A stretch of DNA of 64,000 nucleotides from Pezizomycotina sp. ARF18 (lineage: Eukaryota > Ascomycota). The notes below the pieces were generated by a model. It searched no databases, was not told the origin of the DNA, and saw only the letters and a program-made list of their open reading frames with translations. Shown here piece after piece: positions 1-64,000 of the stretch (its first letter is position 1; each line of letters begins with the position of its first letter). The stretch lies in assembly GCA_002224055.1 (NCBI GenBank), contig AZLU01000036.1, forward strand, positions 1 through 64,000. The letters run 5' to 3'. A program made the translations under genes and the position numbers.

Positions 1-2436
1 TCTTCACTACCAGGGAAGCACCATGGCGCCAGATCACCGAGGCGAGTAAGAATTATTATGGCGAATAACGAAATATAAATTACTGTCAATTAACAGATAC
101 AGCGAAAACAAACCCCCCCCCCCCCCCGGGCGGCTGCTAGCATTATTATTTCAAACTCATTGAACAGGAAAACAAAGAAAATGAACAAAGAACTCAAATG
201 ACGAGATTCCAAGGAAATAATTCATTTACGTATATTAATTATAAGTTGTCTTGCCATGTATGTATGTATGCAAATCAACACAAGGCTTTATGAATATGGC
301 AATTTGCGCCGGCATCCAACGTTTCCTTATTGTCCTCTCGTCTGGGCCATCATAAAACTGTACCCTTAGACGCCAAGTGTTGTAATTGGGTGAGTTTGGA
401 TCCCAGTCGTTAAGACGCCGTTCGTAGTCCTTGGCTTATCGGACTCCTGAGATCTTTGAGGTCGACTCTATTTTAACGTGTTAGCCTTAAGCTTCAGACC
501 TGGTGCGAAGGTGCAACACAACATATGGTAGCCGTCTTCGGAGTCGGATTCAAGGAGACTGACATGCAGTTCCCATGTTCCTAGCGTATGTTTCGATATA
601 CTCCTTAATTATCGGAATTAAGGCTTTGGTTTATATATTCGATGGAAGGGTTTTGTGGTAGTATTTACTTTAATGGTTGTTCGTTAGTGGGGTAATGGTG
701 TTAGGTATCTGACGCGCACTTCTGGGGGCAGGGGGCGGGGATTTTATAGTCCGCTTCTTATGCGCGGTCGAGGACTAGAATTAGTATAAGTATGTTAGCA
801 TTGTCCGCTGTGAGGATAGGGCATTCCATTCCATGGCTGGCGGCGTCACTGGCGTGAGATTTGGGGGTGGTGTGTGATTTATGGTCCGGAACCCATTACA
901 TGAACCCTCGGAGGGCTGATGATTTGCCACGAATTGACGCCGGTAACGCGCCACGTCTATGTCACGAACCAAGCTGGTTAGTGCCCAAAGATAAAAAGTT
1001 TATTGTCGGGTGAGGACACATAAATAATCTTTCTCGTTTTTTTTTATCTTTAGCTTTTTCGACCATCAATTATATCATAACATTTGGACACCAACAATCC
1101 CGTGCTGTTACAAACATTATATGTTGTTCCTAGATATTATTTGCTGCTGAAAACCATATGTCATGCTAATGCAAAACCATCATGTCTTGCTGTAATTCTT
1201 AAATTTTTTTTTTCTGGAATCAAAAAGTACGATAAGTCATTTCGTGAATATTCTAAAAACTACTCGTAGTAATAGCTATATTATTTAATACCAGCATCCC
1301 CTCATCCTCTTTTAAAACATTTCTTAAAAAATAGTAATGTAAATTGGTTCATACTTAAAGCAAAGAAATAAAGTTGTAATTTTATTAAACTAAATATTAG
1401 TAATTAAAGTAAAATAATCAATAGAAGTTATTAATAGCGATCATAATAGTTACAGTATTAAATTACACATCGAATAAAAAAAAAGGTTATATAATGGGAC
1501 TTTAGACTGTAAGAGCTTGACGACAGCCTCGTGACCGTTCCTAGCTGCCCGGGAGAGCGGTGCGTGGCCGTCGCTATCCTTCGAGTCCGGGTCCGCCCCT
1601 TCCGCCGCGAGGAAAAGCTTGACGACGTAAATTGACGCCCATTATTTGTATCCGCCATCTTTCTTAATCGTGTGAAATACTATTATATGATATAAATCAT
1701 CCAATCACCGGAGTTTCCTGTTCATAGTGGTATATTCACTGCTAAGAGTCGAAACCGAAGATTGGGTTAGATGTGATATAAAACAATGACTTTGATGAAC
1801 ATTACCTCCTTAACATCGGATCGACATGAGCAGATTCGATTCAATAGTCAACAAGTCTTCGTGCCCCCAAAAATAGCGGCCAGTAAGAACAAGATATAAA
1901 AAACATTATCAGATTGGCAATGCTGGATTTCGCTCAAGCGTTTCGATTACCTAGTTTCAAATCGAACACGGTGATGACGGTGTTTATCTTAGATTAGTAG
2001 AATCGAGCGCGTAATTAATATTGAATACCACTCGACCGTTCCCAAACAAAAGTGGCATCATCGTGTATGAATAATCATCCAAGATCGGCAACGAGGTGGA
2101 TACAACAAAATGCTGGTCATTATTGTGCCAGTCTGAAGAGATACTCAGATGGAAATGTAGAAAAGCATACACACGACTAAGATAAGTAATCGACCGCGGG
2201 GAAGAAAACAATTTAATCCTACATACTGGACCAAGATGTTGGCTATCCAGTTGATTACGTTGCGCGGGTCTAAAGTCAATTTATTGCAATATCCCGGAGA
2301 CGAATGCACTCAATATGTTAGGACCATGATGACCAATTGCGCAATAATTGCATTGTACCAACCTGGCGCCAACAAGCTGAAACTCACAAGGTCTGTACAC
2401 GGGGCAACATCCCGCTATTATGACCGGAGCTGTCTG
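1..2436. other. No supported gene
   Basis: Short open frames occur on both strands, but none shows domain-like composition, introns or a neighbouring continuation in another frame. A poly-C run lies at about 113-128. AT-rich spacer alternates with moderately GC-rich stretches (around 300-950 and 1500-1650), which could be decayed coding or repeat sequence. I recognise nothing in it. Confidence 0.5.
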
Positions 2437-4419
2437 TCAGGGGGCAGCGATGAAAGGGGAGTTGCACCATAAGGAGCGCTCGGACGTCACATCCTGGTTC
2501 GGACCTTGATGTGTCTCGCCACATACGCTATTCCTGTGTTGCGTACTGTCCCAATGATGTTCCAAGCCCCATTCGTCCCTGTGCACGGTTCCCATACATT
2601 TCATGCCCAAATCTCTCTCTCTGCAGGTAAGCGCGTACAAGGCTTCGAAGACGGTGTGTACCCGCGGGTCTTTGAGACACTCGTTCCAAACTTTTCCCAA
2701 CTCCTCTGAAACGGCGGCGTAGTCGGTTTCGGATGAAGTTTCCGTCCGGTTGTTTCGACTTGCTGTTTGCCAACCGTCGTGTGGTACGTGAGTTGGAATT
2801 GCTGTGATTCGCTATGTTATCCAGTACTGGTCGACAGCCGAGTCGAACATTTGATAAACGTACCTGACGGCGCGTAGAAGGCCCTCAATACCGTCTAATT
2901 CCATCCCCGGGTACCGTATAGTTCCACAGCGTGTCCTCGCCTTCTTCTACCCGAGCCCTTTCCCACTTCCACCTCAGCTTGGGGAAAAGCGCGTAGGCGC
3001 GATCGACATGCGCGCTTTCCAGTCCGAGCCTAAAACCCCTCGGTTCAGATTGTGCAAGCATCTAGGAGATACGTGCTCAGTCCACCGGCATGTCGTGCCA
3101 CCTTGGACTGCTTGTCTCGTTGGTACCTGGCAAGTTCGCGCCGCCTCTCGTAGACGATATATTCCGCATGACACAACGCGTACATGAGATTTTTACCAAT
3201 GAGGTGGGTCCCATTTGACCGGAGGTTGTAGAGTCAAAAGCCGAGCTTGGACTTTTCATTTCCATATTCGGTCGCAAACAGCCTTCCACCGATTCCAAGC
3301 CTTGGTAGGGGATAAAACCCTCGGTCCACCGTCATTTTGAACAAGCTCGACCTGGTATACCCACTCCGCGAGGTTGGCGAGATCCTCGCCCTTTAAAGAA
3401 CAAGCCGCGCTGAATGCCGAGAGAACGTGCTGGATATCCGAATCTCCATGCTCGCTTGTTTCTTGGAGTTCCTAAGATGGTGCTCCACGGAATCGGTCCT
3501 CCTGTGCTCGTATTCGATGCGGGGGCTGAATATGGCATGGAACTTCTTCCTCCTAGACGGCAGTATGTAGCGAGCCCGTACGTCTGCCTCGAAGGCATCA
3601 CGACCTCAGATAATCCGAACCGTACCTGTGAGGAGCGCGATCCAGCGTGTTCTCGCCCCAACGCTGAACACAAATATGAGCCAGCCAGCGACGAGGAGGA
3701 AGGCGGCGCTCCACAGTTTTGTCATGAACGCGCCTGCAGCTGTGACGGCGACGGGGATCGCCATGAGCAGGTTGAACGTCCAGCGCCAGCTGCCTTTAAC
3801 GGACGCTGCCCAGTTCGTGTACCCGGACGCGCAAGTCGGGTGCGGGTCCCACGCGCCCAATTCCGCGCGAGCTTCATAATTTTCGTGCGCCGACCGTCGT
3901 GCGCTGGGAAAACCCGGCCGAGCGCGATCGCCTCAAGTGCCATCGCCAGGATCCAGAAGACGAAGACGAAGAGGAGTATCCACGGGACGTATGATAACCT
4001 GCCAATACACGCGGAGGCGGACCGGGTGCACGGCTTGCTACCGCTTAGGAACCCGCTAGCGACGACGACCGCTGTCCACGAGATGGTTATAAGGCCGATG
4101 ATAATGCCGACCGTGACGTTGTGCTGAATAGGACGGGGATGGTGAACCCACATGGTGTGGCGAGATGCTTGGCAACGCCATTGAGTCTCAACGTGAAGCC
4201 GTTCTGCCGTAACCCGCGATAGAGGAAAATCAACGTGGCCAGCGAGCACAGTGATACAGCCTGGTGGATCCCTTGTTCCTCCTTGAAGGTTGCGAACGAT
4301 GAAGTCTGGTTGGAGTAGGCAAGGGGATCCGCAGCAGGGTTCAAGGTTGTGGTTGCGACTACCTTCCCCGTAGCATTGCTGCCTAGGGCGGAAAGAGACG
4401 CTAAAGAGATAACAGCCAT
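2437..4419 (-). CDS. Multi-pass membrane protein, family not recognised
   Basis: The start is chosen at 4419 (MAVISLASLSA), just downstream of an AT-dinucleotide tract. Coding-like sequence runs down to a stop at 2437 but moves between minus-strand frames several times. At least four strongly hydrophobic segments are visible: one near 4240-4200 (SLATLIFLYRG), one at 4130-4060 (VTVGIIIGLITISWTAVVVA), one at 4000-3930 (WILLFVFVFWILAMALEA), and a pair at 3790-3650 (WTFNLLMAIPVAVTAAGA and AAFLLVAGWLIFVFSVGA). A basic, soluble C-terminal part follows, with coherent stretches such as RRRELARYQRDKQSKVARHA and ELGKVWNECLKDPRVHTVFE. I infer an integral membrane protein with a cytoplasmic tail of roughly 250-300 residues. 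The frame changes fit the single-base contractions seen in other genes here. Family and function are unknown; exact exon boundaries are not resolved. Confidence 0.6.
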
Positions 4420-4470
4420 TGTATAAATATATATATATTAATATATAATATATATATATATTATATTATG
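4420..4470. repeat. AT-dinucleotide tract upstream of the membrane protein gene
   Basis: An imperfect (TA)n run of about 45 bp lies immediately 5' of the minus-strand start at 4419. It may double as an AT-rich promoter element, which is inference. Confidence 0.7.
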
Positions 4471-4479
4471 TATCCTTAT

Positions 4480-5179
4480 CAATGGAAAAGGAATTGATGA
4501 TAATAGAAGATAACAATAACCGGGGTTGAGTTTGGAGAGCCCTCTTTATAACAGGGATCCATCCTAGGTTAGCTTTGTTTAGATCCGGGGTATCAGCAAA
4601 GGTTTCATGCTCTCTCTCATAAGTCCGCCTGTGCGTTCGAAAGCCGAAATCCTCGTTCCTCCCAGAATGTTTTCCCCGTAGATCCGTTCAATATACTGTG
4701 TATATCTCTTACCATATCGGCAGGCTTTACAAAATTCAAACCGTCATCCCACCTGGTCAGCTATATAGCGTGGTGGGGCTGACTTGACAAATCTGTAGTG
4801 CATCTTAGTGGCGTCTGAAAGAGTAGTCTAGAACCGCCAAAAGCGCTTGTTAACTACTTGGGCGCCGAAACAAAGACTTAGAATTGGAAGAGCCGAAAGT
4901 GATATCTGCAAACTCCTAGGCAGGATTGACTAAGTACTTGCGGTACTTCCTTCCTATGTATCGGAATTTGCCGCTCTTTTAAATGGATCCTGTTGTCGCT
5001 TTGCTTGAGAAATTTTATTAGTAAACTTTGATCGATAATATTTTAATATATTTAACCTATATGTTTTTCTATAACGATAAATTAAAATCACCTTTAAATT
5101 ATCTAGTATATACTTTATATGATAATACTATTAGACTTATTATATTATTTTTATATCGAGTTTTATTCCTTACTAAAAA

Positions 5180-5211
<32 letters not shown>

Positions 5212-8200
5212 GAAAAAGAAAAAGAAAAAGAAAAAGAAAAAGAAAAAGAAAAAAAGGAATGAAAAGGAAAGAAAGAAAGTAAGAAAGAAGAAAAAATTTT
5301 TTTTCTTGGAACATCTGCTGCGCGCTGGCGTGCCGTGCGTGATTCACGCCGTGGCGGCGATCTCGACCGGCCGAGGCCAGGGGGCCTTATATTCTGTTAA
5401 GTAAATACTTAAGCAATTAGGGTGTGAGGATGAGGAAAGTAAACCGAGTTCCATGTACATCCGGTACATATATTATTACATGCGCACACATGCAGATATG
5501 CAAGAGACCAACCTCTCCCACGATGCTCCTCATGATTTGCCACTCCGAATTTGGTCCCTGTGATTCGTAATCCAGATGCGTGGATTCAGCTTTGTTTTGT
5601 TGCTCCGGGTGGTGCTGCTGTTCTCGTGCCTCATAACAATGTTTGCTGTTCCTTTACTTCCGGCTGGAGGGTGCGGCTCCGTGCGGTCGTCTGCAACATC
5701 CTCCTGGGGCTGCGTCGGTTGCGGTTGCACACCTTTGGGGGACTCTCTGCCGATATTGTAGACGCGGTGCGTGGCTGTTCGAGCAGGGCCAGGAACGTAT
5801 CGAAGCAAGAGAGCCAATGCCTCTTCGAGAGCCCAATCGCCCTCGACGGTCCTCCGCCAGGGGCGAGGCGGTATATGCTTGCGCTGTTGGAAGATAAGGG
5901 ATCTGCAAATAATTTTGAAGGAATTGATCACATTAGACTTGGTGCCGTATTCCTAGGCTCCGCGACGGAGGCAAAAAAAAATAAATAAATAAGAAATGCG
6001 CAACGGAAAAATTGTTCTTGTAGGGTAAGAAATATCGGTCATGACAGCGCGGCTATGCATTTCGTGGAAAATTTATCAAGCACTCACACAGCTCACGGCC
6101 GGGAACGCGTTGGCGAGGCCACAGGCAAAGTAGAATTTTTCCGGCACCGCCAATATCGCCGCACATAATGGACGGGCATCATGTCGCGCATGAAAAGGTT
6201 AAAGTTAATAAAGAAATAGACGCTGCTGCCCCCCCCCCCCAGATAGCTTCCTACAAGGTGAAAAGGGTACGATATTTGTTCAGGTTCAACAAATCGCCGA
6301 GGACCAATATTTGACGGAGCTAAAGACGGAAAGCTGTAGGCCGCTCTCAACGGGGGCCAAAAAGGTGCGGTAATGGGGACACTGAACCCGGGCCAACGGT
6401 TTGCTGCCAGACAGGGAAGGCCGATAGTGGCCCAACCCTGCTTCCGGGCTAAAGCCCGCATGCGCTCCTGGGACAACATAAACTCTAATAACGTTATCGA
6501 ATCCTCTCGACGTCCTGTGTCTTTTCTTTGTCTGCCGCTGGCATGTGGCAACGAAAATTGTGATATGGGGGCTTACCATCGTCCCTGGATAAGGTGCCCG
6601 TGCACGTGACATGGATCTGGAGGACTGAGGGACACTGCTGTGTGCAGCCGCGCCTCGCGAAGAGGAAAAAAAATAATCTAGGGTCACCTCCAACTTCACT
6701 TAAAAATACCACGTTACCAAATCCAAACGAACTTTGCGATATCCTCGTTATCACGGTCAATTCCAGTCTAAAAAAAAAAAGCTAATCAAAATACGCTCAA
6801 AATGTTTATAATCGCGTTCAGGCCTTTTTTTTTTTTTTTTTTTTTTTTTGGCGGATCATTACCATCGCTTCCCGGTAACATTCCTATTTACAATTTTAAA
6901 TGGCTTTAATTATCCTTACTAAAAAAAAACATGCCTATTACTCCTAAATATCGCTACCTTAACGCTATAATGTCCTTTTTATACCGGCCAACCTAATAAT
7001 TATACTCACATAACGATCCAAAGTTCTTCACACGCAAAACACGGTATATCATGTGGTAATTTGATGTTTTCCTCTCCTCGTCGTTGGGGGCTACCTCAAG
7101 CGAAAGGTCGCCGTTTCGGGGAAACGGCAATAAAAAGGTTCTGGGGCAGCTTATGTATGTGCTACTATGCCAAGGGGACATTACATATAAAATGTGCCTC
7201 CGCATTATATATCGTCAAACGCAATCAGGCGGAACCAATAGGGCTCAACTGCCGTAAAAGCAAAAAAAAAGAAAAAAAAAAGCCAAGTTCTATATACTTT
7301 TATATTTTATTTGTTTGAACTAGAAAAGTGTGAAGGACCATTTCCTGAACCGCGTAAAAAAGAGGTGAAAAAAAATTTTTTTTTTTCTGGTTGAGTTGAA
7401 AAGTAGCTTTACTCTTTGCACATTCAACAGCTAGCTAGCCTTAAGTCTTTATCCTTTTCACAAATATATTTCTTCAAACACCAAAAAACGATTCAAGTAA
7501 AAAAAAAAATGGGATCGAAAAATACTTTGATTTTTACGAGAATTGCTCTCTGTTAATTATAATAATGGCCCATCACGAACTTGATCTTTACAATTACAGT
7601 GTTTGGTGAAATGATCTCCTTGAAGTGTAGTGCTTTTCCATCTGAGGTACTTGCCTGTCCGTAAACCCAAAGCTGAGGAGAGCGGAGGGCCCTATCGCCG
7701 CCACCCACCCACATTACCTCCGGGTTGATTCGTCACGCCGAAACCCGTATGGGTGCAGCTTCCGGGTCCGTCGCCTCCCACCGGTGCTCCGGGCCGCGGT
7801 TACCTATGGAACCGCCGCTGCCTCTACAGTTACCGCTACCGCTACTGCCGCTGCCGCCGCTATCCCCACGGTTCGGGTCGGTAGTAGAGCTCCAAGAGCT
7901 CCCGCACCTGCTGCCACCAAAGGGTCCGGGGACCCATATGCGACTGTGACCCTTTCAAAAGAGCAAATGCATGGCGTAACATTGCCGTTGGAGCCCCATT
8001 CCGAAATTATAGGAGGCGGTTTCTCTCCGACACCGATGATTAGGTACCTGGAATCATGAACAGGCTTTCCGGAGGATCAGGCGGTAAGGGGGGCCCCCAT
8101 GGATTCTGTTGTTGTTGTTGTTGTTCTTTTGTTCGTTTGGAGGTTATGAGAGGTATTTATGGGCGGTTGGGGACGTATCCTTTGAGTCTTTGTTTGTGTC

Positions 8201-8872
8201 CTCGAGATTACTCCGCCGTCCGCCTTTCGTAGTCTTGCTTCTCCGTATTTATGAACCATTGGAGCTCGAAAGGAATGGAAGAAGGGGGTTGGGAATTGGG
8301 AGATCGAAACCTCGGTGGCAACGGGCGCATAGAAAGGATACCGTTATCGGGGCTCGATTTTGTCAAAGGGGAAGGATCCCCCGCCGTGAACAAGTCGTCG
8401 AACTGATACAAATATGTTTTAGATTTTTTTGCGAAATGTAAAAGTCTGGAATAGGGGCCTCATACGTCGTGGCTCGACGACGACTTTGCGATTACATGGC
8501 AAAAAACACATCTAACCCTTCTATCAACCCACAGGCCCTACACGACTCTTCCCCATCACGTATCTTCTGCTTGCCCTTTATCTGAAAACTCCCGTCGATG
8601 CTGTGGGGCGCGACATGCTGCACGGTTGTCAGTTGCTGCTTTGGGCTTAGCCTCGAGTTTGTTTGACGCTCTTCGCTTTGTTACTAAAAAAGTCGCCTTG
8701 GCAAGCCGCGGCGGGATCGCTCGAGACAAAGAATTGCTTTGGGGGATTGCTGTGGGAGAATTTGCAGAAAACGTCAGCTGGATGTTTTGGCTGTGCGGGC
8801 TGCTGATGTTTGCTGATCACCGAGCTTGAGGGGAGGGAGAGAGGATTATTTTTTGGTGGCAAATTTAGATTG

Positions 8873-8907
<35 letters not shown>

Positions 8908-9588
8908 GCGTTGGAAAAACCACCTAAAAACGCGCGGTCACGTCGTTAGCCTAAATTCCTGATCACGTGCGTTCTATCAAATAAATAAATTAAAATATAT
9001 ATATATTGAAAAAAAAAAAAAATAATAATAAAAAAAAAAATTTGAATGTAATAGTCTACTATAGTATTTTCAGCCTCCTAACTAACAATTCTTGATACCA
9101 ATCAGTGGCAATCACTCCACAAATTTCCAACCCCCGCCAACTCTTTGAGTAAAAAAAATTCTGCAGCTAAAAATCCATTGGCCACTAATAATATACACAT
9201 ACAACGAAAACTAACAATTAACGAAACCGAATAACAACAAAGAAGCCGCAAAAATTAAGACAGAGAGAAGAAGATATAAAGTAAAGAAAGGAATCCTGTG
9301 AATCTAGGAAGACTTAAAAAGAGGTGGGAATGGCAATGGTCCAGGTATCCAACAAGCGCAGAAGTTGAACGGAAACGTTCACAACGGAGGTATAATTTAT
9401 TACTTGAAAAACATCTTTTACTTACAGTTACTATACACGTATAATAAGTGCATCCAATAATTTTTCATCATCATCCATTTGTTTTTTTTTTTTTTTTTTT
9501 TTTGCCTTAAAGCCTTATCCCTCTTTTTCTCCTCCACCGAATTGAGATTTTTCTCTCTTACATGCACAAAAAAGCCAATCTGACTTTG
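4480..9588. other. Spacer with low-complexity tracts and ambiguous open frames
   Basis: No gene can be assigned with confidence. GC-richer patches at 5550-5950, 6090-6700, 7680-8410 and 8620-8830 have open frames on both strands. In the first two, the minus frames look slightly more protein-like (for example WALEEALALLLRYVPGPA near 5830), so a decayed or frame-shifted minus-strand gene between 6760 and 5530 is possible. Long mononucleotide runs occur near 6822-6849 (T), 8874-8906 (A) and 9483-9503 (T), with a C run near 6230-6240. The patch at 7780-7870 is an Ala/Thr- or Pro/Leu-coding low-complexity stretch and is not convincing as a gene. Confidence 0.4.
5175..5290. repeat. Poly-A followed by (GAAAAA)n microsatellite
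   Basis: About 27 consecutive A are followed by roughly nine tandem GAAAAA units and a degenerate GAAA tail. It produces spurious Lys/Arg-rich and Phe/Leu-rich open frames on the two strands. Confidence 0.95.
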
Positions 9589-12500
9589 ATGTCTTCCTCT
9601 CTGGAAGTTCAACCATCGTTAGCCCAAATGGATAATTCGATCGAAAAAACTTCCTGCCAACGGCGAACACCGCCCGCCACCCTCACCACCGCATCACCCC
9701 CGCCGCCGTCTTACATCTCCTCCCTCCCCGAAGAGCATCATCCGCGTGTTCGCCTCCATCGACGACGTCCCCTCGCTCTGCGCCGCCGCGGGGACGTGCA
9801 GGTACTGGAACGACCTCATCTTCGACCGACAACCGACAAACTATCTGGCTCCGCTCGCGGTCGCACTGTGCGGCAGAAAATTGCTCCCGTCGAACAAGTC
9901 CAGCGCGGGCAGTTTGTTCCCGGAAGGTACGAAGCCGATGCGTCGTTCAAGCGCGACGGGCGGTGGCGGTATTTGTACCGTGACGTCGTGAAGAATGCGT
10001 ATACTTATGCCAGATTAAGATGGACGAAGGGGTCGACGGGGTTAATATCGAGTACGTGCCTGCGGAATGTACCCTGCCGCCGCTGTCGGAGGTGCCCGGC
10101 GGAAAAGAAGGGACGGTGGTGAGGAAGTTTGATATTATACAGGTTGCGACCGAGGGTCGAGGACGCACTACGCACCTCCCATCGTTTCTGTCAAGGTGCC
10201 GAATTTTTCAGACAGTTTGGCGCGGGGAAACGGTAGCCGGCGAAGGCGTCGGATGGGTTACTTTTGTCGATTCGCCGCTGCATAAGGTACAAGGCCGTCG
10301 TGTTGAGGGAAGGTCAAGATCCTCACGGCTTGCACACGGCGTTTACGGTGCAGAAGGGCGTCATTCGCGGCGGCGTCGACGGGTTTTAGGTAAAGGGGGT
10401 GGGACATTCAGTTACCCAAGGATCCGGAACTGAAAGAGGCGGAGTCTGCTTCTTCCAGCCGTATGACGGCAAAAGAAGAGGCTGGTGCAGTTGAAAAAAA
10501 ACCCGGAAAGGATTCGAAACGCTGGAAGAATGGGTTGGGTCCGAGGAGTCTAAGTCTCAGAAGTGGGAAATGCTCAGGTGGATCCGACCCTGCGAATCGG
10601 AGATTTTCCCGAACGCGAGGATGTGGGATAAAGAGCGCACGCTCATGAATTCTATCAAGGAGGCGGTTAAGGGCGAGTGGGAGTGTCGGTACGAGAGCAT
10701 CAGGGGCCCGCTTTCGGGTAGTCTGGCGGGAATTATTAACTCTATGGTTCACTCGGATTCGAACCTCCGCCTTCTTATCCGCAAGCTCCCGTCTAGGCGC
10801 AGGCTGGAGGATTTTGCCGTCGAGGAGGTCGAGAGGCTCGCGCTACCCGCGCAGGCTTCGCAGACGGGAACAGCCGGCGAAGACGGCCAAGAACCCATCG
10901 CGGTCGTGAATAAGAGGTGGAAAATGCCAAATCCGGTACGGGTTTCAAGATGAGTTTGAATTCCGTACCCATACCACGGAGCATCAAGGAAGGCGATACC
11001 GAAGCGCTCGCGAACGAGACGTATTGGTTAGAGCACGAGGATCTCGATTTTGAGGCGAGCCACACTTGGGAGTACAGGTCGTGCGGCGAGTACATGGTCC
11101 TCTGCGACGACGTCTCCGGCCGTGGACCTAGCACCGTTAGTTTGCTTCAAAGCGGGTATCGCGGGTACGGAAACGGTTTCAGGAAAGGGAACACGCGAAT
11201 AAGGATCCGAAACCTGCTGCTGTACGTAATCTCATACTCGCTAAAGACTCGGACCTCTTCTGGCAGCGGCAGATGCGGATACGGCTTAGGACTATAGCGG
11301 AAGGCGACGAAACCGAGAGGGTTCGTCGAAGTAGACTACTTCGTCGACAACGACGGCCTCGCGATGACGAGTAAAGCCGTCGTGTACTCTTCCCGGAAAC
11401 AGATATTAACCCTACGCACGTCGGGGCCGGAACCGAACGTCACTACGTCCGCGAGGAGCATACTTGAGTTTCACGTATTAAATCTTGAGAACGGACATAC
11501 AGTTAGCGTGCTTAACCTCCCGAGGAGGAACAGGACATCTCGGGACGCAGGTGGTACGGATGGATATCCTTCGCCGTGAGCGATACGCACCTCGTCGCGT
11601 CCGTCGGCGGTACGAAGGCTCCCGATAACGCGAGGGATGTATGGGAGAGTCGGAGGCAGAGCCGGTACGGGAAGAAGGCCGTGTACGTGTGGCCGCTGGA
11701 TAACGATGAGGAGGAGCCGCAGTACCCGAAGTGTAAGTACATACAGCCCACGGGGAGGTTGGGCGCGCAGCTGGACGGGTACGAGTGGTGGACGAAGAGG
11801 GATAAGTACGTTAGTATTAGTAGGGACGGGCGGTACGTCGGTGTTAGTTCGGATTGGTGCTTTGCTGTGTTCGATATGTGGAGGGGGCGAGGTTGGAGAA
11901 CGTTTATAGGGGTGCTGTTACTGTATGAGAATTCCTCCCCCGTTTCCAAATGGTAATTTTCGAAACATCACGATTTAATTTTTGATAATTAATATTGACT
12001 ATCTACAAAAAAAAAAAAAAAAAGGCCAACCCGACCACGCCCTTGAACATCCCTTCATCCGCCCACTCCGCGACGGCGACAAGAACTGTTTACCCTGGAA
12101 CGGTTATGGTTGAAATACCGCGACGTTTTACAACCACCGCCGCCGCCACCGCCACAACTTCCCCTCCTAATCCGCATAATACACCCCACGAAACAGAATT
12201 AAAGTCCGGAATGGTATACGTCAACGCACACATCCTCCGCCACCTCCTCGATGGCGTAAAACCGTATGATCCTTCCGATGCCGATACTATGGTTACGCAC
12301 GAGGAGTGGCGGCGCTTTTTGAGCCTTATGGGGAGTTGGTATGGGCCTGGCGGGGGTAATGTCGATGGGACTCTGATGAGGAAGGGAGTGTTAGCATGTC
12401 GGATAGTGACTCCGACTCGATATCCGACTCTGAAGAGGATAGTGATAGCGATGGGGGCAGTGATGATAGCGATGATTTTTACTTCGCGGAGGGGGATGTC

Positions 12501-12840
12501 GATGCGCTGGCGTTCGGTATGGAGGGGGATATGGATTTGATTTATGGTGATGGTGAGGAGGAGAGTGAGGGGTATACTGATGACGGGAGGAGGATGAGAG
12601 CGACGGTGATGAGGAGGAAGAGGGGGCGGTGGGGAGATGGGGATGGGGATGGGGATGGGGATGGGGATGTTTTCGTTGAGTGGTGTTAGGAGGATTGCGA
12701 GGGAGATGAGGGAGCTTGCGAGGCTGCTAGGGCGGGGAGGTTTCGTGGGAGGAAGGTGCGGGGGAGGGAGAGGGTGGGAGGAGGCGGGACCTTCGGGGAC
12801 GAACGAAGGCGGCGATAACGCTGATGATGACGTAGATTAG
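9589..12840 (+). CDS. F-box protein with long C-terminal region and acidic Asp/Ser tail
   Basis: F-box proteins recruit substrates to SCF (SKP1-cullin) ubiquitin ligases. The start at 9589 (MSSSLEVQ) is preferred over an in-frame ATG at 9562. After about 40 residues comes an F-box-like segment (IIRVFASIDDVPSLCAAAG, then CRYWNDLIFD, near 9735-9835). A long C-terminal part follows with Trp/Tyr-rich stretches (RWRYLYRDVVKNAYTYARLR; YGKKAVYVWPLDNDEEEPQY; RYVGVSSDWCFAVFDMW), compatible with a beta-propeller-like or other substrate-binding domain, which I cannot name. A likely intron lies at 11953-12024 (GTAATT...AAAG). Downstream comes an Asp/Ser tail (MSDSDSDSISDSEEDSDSD) and a Gly-Asp repeat near 12640-12670. 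Coding potential moves between all three plus frames, consistent with single-base losses. The F-box call is reasonably firm, the rest is descriptive. Confidence 0.65.
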
Positions 12841-12841
12841 G

Positions 12842-13300
12842 GGTGAAGGGGATTATCGGTTGTTTCGCTGAAGAGTCAATTTGTATTTTTTTTTTTTCTT
12901 TCTCTTTATTTTGTGAAGGAGAATGTTTATAGTTGTAGGTTTCAAGGCGTTTCTTTTTTTCTTTTTTCTTTTTCTTTTTTCTTTTTTCTTTTTTCTTTTT
13001 TCTTTTTCTTTTTTCTTTTTCTTTTTTCTTTTTTTCTTTTCTTTTTTTTTTTCTTTTTTCTTTTTTCTTTTTTCTTTCTCATGTTCATTAACTAATGGTT
13101 TGAGGCCATTTACGTGGCGGTTTTTTGACCATCACGGAGTGGTTTGACCGTTTTCACATAGCCGCAGCTTACTACCGGTAGTATCGGAACAGAAAAAGTC
13201 TGGTTCCTTTCGAATTTGTATTGCACTCTTAACAGTTGTAAAATTGGTTTGTACTCAGGAGGGCGAATGGAGCGTTCGGCGGCTCCTATCACTAGCTTTC
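12842..13300 (+). repeat. Copy 1 of the array's 3' flank, with a polypyrimidine microsatellite
   Basis: This segment aligns by eye with 15370-15590 and 23520-23760. Shared blocks include a 'ggttatcagttgtt'-like block followed by 'gaagaatcaa', then a pyrimidine tract, then a 'ttgcattccac'/'gcactcttaac' block. In this copy the pyrimidine tract has expanded to about 130 bp of C followed by 4-9 T (12950-13078). It begins directly after the F-box gene, so it marks the left edge of the repeat array. Confidence 0.6.
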
Positions 13301-13499
13301 CAGTTTTTTTTATTGTATCGCTTTATTGTTTGTGGATGCTTAACTACTAGCAACTTGTCTTCGATACGTCTGGAATACCGAGACGTAATTCACGACTGGA
13401 CATATCGAGCTACCATGAGGTTAAGTTCTTTTTTCTTTTTTTAAACCTTTTTCTTTATCCTTTTTATTAGGGGTTTTTTTTTTTTTTTTTTTCGATAAA

Positions 13500-13640
13500 G
13501 TGACCGATAATAATATGAAATACTGCAACAGAAACCGCTTCCGCAACATCGAAGGGAAAAACTTTAGCGCGTTCGGCTACGACTCCATTCCGCCCTCGCA
13601 CGATGGGATGAAAGAGACGGTTGATAGTCTAGTAACTTAG
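13500..13640 (+). pseudogene. Copy A: partial 3' exon of the array gene family
   Basis: Only the second-exon region is recognisable. It encodes RNRFRNIEGKNFSAFGYD, matching the EHFSVFACDD block of the other copies, and ends at a stop near 13640. It is preceded by a long poly-T run and no recognisable first exon. Probably a truncated member of the family described at 14411. Function unknown. Confidence 0.45.
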
Positions 13641-13689
13641 TAAAAAAAATTTTTTTTCTCATCGAGGAAATACTACTAAGGATAATGAA

Positions 13690-14410
13690 AAGAAGTGATG
13701 GGGGGGGGAAGTATCATGTCGGTTACATACATTAGGTAGAAGGGTTCAAAGAATAGAAATATCAAGGCTGTTTTTTAAAAAAAATGAAATGAAAGTGGGT
13801 ACAGGGCACAAAAGAATTAGACGTTTCAAGTCAATCTGAACGACTAACGTCTTGCCGCCTCTTATCACGAGCTCTGGTTTTCCTTTATCCTATTCATTCA
13901 TTCTTTTGTAATATATACGTATATACACAAGGCGGCACGGTCAGTCTCGTAACCAGATTCTATTTTTTTTTTTTCCTTCTAAAACTGCAACTTGGGCACG
14001 GTAACCGTCGATAACCTCTTCTTAGTTTCAGAATTCGAATCTGAGGTATATTGAGAATTGCTAGAAGGTTAATGGTGTATGGGAAAGATAGATTTTTCTT
14101 TATATATACTTCCATATTTCTTTTTTCCCCTTTATTTTGTATTATGGAACGAGTTGGGCGGGAAGTGGTATCAGTATATGCCTTCAAGTATTCTGATATG
14201 TTCTTTATGTAAATTTTCCATTCGACCGGTTCTGAATAAACTTGAAGCTTTGTTATATCCTGCAAGCTCAAAGAGTTCTTTTCATTTTAGAAGTATTTAA
14301 ATAGATCGGCCATCTTTTTTTCTATCCAGATGATTAACTGCTACTTAGTGCTTTTCTTATTTCTCTCTCTCGACTATAACGGCTCGCAAACTCCTAGAAG
14401 TCTATATATC
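13690..14410 (+). repeat. Array 5' flank, copy 1 (pair with 21940-22601)
   Basis: About 700 bp align almost end to end with 21940-22601. Shared blocks include 'ttcaaagaat', 'cctcttat.acgagctct', 'tatttaaat.g' and the sequence leading into an ATGGCTACTAATAGCACTAA start. A shorter, more diverged relative lies near 16990-17070. The two long copies differ by many substitutions and small indels, so the duplication is not recent. It presumably carries the promoter of the family gene. Confidence 0.75.
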
Positions 14411-14741
14411 ATGGCTACTAATAGCACTAATAATAATAATACGTACCGCGCCTGGGATATAACCCCCACAAGCATCAATGTCGACATTGCCATACGTCAA
14501 TGTCTACTCCTATTACGCTCTGCAAGTAAGGGGGCTGGAATCCGTGGTTGTCTCTGCCGGTAAGTTTATCCTTTTCTCTCTCAACCATTTTTCCTCTAGC
14601 GTTGTTTGAAAGTAACTGACAAGGAAAAATACTATATAGGAACCGCTTCTGCTCTATGAACCGGAGCACTTTAGCGTATTTGCCTGCGATGACCACGATT
14701 TACTAGATACACCATCGTCACCAAAGGATGAAAACGCCAGT
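14411..14741 (+). CDS. Copy B: two-exon gene of the array family, function unknown
   Basis: The start at 14411 gives MATNSTNNNN, shared with copy E at 22602. Exon 1 is 14411-14559. The intron at 14560-14639 has a GTAAGT donor, an AACTGAC-type branch region and a TATAG acceptor. Exon 2 runs from 14640 and, in the frame conserved between copies, encodes LLLYEPEHFSVFACDDHDLL and a short acidic tail to a stop at 14741. The start frame and the conserved exon-2 frame do not agree across the intron, so this copy has shifted or an exon boundary is misjudged. The protein would be about 80-85 residues. I recognise no domain. The conserved EHFSVFACDDxDLL block across four or five copies argues for a once-real gene. 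Confidence 0.45.
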
Positions 14742-15059
14742 TAATCGAGAACGGATTGGGAAGATTGGGGATGCAAGGGGATCCGTTGAAGGAATGGGTT
14801 TAGAGTTCTATCGATAGAGGAAGTTCAAGTTGTCTAAAAGTTCGTGAAAAGGCGTATGGGGAGGTATCATCATGTAACACCGAGAGAAAAGAACATTTTG
14901 TCCTTGATAACTAAAAGTCATATTTACATTGAATCGCAAAAAGTGTTATAGGACGCTAAAAAAAAATATAAAATAAAAAACATGAAAACGATGAAAGAAA
15001 GATAAATGAAATGAAATAAAAGATAAAATTAGCCTAGTATCCCCTCCGACATGAAACGG

Positions 15060-15590
15060 GGTTTTTTTTTTTGTCACCAGGGTTCATGGAGCAAGCTCGA
15101 TAGCAGATCTTTATTTCTTCCGCAAAGTGCTACCGGCTGACGACGTTCCTTTCATGAATACCGCTAAGGTTGTCGCGCGCTTTAAATGCGGACCTGGTTG
15201 ATATCGCAAAGCATATATGTGAAAGGAAACCTTGGAGCTAAACTTAGAAACTCGTAGAGACTTTCGGCGGCGTCAGGACATGCTAAAAGACAGTCTTCGT
15301 GGGCGGCGACGACACCGCTAAATACTCCCGATGAAGGTGTCGATTAGAGACGAGGTTACGGGGGCCGTTAGTTGTTCTCTGATCAATCAACTTGTTTTTT
15401 CCTCTAATAATGGTTTAACCATTCGCACAGCCACACTTTACTGCTAGGACACAAATTGTCCTTTCTTTGTATTTTGCATTCCACTTTAGCTGTGTAAATG
15501 GGGTTTAAATTTGATACCAAGATCAAAGAAAGCTATGTCGGTTTCAAACGACTCGCCTAGCAGCGGGTTGCCGGCCGAGTTGATCCATTG
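15060..15590 (+). repeat. Array 3' flank, copy 2 (pair with 23390-23760)
   Basis: Shared blocks with 23390-23760 in the same order: 'gaaaggaaacct.gga'/'gaagggaagcctcga', 'ctcgtagagactttc.g', 'gaggtta.gggg', 'tcaatcaact', 'aatggggttt'. It also matches 12842-13300. This places a repeat unit of roughly 2-2.5 kb: 5' flank, two-exon gene, 3' flank. Confidence 0.65.
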
Positions 15591-15599
15591 CTGGTATAT

Positions 15600-16960
15600 C
15601 CAAGTCTGAACAAAAAAAAAAAAAAAACGTTTCAATGTTGCGTGAAATTATTTTAAACTAAATTTCAATGAATGTATAAAAAACTTTTTATGATTATTTC
15701 GATATTCTAAGTTATATAAAATGCTTTCTTAATTGACAAACACATATAAAAGCCTTATATAAGACTTTAAAAACGGTACAGATTGCTTTTAGGATGATTA
15801 TACATATCTTGTATTAGTTTTCACAAAAAAAAATAACTAACGATCATCTTAGAAAACAAGTTTTTCTTTGTAAAGGTATTTATATAACGTTTATATAAGG
15901 CTTCAGTTCGACTGGCAATTTTCTGTTAAGTTGGAAAGAAACAGTGAACAAAGCAGAAGGTTTAAAGATTGACCACTATCCCCGCTTCTGTCAATTCTCC
16001 GATTCTTATTCTTTATTGTGTATACTAATCAAGTGCTAATTTGCGATCACTATTAGGCAACTGTAATCGATATGATATTGAAATCCTTTACAAATGCAAT
16101 GCGATTTTTACAAGTCAATATCTAAAGGAATAGCCATCACCGCCTTCCTCTCGAACCTGCTGAGTCCCCCCTCTCTCAAAACGGCTGCTAATCAGCCTTG
16201 CCAGCATCGTCACTTCGACATAGTGCCACTAAGAAGCTCTTAGCTATATTTACTAAGCTGGCGAGCATCTAGTACCGTTTTCCCTTAATATTCAAATATC
16301 TATAAATATTAGCGCCGCAAAAACTATCGCAGCAGTGCTATTAAACAGGGAACTACCGCAATAGTACTACTAATTTCTAACATCGAACGGCACTGAGGGC
16401 ATTAAACTCGCATGGCATCAAATACCATCGACGGGTATTAAAGGCACGAACAGTATTAACGGTATCACGCAAATATCAGCGATATCAGATAAACATTTGA
16501 TATATTGACGGCAGTAGCAACAGTAACAAACGCTCGAGCGGCATCAAATGCTATCAAACATTATTGACAAAGCGGCGACATTGCTCTCATCAGAGGAGGA
16601 GAAGGGCATGGGTAGCCATTTTTAGATGGGGAAGAAGAGAGGAAGAAAAGGGGGGGGGGGGGCGCGACTGTAGCAGTACCTTATCTTAATTACCATCTAA
16701 CTATCTAGGAGAAGTATCCTATTCATTATATTATCTATATGGGTATGTAAAAAACAGGCCTCTCTCCATCGCTACACCACCATTTATACCAGTTACAGAA
16801 ACCTCCAGATCTCTTTCCCATTTCGTGTTCCCTCACCTTTTCGGGAATAACCGACAACAACAAATGGGGTGGTTCGAGTCATGGAAACAAGACAAGTTAC
16901 AATTTTCCAGAGTAACAACATCTTTCAAACCCTTCTCGCTCGCTTTTGGAGTCGAATTTC
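15600..16960. other. AT-rich spacer with a short-period degenerate repeat
   Basis: No gene seen. Between about 16290 and 16590 the sequence is a degenerate repeat built on GGCATYAAA/GTATTAA-like words. A poly-G run of about 12-14 sits near 16650-16663. Confidence 0.5.
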
Positions 16961-16989
16961 AGGTGCTATCGAGACGTCTAAGCGGTAAA

Positions 16990-17706
16990 CTGAAAGTAGA
17001 ATAACATGGGAAAGGTGGATATTCCTTTGTATCTCATATTTCCTACTCACATACATCACGGAATGAGGGAAGTCGCTTTCGTGATATCGAGCTTACGAGA
17101 TTTGATGGTCTCCGGTTGGGCCTGCATGTTTTATATCATCAAGTCCTGGCGCGGTCCAGATACTATAAGTTCAAAATCTGAAGTATTTTTATTCTGTTAT
17201 TATTATTTTTTTTTTTAGTAGTATTGAAATAACCTTTTTTTGCGCCTCAGTCGGAGGAACAGCTACTTCCTTCTTTTCCTTTCCATAATAATCATACTCT
17301 AGAATCTATACTTTATAACTATTAGTCCTAGGAATACCCCGAACATACATCAATGTCTACTCCTACCGCGGATAATGCCGCAACTGCCCAACCGAATGAT
17401 CAAGCTCTCCAGCGGCGAACATTTACGCCCTTCCCACGGACCCGGTGGCCGCCAGCAGGCGTTAATGGACGTTGCGTACGGTAGGGAAGAGGGGGGAAAT
17501 GGGGATGGCATCCGCGATTGTCCCTGCCAGTAAGTTACCTCTCTTAACTTTTTTTTTTTAACGTTTGTTTGAAAGTAACTCATAGAAAAAATACTATATA
17601 GGAACCGCTTCTGCTCTATGGACCGGAGCACTTTAGCGTATTTGCCCGCGATGACCACGGTTTATTAGATACACCATGGTTATCAAAGGGTGAAAACGCC
17701 AGTTAA
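16990..17706 (+). pseudogene. Copy C: two-exon gene of the array family
   Basis: A diverged piece of the 5' flank (ATGGGAAAGGTGGATATTCC-like) precedes a first exon containing DNAATAQPNDQALQRRTFTP, nearly identical to copy E. It is followed by QQALMDVAYGREEGG. The intron at about 17530-17601 (GTAAGT...TATAG) and the second exon match copy B closely, including ACTTTAGCGTATTTGCC and the ending near 17706. Reading frames are broken in several places. Compared with copy B, exon 1 here is longer and carries the QQALMDVAYGREE segment. Function unknown. Confidence 0.5.
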
Positions 17707-17709
17707 TCG

Positions 17710-18640
17710 AGGACGGATTGGGAAGATCTTTTTAACTTTTTTCTACTCTGTATTCATAGAATGGCTTGTATTATAAAGAAACAAATATAAACCGCCAGAA
17801 AAAGTACTCCTCACGTTACAGCGTGATAAAAGTACATGTAGCGAGTATCTTGGTATTATCCATAGCTAAATAATTCCTTAAAATTTCATTCAAAAGAACG
17901 TCCTCTCGTGTGTTAATATTCCTTTTCTCTAAAATGATTTCCATGGTTACCGCCCACCACCATATCGATTCTCATAGTAGGACGTCTTCGGTCTCGATAT
18001 ATCTGGGGCCATTGCGGAGTTGAAGAGAAATTTTAACATGTCGATTAAGCTATTGTTGGAACGGCATCATTATTAATATATTGTGTAGATAACCTCACTA
18101 ACCAGCGCTTGCCCATACCACTGTTCCAACAACTATGCTCTCGTTTAAATCTTTCCATTTTGAGGGCCTCAGAGCGCTGGACTTTTGTTCTTTTTCTTTT
18201 TCCTACTTCGTAGAATCAAGCGGAAAGAAAGGAGAGTATCATCTTTATCTGTTTTTGTCTCCCCCTCTTTTTTTATTCGAGTTCGAGACAGACCACAATG
18301 TTCACCTCAGTATAGCCCGATATTTAAACACTACCTACGTGCCTTCGGGTATTCAAACATCACAGAATTCCACGGCATTAAGAAAGGGATTACGCTTCAT
18401 TTTCTTTTTCATGATGCAACTCCAGTTGGTCAATCTGATCTTAATTGTGCTTTAGACTGCGACTAAGGTCGGGCCATTGCATATCAAGTGCATATCAAGA
18501 AATTACAAAAAAAACAAAAACTTTGGATTAAAGATTTCTTAACTCCATTTTTATACTTGATGACTACATACCCCATAGCTACTTTCCTATTCTCTGAAAT
18601 TCCTTAAGACTTTTAAATAGAATAATAACATTAATAATTG
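17710..18640. other. No supported gene
   Basis: Open frames at 18135-18466 are Phe/Ser-rich and overlap pyrimidine-rich sequence. I see no conserved motif and no second copy elsewhere in the window. Confidence 0.4.
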
Positions 18641-18714
18641 TAGGCTCAAGCTTTCTAAATCATATATGTGAGCGAAAGGATTTTATTAAGCATAAAGATT
18701 AAAATACACAAGTT

Positions 18715-19013
18715 ATAGGCATTTCTGTCTTGAAATACATATGAATATAGCTAGCCATAACTACAATAATGCTAATAGCAGGAAGGATAATGAGTTTCTT
18801 TTTATTAAGAGCTTAAAACCTAAGGTATTGGCCAGATGCAGTGGCATCGCGGGTATTTGCATGGCGGTTGTCAAGGAGAACAAGTTTTACACGACAACAT
18901 CAATAGATAACCAACATGGAGTATAAAACCTATTTGCGTGCAAGTACTCAAAAGCTTGGTTCTCCTTGATGGTTATTAATATGCAAATACCCGCGATATC
19001 GTCGCATCTGGCT
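18715..19013. mobile_element. Inverted-repeat element within a duplicated segment
   Basis: Arms at 18831-18884 and 18954-19013 are imperfect inverted repeats of about 55-60 bp, sharing GCCAGATGC, ATCGCGGGTATTTGCAT and TCAAGGAGAAC. They are separated by about 70 bp. The left flank (18715-18830) is a diverged duplicate of 23945-24100, where a decayed left arm (TAGCTAGATACAGCGATCTC) can also be seen. It could be a small non-autonomous DNA element (MITE-like) or a hairpin repeat. No target-site duplication was identified. Confidence 0.5.
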
Positions 19014-19233
19014 CAAAACTCTTAAGTCTGAGCACTCAGCAAAGAACTCCGTTGTTTTAGCACCATTGGCGGCGTACGCAATCGTACTTAGCAGACTTTT
19101 TATTCTCGTATTTAAGGGTAGACGTGCCTCTCAATTATGTCTATATTTCTTTACGCTCCATATAATCCATTTCCCTCAATATACGATCTGCCAAGTTTGA
19201 AACTGCAAAACCTTACATAGCTTACGAGAAAAA

Positions 19234-19948
19234 ATGGATGACATAGAGGAGAACCTAAGGGACGAGTTTTTTGAGAAGACATTGCGAAAGCTATGACAGA
19301 TGTTTGGGAGAAGTATCACTATGGAACCACTACGCCGCTGCAGCTACTTCACCGCTCTGGTTTGGAGCCAGCCAACATCGCCAAGCTCATAGTCGAAGGC
19401 AAAGTCGAATCCGGGATTAAAAACGTTACGGGCGCGTTTGGAATTGAAACCCTGGTAAACGACGACCGTTTTAGCATCACAGACTGCACCGGCTACGCCT
19501 ATGTCTTAAAAAAGACTCTTGAAAACTATGGGCGGCTATCGGTGTCGAAATAGATTTCACTGCTACCCCACTCATACCGCCCTCATTGCCACTTGCGGAG
19601 GCCAACAGCATCTCATCGAATGTTGCTTTTACGACAAGCCATTGCTTTTAGAGGTCCACAAATTCTACGTATCGCCAGCATGCACCGAGGAAGGAAATCT
19701 CTACTACCTGGGTAGTGTAGATAAGTTTTACGTTACAAGGTATAAAATATTATCTATCTCGATGGTGCTATAAAAGTTAATGGCAATCGTCACGGCAGTG
19801 CCTTGTATAAAACTAATGCCGTGCACTGTGTTTCAAATTTGTAGCGTAGGAAGGATGACGAGCCTCAGAAAATGCTCAGTACACCTCAGGTTCCTTACAA
19901 CCATCTTTCGCTCTCGGCGGTCAGGCTTCATACGTCCTCCTTCTTAAG
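19234..19948 (+). CDS. Orphan gene, function not recognised
   Basis: The suggested start at 19234 gives MDDIEENLRDEFFEKTLRKL. The next coherent stretch, from 19293, includes LLHRSGLEPANIAKLIVEGK and NDDRFSITDCTGYAYVLKKT. It continues in another frame with HTALIATCGGQQHLIECCFY and DKPLLLEVHKFYVSPACTEE. A likely intron runs from about 19741 (GTATAA) to about 19843 (TTTGTAG), followed by a short exon (KDDEPQKMLSTPQVPYNHL) ending near 19948. Composition is protein-like and free of low complexity, with about 190-200 residues in all. Two frame changes are needed, like those in the other genes here. No family recognised. It lies between copies C and D of the repeat array. Confidence 0.5.
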
Positions 19949-20154
19949 TGAGTCTATACATGTTCCTCAGTTAATTTAGTATATCTAGTTTTTTTTTTCT
20001 TCTTTTCTTTTCTTCTTTTTTTTTTTAAAAACAAAAATAAGAGAAAAGCAAGGAAAACGAAGGGGACGGGTTTAACCCCACAAAATTTTAGATTCGTCGG
20101 AGAGTGGAAATAGTGATAGTAGTCGCGTACAACGTTAATTCTGAAATCTAGCTT

Positions 20155-20403
20155 TCCGCATTAGGGACACTTATCCTACAATAGAGGCTAAGATCCGTCT
20201 TATTATTGAGACCGCTGTGCTCAAGTTGACGTACAGAGGAGGTAAAGAGAAGAAATTTAAGCTTAAGAACGCAGGTGAGAGACAGAAGCTGGAAAGAAAC
20301 ATAAAAGAACTCCAGCTGGACCACTCCCAAGACCTCAAGGATATTTGGGAAATTTTCTTTGAAGTAGGGAAGCTTTTGGAGGATCAAGGAAGAGATACTT
20401 AAC
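20155..20403 (+). CDS. Charged helical protein fragment
   Basis: The frame is open from upstream of the first ATG-like codon: DTYPTIEAKIRLIIETAVLK leads into a Lys/Glu-rich, probably helical segment (KNAGERQKLERNIKELQLDH; KDIWEIFFEVGKLLEDQ) and a stop at 20403. It looks like the 3' end of a gene or a last exon. No 5' part was found. It may belong to the orphan gene upstream, but 200 bp of pyrimidine-rich sequence separates them. Confidence 0.35.
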
Positions 20404-20759
20404 ATGAAAGGTAAAATGAAAGGACAGGGCGGGGATTCTCTCCATCATCATCACCATTGCCTTCATTACTATCATGACTATCGCGATCTCTCTCCTTTCC
20501 CTTTGTTGCATCATTTTCCCCCGTTGCGCTCGCGCTACGTACTATAAAATTTTCTATTCCCTTTACGAGTACAGAAGCCTTCAACGCAAATATTCCAGCT
20601 TTAGCATATATTATGGGGGAGTATTCCCTCTAAGGCTTTTAAGATACCCTAGAAGAGAAAACCCAGCTTAATATTATTGGTTATTCCGCTAAAGCAGCAT
20701 TATAAATAGCGATGGTTATTGGTATTATTAACGTCTAGATAGAGGGGAATTGCAGCTCC

Positions 20760-20880
20760 TTATATACACAACAATTTCATAATATTTATTAGGCCTCTTT
20801 CTAAAGAAATTATATATACTCTCTCTAAGGTTGTAGGATCCTGAACTTAAGCATATAAAGCGAAAGCTCACGAGAATAAA
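20760..20880. repeat. Short duplicated segment (pair with 24240-24345)
   Basis: ATATATACTCTCT, GAACTTAAGCATATAAAGC (here) against GAACTCGAGCATATAAAGC (copy), and CTCACGAGAATAAAA against CTCGCGAGAATGAAA are shared in order. This extends the large duplication linking 13.5-21 kb with 21.9-24.4 kb. Confidence 0.6.
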
Positions 20881-21103
20881 AAGGAGCTTTTCTATTAGCT
20901 TTATAAGAGTTGGCATCGTCGCATAGCAATGGTTTGATGTACTTTCTAAGACCCTCGAAGTTAGACCGCGTTTAAAACTCTAACGTAAACAAAAATAATA
21001 ATCATTTAATAAGTAAAATATCTGAATTTCAATATTGCAATCCTTTTTGAAACAGGCAGCAAACGTCCAAATATTTTTATTTTGAATTTACTACTCCTCA
21101 TCG

Positions 21104-21830
21104 ATGAACGAGAAACTACTTAGCTTCTCCACTCAAGTCTTTTACAAGTATCATCACAAACAAAACCCTTATCATAACGCCCGTCATGACTGGCGGTCGG
21201 TCCATCAGCAACTCTACTCCCTCCTAATACTCCGACGAGAGCCGCGAACGCCAACGCCAACGCCCTCTACTCATCCAAGCGCCGCCATCTACCTTCCACC
21301 TGACACCAGCCTAGCACCGCCGCCGACGCAAACCTCATAGAGCCCCCCCCCCCCCCCCAAGAAAAGATAAGGACTAAACCGAGCATCGGCAAATAAGCTA
21401 CGCCGTTACCTCGCCTTATTCTTCGATCTGACTTTTAGGTCTGCCCCGCTATAACTCTCTATCTACTACCACCGCATCCCGCCGCCGATATTTAAGCCGA
21501 AGTCGTTTATACCGTTGCAGGCTAATTCCGAAGCCCGCCAATAAGCCTTAAAAGACATTATAGACGGAAGGAAGAGGGGAGAAATGGGATAACATCTGCG
21601 GTTGCCCTCGCCGGTACAAACTTACTTTTTTTTTTTAAACCATTGTTTTGGTATGAGAGAGTATAGTGACTGATATCATATTTATTTAAAACTGCTACCG
21701 CTATACCGAAGGGAAGACTTTTTAATGCGTTTGCTTATGATGATGCTTATGATGATGATAATTTGTTAGATATACTATCGTTTTGGGGGACGAAAGTGAC
21801 GGTTAATATAGAGGATCTTGTGTTCTTTTC
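21104..21830 (+). pseudogene. Copy D: diverged array gene copy with proline-rich first part
   Basis: A Pro-rich stretch (about 21220-21340) runs into a poly-C tract at about 21344-21358. A decayed exon resembling QQALMDVAYGREEG follows at about 21530-21615, then an intron-like segment with poly-T, then an exon-2 relative with an expanded Asp codon run (AYDDAYDDDNLLDI) near 21740-21790. Many interruptions; clearly decayed. A possible separate short frame at 21104 (MNEKLLSFSTQVFYKYHH) may or may not belong to it. Confidence 0.4.
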
Positions 21831-21939
21831 TATTTTCCCGATGAAGATGGTTTGGGAGAAGTTACCACTACGTTACAACAACACCGCTGCAGCCTTTTGC
21901 GCTACTTAGATATGAAGCCCCGTCCGATATTGCACAATG

Positions 21940-22601
21940 AAAGGAAGTTATGGGGAGAATGTATCATGTAATAGGCAGTACGTTCAAAGAATCTAAATGT
22001 CAGGCTTCTTTGAAAAATGAAAGGGGGGAATAGTGTACAAAGAATTGGACATTTTAGGTCAATTTGAACTGCCAAAGTCTTACCACCTCTTATTACGAGC
22101 TCTAATTTCTTTTATCTAATCCCATTCATTATTTGTATACATACTCAAGTGCTAAGTGGCTCCTCTCAGCATGGCTATTACGAGCTTTTTTTTTTTTTTT
22201 TTTTTTTTTTTCAAAGTAACTGTACCTGTCGACACCTCTTTTCTCACTTCTGGAATTTGAGGGATACTGAGACGCTAGGAAACTGAAATGGAGAGGATTT
22301 AAAAAGGACGCGTTTTATTATATCTCGGTATTTCCCTTTATTACTTGTACTATGGAAGGAGTGGGGGGAAGTGGTATCAAATATAAGCATATCATGTTTT
22401 TATGTAATTCACACTGACAGGTCTGAAAAAAACTTGAAGCCTTTCGTCCTATAAACCCAAAGATTTCTTTATTTAAGAAGAAGTATTTAAATGGGATCCT
22501 CTTTTTTTTCTATCAGTTAATTACTTAAGTAACTACTGCATCCCTCTTTTCTTCTATTTTTCCCTCCGGACAACATCTCATAAACTCTAGGAATTTGTTA
22601 T
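21940..22601 (+). repeat. Array 5' flank, copy 2 (pair with 13690-14410)
   Basis: It aligns in order with 13690-14410 up to the shared ATGGCTACTAATAGCACTAA start. A poly-T run of about 28 near 22185-22212 is an expansion specific to this copy. Confidence 0.75.
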
Positions 22602-23262
22602 CATGGCTACTAATAGCACTAAGAATATTATTATAATAACGCCTCTCCGCGACTACCGCGACTGCCTTCCTTTTCCTTTCCATAATAATAATACTCTAGG
22701 ATCTATTATCATAAAACTAAATAGTCCTAGAAATACCCCGAACATGCATTAATGTCTACTTCTACGTGGATAATGCCACAACTGCTCAACCGAATGATCA
22801 AGCTCTTCAGCGGCGAACATTTACGCCTATTTTTACGGACCCGGTGGCCCTCTAGCAGGCGTTAATGGACGTTGCGTACGGCAGGGAAGAGGGGAAAAAG
22901 TGGAGATGGTATCCGCGATTATCCGTACGGTAAGTTATTTTCTCTAACCTTTTTTTTTTTTTAAAAAAAACCCCTTTTGTTTAAAAGTAACTGACACACA
23001 AGTACAACACAGTAATCGCTTCTGCTCTATCAAGAAGAACACTTTAGCATATTTGCGTGCGACAACGATGATTTATTAAATATCTCGCCCTTTGGACGAT
23101 TGAGGAGACCGCTTTTGCTCCATCGAGGAGAACACTTTAGCGTATTCGCTTGCGATGACGACGACTTGTTAAATATCACGTCTTTGGACGATGAGGATGA
23201 AAAGCGGTTAGTTAAAGGTAGAATATTTTTTCCATCGAGGAAATTGTTTAAAAGTTCGTGAA
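22602..23262 (+). pseudogene. Copy E: array gene copy with an internally duplicated second exon
   Basis: It begins with MATNSTKN as in copy B. Sequence near 22740-22900 matches copy C (DNATTAQPNDQALQRRTFTP, then QQALMDVAYGREEG). A GTAAGT donor lies near 22931. The second exon carries two tandem copies of the conserved block, YQEEHFSIFACDNDDLLNI (about 23025-23085) and HRGEHFSVFACDDDDLLNI (about 23118-23180), followed by SLDDEDEKRLVKG. The duplication of the block suggests it is a structural unit of about 28 residues. The upstream part is broken, so the copy is probably not expressed as one protein. Confidence 0.5.
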
Positions 23263-23389
23263 TCATATGAAGCTAAAAATAAATAGAAAATAATTTAAAA
23301 AAATACTTAAAATAACATAAAATAAAAAAAAAACATGAAGGAAAAATGAAATGAAATGAAAATGAAGTGAAATAAATGAAACATAAAAA

Positions 23390-24115
23390 GTATCTTTGTC
23401 GAAGCACTCATATGAAGGGAAGCCTCGAAGATAGACTTGAAAACCTCATAGAGACTTTCAGTAGGCACTAAGACCATGGCAAAGGACAGCCATGGTAGCG
23501 TGCGCGTTGATCAAAGAGGAGGTTAAGGGTTATCAGTTGTTCCTTGAAGAATCAACCTACTTTTTCTTCTTTTCCTTCCCTTTTTCTGTTAGGGAGAATC
23601 ACTTTGGTGTTTAATAAGTTTGAAGGCCGTGTATTTTCTCCTTCTTTTGCGGATTCTTTGCATTGTACTTTTTATCAAGTGCAAATGGTTTTAATATTTG
23701 GTATCAGCGATGAAGCATTCGGGTTTCAATTGAAAGAAATAGTGAAAGAATGGAACGTTTAAAAAGCATTATAATCGTTTATATATATATATTAGACTTC
23801 CTTTTTATTGCGTAAAGTTCGCAAGCAATGAGTATTCGAATAACTGTTCTTCATTTGTAACTGCCATTTTCAAGCATTTGCAAAATATAAAGTCAAACGG
23901 CGGGGAACGAAGATTTACGTTGAGCAGAAACACTAAATCAAAGATATGCCAGGTAATAGGCACGTCTGTCTTTTAAATATAGTAGATACTAGCTAGGACG
24001 GCTACATATTACACTAGTGGTGTTAATAGCAAGGAAGGAATGGCGGAAGTTCTTCGTTGAGAGCTCAAACTTAGGAGAGTTTTTTTTTTTTTAGCTAGAT
24101 ACAGCGATCTCATTA
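23390..24115 (+). repeat. Array 3' flank and distal duplicated segment
   Basis: 23390-23760 pairs with 15180-15590. Further on, 23945-24115 pairs with 18715-18860 (blocks 'ggca..tctgtctt', 'gctaatagca.gaagga', 'gagct.aaac'). Taken together, the pairs show that most of 21.6-24.4 kb is an old duplicate of dispersed parts of 13.5-20.9 kb. Confidence 0.6.
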
Positions 24116-24783
24116 GTTAAGTATTTTTTATATAGCGTTTGTGAAGGAGTACTAAGCTTCCATAATTGTGATTGTATGCGCCAACAGGAGCAAACTGACG
24201 GGTCGGAGTCATAAACTTTTTCAAAAGCAACGTTATCTGCCGAGTACTTTTATATATACTCTCTGTTGGAGTTGTGTATATTGAACTCGAGCATATAAAG
24301 CAAAAATTTAAAGCTCGCGAGAATGAAAGCAGCTTCCGGTGGGTTTTCGTGGTTACACACTTTATATTGTAAATAAGTGAAGAGCCGTCCGGTAGCCGTC
24401 CTGCTCCGGCATTTCACGTAGCTACCGTACAATTTAGCAGATATGCACCAGTGCTTGATTCGATTCGGGGAGCACGGTGATGCTAGGCTAGTGTCTATCA
24501 ATCAGATATTTCTCAAAGTAGATGAAAAAGCAAGCCAAAAAAACTTTTGCTTAGAACCCGGGTGCTTACTCGATATGTAGATGTTCACTTTGTGGGTAGG
24601 TTCTTATCCGCTAAATTATACGGTGTGTAGGTAGCCTTTTTCCTCCAGCAGGGAGGTTATAAAAATTGGTAAATCTAATTCGCTTAATGCTGCCTCCCTA
24701 GCCCTGGATATTATTTGTTGACCCCTTAAAGTAAATAATAAAATAACGTGGAACCAGCCGCTCCCATGAGCATTCCATATGGT
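24116..24783. other. No supported gene
   Basis: AT-rich spacer. 24240-24345 is the second copy of the short segment at 20760-20880. Nothing else recognised. Confidence 0.5.
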
Positions 24784-25009
24784 TGCTCGCCTCTTGGAAG
24801 TAAGATTCACTGCGAGGTAGAGGTAGGTGTAGAGGCGGAGAGGCAGAGGTAGAGTTGGCATAGACCTTCCTTTGCTTGAAATCTTAAGTTCCTCTGCGCA
24901 TGTCTGCCCCGCGTCCCCTCGTCTGCGCCGGTCTTTACGCCCATCTGCCTCTGCACCTGCCTCTACCTCGCAGTGAACTCTTACTTCAAGAGGCGAGCAG
25001 CTATTTATC
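24784..25009. mobile_element. MITE-like element with about 65-bp terminal inverted repeats
   Basis: The left arm (24784-24849) reads TGCTCGCCTCTTGGAAGTAA and continues through CACTGCGAGGTAGAGGTAGG. The right arm (24942-25009) is its near-complete reverse complement, ending in TTCAAGAGGCGAGCA. The inner 90 bp encode nothing recognisable. Total size of about 226 bp, long arms and lack of coding sequence fit a non-autonomous DNA transposon. No clear target-site duplication is visible at the ends. Confidence 0.6.
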
Positions 25010-25554
25010 AAGCGGTTATGCAGTAGTATTAAGAAATACACGTTTATAAAAGGAGTTCAGCATTATATTACATTTAGCAATTGCCCAAACGTACCCATTA
25101 ATGGCCATTATTTATTAGTGGTTTAGCTATGATATTACTTCCTCAGACCTTCAAAGTCAAGAGGCCTTGAAACTCTAAGTTACACCGAAGATTAATATTG
25201 GATATCTCAGTAAGTAAAATAAGTGACTTCTGAACTTTAATCCCTTTGGAAGCAGAGTAAAGAATGAACGCCATAAAGGTATACAAAAGAAAAGAATGAA
25301 CGTCGCAATAGGTCATAGCGGGTCGAATAAGAAGGAAAAGGAAAAAGAAAAGGAAAACCTTGGCCAGCTTAATATATCTAAATATACACAAACGAGTGAC
25401 AATGCAATAAAGCAACCCAAGCACAAATGATGAAGCTTCCTAGTCTCGATCACACTCCCGACCAGCAATAGATGGCTCCCAATACCATGGATCAAATTCC
25501 TACACGCATTACTTAGTCTACGCTGTCATCCATTAACAGTCGGGAGACTTTCGG
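25010..25554. other. No supported gene
   Basis: AT-rich sequence with an A/G-rich run at 25330-25357. Minus-strand frames here are Phe/Leu-rich by composition only. Confidence 0.5.
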
Positions 25555-26150
25555 CTAGTTGACGGTGGTCTCGTCTTCGTCTATCTGGAGGTCAGTGTTG
25601 GGGCAAACCCAATCCCGGTTCATGATCCTGGCGGCAACGTTCGACCCATCGGCGGGTGTCTCATCGAGGAAACGGTCAAGTAAGTAGGTTCTCTCGAGCG
25701 GGAACATGAGAACTATCTCGCCAAAAGCCGATGGGTTTTGGTCTAAAGTTTACTATTATTAACCAACGGTAAATAATAATCCGGGGATGCATAAGATGCT
25801 TTATCTTTAAAAAATGACAGAGGAATAATACTGGCCCGTGTTCCCCCCCGGATGTTCATCGTCGTCTTCTACAGAAGACTTTCTGCTTAGCTCTGAGTTG
25901 CTAGCCGATGAAATGTGCAAGGGGCTTGAGTCGATGGCGATGATGATCAAAGAATCGACACTGCTAGACTGGGGCGAATATGAATGGACCGTGTCGGTCG
26001 GATAGAAATGATTCCGTGGGCATCATCGGGGCCGGAGTGAGTTGCGATGTCGTCCGCGCTAACAATCTGCAGAGAGGTTAGAGACTCGACCTCTTCAAGA
26101 GCGTTATTCGGAACTCCATCGGTATTCGTCTGATATCCCGCAGTGGACAT
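25555..26150 (-). CDS. Small acidic Ser-rich protein, likely relative of the gene at 63094-63710
   Basis: The start at 26150 gives MSTAGYQTNTDGVPNNALEE. The N-terminal half is acidic and Ser-rich (IVSADDIATHSGPDD; then, in another frame, DSSPLHISSASNSELSRKSS with VEDDDEHPGG). The C-terminal part, probably a second exon (about 25740-25555), reads FPLERTYLLDRFLDETPADG and ends DLQIDEDETTVN at a stop at 25555-25557. The gene at 63094-63710 has the same plan: acidic Ser-rich first exon, then FYCLERFLDEASRDAPNRA and an acidic end. Shared L(D/E)RFLDE plus layout suggests paralogy. The intron boundaries here are not clear. Function unknown. Confidence 0.5.
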
Positions 26151-26159
26151 CTAAATGAG

Positions 26160-27830
26160 TTGATTCTATGTTATTTGGCAGTTTCTTGATGAGAATGGGA
26201 CTAGAGCAAGACAAAAGTTCTTGTCAGAAAGCCTAACGTGGATCTATCTTCTATTATTATGTTTTTCTTATTTAATATAGAATACTGTGTTGTAAATTAT
26301 ATTCATCGACGAAATACAAGAGGAAGCTATTCAGAAGAGAAGGGGGAAAAAAAAATGAAAAAAAAGAGGAAGAAGTAACGGGCTTAGTGCCAACGAGGGC
26401 ACTTTTGCGTACCACAGAAGACCGTGCCGAGCGATAAATTTTCAATGATTGTCGGTGTATTAGACAACTAGATCTAAACGGCCTGGGGCCAAATAGAATA
26501 AAGTACGGATTATCTAATACTTGAAATATGATGGTAAACAAATATATTAAGGGAATTGAAAAACAAGAAAGATTGAGAAAAAAATGATTATATCTACATA
26601 GGCATGAGGACGTATCAATCGTTTTATACATTCTTCTTTCTACAGAACGGGTTCCCTCTCGGAGTACCCATATAACTCCTTTTTTTTAATTATCTTATAA
26701 TTCCCTTTGGATAGCTTAAGGGAAACCAGGACTTTCTCCACTTAGCTGGGCTAAATTCACGCAAAACATAAGTGTACAGATGGAATTCGTAATATTCACA
26801 AAAAGAAACCTTTCGTGACTTCACGATCGTGGTGGTCTTCCCGGAGCTCTCAAACTCCCCAAATCGTTGGTAGTGGTTTTGAAGGGTTGAAGTCCGTAGA
26901 AGTATATATACTGTATACGGTAAAGAGACTGACACGTATCTATGCCTACTTAAGTGGTCAGAAAAATTAACTCCCACACCTCTTTTTATAACTTATTATT
27001 GGTTAGAATCTCGCTACTAAAGCTCCTGAATCCTGTGGACCGCGCGAGTGGATCGCACGAAGATTCGCAGGGGCCTGTGAACCAATAAGTTTTGATTCTG
27101 TCAACCTGTGCGGAGTATAATCGCGCCCCATGCGACAATCACAAATCCTGATCCGATCCCTGTACTCGCCTTGTAATCCTGCCGTTACCTATAATTTTAC
27201 TTTCATATTTTGATAAAGATATATAAAGTACGTCGCGCGAAGAACCTACCGATATCCACTCGTAAAGCAGCCTTCACCAAAGAACCTAACTAAGTATGGT
27301 TAAAAAAAGAAAGTAATGAAAGAGTATGATTATTGTTCCCACTCGAATACTTGTATATACTTAATATATAACCGGGAAATTTCTTTTACGACCCCTGAAA
27401 ATATAAATCTCGAGCAAAAGCCCTAAAAGTAGCCTGGAAAACGCCTGGAAAAAGCCAGAATATAAGTAAGTAAAAGGTGGAACCTCCTTGGATTCACAGT
27501 TAACTGCAGCTTGACTCTATTTACATTGTTGTTGTCAATATACATGGACTTGTATGTATATACATGCATTCGATTTTCGTTGAGGTTTTTGGCCAATAAC
27601 AAGACAAGCGGCCAGTTGCTCTTGCCACGAAATTCTATTACTCAGATCGCTACGAAAACCACAACAAAACAATAAAAGTGGATATAGATAGAACTATACC
27701 CGGAAATGCCAGCTTAATAGCCATTTTCCCTCCTCGGACGACCGCTTTTATTAAAATATGAGAAAAAGACCCAAGTATCTCTACTTTCCTTCTACATCGT
27801 TCAGCGCTAAGAGGAGCCTCTTATGTTTCC
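26160..27830. other. No supported gene
   Basis: Minus-strand frames at 26272-26631 and 26690-26977 are not supported by introns or motifs. The stretch at 27000-27120 has a GC-rich palindromic section but does not fold into a recognisable tRNA by eye. 27180-27830 is the AT-rich 5' region of the ankyrin gene. Confidence 0.45.
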
Positions 27831-30800
27831 ATGTCCCAGCCGCTTGAACCACCGGCTCGTACTGCAGCGGCAATTCAAAATGACCAAAATTTGGCGGACC
27901 GCAATTCCAGCCGCCGTTTTAAGAGGGTGCGCTGCCAAAATGTCGGAAAGACGGAAAAGCATGCAAGTATAACGGAGGGTGCTAAAAAGTTCGGAAGAAT
28001 GGGAAGCTTTACTGCCGCAGGATAGAAAGTGCGACCGATGTAAAAATACCTTTAAAACTCACGTCAAGGAGGCGACGATTTTGCGTCGATTTGTCAGAAC
28101 CACCCTCCCTCCCTCGCTGAATATGATATTTGGCGTAATTTATCGGCACTGCAATCACCGCCGAAGTCACGCGCACGCATCTCTTCAAAAGACTGGAACA
28201 ACACGATCAAACTATCGTAGAACTTCGCCATGAGAGACGAACAGCGGAGGAGATACAGGAGATTCTAAAAAGAGATGCCGGGTTTACCGTCAGGTAGGAA
28301 CACAAGCGATATGGACGTGGCGAAAAAGACGTTTATGGTTCTATAACTAACAATTTATGATGAGTCTCTCCGCGCTAAAAAAACGGCTGGCTGATCTCGC
28401 ACCTCTGCGACCGCACCATGCCCGTGAGCGAGCGGGACCGAAGCGCTTGCGCTCGAGTAGCCCCGACAACGAAGTGAGTGAAGCCTCAACGGGCTTTGCA
28501 AGCAAACGGATGAAGGACGGAGAACCAGAGTCCATAATCACAACTGACGATGGTGCGTCCGCTGGCGTACATGGTCTTGACGCCCTTACCGTCAAAGCAA
28601 CGTCGTTAATCCTTCCGAGACTTCCGAGCTTTCCTATGCGAACCAACATAAACTCAATCGATAACCCGAACGTAAGCGATATCGGTGCGGTGCCTGTCGA
28701 AGCCTCTGAGGGCAGGTTTAGCGGCTTCAGTACTGAGAAGCATCAGAGGAAGCAGTCGCATTCAGAATCTGAAAGAGTACGCGATGAACATTTTGCTTTA
28801 AAGAACCAATAAACGAAAATTTTAAGAAAAGTTACTAACGTTCTGATAGACTGGGGCGAGACACCCGAAATTCCAAGTGACGGGATCAGGAAAGGAATCG
28901 GGGAGCGTCCGTTGCTCCTGCAGCGCCTATAGCAGACATGTCTCAGTCTCACGAGGAAAGAACCCGATTACTCACGATGCATCATCTTCTCGTCGTATTG
29001 CAAGTGTAGAAGGGCATCATACAGGCGACGAAAATTCTTATTTGATAAAGCTGCCATCTATCAGAATTCAAGAGCCACCATCACCGGACTCTGGTTTAAC
29101 AGCGCTACATATGGCTGCGAGGTTCGGACAAGCGCGAGTTGTCCAGCGCTTAGCTGAACATAGTCGACAGCTTCTGAACCAGACTACCAAGCACGGCCGA
29201 ACGGCGCTTCACTTTGCTGTAGATGAAAATCAGGAAGAGGTGGTACGGCGCCTCCTACAATTACCGGAGATTAACCCAGCGATAGCAGACGAAAGCGGTT
29301 GGACGCCGCTTCACATAGCGTGCCGGACGGGTAATCTTAATATCGCGTCTCTCCTCCTTAGAGCTGGCGAAAACCCCTATTCGGATACAGTGATGATAAG
29401 CTCTTTAAATGTCGCCATCGCATTCGACCAACATGACGCATTTGATTTTCTATTCAAAACGCTACAGACACGGAACCCGCCAGTGGATTGGACAAAAAGT
29501 CGGCCTTGGACCTCCCTGCATGAAGCGGCAAGAAGAAACAACCCACGCATTGCGAAGACTCTGATTCTCGCTGGTGCCAATGTTAATTACTACTATACCC
29601 GAATGCAAGAAAAGATTACCCCGCTTCATGTGTCATTGAAATTGTTCTGCAAATATGGAAACCATTCGAGGCGAGAGATGGACTCTTTGGTACCCCCGAT
29701 TATTTCCCTCTTCCTTTTGTATGGCGCAGTTGTCAACGACCGGTTTTCGGATGGACGCAATGCTTTGCACATAGCGGCGAGATGGAATCTCTATGGAATT
29801 CTGCAACTGTTTCTCGAAAAATGCAAGTTACACGATATACTGGCTCAAGATTGTCGCAATTTGACGCCAATACATTGGGCAGCCTACGCTAATAGCGTCA
29901 ACTGTATTGATCTTTTGGTTGAGGCTGAAGCCAAAAATGGCGGGACGTTGTCGCAATTGGAGATGTGCAGTCAATCCGGGCATACTGCTTTGCATCTGGC
30001 AACATTACGCAACAATCTTGAAGCTGTACGTTGTCTGATACGGCGTGGCGCAAAAATCGATACCCCGATGACCATGGGCAAACATCGCTAGTGCTGGCGA
30101 TAAGAGGAGGCTTCAAGGCTGCCGCCGTCTGTTTAATTAATGCCGGCGCTGACGTTAATGCACGGGATAAACAAGGTCGAACCCTCTAATTTGGGCGATC
30201 TTACGGGAATCGCAAGCTACATTACCTGGAACCAGAGAGAAAACCCAGCGCTTTTCCAGACATGACCAAACTCAAGAAGATATAGACGATATTGTAGATC
30301 TCCTTATTGGGGAAGGAGCAGATCTGAGCGCTACGTCCGAAGAAAACCCCGCCGGGAAACCCACGGCTGAACTGGCAGTACCTAAGTTCGACGACGATTG
30401 GCTGAATTCATCTTTGAGGATGATGTTTACGAATTTGTCGAGTGCATTAATCCCGATGATAGTTCGTCTGAGGGTGCCCTTATGATCAAATCTCACCGAC
30501 ACCGGCCGTCAACGCTTCTAATACATCGAACAAAACTCACGCTGATCTGAATCCAACCCCTTTCAACCCAGGCCAGCTATCGAAAGAGCAACCTCACGCG
30601 AATACTATAATTGGCAACCCAGCCACTATGGGACCATCTTTGGGGTTTGTAATGGCCCGATGCTCTGGCGGATACATCCCAAGGTTCACGCGAAGGCGAC
30701 CACACGCCAGCCGTGCCGGTTTGCGCAGGCTGTCAATTTCCTGTATCTCATTGCACCTATCAGGGAAAGGCTTGGGCTACTGCCAATCCTCCCGTAGGAG

Positions 30801-31746
30801 CCAAATGTGATAATTGTTCGGCATGGTGTATATCAGCCGCGAAAGAGTCATCATTTTCGCCAACTGCTGGACATGGACAGGTCTCCATTGCTCAACAACA
30901 ACCGAATCCCAGCCGCTTCAAAGTCATCAAGTGCCTCAGATGTCATGTACAGAAAAAAGATGCACCTTCAAGCACAGGGATCTACGTTCTCTTGAGGAGT
31001 ATAGGGCTGGTCATGATTCTACTGCATGTGACCAGTGCCGCGAAATTCGCTTTAGGCCTAAGGTTCATAAAAACGACGTAGCACTTGAATGCCAATCGCA
31101 CCCCGGGCACTTGGGATCAAATGAGGCCACTTTTGGAAAAAAGTACCAACCGACCCACATATGTTAAGCTCAGTTCATCAAACATTGGCTATCGTAATCG
31201 AGATCCGGTAAGCCATGGAGAAACGGAGGTGATGCAACTACTCCTCCGTCGACTCTTCCACACTATTCTGCCTTAACTTCCCAGCAAGCCACCGCTCGAC
31301 TCCAGGGCCACGGTTCAGAAGCGATCCACTAATCCGCCCAGCGGTTTTTTGGCATCCCCCCGCCTTAGCTTCACAGCAAGCCACTCCTGGATTTTCGGGT
31401 AGTGATTCAGAAGCGATTCAACTACCGCCTCCATCATCTCTTTCGCATAACTCTACCTTAACTTCACAGCAGCCACTACTGAATCTCCGGGCCGCGATCC
31501 AGAACCATCCGGAGAGGAAAAATCCAGCACCTTCCTTTGCAGCAATGTGGTAAGGCGTTTGGAAACAAGCAGAATCTGAGGAGGCACGAAAGATTTCAGC
31601 ACGGTGAAGTCGAAACATTCAGCTGCTCGACGTGCGGTAAGAATTTCTCACGCAAAGACAACCTCGTGGTGCACCTCCGTGACAAGCACGGCGAGGAATA
31701 TTTATCACACAAGAGGCAACGTGTGGAATCTCTAAAGGCTAAATAG
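27831..31746 (+). CDS. Ankyrin-repeat protein with N-terminal Cys cluster and C-terminal C2H2 zinc fingers
   Basis: The start at 27831 gives MSQPLEPPARTAAAIQ. A Cys-rich stretch (about 27925-27990) has C-x2-C-x6-C-x5-C spacing once one base is allowed for, and KCDRCKNTF follows. IVELRHERRTAEEIQEILKR (about 28215-28275) resembles the helical N-terminal Clr5 type found on fungal ankyrin proteins. A Ser-rich linker (28357-28777) and a likely intron (28778-28849, TACTAAC branch) precede a 404-codon open frame (28877-30091). This holds about seven ankyrin repeats (SGLTALHMAARFGQARVVQR; KHGRTALHFAVDENQEEVVR; ESGWTPLHIACRTGNLNIAS), continuing to about 30175. Downstream are CxxC pairs (PVCAGCQFPVSHC; AKCDNCSAWC; TACDQCREIRF), a 30-residue LTSQQ-type repeat (31270-31500), and two C2H2 fingers at 31545-31700. 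The first is one base out of frame; the second is perfect (FSCSTCGKNFSRKDNLVVHL). Probably nuclear and nucleic-acid binding (inference). It could be two adjacent genes. Confidence 0.7.
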
Positions 31747-33014
31747 CTCAGGCCTTTCGCACAAGTCGCCCATATTATGAACCAATGAGCCACAGGATCG
31801 GTTTATTTTGAGATAGCTTCGCGCATTGCCACCATTGATGGGAAGCTGCGGAATCCGTCGGCGAGTAGATTCTCGCAGAGAATCTCTAGACCTATAGAGC
31901 GTTCAAAAAAAACTGTGTTTTATCAGCCATTATTTCGTCTGATCATTTTCTTGCTGTGCATCTCAAAATCCTCCTCGCCACCTCTTCGATGATATTTACT
32001 TTATTATATTGATATTATCAGTCATTACAAGTCAAACCTTTTTTTCTTCGCCTCCCGTAGCTAAAATTCGGTATCTGCTCCTCCGCTTCTATCCCTCCAA
32101 AATCATCACCGCATTCTTATCATGACCCCAAGTTCCGCTACCGTTCACCTGCCCTGCAATGTATATCCTTGCCATTGATCATGAAACAACATCCACCACC
32201 CCTATAAGCGTTTACTCAAAGCGTTTAGTTCTTCTGCATATTCCGCTCGGTGTAACTCGGCTGTTATTCTGTCTGACTGTCTTTCTAGTTCGTTGAATGT
32301 TTGGGTGCGTCTTCCTTGGCTAATTTGCTAAACGACTTTGTACTCAATTATACCAATAGATTTCTAACACCTATATACCAAAAGGCAGTTCCAAATTGAA
32401 TTCAGGAAGATTATATATAATTTGTGGCAAAGAATAGTATTCTCCCGGGACGGAAGAAATAAGGCAAAAGCCTGAACAGCAAAAAAGCACGGATGAATGA
32501 ACGTCTACACACATATTCGTGACAATATAGTATGCATATGTACTTATCGTATTTCCTAACAGGAATTTAGTTAAAACACACAAGGTCATCGGTTCAAGGT
32601 CTAAAGGAAATCCATTAAGGGATATCTATACTTATAGGAAAACATTCGATTACTAGCGTTAGCGGAAGCGCCTTATAGCTTCGTAACAAAACTTAATCGC
32701 AATGATCAGAAGCTCTTGCCATGGAGGCTCTATAGAAACATTATTTGCCCTTATTGACGTTCGATTTACCAGTAAGCTTCAGTATTGTCTTGCTGAGACT
32801 AGTAGACGTGTCTTAAATCCTCAGCAAGCCCTAAGCCCTGAGCCAGTAAATGCCTCAAAGAAGCTCGTGGAATCCCCCGAAAAAGCAAACGAAGAAATCA
32901 ATAGCTCCTATTGGCCAGGAGAGCTTAGAGGGCTTAGGGCTTAGGTTTGCCAAGTGAAAACTTTCAAAGCGAAAAAAAATTTTTTTGTTGATCTGAGCCA
33001 CCAGTCAATTTTAC
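31747..33014. other. No supported gene; small inverted repeat
   Basis: AT-rich spacer. A 14-bp inverted repeat (AAGCCCTAAGCCCT at about 32826-32839 and its complement at 32930-32943) sits inside a short open frame (32702-32944) that is otherwise unrecognisable. The TTAGGG-like words are not tandem enough to be telomeric. Confidence 0.5.
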
Positions 33015-33024
33015 TATAAATATA
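33015..33024 (+). promoter_or_regulatory. TATA-like element upstream of U2 snRNA
   Basis: TATAAATATA ends about 47 bp before the inferred U2 5' end at about 33071. Fungal U2 is made by RNA polymerase II, so a TATA-like element here fits. The role is inferred from position only. Confidence 0.45.
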
Positions 33025-33070
33025 GCCTCCCCCCACCATCCTTTTAGAATTTTTTTTCCCTTTCTTCTCC

Positions 33071-33320
33071 AGCTCTCTTTGCCTTTTGGCTTAGATCAAG
33101 TGTAGTATCTGTTCTTTTCAGGTAAGCATCACCACCACCACCATGTCTTTCTGAATGATTATATATAGCCTTTTCAGAGATATGTGCTAACCATACCCCA
33201 GTTTAATCTCTGAAACACCATACGTTGGGTAATCAAGATTAATCTTGTTTTTGGATCTCGGTCGTTTGGCTCTGGGCTTGCCATCCTTACGACCACAGTG
33301 GCCTTGTTATTGCACTGTCT
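33071..33320 (+). ncRNA. U2 spliceosomal snRNA gene, interrupted by an 80-nt intron
   Basis: U2 pairs with the intron branch site during pre-mRNA splicing. Exon 1 (about 33071-33121) reads CTCTTTGCCTTTTGGCTTAG then ATCAAGTGTAGTATCTGTTC, matching the near-invariant U2 5' domain; the branch-site-pairing GTAGTA is at 33102-33107. The exon stops at TTTTCAG. Sequence resumes at 33202 as TTTAATCTCTGAAA, exactly the expected continuation. Then come AAGATTAATCTT (stem IIb, 33235-33246), an Sm-type site (TTGTTTTTGG, 33245-33254), stem III (GGTCGT at about 33260 pairing with ACGACC at about 33288) and stem-loop IV (CAGTG 33296-33300 with CACTG 33313-33317; loop contains the ATTGCAC motif bound by U2B''-type proteins). 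The 5' and 3' ends are estimates. The intervening 80 nt is annotated separately. Confidence 0.95.
33122..33201 (+). other. Spliceosomal-type intron inside U2 snRNA
   Basis: The intron starts GTAAGC (33122), has a GCTAAC branch site at 33186-33191 (branch A about 33190) and ends CCCAG (33201), 11 nt after the branch. Removing it restores TTTTCAG/TTTAATC, the conserved stem IIa 5' arm and loop. Segment 33172-33181 (TTTCAGAGAT) is the perfect complement of exon-2 33206-33215 (ATCTCTGAAA). In the precursor this can form a 10-bp helix with the branch site and 3' splice site in the 24-nt loop. It would replace the 6-bp stem IIa of mature U2. Confidence 0.9.
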
Positions 33321-34100
33321 CAAGCGCCGCGAACCTCTTTTTCATCTCGTTTTCTTGGTTATATCCAAGAGCAAGGGGAAAAAGATGTTCTAGTGATATT
33401 TAGCTTTACTTATGTTCATTTCTGTAGTAATCATGAGCTTATGTTTTTGAGTTGACGGTTTTTACTGTATATATTTGAGTATATGGAGTACTGTCAGCTC
33501 AATAGACCCCCCAAAAAAATTTTTTTTTTTTGCAATAAGTAACTTTTCATGCGCTCTAGAAATGATAGAACCTCTAGCGACGTGATAGAATCTCTGAAAA
33601 CTTTTCGCTTTCTCTCGGTGGTCCATGAGCTACTACCGCTCTATAAAAACCAAATCCCATAGATAGTCAGGTTGAAGGGAACACAGATACGCATGCTTCT
33701 TCCTGGCGCGCATGCAGTTCACGAACTCACTGTAGCATGCATTTGCTCTGGAAGTAGTAGTCTTCTGTAGTTGAGGCTTGATCCACTTATCCCTCTCTTT
33801 TTCTATCTAAAATGTTCTAGAGGGGCAAACCCACGATAAACCACGATAACCCCGATAAACCCCCGATAACCTCCATGCGGTAATTTACGAGTATCCATTT
33901 GATTCCAACGTCCGCTTATAAAAGTTTACTATGAGCGCCGTATCAGCGTACCGTACTACGGATATTAGTCTATGAAGTCTAGATGCTATGGGTATTCTCC
34001 GCTCGCGAAGTACATTTATCGTGTGGTGCTAAAGTTTTTTCATGCCAAGACTAACCTAATTCTCACTTCGAGCTCTAATGGAAGACAGTGCTTGCTCGCC
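33321..34100. other. U2 3' region, no gene; short tandem repeat
   Basis: Homopolymer A/T runs lie at 33510-33532. At about 33832-33880 there are several imperfect tandem copies of a 'CGATAAACC/CGATAACCC' unit. Nothing else recognised. Confidence 0.5.
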
Positions 34101-35560
34101 GAACATCACCCCTAACGCGAATCCGTGAACAGTAAGTTTAATTATCTTATGACTTTCAATGCGCTCCATTTAGCGAATCGCCTTGGATTACACTGGACCT
34201 CGTTGTCCAAGGGTTTCAGCAATAGCGCGACTACCAAAGCGATCGAAGAACCCCTTGATCTTTTAAAACCAGTTCGCTACTCTTTAAGAGCCCTTGTAAA
34301 TGCCAAACAGTTTCACGATATTACCAAAAGAACGCGAACTCGCGAACTCTTTACCGAGAGCTAATTCCCTGAGGTCAACGAAGGGATTTATCAACCATTA
34401 ATCAACTGTCTATTAAGAACAACTTGGTGTCGTTAACCGTTCTTTTAGCTTTACAGTTAGCTCTTCGCCACGCCCGAGGACAAATCAATTCCGTATTTTC
34501 CGCTCTGATTAAGGAATGTCACAATCAACCCATGCAAACTGGCATCGATTCTTTCCAGCGTCGCTTTTAACTTTCGCCGTGGATTGAAACGATTCCATTT
34601 GATTCAAACAGTTAGCTGATCGTGTGTGAATTTTTCTTTTCATCCGATCTATTTTGAGCTAGTTTTTCGAAAGCCATTCCGCCTCGAGCTCTGCTTCTAA
34701 ATCGTAAACACCCCTTGTATAGTTGCAGAGCTCACGCGCTAAGTTGACATGGAACGGAACCTTTTTCATCTACGGTAACTTCCTAGACCGATTGCGTATT
34801 CTTGTATGCTTACCGTTGGTAGTCTTTTTCGAATTTTTATCGATTTCTAGCGTCTTCCGGCTCCGGGATATTGAATCCCTGGTGCCCATGTGCGGTCTGC
34901 ATCATCTGAGTGCCCTCAATTCCGAAATTTCAACAGGAAGCGGCACAAGCGCCAAAATCACATTTGCAACAAAGATTGCTTTCAATTGAATTCCAAGACT
35001 TTTGATTTCAGCGTCAGAATGGAACATAAAATCCGAGCCATCCATTCTGAAGCAGGATCCCTCGAATTTGAGGCTTTTGGAGGACTATATATTGCTGAAA
35101 CAGAAGGCAGTTTGCTATCAAAGTTCAGCTGCTTCCCTAGGCCTTAGTATAATGGACTCCTTATCTGATAGAAGCTGCAATGAAGAGCAATTACCTGGGA
35201 AAACGAACATCTCCGATCCCGCAATTTCCTCTCAACCCAGGGACTCCTGCCGCATCGACATGCCCTAAGGGCGATAGCACGATAGAACACCGACTCCCCA
35301 GATTTGAACTTTGATAAAAGCCTCGCGGCTCGACGGCTTTTTCCTATCGATATGTGGGTCCGTGGGTATTTTCCTTCTTCCACTGATCAGATCCTCTTAA
35401 TTCCTCTTCCAGCAGGTTTTCAACTTGATTTGCAATGTCAACTCGTGCGGAAATCTCGGAATACCTTCCGTACTTTTTTTTTAAGCCTTGATGCAGGAAC
35501 TCACAATTTGCAATCGCAATTGGTTACAGAGAGGCTTTGGGACAATAGAACGTGACCAAT
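34101..35560 (+). other. Coding-like fragments, unrecognised
   Basis: Several plus-strand stretches read as plausible protein but do not join in one frame: LLKPVRYSLRALVNAKQFHD (34255-34320), LALQLALRHARGQINSVFSA (34445-34510), SNLRLLEDYILLKQKAVCYQ (35060-35120) and PAGFQLDLQCQLVRKSRNTF (35410-35465). A GTAAGT...TTTAG intron-like segment lies at about 34131-34174. They may be one or two decayed or frame-shifted genes. I recognise no family. Confidence 0.3.
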
Positions 35561-36549
35561 TTTAGCCAGAGCATAATGCAGCCTCCTTTTTGAGGAGGGG
35601 CCTTGGATTCTTGTTATTCTTGCATGTTGGAGTATTCGGTTCATGAATCATGATCGAATAGAATCCACGGATATCCACGCTGATCCACTGGTTCTGGAGG
35701 CTCGCTTTGCCCAGAGGCATACCGCTTCAATACAACAAAAGGCGCTATCCCACAAGATTTTAGGCAATAAAAGCTGACTGCATTTGCAATGTCTCCGTGG
35801 AGATATAACTCTCGTTCATCTTTTCCTAGGAATTCAGAACCAGTGTTTAATATCACTACTATCATACTAAAGAATTCTACGAAATATGGAAACTCCTGGT
35901 TCTTTTTTTACGCAGTGGAAATTCGCTTGATGTTGTTGTGACTCCAAAAAAAAAAAAAAAGAGAAATCTGCCGAGGGCCCGGAAAAACGCGCTCGCCTAA
36001 AAGAAGAGTGGCCACTAAAATCTGCAAGGCTCTCGTGGGGAAATAATAAGAATTATGAGACTTGCAGTAGTAAAAGGAGGATACGTACGAGATTGGTCAG
36101 AAAACTCTTTGAAGAATCCAAGCTACCAGTATAATCCACCAGCGACTCACGGACCAGCCGGGACTTAAAGCTGCTGCAGGTGTCACTAGCACCGAAAATG
36201 TGATACAGCAAGGCAAAAAGACCTCGTAGCGAAATGTGCTCAACCAGGAAGAGACAGTGATACGAGAATCATAGATGTAACGACATGACAAAGTTCTACT
36301 TATTACATCGGGCCTCAAAAAGATTGTGATCTGCAGAAACAACATTGAATACAAGCTTATTCCTTTCGTATTATATGTCTAAATGAGGTTATGTGATTCC
36401 ACTTGTGCAAAAATGTCCGTGATCCGTTTCCGGAAAGCAATTTCCTTCTTTCTTTCTTTTTCTTTTGCGGACCATCTGGGTCTTTAACTGAACTCTTGAT
36501 CGAGGGAGATCTTTGACACCTACCATTTTTGCACTATTCTTCTTTCGAG

Positions 36550-36580
<31 letters not shown>

Positions 36581-36730
36581 GATAAATAAAAGGAGGACCT
36601 GCCCGCATTCAGTTCATCTTGAAGAGCTTCCACACTACTACTTCCTTCTCTCTTTCATTCCATTTCTTTATATAAGTTCTCTATTTTAGGTCTTTTATAC
36701 TCCTAATATGCTTCTTAGAAACGTTGTTTA
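35561..36730. other. Spacer and amine oxidase upstream region
   Basis: A minus-strand frame at 35641-35865 (LNTGSEFLGKDERELYLHGD) is protein-like but isolated. 36600-36730 is a pyrimidine-rich stretch typical of a fungal promoter/5' leader before the amine oxidase start. Confidence 0.4.
36550..36577. repeat. (CT)14 microsatellite
   Basis: An uninterrupted CT dinucleotide run about 150 bp upstream of the amine oxidase start. Pyrimidine tracts are common in fungal promoters. Confidence 0.9.
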
Positions 36731-39088
36731 ATGCAACATGGCTCTGGCGCCTTGATGTTCGATGTAAACTCTAAACGGGGCTCCAGGGGACCTCACCACC
36801 CTTTCTCGCCGCTGTTGCCGGAGGAGATAAACAAAGCCTCCGGATCCTCAAGAAGCAGTACCCGGAAATGCCGAGATACGCTTCAAGTGCGTAACACTAC
36901 TCGAGCCCGAGAGGATGTGATGAAACAGTGGCTCGGAGTGAAACGTCGAAGCTGTGATTGAGAGGAAGGCTTCGATTTTGTACTACATTAAGAATACCGT
37001 GCGTTTTCATGTTGTTACATATAGCTTCCGATTACTACGATTTTTTGAAACGCTTATATAATTATATTATGTTTATTATATTTTTTATAATATTATAGGA
37101 AAATTCTTCGAAGCGTAATAAACGTTTCGCAAGAGAATGCGAGTCGAATCTTGCTAGGCAAAAACCAGCACGGGCCGGCGCGGGGCCGAGATGATCGAGA
37201 TTGAGAAGGTCGTCTAGAAGATGCTGGCGTTCGAGCTGAAATCTCAAAGCTGCAGCTGCCGGAGGGTGCAAGGTCACCTGCGATCCTTGGATTTATGGTA
37301 AACTTGACCTCTCCAAATATCTTTATAACGAATATAACATGCTAATGTCACCGCTCTAGGTTCTGATGGCGTCGACGATGATCACCGCATGTACCAGACG
37401 TTCCTCTACTCCCGCCGGACTACTCCGTCGACTCCAACTACTACGCCTCCCACTCCCATCTCCCCCGTCGTCGACACCAGGACCATGAAAGTCTCCCGCA
37501 TAGACATCCTCCCCATGGGCGTAGACTTCAAAGTCGACCCCTAACAAAATTCGTCCCGCCGCAACCGAACGAGTACATACCGAGCACAACAGCTCCGGGA
37601 GACTTGAAACCCTGCAGGTGTCCAACCCGAAGGCCCAGCTTACCGCGAAGAGGACGGCGAGGTGATCACTGGCAGAAGTGGCGCTGCGCGTTGGTTATAA
37701 TTACAGAAGGGATGGTGCATGTATAACGTCACGTTACGACGGGCGCGACGTTTTCTACCGCGTCGCGCTGTCGGATATGTCGATACCCTACGCTGATCGC
37801 GGCCGCGTACCATCGGAAGCAAGCGTTCGACTCGGTGACGCGGGAGCCGGTATTATGGCGACAACTTAAAATTAGGCTGCGATTGTTTTGGGTAGTATCC
37901 ACTACCTATCTTTCCCGTGGGTACGGAAACGGGTGCTTCGGAAATGATGCAGAACTGCGTCTGCGTGCACGAGCAGGACAGCGGCATCGGTGGAAGCACA
38001 CGAACTACCGCACCGGCCACGCGGCCATCACCCGCCTGCGAAACAGTCATACAGGTATCATCACGCGGTCAGTAACTACGAGTACATCATGGCGTTCGTT
38101 TTCAACCAGGCAGGGGAGATGAGCTACGAGGTCGCGCGACGGGAATATTATCGACTAGTCCGATATCGCAGGATATCAAGCAGAACCGCCGTTCGGCGAT
38201 CGTTTCCGGCGTGCTTGCGGCGCACACCAGCATATTTTCTCGCTGAGGTTGGATCCGTGTATCGACGGGTTCGGGAATAGGGTTGTGTACGATGAGGCGA
38301 AGGCGCTGCCAAGGCATCGGAGACGAATCGCATGGGACGGGGTATATTACCGAATTCTACGGTACTAAAGGAGGAAGGGGTTATATGGATGCTCGCACTT
38401 GAATAGGGTGTATAAAGTCCAGATCCAGGCATATTAACCCGTAAATGGACAACGTGGGTTACAAAATCCAGGCGCCGCGTTCCAGAAGATCCTCGCGTCG
38501 GAGGATTCGTACCATTTTCAAGCGGGCGGACTTTGCGATAAAGCGCTGTACGTTACGAAGTACGCGAGAAACGAATTGTACGCTGGCGGGAAGTATACGA
38601 ACCAAAGCAGGGGCGATATCGGCGTTAGGAGCTGGCGAGCCGGAAGGAGCAGCTTAAGAAGACGGCGACGATGTCGTCCTGTGGTTCAGTTTGGGATGAA
38701 CCATATACTAGGATTGAGGATTTGTATATTTCACTACCTACTTCGATACGATGGTGGGGTGATATGTGCTAACGTTTTGAGACTATAGCCCTGTAATGCC
38801 GGTCGAGATTATCCGAGTCAACTTCAAGCCGTTAATTCTTCGAAAAGACCCGGCTATCGACGTTCCTCCGTCTACGTATGTTTACTCACCTTCTTCTTCA
38901 ATCGTACCTTTTTTCTTTTTTAAGCATATTTTTATATCGTGATACTAACGTGATGTCGCTCTTCTAGACAAGCCGCAACCAATCACGCTCCTAATAGCGA
39001 GAACAACCACCGCCAAGCGGGTGCTGTCGAAGGAGAAGTCACTCGAACGGTCATTGGGGAACGTTATATCCAGCAGCGAACGGCTTGA
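36731..39088 (+). CDS. Copper amine oxidase (primary-amine oxidase)
   Basis: It oxidises primary amines to aldehydes with release of ammonia and hydrogen peroxide, using copper and a topaquinone made from its own Tyr. The start at 36731 is followed by HPFSPLLPEEINKASG (N2 domain). Family blocks follow in order: DDDHRMYQTFLYSRR; ISPVVDTRTMKVSRIDILP; SDMSIPYADRG with LGDAGAGIMA (catalytic base region); WKHTNYRTGHAAITRLRNS; SNYEYIMAFVFNQAGEMSYE with the topaquinone Tyr codon at 38077-38079; AHxxHQHIF copper-ligand region near 38220; GKYTNQSRGDIGVRSW; MPVEIIRVNFKPL. Likely introns: 36999-37098, 37298-37359, 38724-38788 and 38876-38967 (the last three with CTAA(C/T) branch-like words). The stop is at 39086-39088. 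Coding moves between frames about ten times; those I checked fit loss of one base from a short run (e.g. GGG to GG near 36842, CC to C near 36882). Length, about 660-690 residues, fits peroxisomal/cytosolic fungal enzymes. No signal peptide seen. Confidence 0.9.
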
Positions 39089-39856
39089 ACGGCATGATTG
39101 CTGCAGTGAATCATTTCTCGAGAATAGAGCGTTACTGGTTTTCTGCATATTGCGTGCGCATGATGTTTTTTTTTTTTTTTTTTTTTGTATAGTATAGAAT
39201 CTGCCATAATCACACGACATGTTAGTATATACCATGAAGTAATTTGAATCAAAATTTATTTTAAATCGTATCAGCGTAGTTGGGCTTTTTGATATTCAGT
39301 ACATGTGGGGTCATATTGGATATCGGAAAGTGGTCATCGTTTTTGACGGTATATACACGTATTAGTATACACTCTCACTGAATATAAAATGGAAAGAAAA
39401 AAAAGACGCTTTGACTGGATATATTTCTGGACTACGGTACAAGCTTTCACACGAAGAGGAACGCGACAAAAAAAACAAATAGAGGTGGTGCGTAGTTAGA
39501 AAGTTTAAAAAAAAAAGTCAGAGAAACGACGTCACGACGGTGGATTAAATTGAGATCGTAGGGGAGTAGAAAAGCTCCAGGGGGTAAAAAGATAAGGTAT
39601 ATAACACAAAATGTAAAAATATTGCAAAATTTACATACAAGTGGATACAACGACACTCCCTTGCGAGCTATCTCTCTACATACGTCGCACTCTACCTTTC
39701 TACTTTTCCTTTTTTATCCTTCTCCATCCCTCAATCCACAGCCTCTCACCTCATCTGGAACCGATCAACGCACGGCCGCCTCACGCTCGTCGTAGCCATC
39801 CACGCAGCAAGTCCCAGCTATCAACTATATACGTCCGCAACTTGCTCTTTCATCGT
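39089..39856. other. Spacer between convergent genes
   Basis: Poly-T at about 39164-39186 and AT-rich 3' sequence of two convergently arranged genes. No gene recognised; plus-strand frame 39641-39964 overlaps the minus gene and is judged a shadow. Confidence 0.5.
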
Positions 39857-40588
39857 CTAATAGCGCCGATCCTCACCGATCGCGACCACGCGTGCAGATC
39901 CGATCATCTTAACTTGAAATCCGTCCCGAACAGCTCGCGCCAAAAACGCGTCGCTCTCACATAGCGCCTCAGCAGATCCTGCTGCTGAGGTACCAATTTG
40001 CTCTGTCCACGATTCCGGGATGGGGTACTCGGGAAACCAAAGTAAGCTATACCCAGAAAGTCGCGATTTGATATCGGGCAAGCCAGGAGATTTAAGACGA
40101 GGGATAGGCGATGTGTATATCATGCTACCGTAGGAGATGATGCTGTCGGTGGTAGGTATCGTTCTACTTTTATGACGATTTTTTTATCCTTCGGGGAGGA
40201 CGTGGGTGGTATGGAAAGAGCGTTACGATCGAGATACCATTTCAGATACTAGCTCCTCGTCAATTTCACGGAGGGGTTTGCGGGTCTGATGGGGGGGAGA
40301 CGCGAAGGGGATGGTGGCGTACTCGCTGCGACGGCGTGGAGGCGTTGAGTGGGATTTGTTCTCCGAATCGGTTTCGGCGGGGGTTACGCCGTAGAGGGAG
40401 CGTGAGGGAGTTTGGGAGATGGAGTGGATGCGACGTCTTGCGGTCGAGCGCGGTGGTTTGGTTCTCGATGATGCGGAGGAGGCGCTGCGCCGTCGCGCGG
40501 GTTTGGAGGACCTTGATGAGCGTTGGGGAGGTTGCGGCGCTCGCGGCTTCGTGGTGACGGATGCGACTTGCGTGCTAGAGTCTGCCAT
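39857..40588 (-). CDS. Ser/Arg/Pro-rich basic protein, family not recognised
   Basis: The start at 40588 gives MADSSTQVASVTTKPRAPQP. A disordered, highly basic Ser/Arg region (SSRSSKPARRRSASSASSRT; TARRRIHSISQTPSRSLYG) is followed by RKPLREIDEELVSEMVSRS. After apparent single-base frame changes come PKDKKIVIKVERYLPPTASS and a more ordered C-terminus (YSLLWFPEYPIPESWTEQIG; CESDAFLARAVRDGFQVKM) ending at 39857. Total about 240 residues. The basic Ser-rich N-terminus suggests a nuclear or phosphorylated protein, which is inference. It is divergently arranged with SEC24, with about 1.1 kb between the two starts. Confidence 0.55.
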
Positions 40589-41669
40589 GGTGAAAGCTGG
40601 AATGCTTCAAGCGATTGATCGGACGAAAGGGTAAAGAACTGCAAGGGGATTTGAAGGGGGTTAAGATTTGAATACAGAGGATCTCTGCTGTTTTTAAAGC
40701 AAAGATGATCAGTACGATGCCCGTGAGAAATCGTTTTTAAACAACGGATAGAAGAGACGAAAGACGTGTGCCTTTTTGTTTCCCTCCCAAGGCAGAACGT
40801 TTTGAAGGACAGATATGCACCTTTCCCTTCACAAGCGACCCGATTTGGGGCAAAGCTGGCTAAATTGGCCACCACTTTACCCACTTGCTAACTGCCGCAA
40901 AAGAATTGGAGTTCTCCTTCAAGAAGAGCACGTTGAGGTCGAGAGCTGCCTCAATTGGCTGGCGCCCAATTTTCACAAGGGAAGAAGGTCCTTGAGTACC
41001 GCGAAAAAGCAACCCCCACTATCCTGTGGCGTCGTTCACTGCCACTTGTGCACGGTCTGCAGCGAAAGATTATCGTGTTTTCTGAAGAACTTAAAGCTTT
41101 CGTCGTATGGAGCTGGACGTGAGAAGACTGAAGATCGTGAGGATGATGATTTCGAGAGAAGATGAATTTAATTGTATGAACTTTTTATGCAAAAAATAAT
41201 AAATATTTATTTTATTTTATTTTTATTTTAGTTTTAATTTTTATTTATTTTTTTTTATACTCACATGGGTTTGCCAAGACCTTGAAATATGTACGGCGAG
41301 CGGGAAAGAGAACAGAGTATCAGGAAAACCCAACTAAAGCAAAAAAGCAACTCCCTGCAGCTCACGCCAGAATATAACACAATCCTCCTATACGTAAACA
41401 CCACTGTCATTCCTTTTCATCATACATATACTGCTCTTTTATTACGTTTGAAGAGAGTACTTGGAGCTATAGTTAGTTTCTCCAATTGAGCTCTACGATA
41501 TCTATTGTATTTTCGTCTGCTTCTTTATCTTTTTATTGGTTGTGGCATCTGTAGCGGTTGAAAGGCGGCCTAGGAGCTATCGGCTAAGGTAAATTATATC
41601 AACACAATTCCCTCCTTGAGCTTCCCAGCTGTTATAGCTTCTCTCAAACACCGGCTAACATCTTCCAAG
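40589..41669. other. Divergent intergenic region upstream of SEC24
   Basis: It holds the 5' regions of both neighbouring genes. A plus frame at 40815-41165 (QEEHVEVESCLNWLAPNFHK) is weakly protein-like but has no recognised motif. A (TTTTA)n-like low-complexity run lies at 41200-41260. Confidence 0.4.
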
Positions 41670-44600
41670 ATGTACGGCTACAATCCTCACGACCCTAATC
41701 AGCAGCAGCAGCAGCACCAGCAGTACGGATACAACCGCCGCAGCATGGTGGGGCACCACCGCCGCCCGGTGGACCAGGAGGACCTCCACGACAGCCTTCG
41801 CCGTACGCTCCGCAAGGGCAGCCACAGCAATCACCATACATGCCTCAGGGCGACGCTCACGGATATCAGCCGCCGCAGGACCAGGGGATGCTTAGTCCCG
41901 GAGCATCAGCACCGGGCTACGGAATGCAACAGATGACGGCGGGATGGCGGGCATGAGCATGGGCGGCGGAGCGGCAGCGGTCCCGGAACAGCAACCCGCG
42001 GCATACGGCGGCGCGGCCAGGAAGAAGAAAGCCGCCACGCGCACCACACACTCGACGCACCCGAGCCGACGCCTAGCTTATCACCGGGGATGATGTCGCA
42101 GCCGGGTATCGCAGCCCCGCCGCAGGAAGGTGCTGGGGGATTCGTTACGCCTGCTTTCCAACAGCCCGGTTTAGCACCACAGCAGGGAGGTCTCCAGGCT
42201 CCCGGTCAACACTCGATGCCGTCGCCGATGTTCTTCCAGCCGCAGTCGGCGTTCCAGCAGCATCCTTCGCAGGAATGGGCGGACAGGGACTAGGGAGTAC
42301 AACACGACGATTAAACCGCGACCGGACCTGGAAGTGGGCAGCAGCGGTTAGACCCGATCAGATACCGTCTGTGCCCGCAGCGAGGGAGGCTGCGCAGCGG
42401 GAAGCGGATACGATGATATACCCGACCATCGACAAGCACCTTCCTCCACCCTCGACGTGCGATTTCGTAGCTCACGACCAAGGGAATTCGTCGCCGAAGT
42501 TCGCCAGGATGACGCTGAACAATATCCCCGCGACGCAGGAGCTGCTGGGCATGACGGGCCTGCCGCTGGCGCTGATGGTAACGCCGCTGGCGCTGCAGAA
42601 GCCGAGGAAGGGGTTATACCGGTGCTGGACTTTGGAGATGCGGGGCCGCCGAGGTGCCGGCGCTGCAGGACGTACATAAACCCGTTCATGCAATTTACGC
42701 AAGGGGAGCAGGTTCGCGTGTAATATGTGCCTGTTCCCGAATAACGAGGTGTGCCGAGTATTTTGCGCCGATCGACCATACCGGGCGGAGAGTCGACAGG
42801 GATACTCGGCCGGAGCTGTCTAGGGGAACGGTGGAGTTCGTCGTGCCGAAGGAATACTGGGCGAAGGAACCTGTGCCGATGAAGTGGCTGTTTATCGTGG
42901 AGACGGGTAGGGATGCGGTAGACAAAGGTGGGTCGATGCTATCTGCCGGGCTATCAGAGAGTCCGTATACGGTGCAATCGAAGAGGATGAAGCCACGGAG
43001 GAGAAGGAGGGGACGGAAGGAACTGAGGCGAGGAGAAAGAGAAGGAGATCAAGGGGAGACGGCTGCCGAAGGGCTGCCAGATTGGTATCATGACGTACGA
43101 CAAGGAGATATGTTTCTATAACCTCAGTGTAAGGACTCCCTCAATTTCGAACTTGAAGAAAGCTGCTAACGTTTTGTTTTTCTCTAGTCTAAGCTGGAAG
43201 CTGCTCAATTGATGGTCATGGCGGATTTGGAAGACCCTTTCGTACCTCTAGAAGAGGGACTATTCGTCGATCCTTACGAATCAAGGTAGGATATATCGTC
43301 GTTCTTTTTTACGTTCATCGCTAATTATTTTCCAAGATCACAAATCGAAGGGCTATTAAACCTCCTGCCCACGATGTTCGTCGCCACCAAGACCCCGAAA
43401 CCGCCGTCCTCCCCGCCCTCACCACCGCCGCATCCGCCCTGGAGAAGAGTGGCGCCGCGTCGTCTGCTGTATGACCAGCCTACCGACCCTCAACGTCACC
43501 GGCCGCCTGACACTGCGTGACGAACCCGGCGCCACCGGCGACAAAGAGAAATCCCTGTTCACGACGGACAACCACTCCTACAAGAAGCTCGCTCTAAAAT
43601 GGTCGAAGCCGGCGTCGGCGTGGACTTCTTCATGGACCCGGAACCTACATCGACGTCGCGACGCTGGACACGTATCTGCTACCACGGGAGGAGAGACGTA
43701 CTTTTACCCGAATTTCGTTGCCACGAGGGATACTCCTAAGCTTATCAAGGAGCTTACGCACTCGTTAACGAGGGAGAACGGTTTCCAGGCTTTGATGAAG
43801 GTGCGGTGCTCGAACGGGTTGCAGGTCGCTAACGCGTACGGGAACTACCACCAGAAGACGTTCGGAGCCGATTGGAGCTGGGAGTCATAGATTCCGATAA
43901 GACTATAGTGGTGGTGTTTAGCTATGATGGCAAGCTGGATCCGAAGCTCGACGCGCACTTCCAGAGCGCGCTGCTATATACGACTGCGACTGGTGAGAGG
44001 AGGGTGCGGGTGCAGAACGTCGTCGCTGCGGTTACGGAGGCCGGTAGGGAGGTGTTGAGGTTCGCTGATCAGACGCTATTATTGCGACTATTGCTAAAGA
44101 AGGTACGAACATTCAGCTTCTCTTATTTCTGATGGAAATTTTCCTGTGCTAACTTCTAAATAGCCGCCATGAAGATGCCCGACAAGGCGCTCAAAGAGAT
44201 TAGAGGAGGAATTACGGAAACGTGTATTCAAGTCTATTCCTGCTACAGAAAGCACTTCTCCGCATCTGCCCCTGCTAGTCAGCTTGTCCTTCCGAGGGTC
44301 TAAAAGAATTCTGCATGTACATGCTGGGTTTAATCAAGTGCAGAGCTTTCAGAGGTATGTAATCTCTCCTTCTCTTCCAAAAAGTTCTTTCCTACAATAC
44401 ACATTCAATTCATTTTTTAAACCCGACACGTCGGTCGCGCTAACGTTTAGACAACGCTCTCGTCTACTCAGGCGGCAACGTATCCAGCGACATGCGCACG
44501 CACGCCATGCGTCTTATCCGCCAACTACCACCCGGCCAGCTGCTATCCTACCTCTACCCGCGCATAATACCCCTACACTCCCTCACCGACGAACAGGGCT

Positions 44601-45248
44601 TCGCGTCACCCGAGACCGGCCGCCTGCTCATCCCCCAGCAGCTCCGCGCGTCCTTCGCCCGCATCGAGGAAGCGGCGCGTACCTCGTCGACAACGGCCAG
44701 GTCACGCTCATGTGGCTGCACCAGCACGTATCGCCCAATTTACTCGCGGACATGTTCGGGGAAGGTGTAGGAGCGTTACACGATTTGGATCCGTTTAAGG
44801 AGGAGATCATACCTGTTCTTCCGACGCATTTAAATGCGCAGACGAGGAATTTGATTACGTGGTTGGAGGATAAGAGGGGGAATAGGGGTTGTGTGGTGCA
44901 GCTTGCGAGGCAAGGTCTTGATGGGGCGGAGTTTGAGTTTGCGGGGTTATTGGTGGAAGATAGGAATAATGAGGCGCAGAGTTATGTTGATTGGTTGGTA
45001 CATATTCATCGGCATGTACAGCTTGAGGTACGTCCTTAAAAAAAGAAACTCTCTGTTTTTTTTTGTGTTTGTATATGCTGAAATGGGGTTGGTAAAAAAG
45101 GTGGAGGGGACACGGCAGATGGACAAGCTGATGATTTTGTGATTGATTGTTTTTTTTTTTGTAGATTACGGGACAGAGGAGGAAAGAAGATCATCAGGAT
45201 GATCCGAGCCTGACGGGTTTTACGGGGATGAGGGCTCCTTACTGGTGA
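41670..45248 (+). CDS. SEC24: COPII coat cargo-binding subunit Sec24
   Basis: Sec24 pairs with Sec23 in the inner COPII coat at ER exit sites and selects cargo. The start at 41670 (MYGYNPHDPNQQQQ) leads into the usual Pro/Gln-rich N-terminus. Conserved blocks follow in order: NNIPATQELLGMTGLPLALM; zinc finger CRRCRTYINPF...FACNMC (about 42657-42735); VEFVVPKEYWAKEPVPMKW; trunk LEDPFVPLEEGLFVDPYESR and IEGLLNLLPTMFVATKTPE; LFTTDNHSYKKLA; YFYPNFVATRDTPKLIKELT; helical AMRLIRQLPPGQLLSYLYPR; gelsolin domain YLVDNGQVTLMWLHQHVSPN and a GFTGMRAPYW end. Likely introns: 43129-43187, 43286-43336, 44103-44163, 44355-44450 and 45028-45164. About ten frame shifts occur; the six or seven I resolved are one-base losses in short runs, for example 41733 (CCC to CC), 41940 (GGGG to GGG) and 42040 (CCC to CC). 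Being essential, this is most likely an intact gene misread. Confidence 0.95.
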
Positions 45249-45405
45249 TATTTAAAAAAAGCGATGGTTTGGATCGATTTTACAATGTTTTTTCATAACA
45301 GCTGCTTTTTCAATTGTTTATATTGCGTTTAATTAGAGATACATTTTTTTTTTTCAACGTAGCAGTACATCATTACTCTTTGATATTCTATACTAAAACT
45401 CATAA

Positions 45406-45530
45406 ATTCTACATGATTCCCTTTATCCTTCTCCTTCTTTGTGCTGCAGTTATCCTGAGTAAAGGGTGAATTCTACATGATTCCCTTTATCTTGCCACTT
45501 CTTCCGCCGTAGTCATCGGAAGTAGGTGCT
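45406..45530. repeat. Tandem direct duplication, unit about 63 bp
   Basis: AATTCTACATGATTCCCTTT starts both units (about 45406 and 45469). The remainder is diverged but alignable (CTTCTTTGTGCTGCAGTTATC against CTTCTTCCGCCGTAGTCATC). Confidence 0.75.
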
Positions 45531-48500
45531 TGATTCCGGCTGGATTATGAGACTTTTGTGGATGTTGTCTGAGCGATAAATGTCGACCATGAGGCTTGCG
45601 TCTTGCACGTGGAAAGCACAAGACCATCGGTACTTTGATCTATAAAGCATTGGGTGCTGCGGAGTTTAGCGTGAGTATCGAATGCCCCGCGATTGCGTGT
45701 TGGTACCGTACGTATCGACGTTGCGGTGATGGAGTGCGGTTTCTTAATCATAGTGTTTTCTACGTTATAAGAGGTGATACTTCGGTTAGTGGTATCATTT
45801 TACCCGAACCCTCTTGGTTTTGTTGCTCTATGTCTCCAGCGCCTAAAGGCTGGTTTGCGGTACTTGATAGTTTGTGTTTTATCGGAGCAGCCTGATAGCG
45901 TTTTTCTTCTGATAGTATGGAGCATGGGGGAACTGCGGTTAATGGCTCATAATATGACTTTTTGGTTACCTGTTGAAGATACTATGGATTCTGCTAGGTA
46001 TTAGCCCTCATATCGGAGGTGCTCACTGAGTCTTATCCTGGAATTCCGCGCTTTCGTGCGTGGTTCGGGTGAGTTATGAAGTCGTTACTGTACTGTTGGA
46101 ATTGCATAGGCTGATCAATCTATGGATTCCAATCGAGATAGCTATTGCTATCGTGATGTAGCTGTTGCGTTCGTACTCGGATCTTTATCCTGCATGCGGT
46201 GTTGGTGTTAAAAGAAAATTCTGGTATATCGCGGTGCCTTTTACACACAAATTTTATCGCACCGCCGGGCTCGATTGGTGAGCTATGGGAGGGTGATTCT
46301 GGGCGATTACTATCGTCATCGCTTTGGTTTTGTACGGGCGTATCATTGGAGTAAGCGGATTGATTGAGTAGGTCAATGTATGGTTCTGGCGTGTTCCTCC
46401 CAAGCTTTGAGAAATGTACTGTTTATGAGGTGGGCGGCATATAACCTGTTAAACTGTATGAAGTGTCCGACGATAGGCTGCAGTGCTATCAAGTCCCGTT
46501 GGCGCGGTTGAGTAGTATAATAGTGCTACGAGAGGACGTGGTTGAATTGGTTTGAATGACTCGGTTATATAAACGGTGTTGTTATAGGCCGAAGTTGGCA
46601 GGGCAAGGGATCTGTGAATCGGTGAGGAGTAGGCTAAGTGATTTGAGGACGAGATATTCAAAGTGATATCTAGCTCGAGAGGGCTCAAAATTGTATCAGG
46701 TATCGGCAACTTTGAGTATTTATGGAGAAGAAGAATATGGGCTGTCTATACCTTCGATGCTACCGTTGGTAACTATGAGACGTAGGATTTCTCGATAAAA
46801 GTGCTAGTATTTCGTAGCGACTGTAAAGTTGACGCGGTGGACTTTTCTACGTAGACTGAATTCACATATCCGCTTCGCGAAGTTGAGCTTCATTAATGTA
46901 TGGCAGCTTTTTGGCCTTGTGAGTGGGGTACTCTAACGCTATGCCAAGTTCTGATAACTGAAGATCAATCACGGAGTTTAAAATGGTCATTATGAAACGC
47001 CCTTCCGCAGCATTACAACCTAGGTAGACACCAAAATGACCAGTATCAATTCTCTGGCATATTGAAAATTTCTTCACGCCGGATTATCCAACGATCAGCT
47101 TCCACCTGGCTTTTTTTTTTTTTTTGATTTTGTTGGTGTAATATGATGATCCTTGACCTGACTTGTACGTTGAATACTGGGTGGTTCTTAAATCATGCTG
47201 TCTCTTTAATTCGGCTTCGTTACTTATGCGGTGAAAGTAATTCAACCTAATTATACTGGAAGTGGGGCTGCGGACGTCACTCGTTTGTTTTATAACATCG
47301 CTTCGTAGCAGTCTCAGTACTGCTGGAGATATCGAAGGTGCTGATCCGGCGGTAAGAATACGGAATTTTGGACTACCTGTAGAATGAAAGTGGAAAGAAA
47401 TTATGGGGCGTGATGAATAACTTCTAATAGCTACTTTATGACTTCTATGTCTATGTTAGTTAAGTGGAATATGTAAAAGTTGTTGCCAGAAGGATCGATT
47501 AATAAAATAAATTCTAGCCCTGGTGAGGCTGCATTATCGGGATAGTGTGAAGCAGAGCTTGGAAATGTATGTTATCGATCCCCCTTCCGTTCAAGGCTTT
47601 GAGGGGCCTATCACGCACAAGGCGTTGTGATAAAGTTTGTTAAACTCTTTACGGATATCGGTTGATAGTTCAAGTGCTATAAGAATTTGTGGAGGGGTTA
47701 AAATAGATACGGGCCATGAAAATGTATCCAGAGATTGTTTGTAACTGTATGATTGCTTCGTCACTTGGCAGTACAGGTAGCATCGATATGAGTGGAGGCC
47801 CAAAACCACTCTCTTTGATACGAAAAGAATACTTAAGTATAGTCTTCAGGCGAACAAACATACCTCCTCTTCCTCTGTTTGCGAGAGCTTGAATATGTAA
47901 GATACGCGCCATGAAAGAAAATATACGTGGGAACCGCGAGGAGCTTTCGAAACATATCGACGGTGGAACGTAGTTTCTAAATCACGTGTTAAACTGATCA
48001 AATGCCAACATTTATCGCGCTTTGTTTGATGGAAAGGCAATGTGGCTGGGAATGGTGCGGGTATCGTTCGGTTTTCAACTCCTACTAGTATCTTGCGCGG
48101 GTGCTAACATTACTCGCCGGTACTATATGGCGGTAGGGCTTGTTGGAGCACGTTTTAGGGTTTGGGGGTGCTATAGGAGGATGACCTGATGGACGGCCCC
48201 CTCGTATGGTTTTCGGCTGGCAGGTTATAATAAGCTTCACTACAAGTTTGGAGATCAATCGTTGCCAGAGGATGGAATGGGAAGTATCTTTCTTGCCTAG
48301 GACGCACGCATCGTTTTTTTTTTTTATATTTGTGTAGCGTAAATCGAAACGAGCTGACATACGCCGTAGTAGAGTTTTTGCTGCAGCATAAGGACGGGCA
48401 GAGGTATCAAACGAGTGAGAAAGTGAAGGGATGCGGCCCCGTTATAACCCGTGGTCCATTTTTTGTGATCCTTTCGGTCTGTGGTTGTAGCTCGAAATAT

Positions 48501-51192
48501 CTCGGACGCGTGGTTCCATAGCTTTGTGATAGTTTATTTGGGCTTTGGATTCAAGGAATGGTATTATGTATTATCAGGTAACTTGTCTTTTTCTGTTATT
48601 TTGTTTTAGTAGTGGAATCGCGTTCTTATTGATGATGAGCCCACGACTAAGAAACAATAATACGCTATAGTCGCTTCATTCAGGCATCTGGAAGCCTCAT
48701 TATAGCATGAAAGGGCCAACGGAAGCTGACTAGAAGCGCGTTGGGGCTCCATGGACGTTCTTTGCTTTATGAGGCGCGTAGTTCTCTTTTGGGTGGAAGA
48801 ATGGCGTTGCATAGACGGAGCGAGCGTATCACGGAGACGTGTGCCATGTTATGTAAGCTCAATAGCACTATATACAGGCGGTGGCCGATGCATCGTCGAT
48901 GGACGATGATAGTGGCTTGGGCTATCCTTTTTAAAGCGTAGTCATAAGAATATCGAGGAAGCCGCGTAACCTTGAGCGTCTAGTTACCAGGTGTAGACCA
49001 AATTCCAGGCTGGACTAAAGGAATTGTATCACCATGGCTGATAAAACGGAATATCCGTTTTCTTTTGACCTGGCTCGCGAGGAATGGAGGCAGATATAAA
49101 GCAGGGATAATTTAATATCGTTTGTAAACGGAGTTCGAAGGGACCTAAAGGGTCGTTTATACGATGAACGGGTTAAATTTTGCGCAACAAGCAAGAATGG
49201 GTGCCGATATCCCGTGGGCGAATCTCGTAACTATTAGGTTATTCGCGGTGTTTTATAGCAAATATTTGGAAATTTTGTAAACTTGCTAATAGACCAAGTC
49301 ACAAATTTTAATTTTGTTGGAATTAGAAAATGTCGTCCATGTGGTGTCAAGCATGTCCGACATGACGTGGAGTCGACTCCCTTTGGGCTCCCTAGCACTC
49401 TGGGGTTATCTTGGCGTGGCGAGGGCGTGTTTAGGACGGTGGTAGTTTACGAACGGAGGTTTTCATGTCCACCGTATCAATATGAAACGCTATGTGATTG
49501 GATGTAGGGTATCGCGCGGCGCAGCGGGATGTGCACCTTATATCTTCCGCCGTGCTGTCTCCAAGAATACGAAGACTAAGTTATCTAGGGACAGGAAATA
49601 CTACTGATTTTACCTATCACCCGCAACTTGCAATTCGCAGAGATAGGCCAATGAAACGGAGGTAATTCCTATCCGCTACGGTTTTCTCCCAAGGTTCGCT
49701 TACCGGCCACTGAAATTGCAGAGATAAATATTAGCCCTGGAAGACTCCAAGGCTCTTTAGTGATGTTTGCTTCATTTCAGCTCTATGGGACGTTCCGTCG
49801 AAATTGTCATGGAACGTATATGGGCATAAGAAGATATGGTTTTGATATATTCATTGGCAATACAGTTCACGAAAGAGAGCTTTTCGTGCGGTGTATCTAG
49901 GATACCTACGCAAAACTGAAAAATGTTTATGGACTCCCATCGGCTCATCTTCTGGATAATTGATAGAACCTTTTGGGAAAATGCCCTTTTCAATGACTCT
50001 TGCGCACAGAGAGCCTTTTTTTGTAACTCCCTACGCGACTAGTGTATCTTTAAAATCTCGGGGCGCTGACCGTCAATTCCATACGCTCGAGATCGCTATC
50101 GATGATAGTTACGTCAGCTTTCTACGGTCTTGAATATCGATGATGCATCAGGATCTGGCGTTTGTCAACGGTGCTAGTCCACATGCGGATTCGTTGGTGA
50201 ATCACTATAGGAAGAAGTTGGTTGGATCCTTGCCATAGTGATGGCAGACAGATAGAATGGGTCGTATGGCTACACAATATCCAGGTGTGATATACTTTCT
50301 CAGGTACTCTAAAGCCCTGGGAATACCTTCTTATACTCATTTCGGAAGTCGAGGCCGCTTTTTAGTTCCCACGCCTTGTCGAGTGTGCACAGTGCTTAAT
50401 TTGTCATATAGTGACTAGGCTATAGGTACGCAGGCGCTGTAGAAAAAGCCGTTAATCTAATTTAAATATATATACGAAGCTTCTGACGAGGAGAGCAATC
50501 AGCCTCCTTTTAGTTTTAAGTTCTATGTAGGGGCGCTTGATCTACCGATGCTAGAGAGACTTTATAAAATCATCGAAAGCCATGAACGGGGAAAATTCCT
50601 GCGTGTTTGCTATTTGATCCAAGCATTCATCCTCGTGACTGATTATTTGCGGTCTATAGTATGGTTATGGGGTGTCGTAAAAGATGTTAGATCAGATGTA
50701 GATATAGGCACATGACATTTCTCTTTATATTGCTCGCCTGGCATAATGAACAAACCGTACGAGGGTGAGCGCAGCATATCCTACGGCTTGCGGCGGTAGG
50801 AAGGAATATTATAGCTAAGCTGCCTCACGTTTGTTGATAGCTACATTTTTATGGGATGGTTATATCGCTGCTTCTGTCGAGGTTTAACATCGGGATATAT
50901 AGCTGTGTATCTGCTAGACGGCGTATGAAGATTGGGGTTAATGTATTCCATTTCGGGATCGCATGAATTAGTATGGACGCGTAGACTGGTAGATAGCTCT
51001 GGAAGTAACGCGAATATACCGACCTGAATCTATTAGATTATAATTACTTTCTTTTGAGCTTTATGGATATCCGTAGTGGTTGGTTGGGGAATTATACTGA
51101 ACAAGATTGTAAGTGCAGCTGGAGCTTAAAAAAAAAAAACTACTACTACTACTCCTGTTGCTGCAAGCCTAAATAATTTCTAGTGCGATAAG

Positions 51193-51226
<34 letters not shown>

Positions 51227-51790
51227 AGAGAGAAGGCTGGAAACTAAATGCTTGTTTTGCTTAGCGCTAATGCTTCGACCTAATAATGGATTTTCTCTCT
51301 TCTACTTAAGTACTTCTCGTTCTTTTTGGCCGGGAGATGGTTGTCTGGATCTGTTATATCGTCGAGTTCAAGTCGGAAACCCCGTTTTAAGCTTGTAGCG
51401 AACTTTCAAAAAATGCTACCCCTGGAGAATCTCGAGATACTCTTACAATCTGAATCTTACTGCATACATTTTTCTCGGCATCTGCAGTGACACCGGCTAG
51501 AGTCAGCCTCGAGCATCCCGATTGGCCCCCAAAAGTTCTAGCGGCCCCACTTTGGCTGCAGGTAGGCGATAGGAACGTTGCCAGTATTTCCGCCCGGCTC
51601 CGCCCGGACCTATTAGCGATGTATTGTTTATTCAAATTCTTGCATGCAGATAACGTTTCTTAAGGTAGCAGGAGGGAAAGTAAGGCGATATTCTCAACTA
51701 GCAACTCTGTTTGTTATTTAGCCATGCATGCATGTATCCATTAAGATCATTCTGGATATGACGATTTATTACTCAGGGAAGTCTAGAAAT
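45531..51790. other. Gene-poor region, unresolved
   Basis: Over 6 kb without a convincing gene. Base composition is not especially AT-rich (roughly 40-45% GC by eye), so it may be decayed coding sequence. Some minus-strand frames read as vaguely protein-like (46709-46449, 47077-46862, 47912-47591, 49993-49772), but none joins into a supported gene. Microsatellite and homopolymer runs lie at 47112-47125 and 51194-51224. I see no clear reverse transcriptase, integrase or transposase block. Confidence 0.4.
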
Positions 51791-51797
51791 TACAGCC

Positions 51798-52694
51798 ATG
51801 AAGATACACGATCCTCCTCTATTTCCACTACTCTTCGCCTGCCATGCTCTCAAGGAAACATACACCGACTCCGCATGCCAAGCTCTCGTCGGCCACAATG
51901 GGCGCCTGCGCTTCCCGCTGGGACAGTATCCGACAAGACTGCACCACCAAAATATCCACCGATTCAATCTGGCTCGGTCCCTGCAAATGTTCATATTACG
52001 CTAGCGATCTACCCTGCTTCGACGAGCGCGCGCTCTGTGCCGCTCAGGTATGGACGCAGGTACCCGACTGGTTCCGCGAGGGCGTAACGAGCTGCGTACG
52101 AAAAATGCAGGATTATACGATACGAGCGCAACTCGGACGGTCATAATCGGTTTTTGTTGGGGATTACGTTTACGGGCAGTGGTTCTAGTCCTGGTGGCAC
52201 GGTTAACGTCCGGCTGCTACGTATACTTTAGGAGCGGTGGAGACGGGTTCGAAGGGGAATATGACGCTTGATCTGGCGCCGAAGACGAGTGCGGCGAATT
52301 TTGAAGCGTAAAGGATACTGCGACGGGGAGCGCGAGTGCGGTACACTCAGGAGGAGACTTAAGTACGGAAGCAAAATCGGGAATAGCGGTTGGCGATGAT
52401 GTGGGATTTGTTCTTATAGCGGGTCTGCTAGGCTTTTTAGCTCTGATGCGACGGCGGCGGCGAAAGGGAGTGGAGGATATGCTGATTCCACCGGCTGCTG
52501 AGCTTCCTCATGATATAATATGGTTTTCAGACGCAAAGAGAATATTCACGAAGCGGATTACATGCACCAAAGGTATGAGATGGCGGACCGAGGCCTTCGG
52601 AGTTGGATGGTCCGACAACGCGGTGGGAATTAAAGAGCCCAAGGGGAATAGAGATCGGAGGCCGGCTGACCAATATGAGAGTGATTGTGTATAA
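51798..52694 (+). CDS. Cys-rich extracellular protein with one C-terminal membrane segment
   Basis: The suggested start at 51798 gives MKIHDPPLFPLLFACHAL, a possible signal segment. The coherent ectodomain (51884-52140, another frame) has regularly spaced cysteines: GACASRWDSIRQDCTT, WLGPCKCSYYASDLPCFDER and ALCAAQVWTQVPDWFREGVT followed by SC. A Gly/Ser/Thr/Ala-rich stalk follows (KDTATGSASAVHSGGDLSTE), then one membrane segment with a basic stop (VGFVLIAGLLGFLALMRRRR, about 52400-52465) and a short cytoplasmic tail. The layout resembles fungal cell-surface proteins with a small Cys-rich head, Ser/Thr-rich stalk and single TM helix. I cannot name the head domain; CFEM and WSC patterns do not fit clearly. 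Frame changes match the pattern in neighbouring genes. The 3' end after about 52545 is uncertain. Confidence 0.5.
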
Positions 52695-54725
52695 TGCATA
52701 CTATTTCCAAGGCTAAATTTTGTAGCGTATAGTACCCATTAATCCTTTCAGTCACAATTAGAATGGGATAGCTAGTTCAAGTACTTTTTCGCAATTCAAA
52801 CTCATGTAAACATGGCATCACAAAACCTTTCAACTTATATACGTCTCTGTTAATGCAATCTCAGCAATTGCGTTCTGCGGTGGTGCCTTTAATTTACCAT
52901 GATTCTGAGAAGTTTCCCCTCTTGTTGTTGTACTTCGCCTTGTGATAATGTATAGCGATCGCGTGAACTTGCTTTGGAACATCGCAATTCAGTCTAATAT
53001 TCGCTTTCTCAACCCCAAAATCTGAGATGTAATTGGCGATTAGCTATATAGCAAGCGCTTTCGCTAGTAATCGTTATTAAATTATTGTCATTTAATCTTT
53101 GTTTTCATTTGTAACCGTTTGTAGAACGTTGACGTGAGGTAGTGAGAATAGTTTAAAATTGTATTTCATAAGCATGTATCATACATCTGGTTACTGAACA
53201 TCGATCAAGCGTCGATTTAGAAGAACAGCATATTACTTCCTAGGCGCACTTCACGAAATGTTTATGCAAGTTCGCCTAAGCCTGTCATTGTAATTAGGGC
53301 CGTCGACGTCGACCATGATCTACAGGTTTACCAAACAGCAAAGAAAAACCACTTTCGGGCTCGGCGAAGCTTAACTGTCAGACTAAATATAGCAAAAGGA
53401 ACAATGTTCCGGATATACCCGAATATTCCCAAGCCGATAATCCGAATATAAACATTACACAAAATTGCATTTATAGACAATTGATTGTATAAACTTCGAT
53501 GTCGCCGCTCGTTACTGAACTACGTGATGGCTAAAGAGTGGCTCGGTGCTGAATTACACAGAAGATCCGGAAAGTCCATTAGTAGGACTATATTTGGATT
53601 GGTTAGCCGATCATGTTATACGTCTACAACCCTGGGAAACCGGAGGTGTGCGAAAAAATCGGGGCGTAAGCGGGATTGAAAGTTTGTATTTGGATGCTCT
53701 TTTGATTTCCCCAATGTCTCTCGGTTTATATCCTGCGACAAGGATGAAAAGCGTATGAATAAAATATCCATATCGACCTGGGGTCCGACCGCCTGGTTGT
53801 CGACCAATAACACGCAATGTTTCGCGAGAGGAATTCCCGGAGGAATTGATACTTTAGTTATAGCAATAGCATGCCGTTCTTCGTGTTGGATCCCCTTATG
53901 AAAGGAAAGCATACAATTGTAGAAGAAGCTCTAGAGCTCTGTTCCGACGAGGTTTTTTTTTTTTTTTTTTTTGGTAAATCTGCGATTGCAAGGAGAATAA
54001 TCACTCGGCCGTAAAGTGAATACTAGTAGCGATTCCCCCGCTGTTCTTCGAGTATTCGCTGAGATTCACCAACCTTCATTTACGAAGTATCGCCAATGAA
54101 ATGTTTGTTATACTAGAAGCAAATTTCCTGAATTTCTATGATCTACGCTGCGGTCGGGGTGCTGGAAGAATAATCCTGCGCCACTTATGACGGCAGGATT
54201 TTCCCTGCCGATCCCGGATGTCGGCTATGATTGAAGATCCCTAATGTAGGATAGGACAAACCTTCCGAGAAAATGAAAATGTTTCTAGAACTTGAGACCT
54301 ATTGGCTTTAGATGTTTGAGAGCTCATGTTTCGTTTCGCGCATGGCTTTGGTTGCGAATCTTGCGATTGGCGACTATCGCCGCTTCTTGTGCGTCTAAGC
54401 CTACGATCTTGCGATTACCACAGAGTAATATGATTTCATGTCGAGATTATATTACTTTTGAACGTCAGTATTCTCATTTTCTTGCTATTGTGAAAAGCAG
54501 CCAATCTACTGGATTTAAGGAAATACTCCCATTTAAGGAATTGCTTAAGTTGCGGGAGAGTTTTCGTTGATAAAAAGGCGAGGGTCTCGGCGTCCAAGTC
54601 GTCCTTCTCCATCAGCATCATGCACGACATACTCAAACGAATGTTCCATTTAAAACACCGTTAACTTACTTATCTTAATCATTCTTTATAACAATCATAC
54701 ATAGAATACGTCAAACATATACACA
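52695..54725. other. No supported gene
   Basis: Frames on both strands at 53485-53912 are protein-like (SPLVGLYLDWLADHVIRLQP on plus; HEERHAIAITKVSIPPGIPL on minus), and another minus frame lies at 54436-54636. They conflict and cannot be resolved by eye. A poly-T run is at about 53953-53972. Confidence 0.35.
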
Positions 54726-55675
54726 ATGCGTTCCACAACCGTCACCGCACTCCTCATCGCGGGTGCTGCCGCCGACTTCTCCCTCTGGCGCGTCGGAGGA
54801 ATCGACGACCCGTGCGTCGACGGCCACTGCCACCCCGGAATCGGCCCTATAACCCTCGTCGCCGCCGCCCCCAAAGATTGCAACGACGTCTCCGGCCCCT
54901 GAGTCGACGGCAGCGACAAAGGCCTCTCTGGCCTCTCCGACGTAATGACCTTCCCGACGGCTTCTGCGGCTACCAAGGAAACCAAAAATGCACAAAGCAA
55001 AGACGGCTCCTACGTCTGCGACAATGGCAAGGGGGGGTGGAAGAGTACCTGCCACGTCCTCCCAACAAAAAGAACTTCTTCTGCCACGATAAGAACCCGC
55101 TGAGTAAGACGGACTATAATTACGTCGAGATGCTCGCGTGCGTGGGACCGATACAGTGCCCGCCGCCGAAGCCGAAGAGGTTGAGGACGAGGGATGATTG
55201 GAGTTTGGTCCGTAGGGATCACCACAGGCGCCCTGGCAGGGATGATGTAGATGGACGGAGGGGGTATAGTAAGAGGGATAAACACAGGGGTCCGCGTGGG
55301 GATGATACACAGGGCCGACACGGCTATAATAAGAGGGAAGTAGCTACTCGTAGGGAAGGAGAGGTTATAACAAAAGGGATGATAACGGACGTGTCCCACG
55401 GGGAGAGGACAGCGCGGAAGGGAGAAGGGTTATAGCAAGAGAGAAGAGGAAGTCCAGGGACGTAGGGGCTACAATAAGAGGGACGAGGATGTCCAAGGAC
55501 GAAGGGGTTACAATAAGAGGGCACAGGCGAGTACGGAAGGACGAGGAGCGTATAAAAAAAAGATGAAGATGTCCAGGGACGGAGGGGTTATCACAAGAGG
55601 GAGGAAGATATTTAAGGAAGAAGGGGTTACAATAAGAGGAGCAAGGATGTTCAAGGGCGACGTGGTTATAACTAA
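54726..55675 (+). CDS. Secreted protein with Lys-Arg-punctuated repeats, candidate Kex2-processed precursor
   Basis: The start at 54726 gives MRSTTVTALLIAGAAADFSL, a typical signal peptide. A Cys-containing middle part follows (DDPCVDGHCHPG; CGYQGNQKC; NFFCHDKN; MLACVGPIQCPPP). From about 55200 the protein becomes a repeat array whose units end in G-Y-(N/S/H)-K-R, commonly GRRGYNKR, with an acidic lead such as DEDVQ or EEEVQ. Dibasic KR sites at regular spacing behind a signal peptide are the hallmark of fungal Kex2-processed repeat proteins (KEPs), which release short peptides in the secretory pathway and include RiPP and pheromone-like precursors. The reading frame looks interrupted in several places, as in most genes of this window. 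The KEP assignment is inference from layout. No UstYa/DUF3328 partner is visible nearby. A structural repeat or cell-wall protein is the main alternative. Confidence 0.6.
55253..55675 (+). repeat. Coding tandem repeat, consensus GRRGYNKR plus spacer
   Basis: G-Y-x-K-R-like unit ends begin near 55262, 55322, 55363, 55428, 55467, 55506, 55549, 55587 and 55625, with a last partial unit at 55664. Spacing is irregular (about 60, 41, 65 bp) at the start and close to 39 bp (13 codons) over the last six units. This fits growth by recent unit duplication at the 3' end. Confidence 0.75.
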
Positions 55676-58600
55676 ATGTAGGGATATATCCATATTTAGT
55701 TTGCAAAACAGACAAGAAATAGTCGAATTTCCGCATTTCATAAAGATGAATTGCTTTGAGCTTTTGTCAATTATCTACCTCAAAGTATGGCTAAACATTA
55801 CACTTTAGGAATTTTTTTACATTTTGTCATTTTATGCCACTGGACGCAAAATCTTTCCATGTGAATAAACTTGACTTCTTCCATCATACTCATGTTTATA
55901 ATCTATCGTGTCCGCTAAGTTAAAGATTTTTCTCCATGCATTGGACGGCCCTTTTATCATAAGACATTTGTACTTCTGGAAGAGATGCTAGTCTATCTAT
56001 TCCTCGTCATGGTGCTCCTAAATCCCTGCAAAAGTAAAAAAAAAAAAAAATATCTATTGCCGCCACTCCAGAAAAGCTTTGAAATCATGGAAAATTACTA
56101 TCATGAAGGAGCAATTGATTGAGCAAGTCTTTTCTTTGTATTGAGTTTTCTCTTAGCGAAGTACAAGGAGTTCTGTGATACCTTGCGACGCCTTGTGTAG
56201 TGTCGTGGTTCTCCGAACTCCTATTGATTGAATTATTACCCGAATTTTACCGTAAAAGGTTCCAGTACGGAGATGTATGTGCTGTAACCTTTCCACTTTC
56301 CATCAATAATAGAAGCCTTGTCTATTATTTCGTCCCACCTGTTTGCCTCGGACGGAGAAGTTTTCTTTGGTTGCTTATATTTTTTTTTGGTTTTTGATAG
56401 GAGTAGTTAATATCGTGCTTCCATATCCCTGGTTAATTGGAAGTCCTGAGCTGATAGTTGAATAAACGCACCTGCTAATCGCGATGTGGATGAAGATCGC
56501 TTTATCGCACAGCACGAGCACGAGAACAAGAATATTCAAGATTATTATTAATAACGCCCGGATATCTCGCTCCCCTAAGTGCTCATGCCGTTTACCGTTT
56601 TGTGAATATATTTTTAGACTTGTATACGAGGAGTCTTAACTGCTGTTATTTCACACTTTCGGTCGCGTTCTCTTCTAAAAACTTTACGGCATTGCGAAGG
56701 TTAAGATAAAATTTTGGTTGTTTTTCGACCTTATATCTCTATAACAACGAAAAACGGAAGGCTTATCCAGTGTGGCTCGAGTTATCCTGTCTGGAGAATT
56801 CAAAAGTAATTTTCCATTTGCTTCCCTGGTATAAAACGCCTATTAAATATTGGTTTGTCTTCCTATCGGTGGGTGAGATGTATACCGGATTATGAGGTCC
56901 CTTTTGTTATCCAGTGAAGGAATAAGAAGTCATATCTTCGAGACTTCCTTTCTGATGTATGAATACCGCTTTAGTTTTGAATAATCAGCTGTATCGACTT
57001 CTTACGTATCTTCTGATTTAGCTCTACAGTTTATGCGTGCGGGAGAGCGACTCAAATGAGAAAAAGGGGAAGCAAGGGGGAGAGAAAGAGGGGGGGGTTA
57101 TGTCTAGTCGTCCGCATATCCTGTAAACGATATAGTTTCGCAGCATTGACAGTGTCTAACTGCGATGTATGAAAATTGATCTTCACTACACTTTGAAAAT
57201 TTTAAATCGGAATCGCAAGCCTATAGCGCCTTCATATGTTTCTCGAGTATATTGATGGCGGACATTGGAAGAAATTTAATCGAGCTTTGTATCGCGATAG
57301 CATCCTCTATACTCTGCGGAAGAGCCACGAAGAAGCGTATCGTACCTTTCTCATGCAGTTTCTGTATCCGTGGACGATCGTGTGGAACCAAGTTTCGAAC
57401 ATCGTCCATTATCGTAGCGGTGAAAACTTTGGTAAACATAGCTATGTCGAGTTGCAAGTTGTTAGGGGTCTTCATAGGGTGAAAGTTTCCTGACACACCC
57501 GGTCATATCGCCTTAGTATCTTTCTTTTCTCTTCCGATCACCATCCTTACAAAATATATTTTGGCTCCTCGTTCAGCCGCAGATTTTATTTCTTTTAGGA
57601 ATTAATCAGTTCTTTTAATAACAATCCATTATGTACCATTTACTCCTACTACGATGATGAGACATGTATTAAACCTATTGCGTTGTCCCAAAATTTATCG
57701 AAAGCGGCGCGCGAGTGGTTCTGACATGAGCAATGCCGCCAATATTTCATTCTGATTACCTCCGCGTTATTGCCCTCTTGCTTTTGTCCCTATTTTTGGT
57801 ATTGTTTCTCGAGGATTCTATAGTAATTTCCATCCGGTTGGTAGTACCCGCCGCGCTTTCTCTTCTTTTGATTATCGATTTTCTTCCTATCAGATATCTA
57901 CATTTCTAACCATATCGGTTATTTTATCATCGTGGGAAGTTCAACGTTGATACCGTTGCAGCCGGGTCTTTCTTTCAAATGTGTGACCACCCATCAATTT
58001 AATCACAATCAGCTGTATCGCATGTCTAGCTGTTCTAAGTGAGCACCACAATTTATACTTGCAGGGGGCTGCTCGGACGAATTTTATGTAGCATTTTTCG
58101 ATGAATGGTCGTCCGCGTATCTAGCCAGAGACTTGGTGTTTTAGCCTGGACGGTGTTCAACTTCATATATGAAGGTTACTCTTCACTACACTCTTAAATT
58201 TCGAAAACTTGGAATTATGAAGCAGTATTAGCCCAGGAAGTACCCTGAAATATGTTGACGGCAGTCCTTGCTTAGTGGAGCCTTGCTCAGCGGTTGCATC
58301 CGACGCGCCTTCTGGGAAAGCCAGCGGGAAGTATATGTTCTATTTTTGGGTGGATTTTAATTATAAATCGGTAGCGAATAGCCAGTACGGGTTTCAAAAT
58401 TTGTAGTGCTCAATGGTAAACGATTTAGAAAAAAAAAGTAGATATTGGTAGAGTAGCGTGTTATCATAGACTTTCAGGAAGGCTAAAAGCCCTGACACAC
58501 CTAACCATATGGCCTTTATAGTTTTCTCCTTGCTCTCCCAACCACCATCCTTATGGTATACCTTTTACCTCCTAAAATTGTAGACCCTCATAGCTCCGAT

Positions 58601-60684
58601 GTCCATAAGAGGTAACTAATCCCTTTGACGATCGTAGTAGCTACGCCGCGAGTATTCCTTTCCACTACAATCCCGAGTCATTTCTTAAACTCATGTTGCG
58701 TTGCCCTAAGATTTATAACATTTACCGACTCACTACGACTAGAGCAAGACGAAATAAAAGATAGCGTGATAATTACTTCCGGGATATTCTCCTATTAATC
58801 TCCTTTCCAAGGGTTTGCTGGTATTCTGTAGACTGATATCACGTGTCGCGATACCCAGATCTAACAATGGCTTTGGAAAAAAAAAAGTTTGCAACGTTCA
58901 TATCAGAGAGACGCTGGCGGGAGTCATCTCAATTTCAGAAAGTGTTTGGTTTAGACTCTTTTATATAACCGGAGACAAGCTGCAGCTCGCTTGGATAGTT
59001 GCGGTCTTGATCAAACACCTGCGAATGTGGCCATGAACGGGTAGCCTTTACAGCTTTTGCAACTGAGTTTCAATCACTAGTCACGCCGAAGATTGTTTCA
59101 AGATGGAATTGAGAGGTACGGAAGATAGGATCTATGAACTCTTATTTGCAAGCTCCTGAGGTTATCATAGCCTTCCCTAATTGATCCATTTCTATCATAG
59201 AGGCGAGCGCGCATCGCGCAGATATCCGCGGTGCAAAACTTCATGAGTGCTTCGATTTATCTTCCTTGATGCTTCCATTTCGCCGGTGCGATACGATTGA
59301 AAGTCAATATCTCTTGATTTACTCACTTACGAACACTGCTACATCGTATAGCTCAAAATGAAGGCCGAAGCTTCTCGAATTTTCGTGAGCAAGCGTAAGT
59401 TATGGTTAATTGCGGTCCCATTCTATGCTTACATGACTGCTGGGAAAGTAAATGCAATGTGTATGTACGCTCGATGACTGTTTTGTGAAGTACCATTGGT
59501 AATATGGGTATTGATGACGATTAAGGCTGTCTGGGAAAAGTGTCGCATCCAATATACCTCTTGTTAAAACGGGAAATGTTGCTTAGTCTCGTAGACGGGT
59601 AATCAAATCGATCCTGGGTGGAGGGATTTTTGTTGATACGACTTATCGTACGGATAGTATATGCCGCTTATCTCGGTATGCGCTTCACGGAATCTTATCG
59701 GTTGTCGGTACGTTAGAGAGCTTAAACTCACAACACGCATGTATGAATGTTGGACTCTCTTCAGTAGTGATATGTTATAAAAAAAATAATTGTGCAAAGC
59801 CTTTTTTATATAGAAATGGAAGGTTAAGATGTTTTAAAGAAAAATGTGCAGGTTAGTGGAATATTCCCAAGTCAAATAAATGTGTTTGGAATCGCACCGC
59901 ACTGCCTTTACTAAAAAAAAAGAAGAAAAGAAAAGAAAATAAAAGAAAGGAAGAATGCTTTGTATTGACTGCTCAAATGTGAACGGAATAATGTTGAAGA
60001 TACATAGTCCGGAGCTCATTGATCGAGAGAGTATACATCCTGAAACACGGTGGTGCCCTCAGTTCTCGGTAGATAATTCATTTTATATTGGTATTATATC
60101 GCAGATGCAGACCAATAATTATTCGTACAAGGGCTATAATTGCATCTAGAGTACGCACGGAGCTCAATAGTTGATATTACGTAGCACGAAGACATTTTCA
60201 AATGTTATCGTGAGAACTTTTCTCGCACCCAGACTCTCCCGAAGGGTAGGAACTACAGCCATGAGTAAACTCCGAGAAATATCTCTCCTAAATTAATTCT
60301 TTGATTTCAAGAGTATTAAACCTTCTCGCTCACTAAGAATGAGTATTCTGAATTGAACGTGATTGACGTAAGGTATCAAATTTCAGAGTCATTGTTTCAC
60401 CTGAAAATATTAGCTGCATCCATCTTATGCTTGGTTCCACAAACCCTCCTATACATGTGGAGTCGCGAGACAAAAAAGGCTTGGCGCATGTGGGGGTTTC
60501 GGATGAGGCTGTAAGCTTGCTCGGAACTCCCTGTAGCTTTTACGCAATGTCATTGGCTTTAATATCAACGACACGCGATTTAAAGCAACACGTTGATAAT
60601 AAAGATCAGCTCCTTTCCCTCAGACCAAGGGGAAAAGCTTCACTTTCTCTAAACATTCGCTTCAACCCTCGACCGTCCTTCACG
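55676..60684. other. Gene-poor region with a diverged tandem duplication
   Basis: No supported gene over 5 kb. The frames at 57221-57496 exist on both strands and neither is convincing. The notable structure is the duplication annotated at 56980-58600. 59600-60684 is the AT-rich 5' region of the P450 gene. Confidence 0.45.
56980..58600. repeat. Diverged tandem duplication, unit about 1.0 kb
   Basis: Blocks recur in order about 1 kb apart. TCAGCTGTATCG: 56988 and 58010. GTCGTCCGC(A/G)TAT: about 57107 and 58108. TCTTCACTACACT: about 57180 and 58180. CCTGACACACC: about 57490 and 58491. ACCATCCTTA: about 57541 and 58544. Between blocks, identity is low. It is old and carries no recognised gene. 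Confidence 0.65.
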
Positions 60685-62298
60685 ATGTCGTCCTCGTCGC
60701 CTTTACAAACGATCCTAGATCAGCTTCCCGACATCGAACAGCGTCACGTAGTCCTGGCCTCCATCTTCGTCCTGATCCTCTCCCTCGTCGTCTTCACCCG
60801 CAAACCGGACTACCACCCTCCATCCTCCTCCTCGATCGCCTGCGAACCCCCACGCGCACCCTTCGGTATACCGTTCCTAAACCACACGTTCTCCTTCGGC
60901 GCGGGACCCTCGCTCTTCCTCAAGAAGATACGCTCGCAGACGAGGCATCCGCAGCCGTACACCGTCACCGTCGGCACGAATACGAAATTCTACATATTCA
61001 ACGGACCGAATGACCACTTACAAGTGCTGTGGCGTAACAGTGCGAATTTGGATTTCGCTACGTTCGCGATAAAGTTTACGCGGTGGATATTGGGTGGTAG
61101 CGAGAAGGATTACGATATCGTTTTTAGGGATTGTAATAGGCCGGGAAGTTTCATGCATGGGTGGCAGAAGATTTTCCATACGTTGCCGGAGAAGGAAGGT
61201 CCGCTGAAAACGTTGAACGAGAATGGTGTAAAAGGTTATTCTGAGCAACTTAATATACTCAAGGCGAAGGTCGAGTCACAAACTTCGGAGGGGAAAATCG
61301 ATTTTCTGGCGACGTTGAGGGAGGCTATGCTCGTCGTTATTATGGATTCGTTCTGGGGTCTTCGAAACCCGCTGCGGGAAAGCGACAGGAAGAAATTCGA
61401 AGACCAATATTTCTTATACGAAGATGAAGTAATCGGGATGGTATACTCCCCTTTTCCAGCGATAACGCATCGGAAATGTATAGCTGCACGGGAATACCTC
61501 GTGAAGCTATTCATCGATTACCTCAACGATCCGCAGCGCATGGAAGGCGCGATGGAGTTCATTCGCATACGAAAAACGCACTACGACAGTTTCAAAATCC
61601 AAGTTGACAACCACGCCAGGTCCGAAGTCGGACTCGTCTTCGCCGCGTTATCGAATACCGCACCGACGATGTTCTGGTGCGCTTACCACGCCTTCCATAA
61701 TAAAAACCTACTAGCGGAACTACGCGATGAGCTATTAGAAACAAAAGGTGTCACATACACCGCAGAGGAGGTAGTACTAAACATGACAATAATAACGAAT
61801 AAATGCCGCCTACTAAGAGCAGTATGGGACGAAGTATTACGGTACTACCAAGACGTCTTCTTCTCCAGAACAGTGCTATCCGATACAGTCGTCACGCCGT
61901 CGTTTTCTTCGGAATACGGCGGTACGAGATCGTACTTGTTAAAAAAGGGTAGCGTGGCGCAAGTACCCATGGGCGTAGTCCTCTCGGATACGCTCACGTG
62001 GGGCGACGACGCGGATAAATTCGATCCGTATAGATTTTTGGAACAGGTTAACGACCAGTCGAAGAGTAGAAACGGGAGGGACGATATGGAGAAGAGACGG
62101 GACGCGGCGTTCAAGCCGTTTGGTGGAGGGAGTACGCATTGTCCGGGGAGGTTTTTTGCGTGGACGGAGGTTAGCGGGCTTGTTGCTGGTTTGGTGGCAG
62201 TTTTTGATGTCGAGATGCCGGAGGAGAGTACATTTAAGGTTAATAGAGGGGATGGGAGCGGTGTTAGGAAGGCTACGGGGCCAGTGTGGGCGGGATGA
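60685..62298 (+). CDS. Cytochrome P450, CYP7/CYP8-like
   Basis: A haem-thiolate mono-oxygenase, probably anchored in the ER. The frame is open from 60427, but the start at 60685 (MSSSSPLQ) places the membrane anchor correctly (RHVVLASIFVLILSLVVF, residues about 25-42), followed by a Pro-rich hinge (EPPRAPFGIP). The I-helix region is VFAALSNTAPTMFWCAYHAF, the N-T-x-P-x-x-F-W pattern of CYP7/CYP8-type enzymes rather than AGxDT. The K-helix ExxR is WDEVLRYY, with DKFDPYRFL as the meander. The haem loop FKPFGGGSTHCPGRFFAWTE has the Cys ligand. Length is 537 residues, no introns. The stop at 62296-62298 comes just after PVWAG; a +1 frame continues KVRKEAEGRKVVMKW to 62345, so one G is probably missing from a GGG run and the true C-terminus is about 15 residues longer. 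Substrate unknown; CYP7/8 relatives act on sterols or lipids. Confidence 0.88.
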   Translation: MSSSSPLQTILDQLPDIEQRHVVLASIFVLILSLVVFTRKPDYHPPSSSSIACEPPRAPFGIPFLNHTFSFGAGPSLFLKKIRSQTRHPQPYTVTVGTNTKFYIFNGPNDHLQVLWRNSANLDFATFAIKFTRWILGGSEKDYDIVFRDCNRPGSFMHGWQKIFHTLPEKEGPLKTLNENGVKGYSEQLNILKAKVESQTSEGKIDFLATLREAMLVVIMDSFWGLRNPLRESDRKKFEDQYFLYEDEVIGMVYSPFPAITHRKCIAAREYLVKLFIDYLNDPQRMEGAMEFIRIRKTHYDSFKIQVDNHARSEVGLVFAALSNTAPTMFWCAYHAFHNKNLLAELRDELLETKGVTYTAEEVVLNMTIITNKCRLLRAVWDEVLRYYQDVFFSRTVLSDTVVTPSFSSEYGGTRSYLLKKGSVAQVPMGVVLSDTLTWGDDADKFDPYRFLEQVNDQSKSRNGRDDMEKRRDAAFKPFGGGSTHCPGRFFAWTEVSGLVAGLVAVFDVEMPEESTFKVNRGDGSGVRKATGPVWAG

Positions 62299-62345
62299 AG
62301 GTTAGGAAGGAGGCCGAGGGGAGGAAGGTTGTTATGAAGTGGTGA

Positions 62346-63093
62346 TCTCATGATGCATGATGGTGGATGGGGAAGGAAGTTGCTGGCGTAAATATAGATA
62401 TTTCACATTAATATTTAAGGAATGGATATCAATACATCTCAATTGATCAAGGGCCCCGGAGAGCTTTTGTAACACGAAAGTCATAATATACTTACGTATC
62501 GTTATGTCTCGAGATTCATCAAGTAGTTTATTCCGTTATGTATATATACACATCACTAGCATCCAGTACCCTATAAGAGTATTTTGGCTATTTTGAATCT
62601 GCTTAAAATCCCGGCCTGCCCAATTTATTTCAGATCTCAAGCTCTGCTCTGAGTGCGTGAGAAGAGGCGTGGCCAGAGACGTGCGATTCGGGGCTTAGCT
62701 GCGCGACCACTAGGCCTTTTGCTAACCGGGGGACTAGGGCGAAGCTGAACGGACTCGAATGAAAAGTGATGCTAGAACTGCTTGCACCAGTTAGTGGTAA
62801 GCGGACGATAGAAGTTTGGGCTGCATCCGGTTGTTTCGAAACATAAGAAAGTTGGGACGCATGGTTAGTTTCGACGCAATTCCAAACCGTGGGATTTCCT
62901 GCCGACAAAAGAAAGAGCTTCAGGCACTATATCGTACAACCTGTGAAAACCACAGGGTAAAAGCTTCTCCAGCTACGAAATGAAACGCAACACACAAAAC
63001 TTGATGAAACATCCTGCTTCGTCACGCCACGAGGTATATTGACCCATAATACGAGCGTTCAGCATTAGATATTTAATTTGGGATATAATATAG
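62346..63093. other. Spacer with a weak minus-strand open frame
   Basis: A minus frame at 62630-62908 (MSAGNPTVWNCVETNHASQL) is Ser-rich and unbroken for 92 codons. It lacks any recognised motif and could be chance or a separate small gene. Confidence 0.35.
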
Positions 63094-63710
63094 CTAAATT
63101 GACTTCCATTTCCATCCATTTCTTTCTTCTCCATTCACATTAAGATTGAAGAATGGCTCATCCTCGATGACGCCCGCGAGTGCCGTGCTTTCGATGGCTC
63201 GGTTTGGTGCATCACGGGATGCTTCGTCAAGAAAGCGTTCAAGGCAATAAAATAGATCGTGCTCGACGGTGTCAGAGATCTTTGAGAACACTGATTTTGG
63301 GGGTGGTTAACTCGGTTTAGTAAATGCTATAATAATTTGAAGAATATAATTTATTTTGAGGGAGAACAACGTCGCGAAAGAATGAACGGGTGGCATCGAA
63401 GATAGATAGCTAAAAAGTTAAGATGCGGAAAAGCACAGGGGTTGATGCGTAGTATACCTGATTCGTGAAGTCTGCTAAGTAATTCCATCGGAACAATCGA
63501 TCCAGAACTTTCGGCATCTGGGGAGGCGACGAGAGTTTCGCCCTCTGAGCCATCAATTTCAGGGCTTGACCTAGTAGAGTATTGAATAGATCCCTCGTCA
63601 GAGTTCGGAGAAGAAGCTATGTGCTCAGAATCTAAAGCAGACGTGATGCTCGTGCCTCGGTGGTATATGAGGCGATTTTCGATATTGGGATACTCTGCGT
63701 TGTCATCCAT
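63094..63710 (-). CDS. Small acidic Ser-rich protein, likely relative of the gene at 25555-26150
   Basis: Exon 1 (63710-63458) starts MDDNAEYPNIENRLIYHRGT and is acidic and Ser-rich (SDEGSIQYSTRSSPEIDGSE). A likely intron at 63457-63291 begins GTATAC and ends ATCAG with GTTAAC upstream of the acceptor; phase 1 is kept across it. Exon 2 (63290-63094) reads VFSKISDTVEHDLFYCLERF, then LDEASRDAPNRAIES and an acidic end, with a stop at 63094-63096. The protein would be about 150 residues, intracellular by lack of signal peptide. It shares L(E/D)RFLDE and overall layout with the gene 37 kb upstream on the same strand. No family recognised. This one reads cleanly without frame shifts. Confidence 0.55.
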
Positions 63711-64000
63711 AGCGAAAAGATTCTTTTGGGAGGAGCCAAATTATCTTGAAGATTAAGATTAAAAAAAAACCCAAGTTGGTTCACTCGGAGAATTCAGCAG
63801 TAGTATCTCGATATATAAAATATATATGACCAACCTAATACTCTACTCCGCTAAAGATGATATGAGAGTAAGAATGAAGACTATTTACCGGCACCGCGGG
63901 AGGATGGGGTTCATTGCTAAAATGTACAGCAGTTGTTTTTAATTTGCAAAGCCAGGCTTCAGCAATATATATAGGATCTCATGAGGGTATTCTCGGTAAC
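63711..64000. other. 5' region of the minus-strand gene; no other feature
   Basis: AT-rich upstream sequence with a short A run and a palindromic ATATATAAAATATATAT-like stretch near 63815. Nothing else seen. Confidence 0.5.

What the first reader, a model, noticed from the sequence alone, without database searches (positions are those of the whole stretch)
33071..33320. U2 snRNA gene split by a spliceosomal intron
The sequence shows both halves of fungal U2 with an 80-nt insertion at 33122-33201 carrying GTAAGC, GCTAAC and CAG in the right places. Joining 33121 to 33202 restores a near-invariant stretch. mRNA-type introns in snRNA genes are known from S. pombe U6 and from Rhodotorula-type basidiomycete yeasts; I do not know of one in U2 of a filamentous ascomycete at this site. 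The product would be needed to remove its own intron, so U2 maturation depends on existing U2 and could be autoregulated.
Basis: partly seen in the sequence, partly recalled or inferred. Interest (0 to 1): 0.97.

Follow-up and report, generated by a model that had tools for sequence, protein, structure and literature searches.

The report
Introns inside a fungus's splicing RNAs
One of four U2 genes in this fungus, along with genes for its partner RNAs U4 and U6, seems to be interrupted by the very kind of intron that these RNAs help remove, so part of the cell's splicing machine would have to be spliced by the rest of it.

Summary
Window 33069-33339 is a U2 snRNA gene (RF00004, 105.2 bits) with an 80-nt insert at 33122-33201: GTAAGC, GCTAAC (branch A 11 nt from the end), CAG. 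Of all 80-nt segments of the window, 12 of 127,814 or fewer pass the same test.

The inference that this U2 must remove its own intron fails: three other U2 loci lack the insert.

The gene looks functional: promoter elements and a 3' hairpin shared with other snRNA genes; exon 1 identical to two paralogues (57 of 57 nt) while exon 2 is 65% identical; stems III and IV fold. Against: weak stem IIb and more non-standard pairs in Rfam's register than the paralogues.

The insert is not alone. Read by eye against paralogues, two of three U4 matches and one of two U6 matches also carry introns; each U4 pairs best with the U6 of its own set.

U2 and U6 introns are known from other fungi; I saw no report of U4 introns in the open library. 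Splicing is inferred: no RNA data.

The parts
32930..32945 (+). TTAGGGC-type upstream element (GGGCTTAGGGCTTAGG)
   Evidence: Seen by eye: similar TTAGGG/CCCTAA-type repeats lie upstream of U2 C11 and C68, both U1 genes and both intron-bearing U4 genes, in either orientation; only a single GCCCTAAG further upstream in U2 C84, none clear in U4 C4:190443
32989..33000 (+). snRNA promoter element TGATCTGAGCCA
   Evidence: Pattern TGATNTGAG + CTATAAAT gave 8 hits in 46 Mb, 5 of them before U1 (2) and U2 (3) genes including this one (control pattern 0 forward, 1 reverse). Not found in exact form before U2 C68, the three U4 or the U5 match
33014..33021 (+). TATA box CTATAAAT
   Evidence: Same in U2 C11 and C84, both U1 and U4 C4:188388; CTATAAAA in U2 C68, CTATATAA in the other two U4; not seen before the U5 match
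33071..33121 (+). U2 exon 1: stem I, branch-site recognition GTAGTA (33102-33107), 5' arm of stem IIa (33116-33121)
   Evidence: RF00004; 33065-33121 identical to C11 and C84 in 57 of 57 nt, to C68 in 37 of 57 without gaps
33122..33201 (+). 80-nt spliceosomal-type intron: GTAAGC 33122-33127, GCTAAC 33186-33191 (branch A 33190), CAG 33199-33201
   Evidence: Absent from three paralogous loci; signals and chance estimate; no other copy found in the genome
33172..33181 (+). Intronic TTTCAGAGAT, exact complement of exon-2 33206-33215
   Evidence: Arm of 10 or more in 3 of 300 random 118-nt segments; not kept in the minimum-energy fold of 104 nt, z -1.25
33202..33331 (+). U2 exon 2: loop and 3' arm of stem IIa (33210-33215), weak stem IIb, Sm site, stems III and IV; 3' end approximate
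   Evidence: RF00004; local folds
33245..33254 (+). Sm-site-like TTGTTTTTGG
   Evidence: Aligned with TTGTTTTTAG of C11 and C84
33260..33294 (+). Stem-loop III, GGTCGT/ACGACC outer helix of 6 pairs
   Evidence: Fold of this stretch alone, -14.4 kcal/mol
33298..33330 (+). Stem-loop IV; helix kept although the inner part differs from C11
   Evidence: Fold of this stretch alone, -11.3 kcal/mol; alignment
33353..33370 (+). Conserved 3' hairpin TCTTGG-TTATAT-CCAAGA, perhaps a 3'-end formation or termination signal
   Evidence: Found by eye behind nine U1/U2/U4 genes; 53 of 54 pair cells standard, two of the five inner pairs changed on both sides (arms typed by hand, no shuffle control)

Best explanation
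The window holds a functional, divergent U2 snRNA paralogue whose transcript carries an mRNA-type intron in the loop of stem IIa. RNA polymerase II transcribes it from a promoter of the kind shared by U1 and U2 genes here (inferred from shared elements); the major spliceosome, using U2 from the intronless genes, removes the 80 nt (inferred); stem IIa then forms and a normal U2 results (inferred). It is one of several snRNA genes here that gained introns: two U4 genes at two different sites and one U6 gene are predicted to be interrupted, each beside an intronless paralogue.
For: U2 model match with one precise 80-nt insert; three paralogues without it; canonical 5' site, branch point and 3' site, chance about 1e-4 or less, within published fungal ranges (RCTRAY, branch-to-acceptor 6-36 nt; PMC5832005 section 3.2) and like five introns picked by eye in actin-family genes of this genome (50-109 nt, GTA at the start, CTAAC, CTAAT or CTGAT, CAG). 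Function: promoter elements; 3' hairpin in nine genes with changes on both sides; exon 1 57 of 57 identical to C11 and C84 while exon 2 is 85 of 130 and 84 of 130; stems III and IV fold. Not alone: U4 introns of 61 nt (C4:188401-188461) and 79 nt (C4:192508-192430) and a U6 intron of 76 nt (C4:72393-72318), with a paralogue lacking each.
Against: No RNA data. In Rfam's register the window copy has 8 non-standard pairs in stems III and IV against 5 in each of C11, C84 and C68, and most of stem IIb is non-standard (marks counted). In its local fold stem IIb has 3 bp against 6, 4 and 5 in C11, C84 and C68. Minimum-energy folds of the whole joined RNA do not show stem IIa, nor do those of C11 and C84. 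Exon-1 identity could come from gene conversion. The 79-nt U4 intron ends in AAG and the U6 branch site TCTAAT is not RCTRAY. The assembly seems to hold single-base indels (read by eye). No relatives of the fungus could be searched.
Confidence: 0.75

Rival explanations
1. The window copy is a dying U2 pseudogene: an insertion disabled it, intronless copies supply all U2, and the intron signals are incidental or no longer used.
For: Three intronless U2 loci; weak stem IIb; 8 non-standard pairs in stems III and IV in Rfam's register against 5 in each paralogue; lower U2 score than C11 and C84, though higher than C68.
Against: Exon 1 is identical in 57 of 57 nt while exon 2 is 65% identical; stems III and IV fold well in their own register; promoter elements and 3' hairpin kept; the insert carries all intron signals at its exact borders; the same pattern recurs in U4 and U6 genes.
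Confidence: 0.16
2. One reading: this U2 is needed to remove its own intron, so U2 level is set by an obligatory self-dependence.
For: The intron is there, and U2 is needed for every such intron (established knowledge).
Against: Three U2 loci without the insert in the same genome, two with an identical 5' region.
Confidence: 0.03
3. The intron is a regulatory switch: its TTTCAGAGAT pairs with exon 2 in place of exon 1 and holds the branch point and 3' site in a loop, so splicing and stem IIa formation compete. This could be true beside the best explanation.
For: Exact 10-nt complement; arms of 10 or more in 3 of 300 random segments; forms in the local 61-nt fold.
Against: Not in the minimum-energy fold of 104 nt, z -1.25, nor in that of the whole unspliced RNA; no orthologue to test conservation.
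Confidence: 0.06

Closest known systems
mRNA-type intron of the Rhodotorula hasegawae U2 snRNA gene (Takahashi et al. 1993, Mol Cell Biol 13:5613; title seen only in the reference list of PMC2586383; the paper is not held)
   Same: Spliceosomal-type intron in a U2 snRNA gene of a fungus.
   Different: Here U2 paralogues without intron coexist, and U4 and U6 genes appear interrupted too. The site in R. hasegawae could not be compared.
U6 snRNA introns of fission yeast and other fungi (passages of PMC5832005 and PMC10484740; Canzler et al. 2016 not held)
   Same: mRNA-type intron in a spliceosomal RNA gene. The predicted U6 intron of this genome belongs here.
   Different: U2 and U4 are different snRNAs; the predicted U6 intron here lies between the 5' stem-loop and the ACAGAGA box.
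Fungal U3 snoRNA introns (Canzler, Stadler, Hertel 2017, PMC5832005; passages and section 3.2 read)
   Same: Short GT-AG introns with RCTRAC branch sites in a structured RNA; copies with and without intron side by side in eight of the 147 genomes surveyed there.
   Different: U3 is not part of the spliceosome, so there is no self-reference.

Membership tests
U2 snRNA (RF00004) | Match to the family model over the cut-off | tested here: met
   105.2 bits, cut-off 46, full length
U2 snRNA (RF00004) | Branch-site recognition GUAGUA, Sm site, stem I, stems III and IV | tested here: met
   in Rfam's register 8 pairs of III and IV are non-standard
U2 snRNA (RF00004) | Stem IIa after joining the exons | tested here: inconclusive
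   6 bp in the local fold, absent from the minimum-energy fold of the whole joined RNA, as for C11 and C84
U2 snRNA (RF00004) | Stem IIb | tested here: inconclusive
   Only 3 bp in the fold; single-base assembly errors possible
U2 snRNA (RF00004) | Expressed, assembled into a snRNP | not testable with these tools
   No RNA data
Spliceosomal (U2-type) intron | GT...AG borders, fungal branch site RCTRAY 6-36 nt before the acceptor, typical length | tested here: met
   GTAAGC, GCTAAC with the branch A 11 nt before the end, CAG, 80 nt; ranges from PMC5832005
Spliceosomal (U2-type) intron | Removed from the transcript | not testable with these tools
   Inferred from exon joining that restores the sequence of the paralogues
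Introner-like (multicopy) intron | Similar copies elsewhere in the genome | tested here: not met
   One match, itself; the tool skips simple repeats and very common words

The most novel reading that the evidence does not exclude
This fungus runs two overlapping sets of spliceosomal RNAs: an intronless starter set, and an intron-bearing dependent set (U2 in the window, two U4 genes, one U6 gene) that only a working spliceosome can mature. U4 and U6 of the sets have drifted apart with matching changes: the intronless U4 pairs without a break with the intronless U6 (-30.1 against -25.3 kcal/mol with the other), and both intron-bearing U4s prefer the intron-bearing U6 (-27.1 against -24.8, and -22.7 against -20.4). 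Splicing capacity would then feed forward on itself, and partly orthogonal U4/U6 pairs could coexist in one nucleus. Against: seen from the intron-bearing U6, the intronless U4 (-25.3) is a better partner than one of the two intron-bearing ones (-22.7).
Probability: 0.17. Interest if true: 0.93.

Novelty: new variant of a known kind. Interest (0 to 1): 0.75.

Why it matters
Introns in spliceosomal RNA genes have been used as evidence for how introns arise (the reverse-splicing idea; PMC10484740 gives it for fission yeast U6, passage seen). A single genome with predicted introns in U2, U4 and U6, each beside a paralogue without it, offers repeated gains with empty-site controls and lets one test whether snRNA introns limit or regulate the splicing machine. 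The intronless paralogues also explain how such introns can be tolerated.

Tried and rejected
Strict self-dependence: rejected, three U2 loci without the insert. Introner origin: no second copy of the intron. Regulatory hairpin: 10-nt complement found, but weak in wider folds. Intron-signature enrichment in about 120 kb: the loose test gave fewer hits than simulated sequence (22 against a mean of 34.4), stricter ones 21 against 13.4 and 3 against 2.2, so such scans prove nothing by themselves; the argument rests on exact borders. A promoter pattern gave 8 hits, 5 at known snRNA genes and 3 others without a believable Rfam match; it missed U2 C68 and the U4 and U5 matches. A 3'-hairpin pattern gave 9 hits, 5 at known U1/U2/U4 genes, against 8 control hits, so the pattern alone is not specific. 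U5: one match, no insert seen, and without the shared promoter elements or hairpin as far as I could see; U1: two matches below the cut-off, no insert seen. The small-subunit rRNA search failed, so the fungus was not identified and rDNA introns were not looked at; looking for the assembly's size in papers led nowhere. Public DNA: the 28-base U2 piece had no match in prokaryote genomes or viral contigs; a 21-base piece had 5 matches on 3 contigs labelled as prokaryote MAGs and none in viral contigs; four of the five run on as U2 through the site without the insert, the fifth diverges just before it. Papers: ten searches of the open library, nine of them on this question; listings were capped at 16 to 20 papers in the larger ones (for instance 20 of 51). 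I saw no report of an intron in U4 or of a U2 intron in an ascomycete, but most subscription papers are not held.

Full report
The finding is real. The U2 family model matches window 33069-33339 over its whole length with 105.2 bits (cut-off 46) and needs one large insert. The insert is 33122-33201, 80 nt, beginning GTAAGC, with GCTAAC at 33186-33191 (branch A 11 nt before the end) and ending CAG. Among all 80-nt segments of this window on both strands, 3 of 127,814 meet a common intron test, 12 when the three-base CAG ambiguity of the junction is allowed for; the true insert is among them.

The rest of the genome changes the story. The assembly (46.4 Mb, 408 contigs) holds three more U2 loci over the cut-off, on C11, C84 and C68, all without the insert. 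The count is a lower bound because the tool scores only the best candidates.

Is the window copy alive? Four points say yes. Upstream it has TGATCTGAG and CTATAAAT, the pair found in exact form before two U1 and three U2 genes (5 of 8 hits in the genome); U2 C68 and the three U4 genes have only looser versions and the U5 match has neither, as far as I could see. Downstream lies a hairpin that I found by eye behind nine U1, U2 and U4 genes: 53 of 54 pair cells are standard, one inner pair occurs as T-A and A-T and the innermost as G-C, G-T and A-T (arms typed by hand, no shuffle control); a search pattern made from it was no more frequent than its control (9 against 8). Positions 33065-33121 are identical to C11 and C84 in 57 of 57 nt although exon 2 is identical in only 85 of 130 and 84 of 130; gene conversion of the 5' part could also do this. 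Stems III and IV fold well on their own.

Three points speak against. In Rfam's register stems III and IV of this copy have 8 non-standard pairs, the three paralogues 5 each (my count of the marks). Stem IIb has 3 pairs in the local fold against 6, 4 and 5 in C11, C84 and C68. The minimum-energy fold of the whole joined RNA lacks stem IIa, although this is equally so for C11 and C84. The assembly seems to carry single-base errors: conserved actin-family reading frames break several times, as I read the translations, so the weak stem may or may not be real.

The intron resembles others of the same genome. I picked five introns by eye in actin-family genes: 109, 99, 77, 69 and 50 nt, starting GTATGT, GTAAGT, GTATGG, GTATTT and GTACGT, with CTAAT (three), CTAAC or CTGAT as branch site and CAG at the end. 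The published survey of fungal U3 introns gives RCTRAY, 6-36 nt from branch to acceptor, and a mean length of 92 nt (PMC5832005 section 3.2). The U2 intron has no second copy in the genome.

Looking at the other spliceosomal RNAs gave the larger result. Of three U4 matches (the third is below the family cut-off), all on contig C4, one has no insert. One has a 61-nt insert (GTGAGT, GCTAAC with its A 9 nt before the end, TAG) just after AUCCUAAUGCAGG, and one a 79-nt insert (GTAAGT, GCTAAC 17 nt before the end, AAG) in the loop of the 5' stem-loop. The Rfam matches to these two start inside the inserts. Of two U6 matches, one has, upstream of the start of its Rfam match, a perfect 5-bp U6-type 5' hairpin beginning 29 nt after the start of a TATATA box, and then a 76-nt insert (GTAAGT, TCTAAT, TAG). 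These three were found by reading the sequence against paralogues, not by a blind test, and the AAG acceptor and the TCTAAT branch site are off the strict consensus. U1 (two matches, both below the cut-off) and U5 (one) show no insert that I could see. A U3 candidate below the family cut-off may also have an intron, as the vast majority of surveyed Pezizomycotina do, though the class of this fungus is not known.

U4 and U6 seem to have co-varied. The intronless U4 begins AUCCUUUUGCAGGGG and pairs without a break with the U6 that reads CCCCUGCAAAAGGAU; both intron-bearing U4s read AUCCUAAUGCAGG and the intron-bearing U6 reads CCCCUGCAUUAAGGAU. From the side of U4, predicted duplex energies favour the partner of the same set in three of three cases, by 4.8, 2.3 and 2.3 kcal/mol. 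From the side of the intron-bearing U6, the best partner is one intron-bearing U4 (-27.1), but the intronless U4 (-25.3) beats the other (-22.7) (no shuffle control). Three U4s and two U6s are few, and the extra A in U6 may be an assembly error. U2-U6 helix II does not separate the sets: a C11-type 5' end, shared by the window copy, gives -13.8 and -13.1.

Mechanism. Shown: sequence anatomy, paralogues, pairing potential. Inferred: pol II transcription, splicing by spliceosomes that contain intronless U2, folding of stem IIa after joining, assembly into U2 snRNP. A 10-nt intronic complement to exon 2 could compete with stem IIa, but wider folds do not support it.

What is known. A U2 intron has been reported from Rhodotorula hasegawae (Takahashi et al. 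1993, seen as a citation in PMC2586383). U6 introns are known from fission yeast and other fungi (passages and references in PMC10484740 and PMC5832005). [quoted passage not shown] From memory only, R. hasegawae U1 and U5 also have introns. I saw no report of U4 introns in nine searches of the open library, which lacks most subscription papers. The U2 intron is thus a new case of a known kind; predicted introns in U2, U4 and U6 together, each beside a paralogue without it, would be a new variant.

Noticed in passing
L037 = C4:187001-193500 (introns C4:188401-188461 + and C4:192508-192430 -): Two of three U4 matches carry spliceosomal-type inserts at two different sites; the third U4 (C4:190443 +) has none.
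   Followed up: yes
L038 = C4:70001-74000 (intron C4:72393-72318 -): One of two U6 matches has a likely 76-nt intron between its 5' stem-loop and the ACAGAGA box; Rfam's match starts inside it.
   Followed up: partly
L037, L038: Two matching U4/U6 stem II variants suggest two co-varying U4/U6 pairs in one genome.
   Followed up: partly
window 33353-33370; L001, L002, L004, L013, L014, L037: A short hairpin lies downstream of nine U1/U2/U4 genes, often followed by a GAAGAA-like stretch: perhaps a fungal snRNA 3'-end signal.
   Followed up: partly
window 32930-32945 and upstream of several other snRNA genes: TTAGGGC repeats resemble telomere-type factor sites (recalled: Tbf1 at yeast snoRNA promoters).
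   Followed up: no
L027 (C245:27398-27713): U3 snoRNA candidate below the family cut-off with a possible intron, a known kind.
   Followed up: partly
L018 (C6:90898-91013): The only U5 match lacks the promoter elements shared by U1 and U2 genes; a second U5 gene may have been missed.
   Followed up: no
L047, L051, L052: Actin-family genes (actin-, Arp2- and Arp4-like by eye) show several single-base frame breaks, which suggests indel errors in the assembly.
   Followed up: partly
window 28850-30091 and 60367-62298: Ankyrin-repeat protein and cytochrome P450 genes (Pfam).
   Followed up: no
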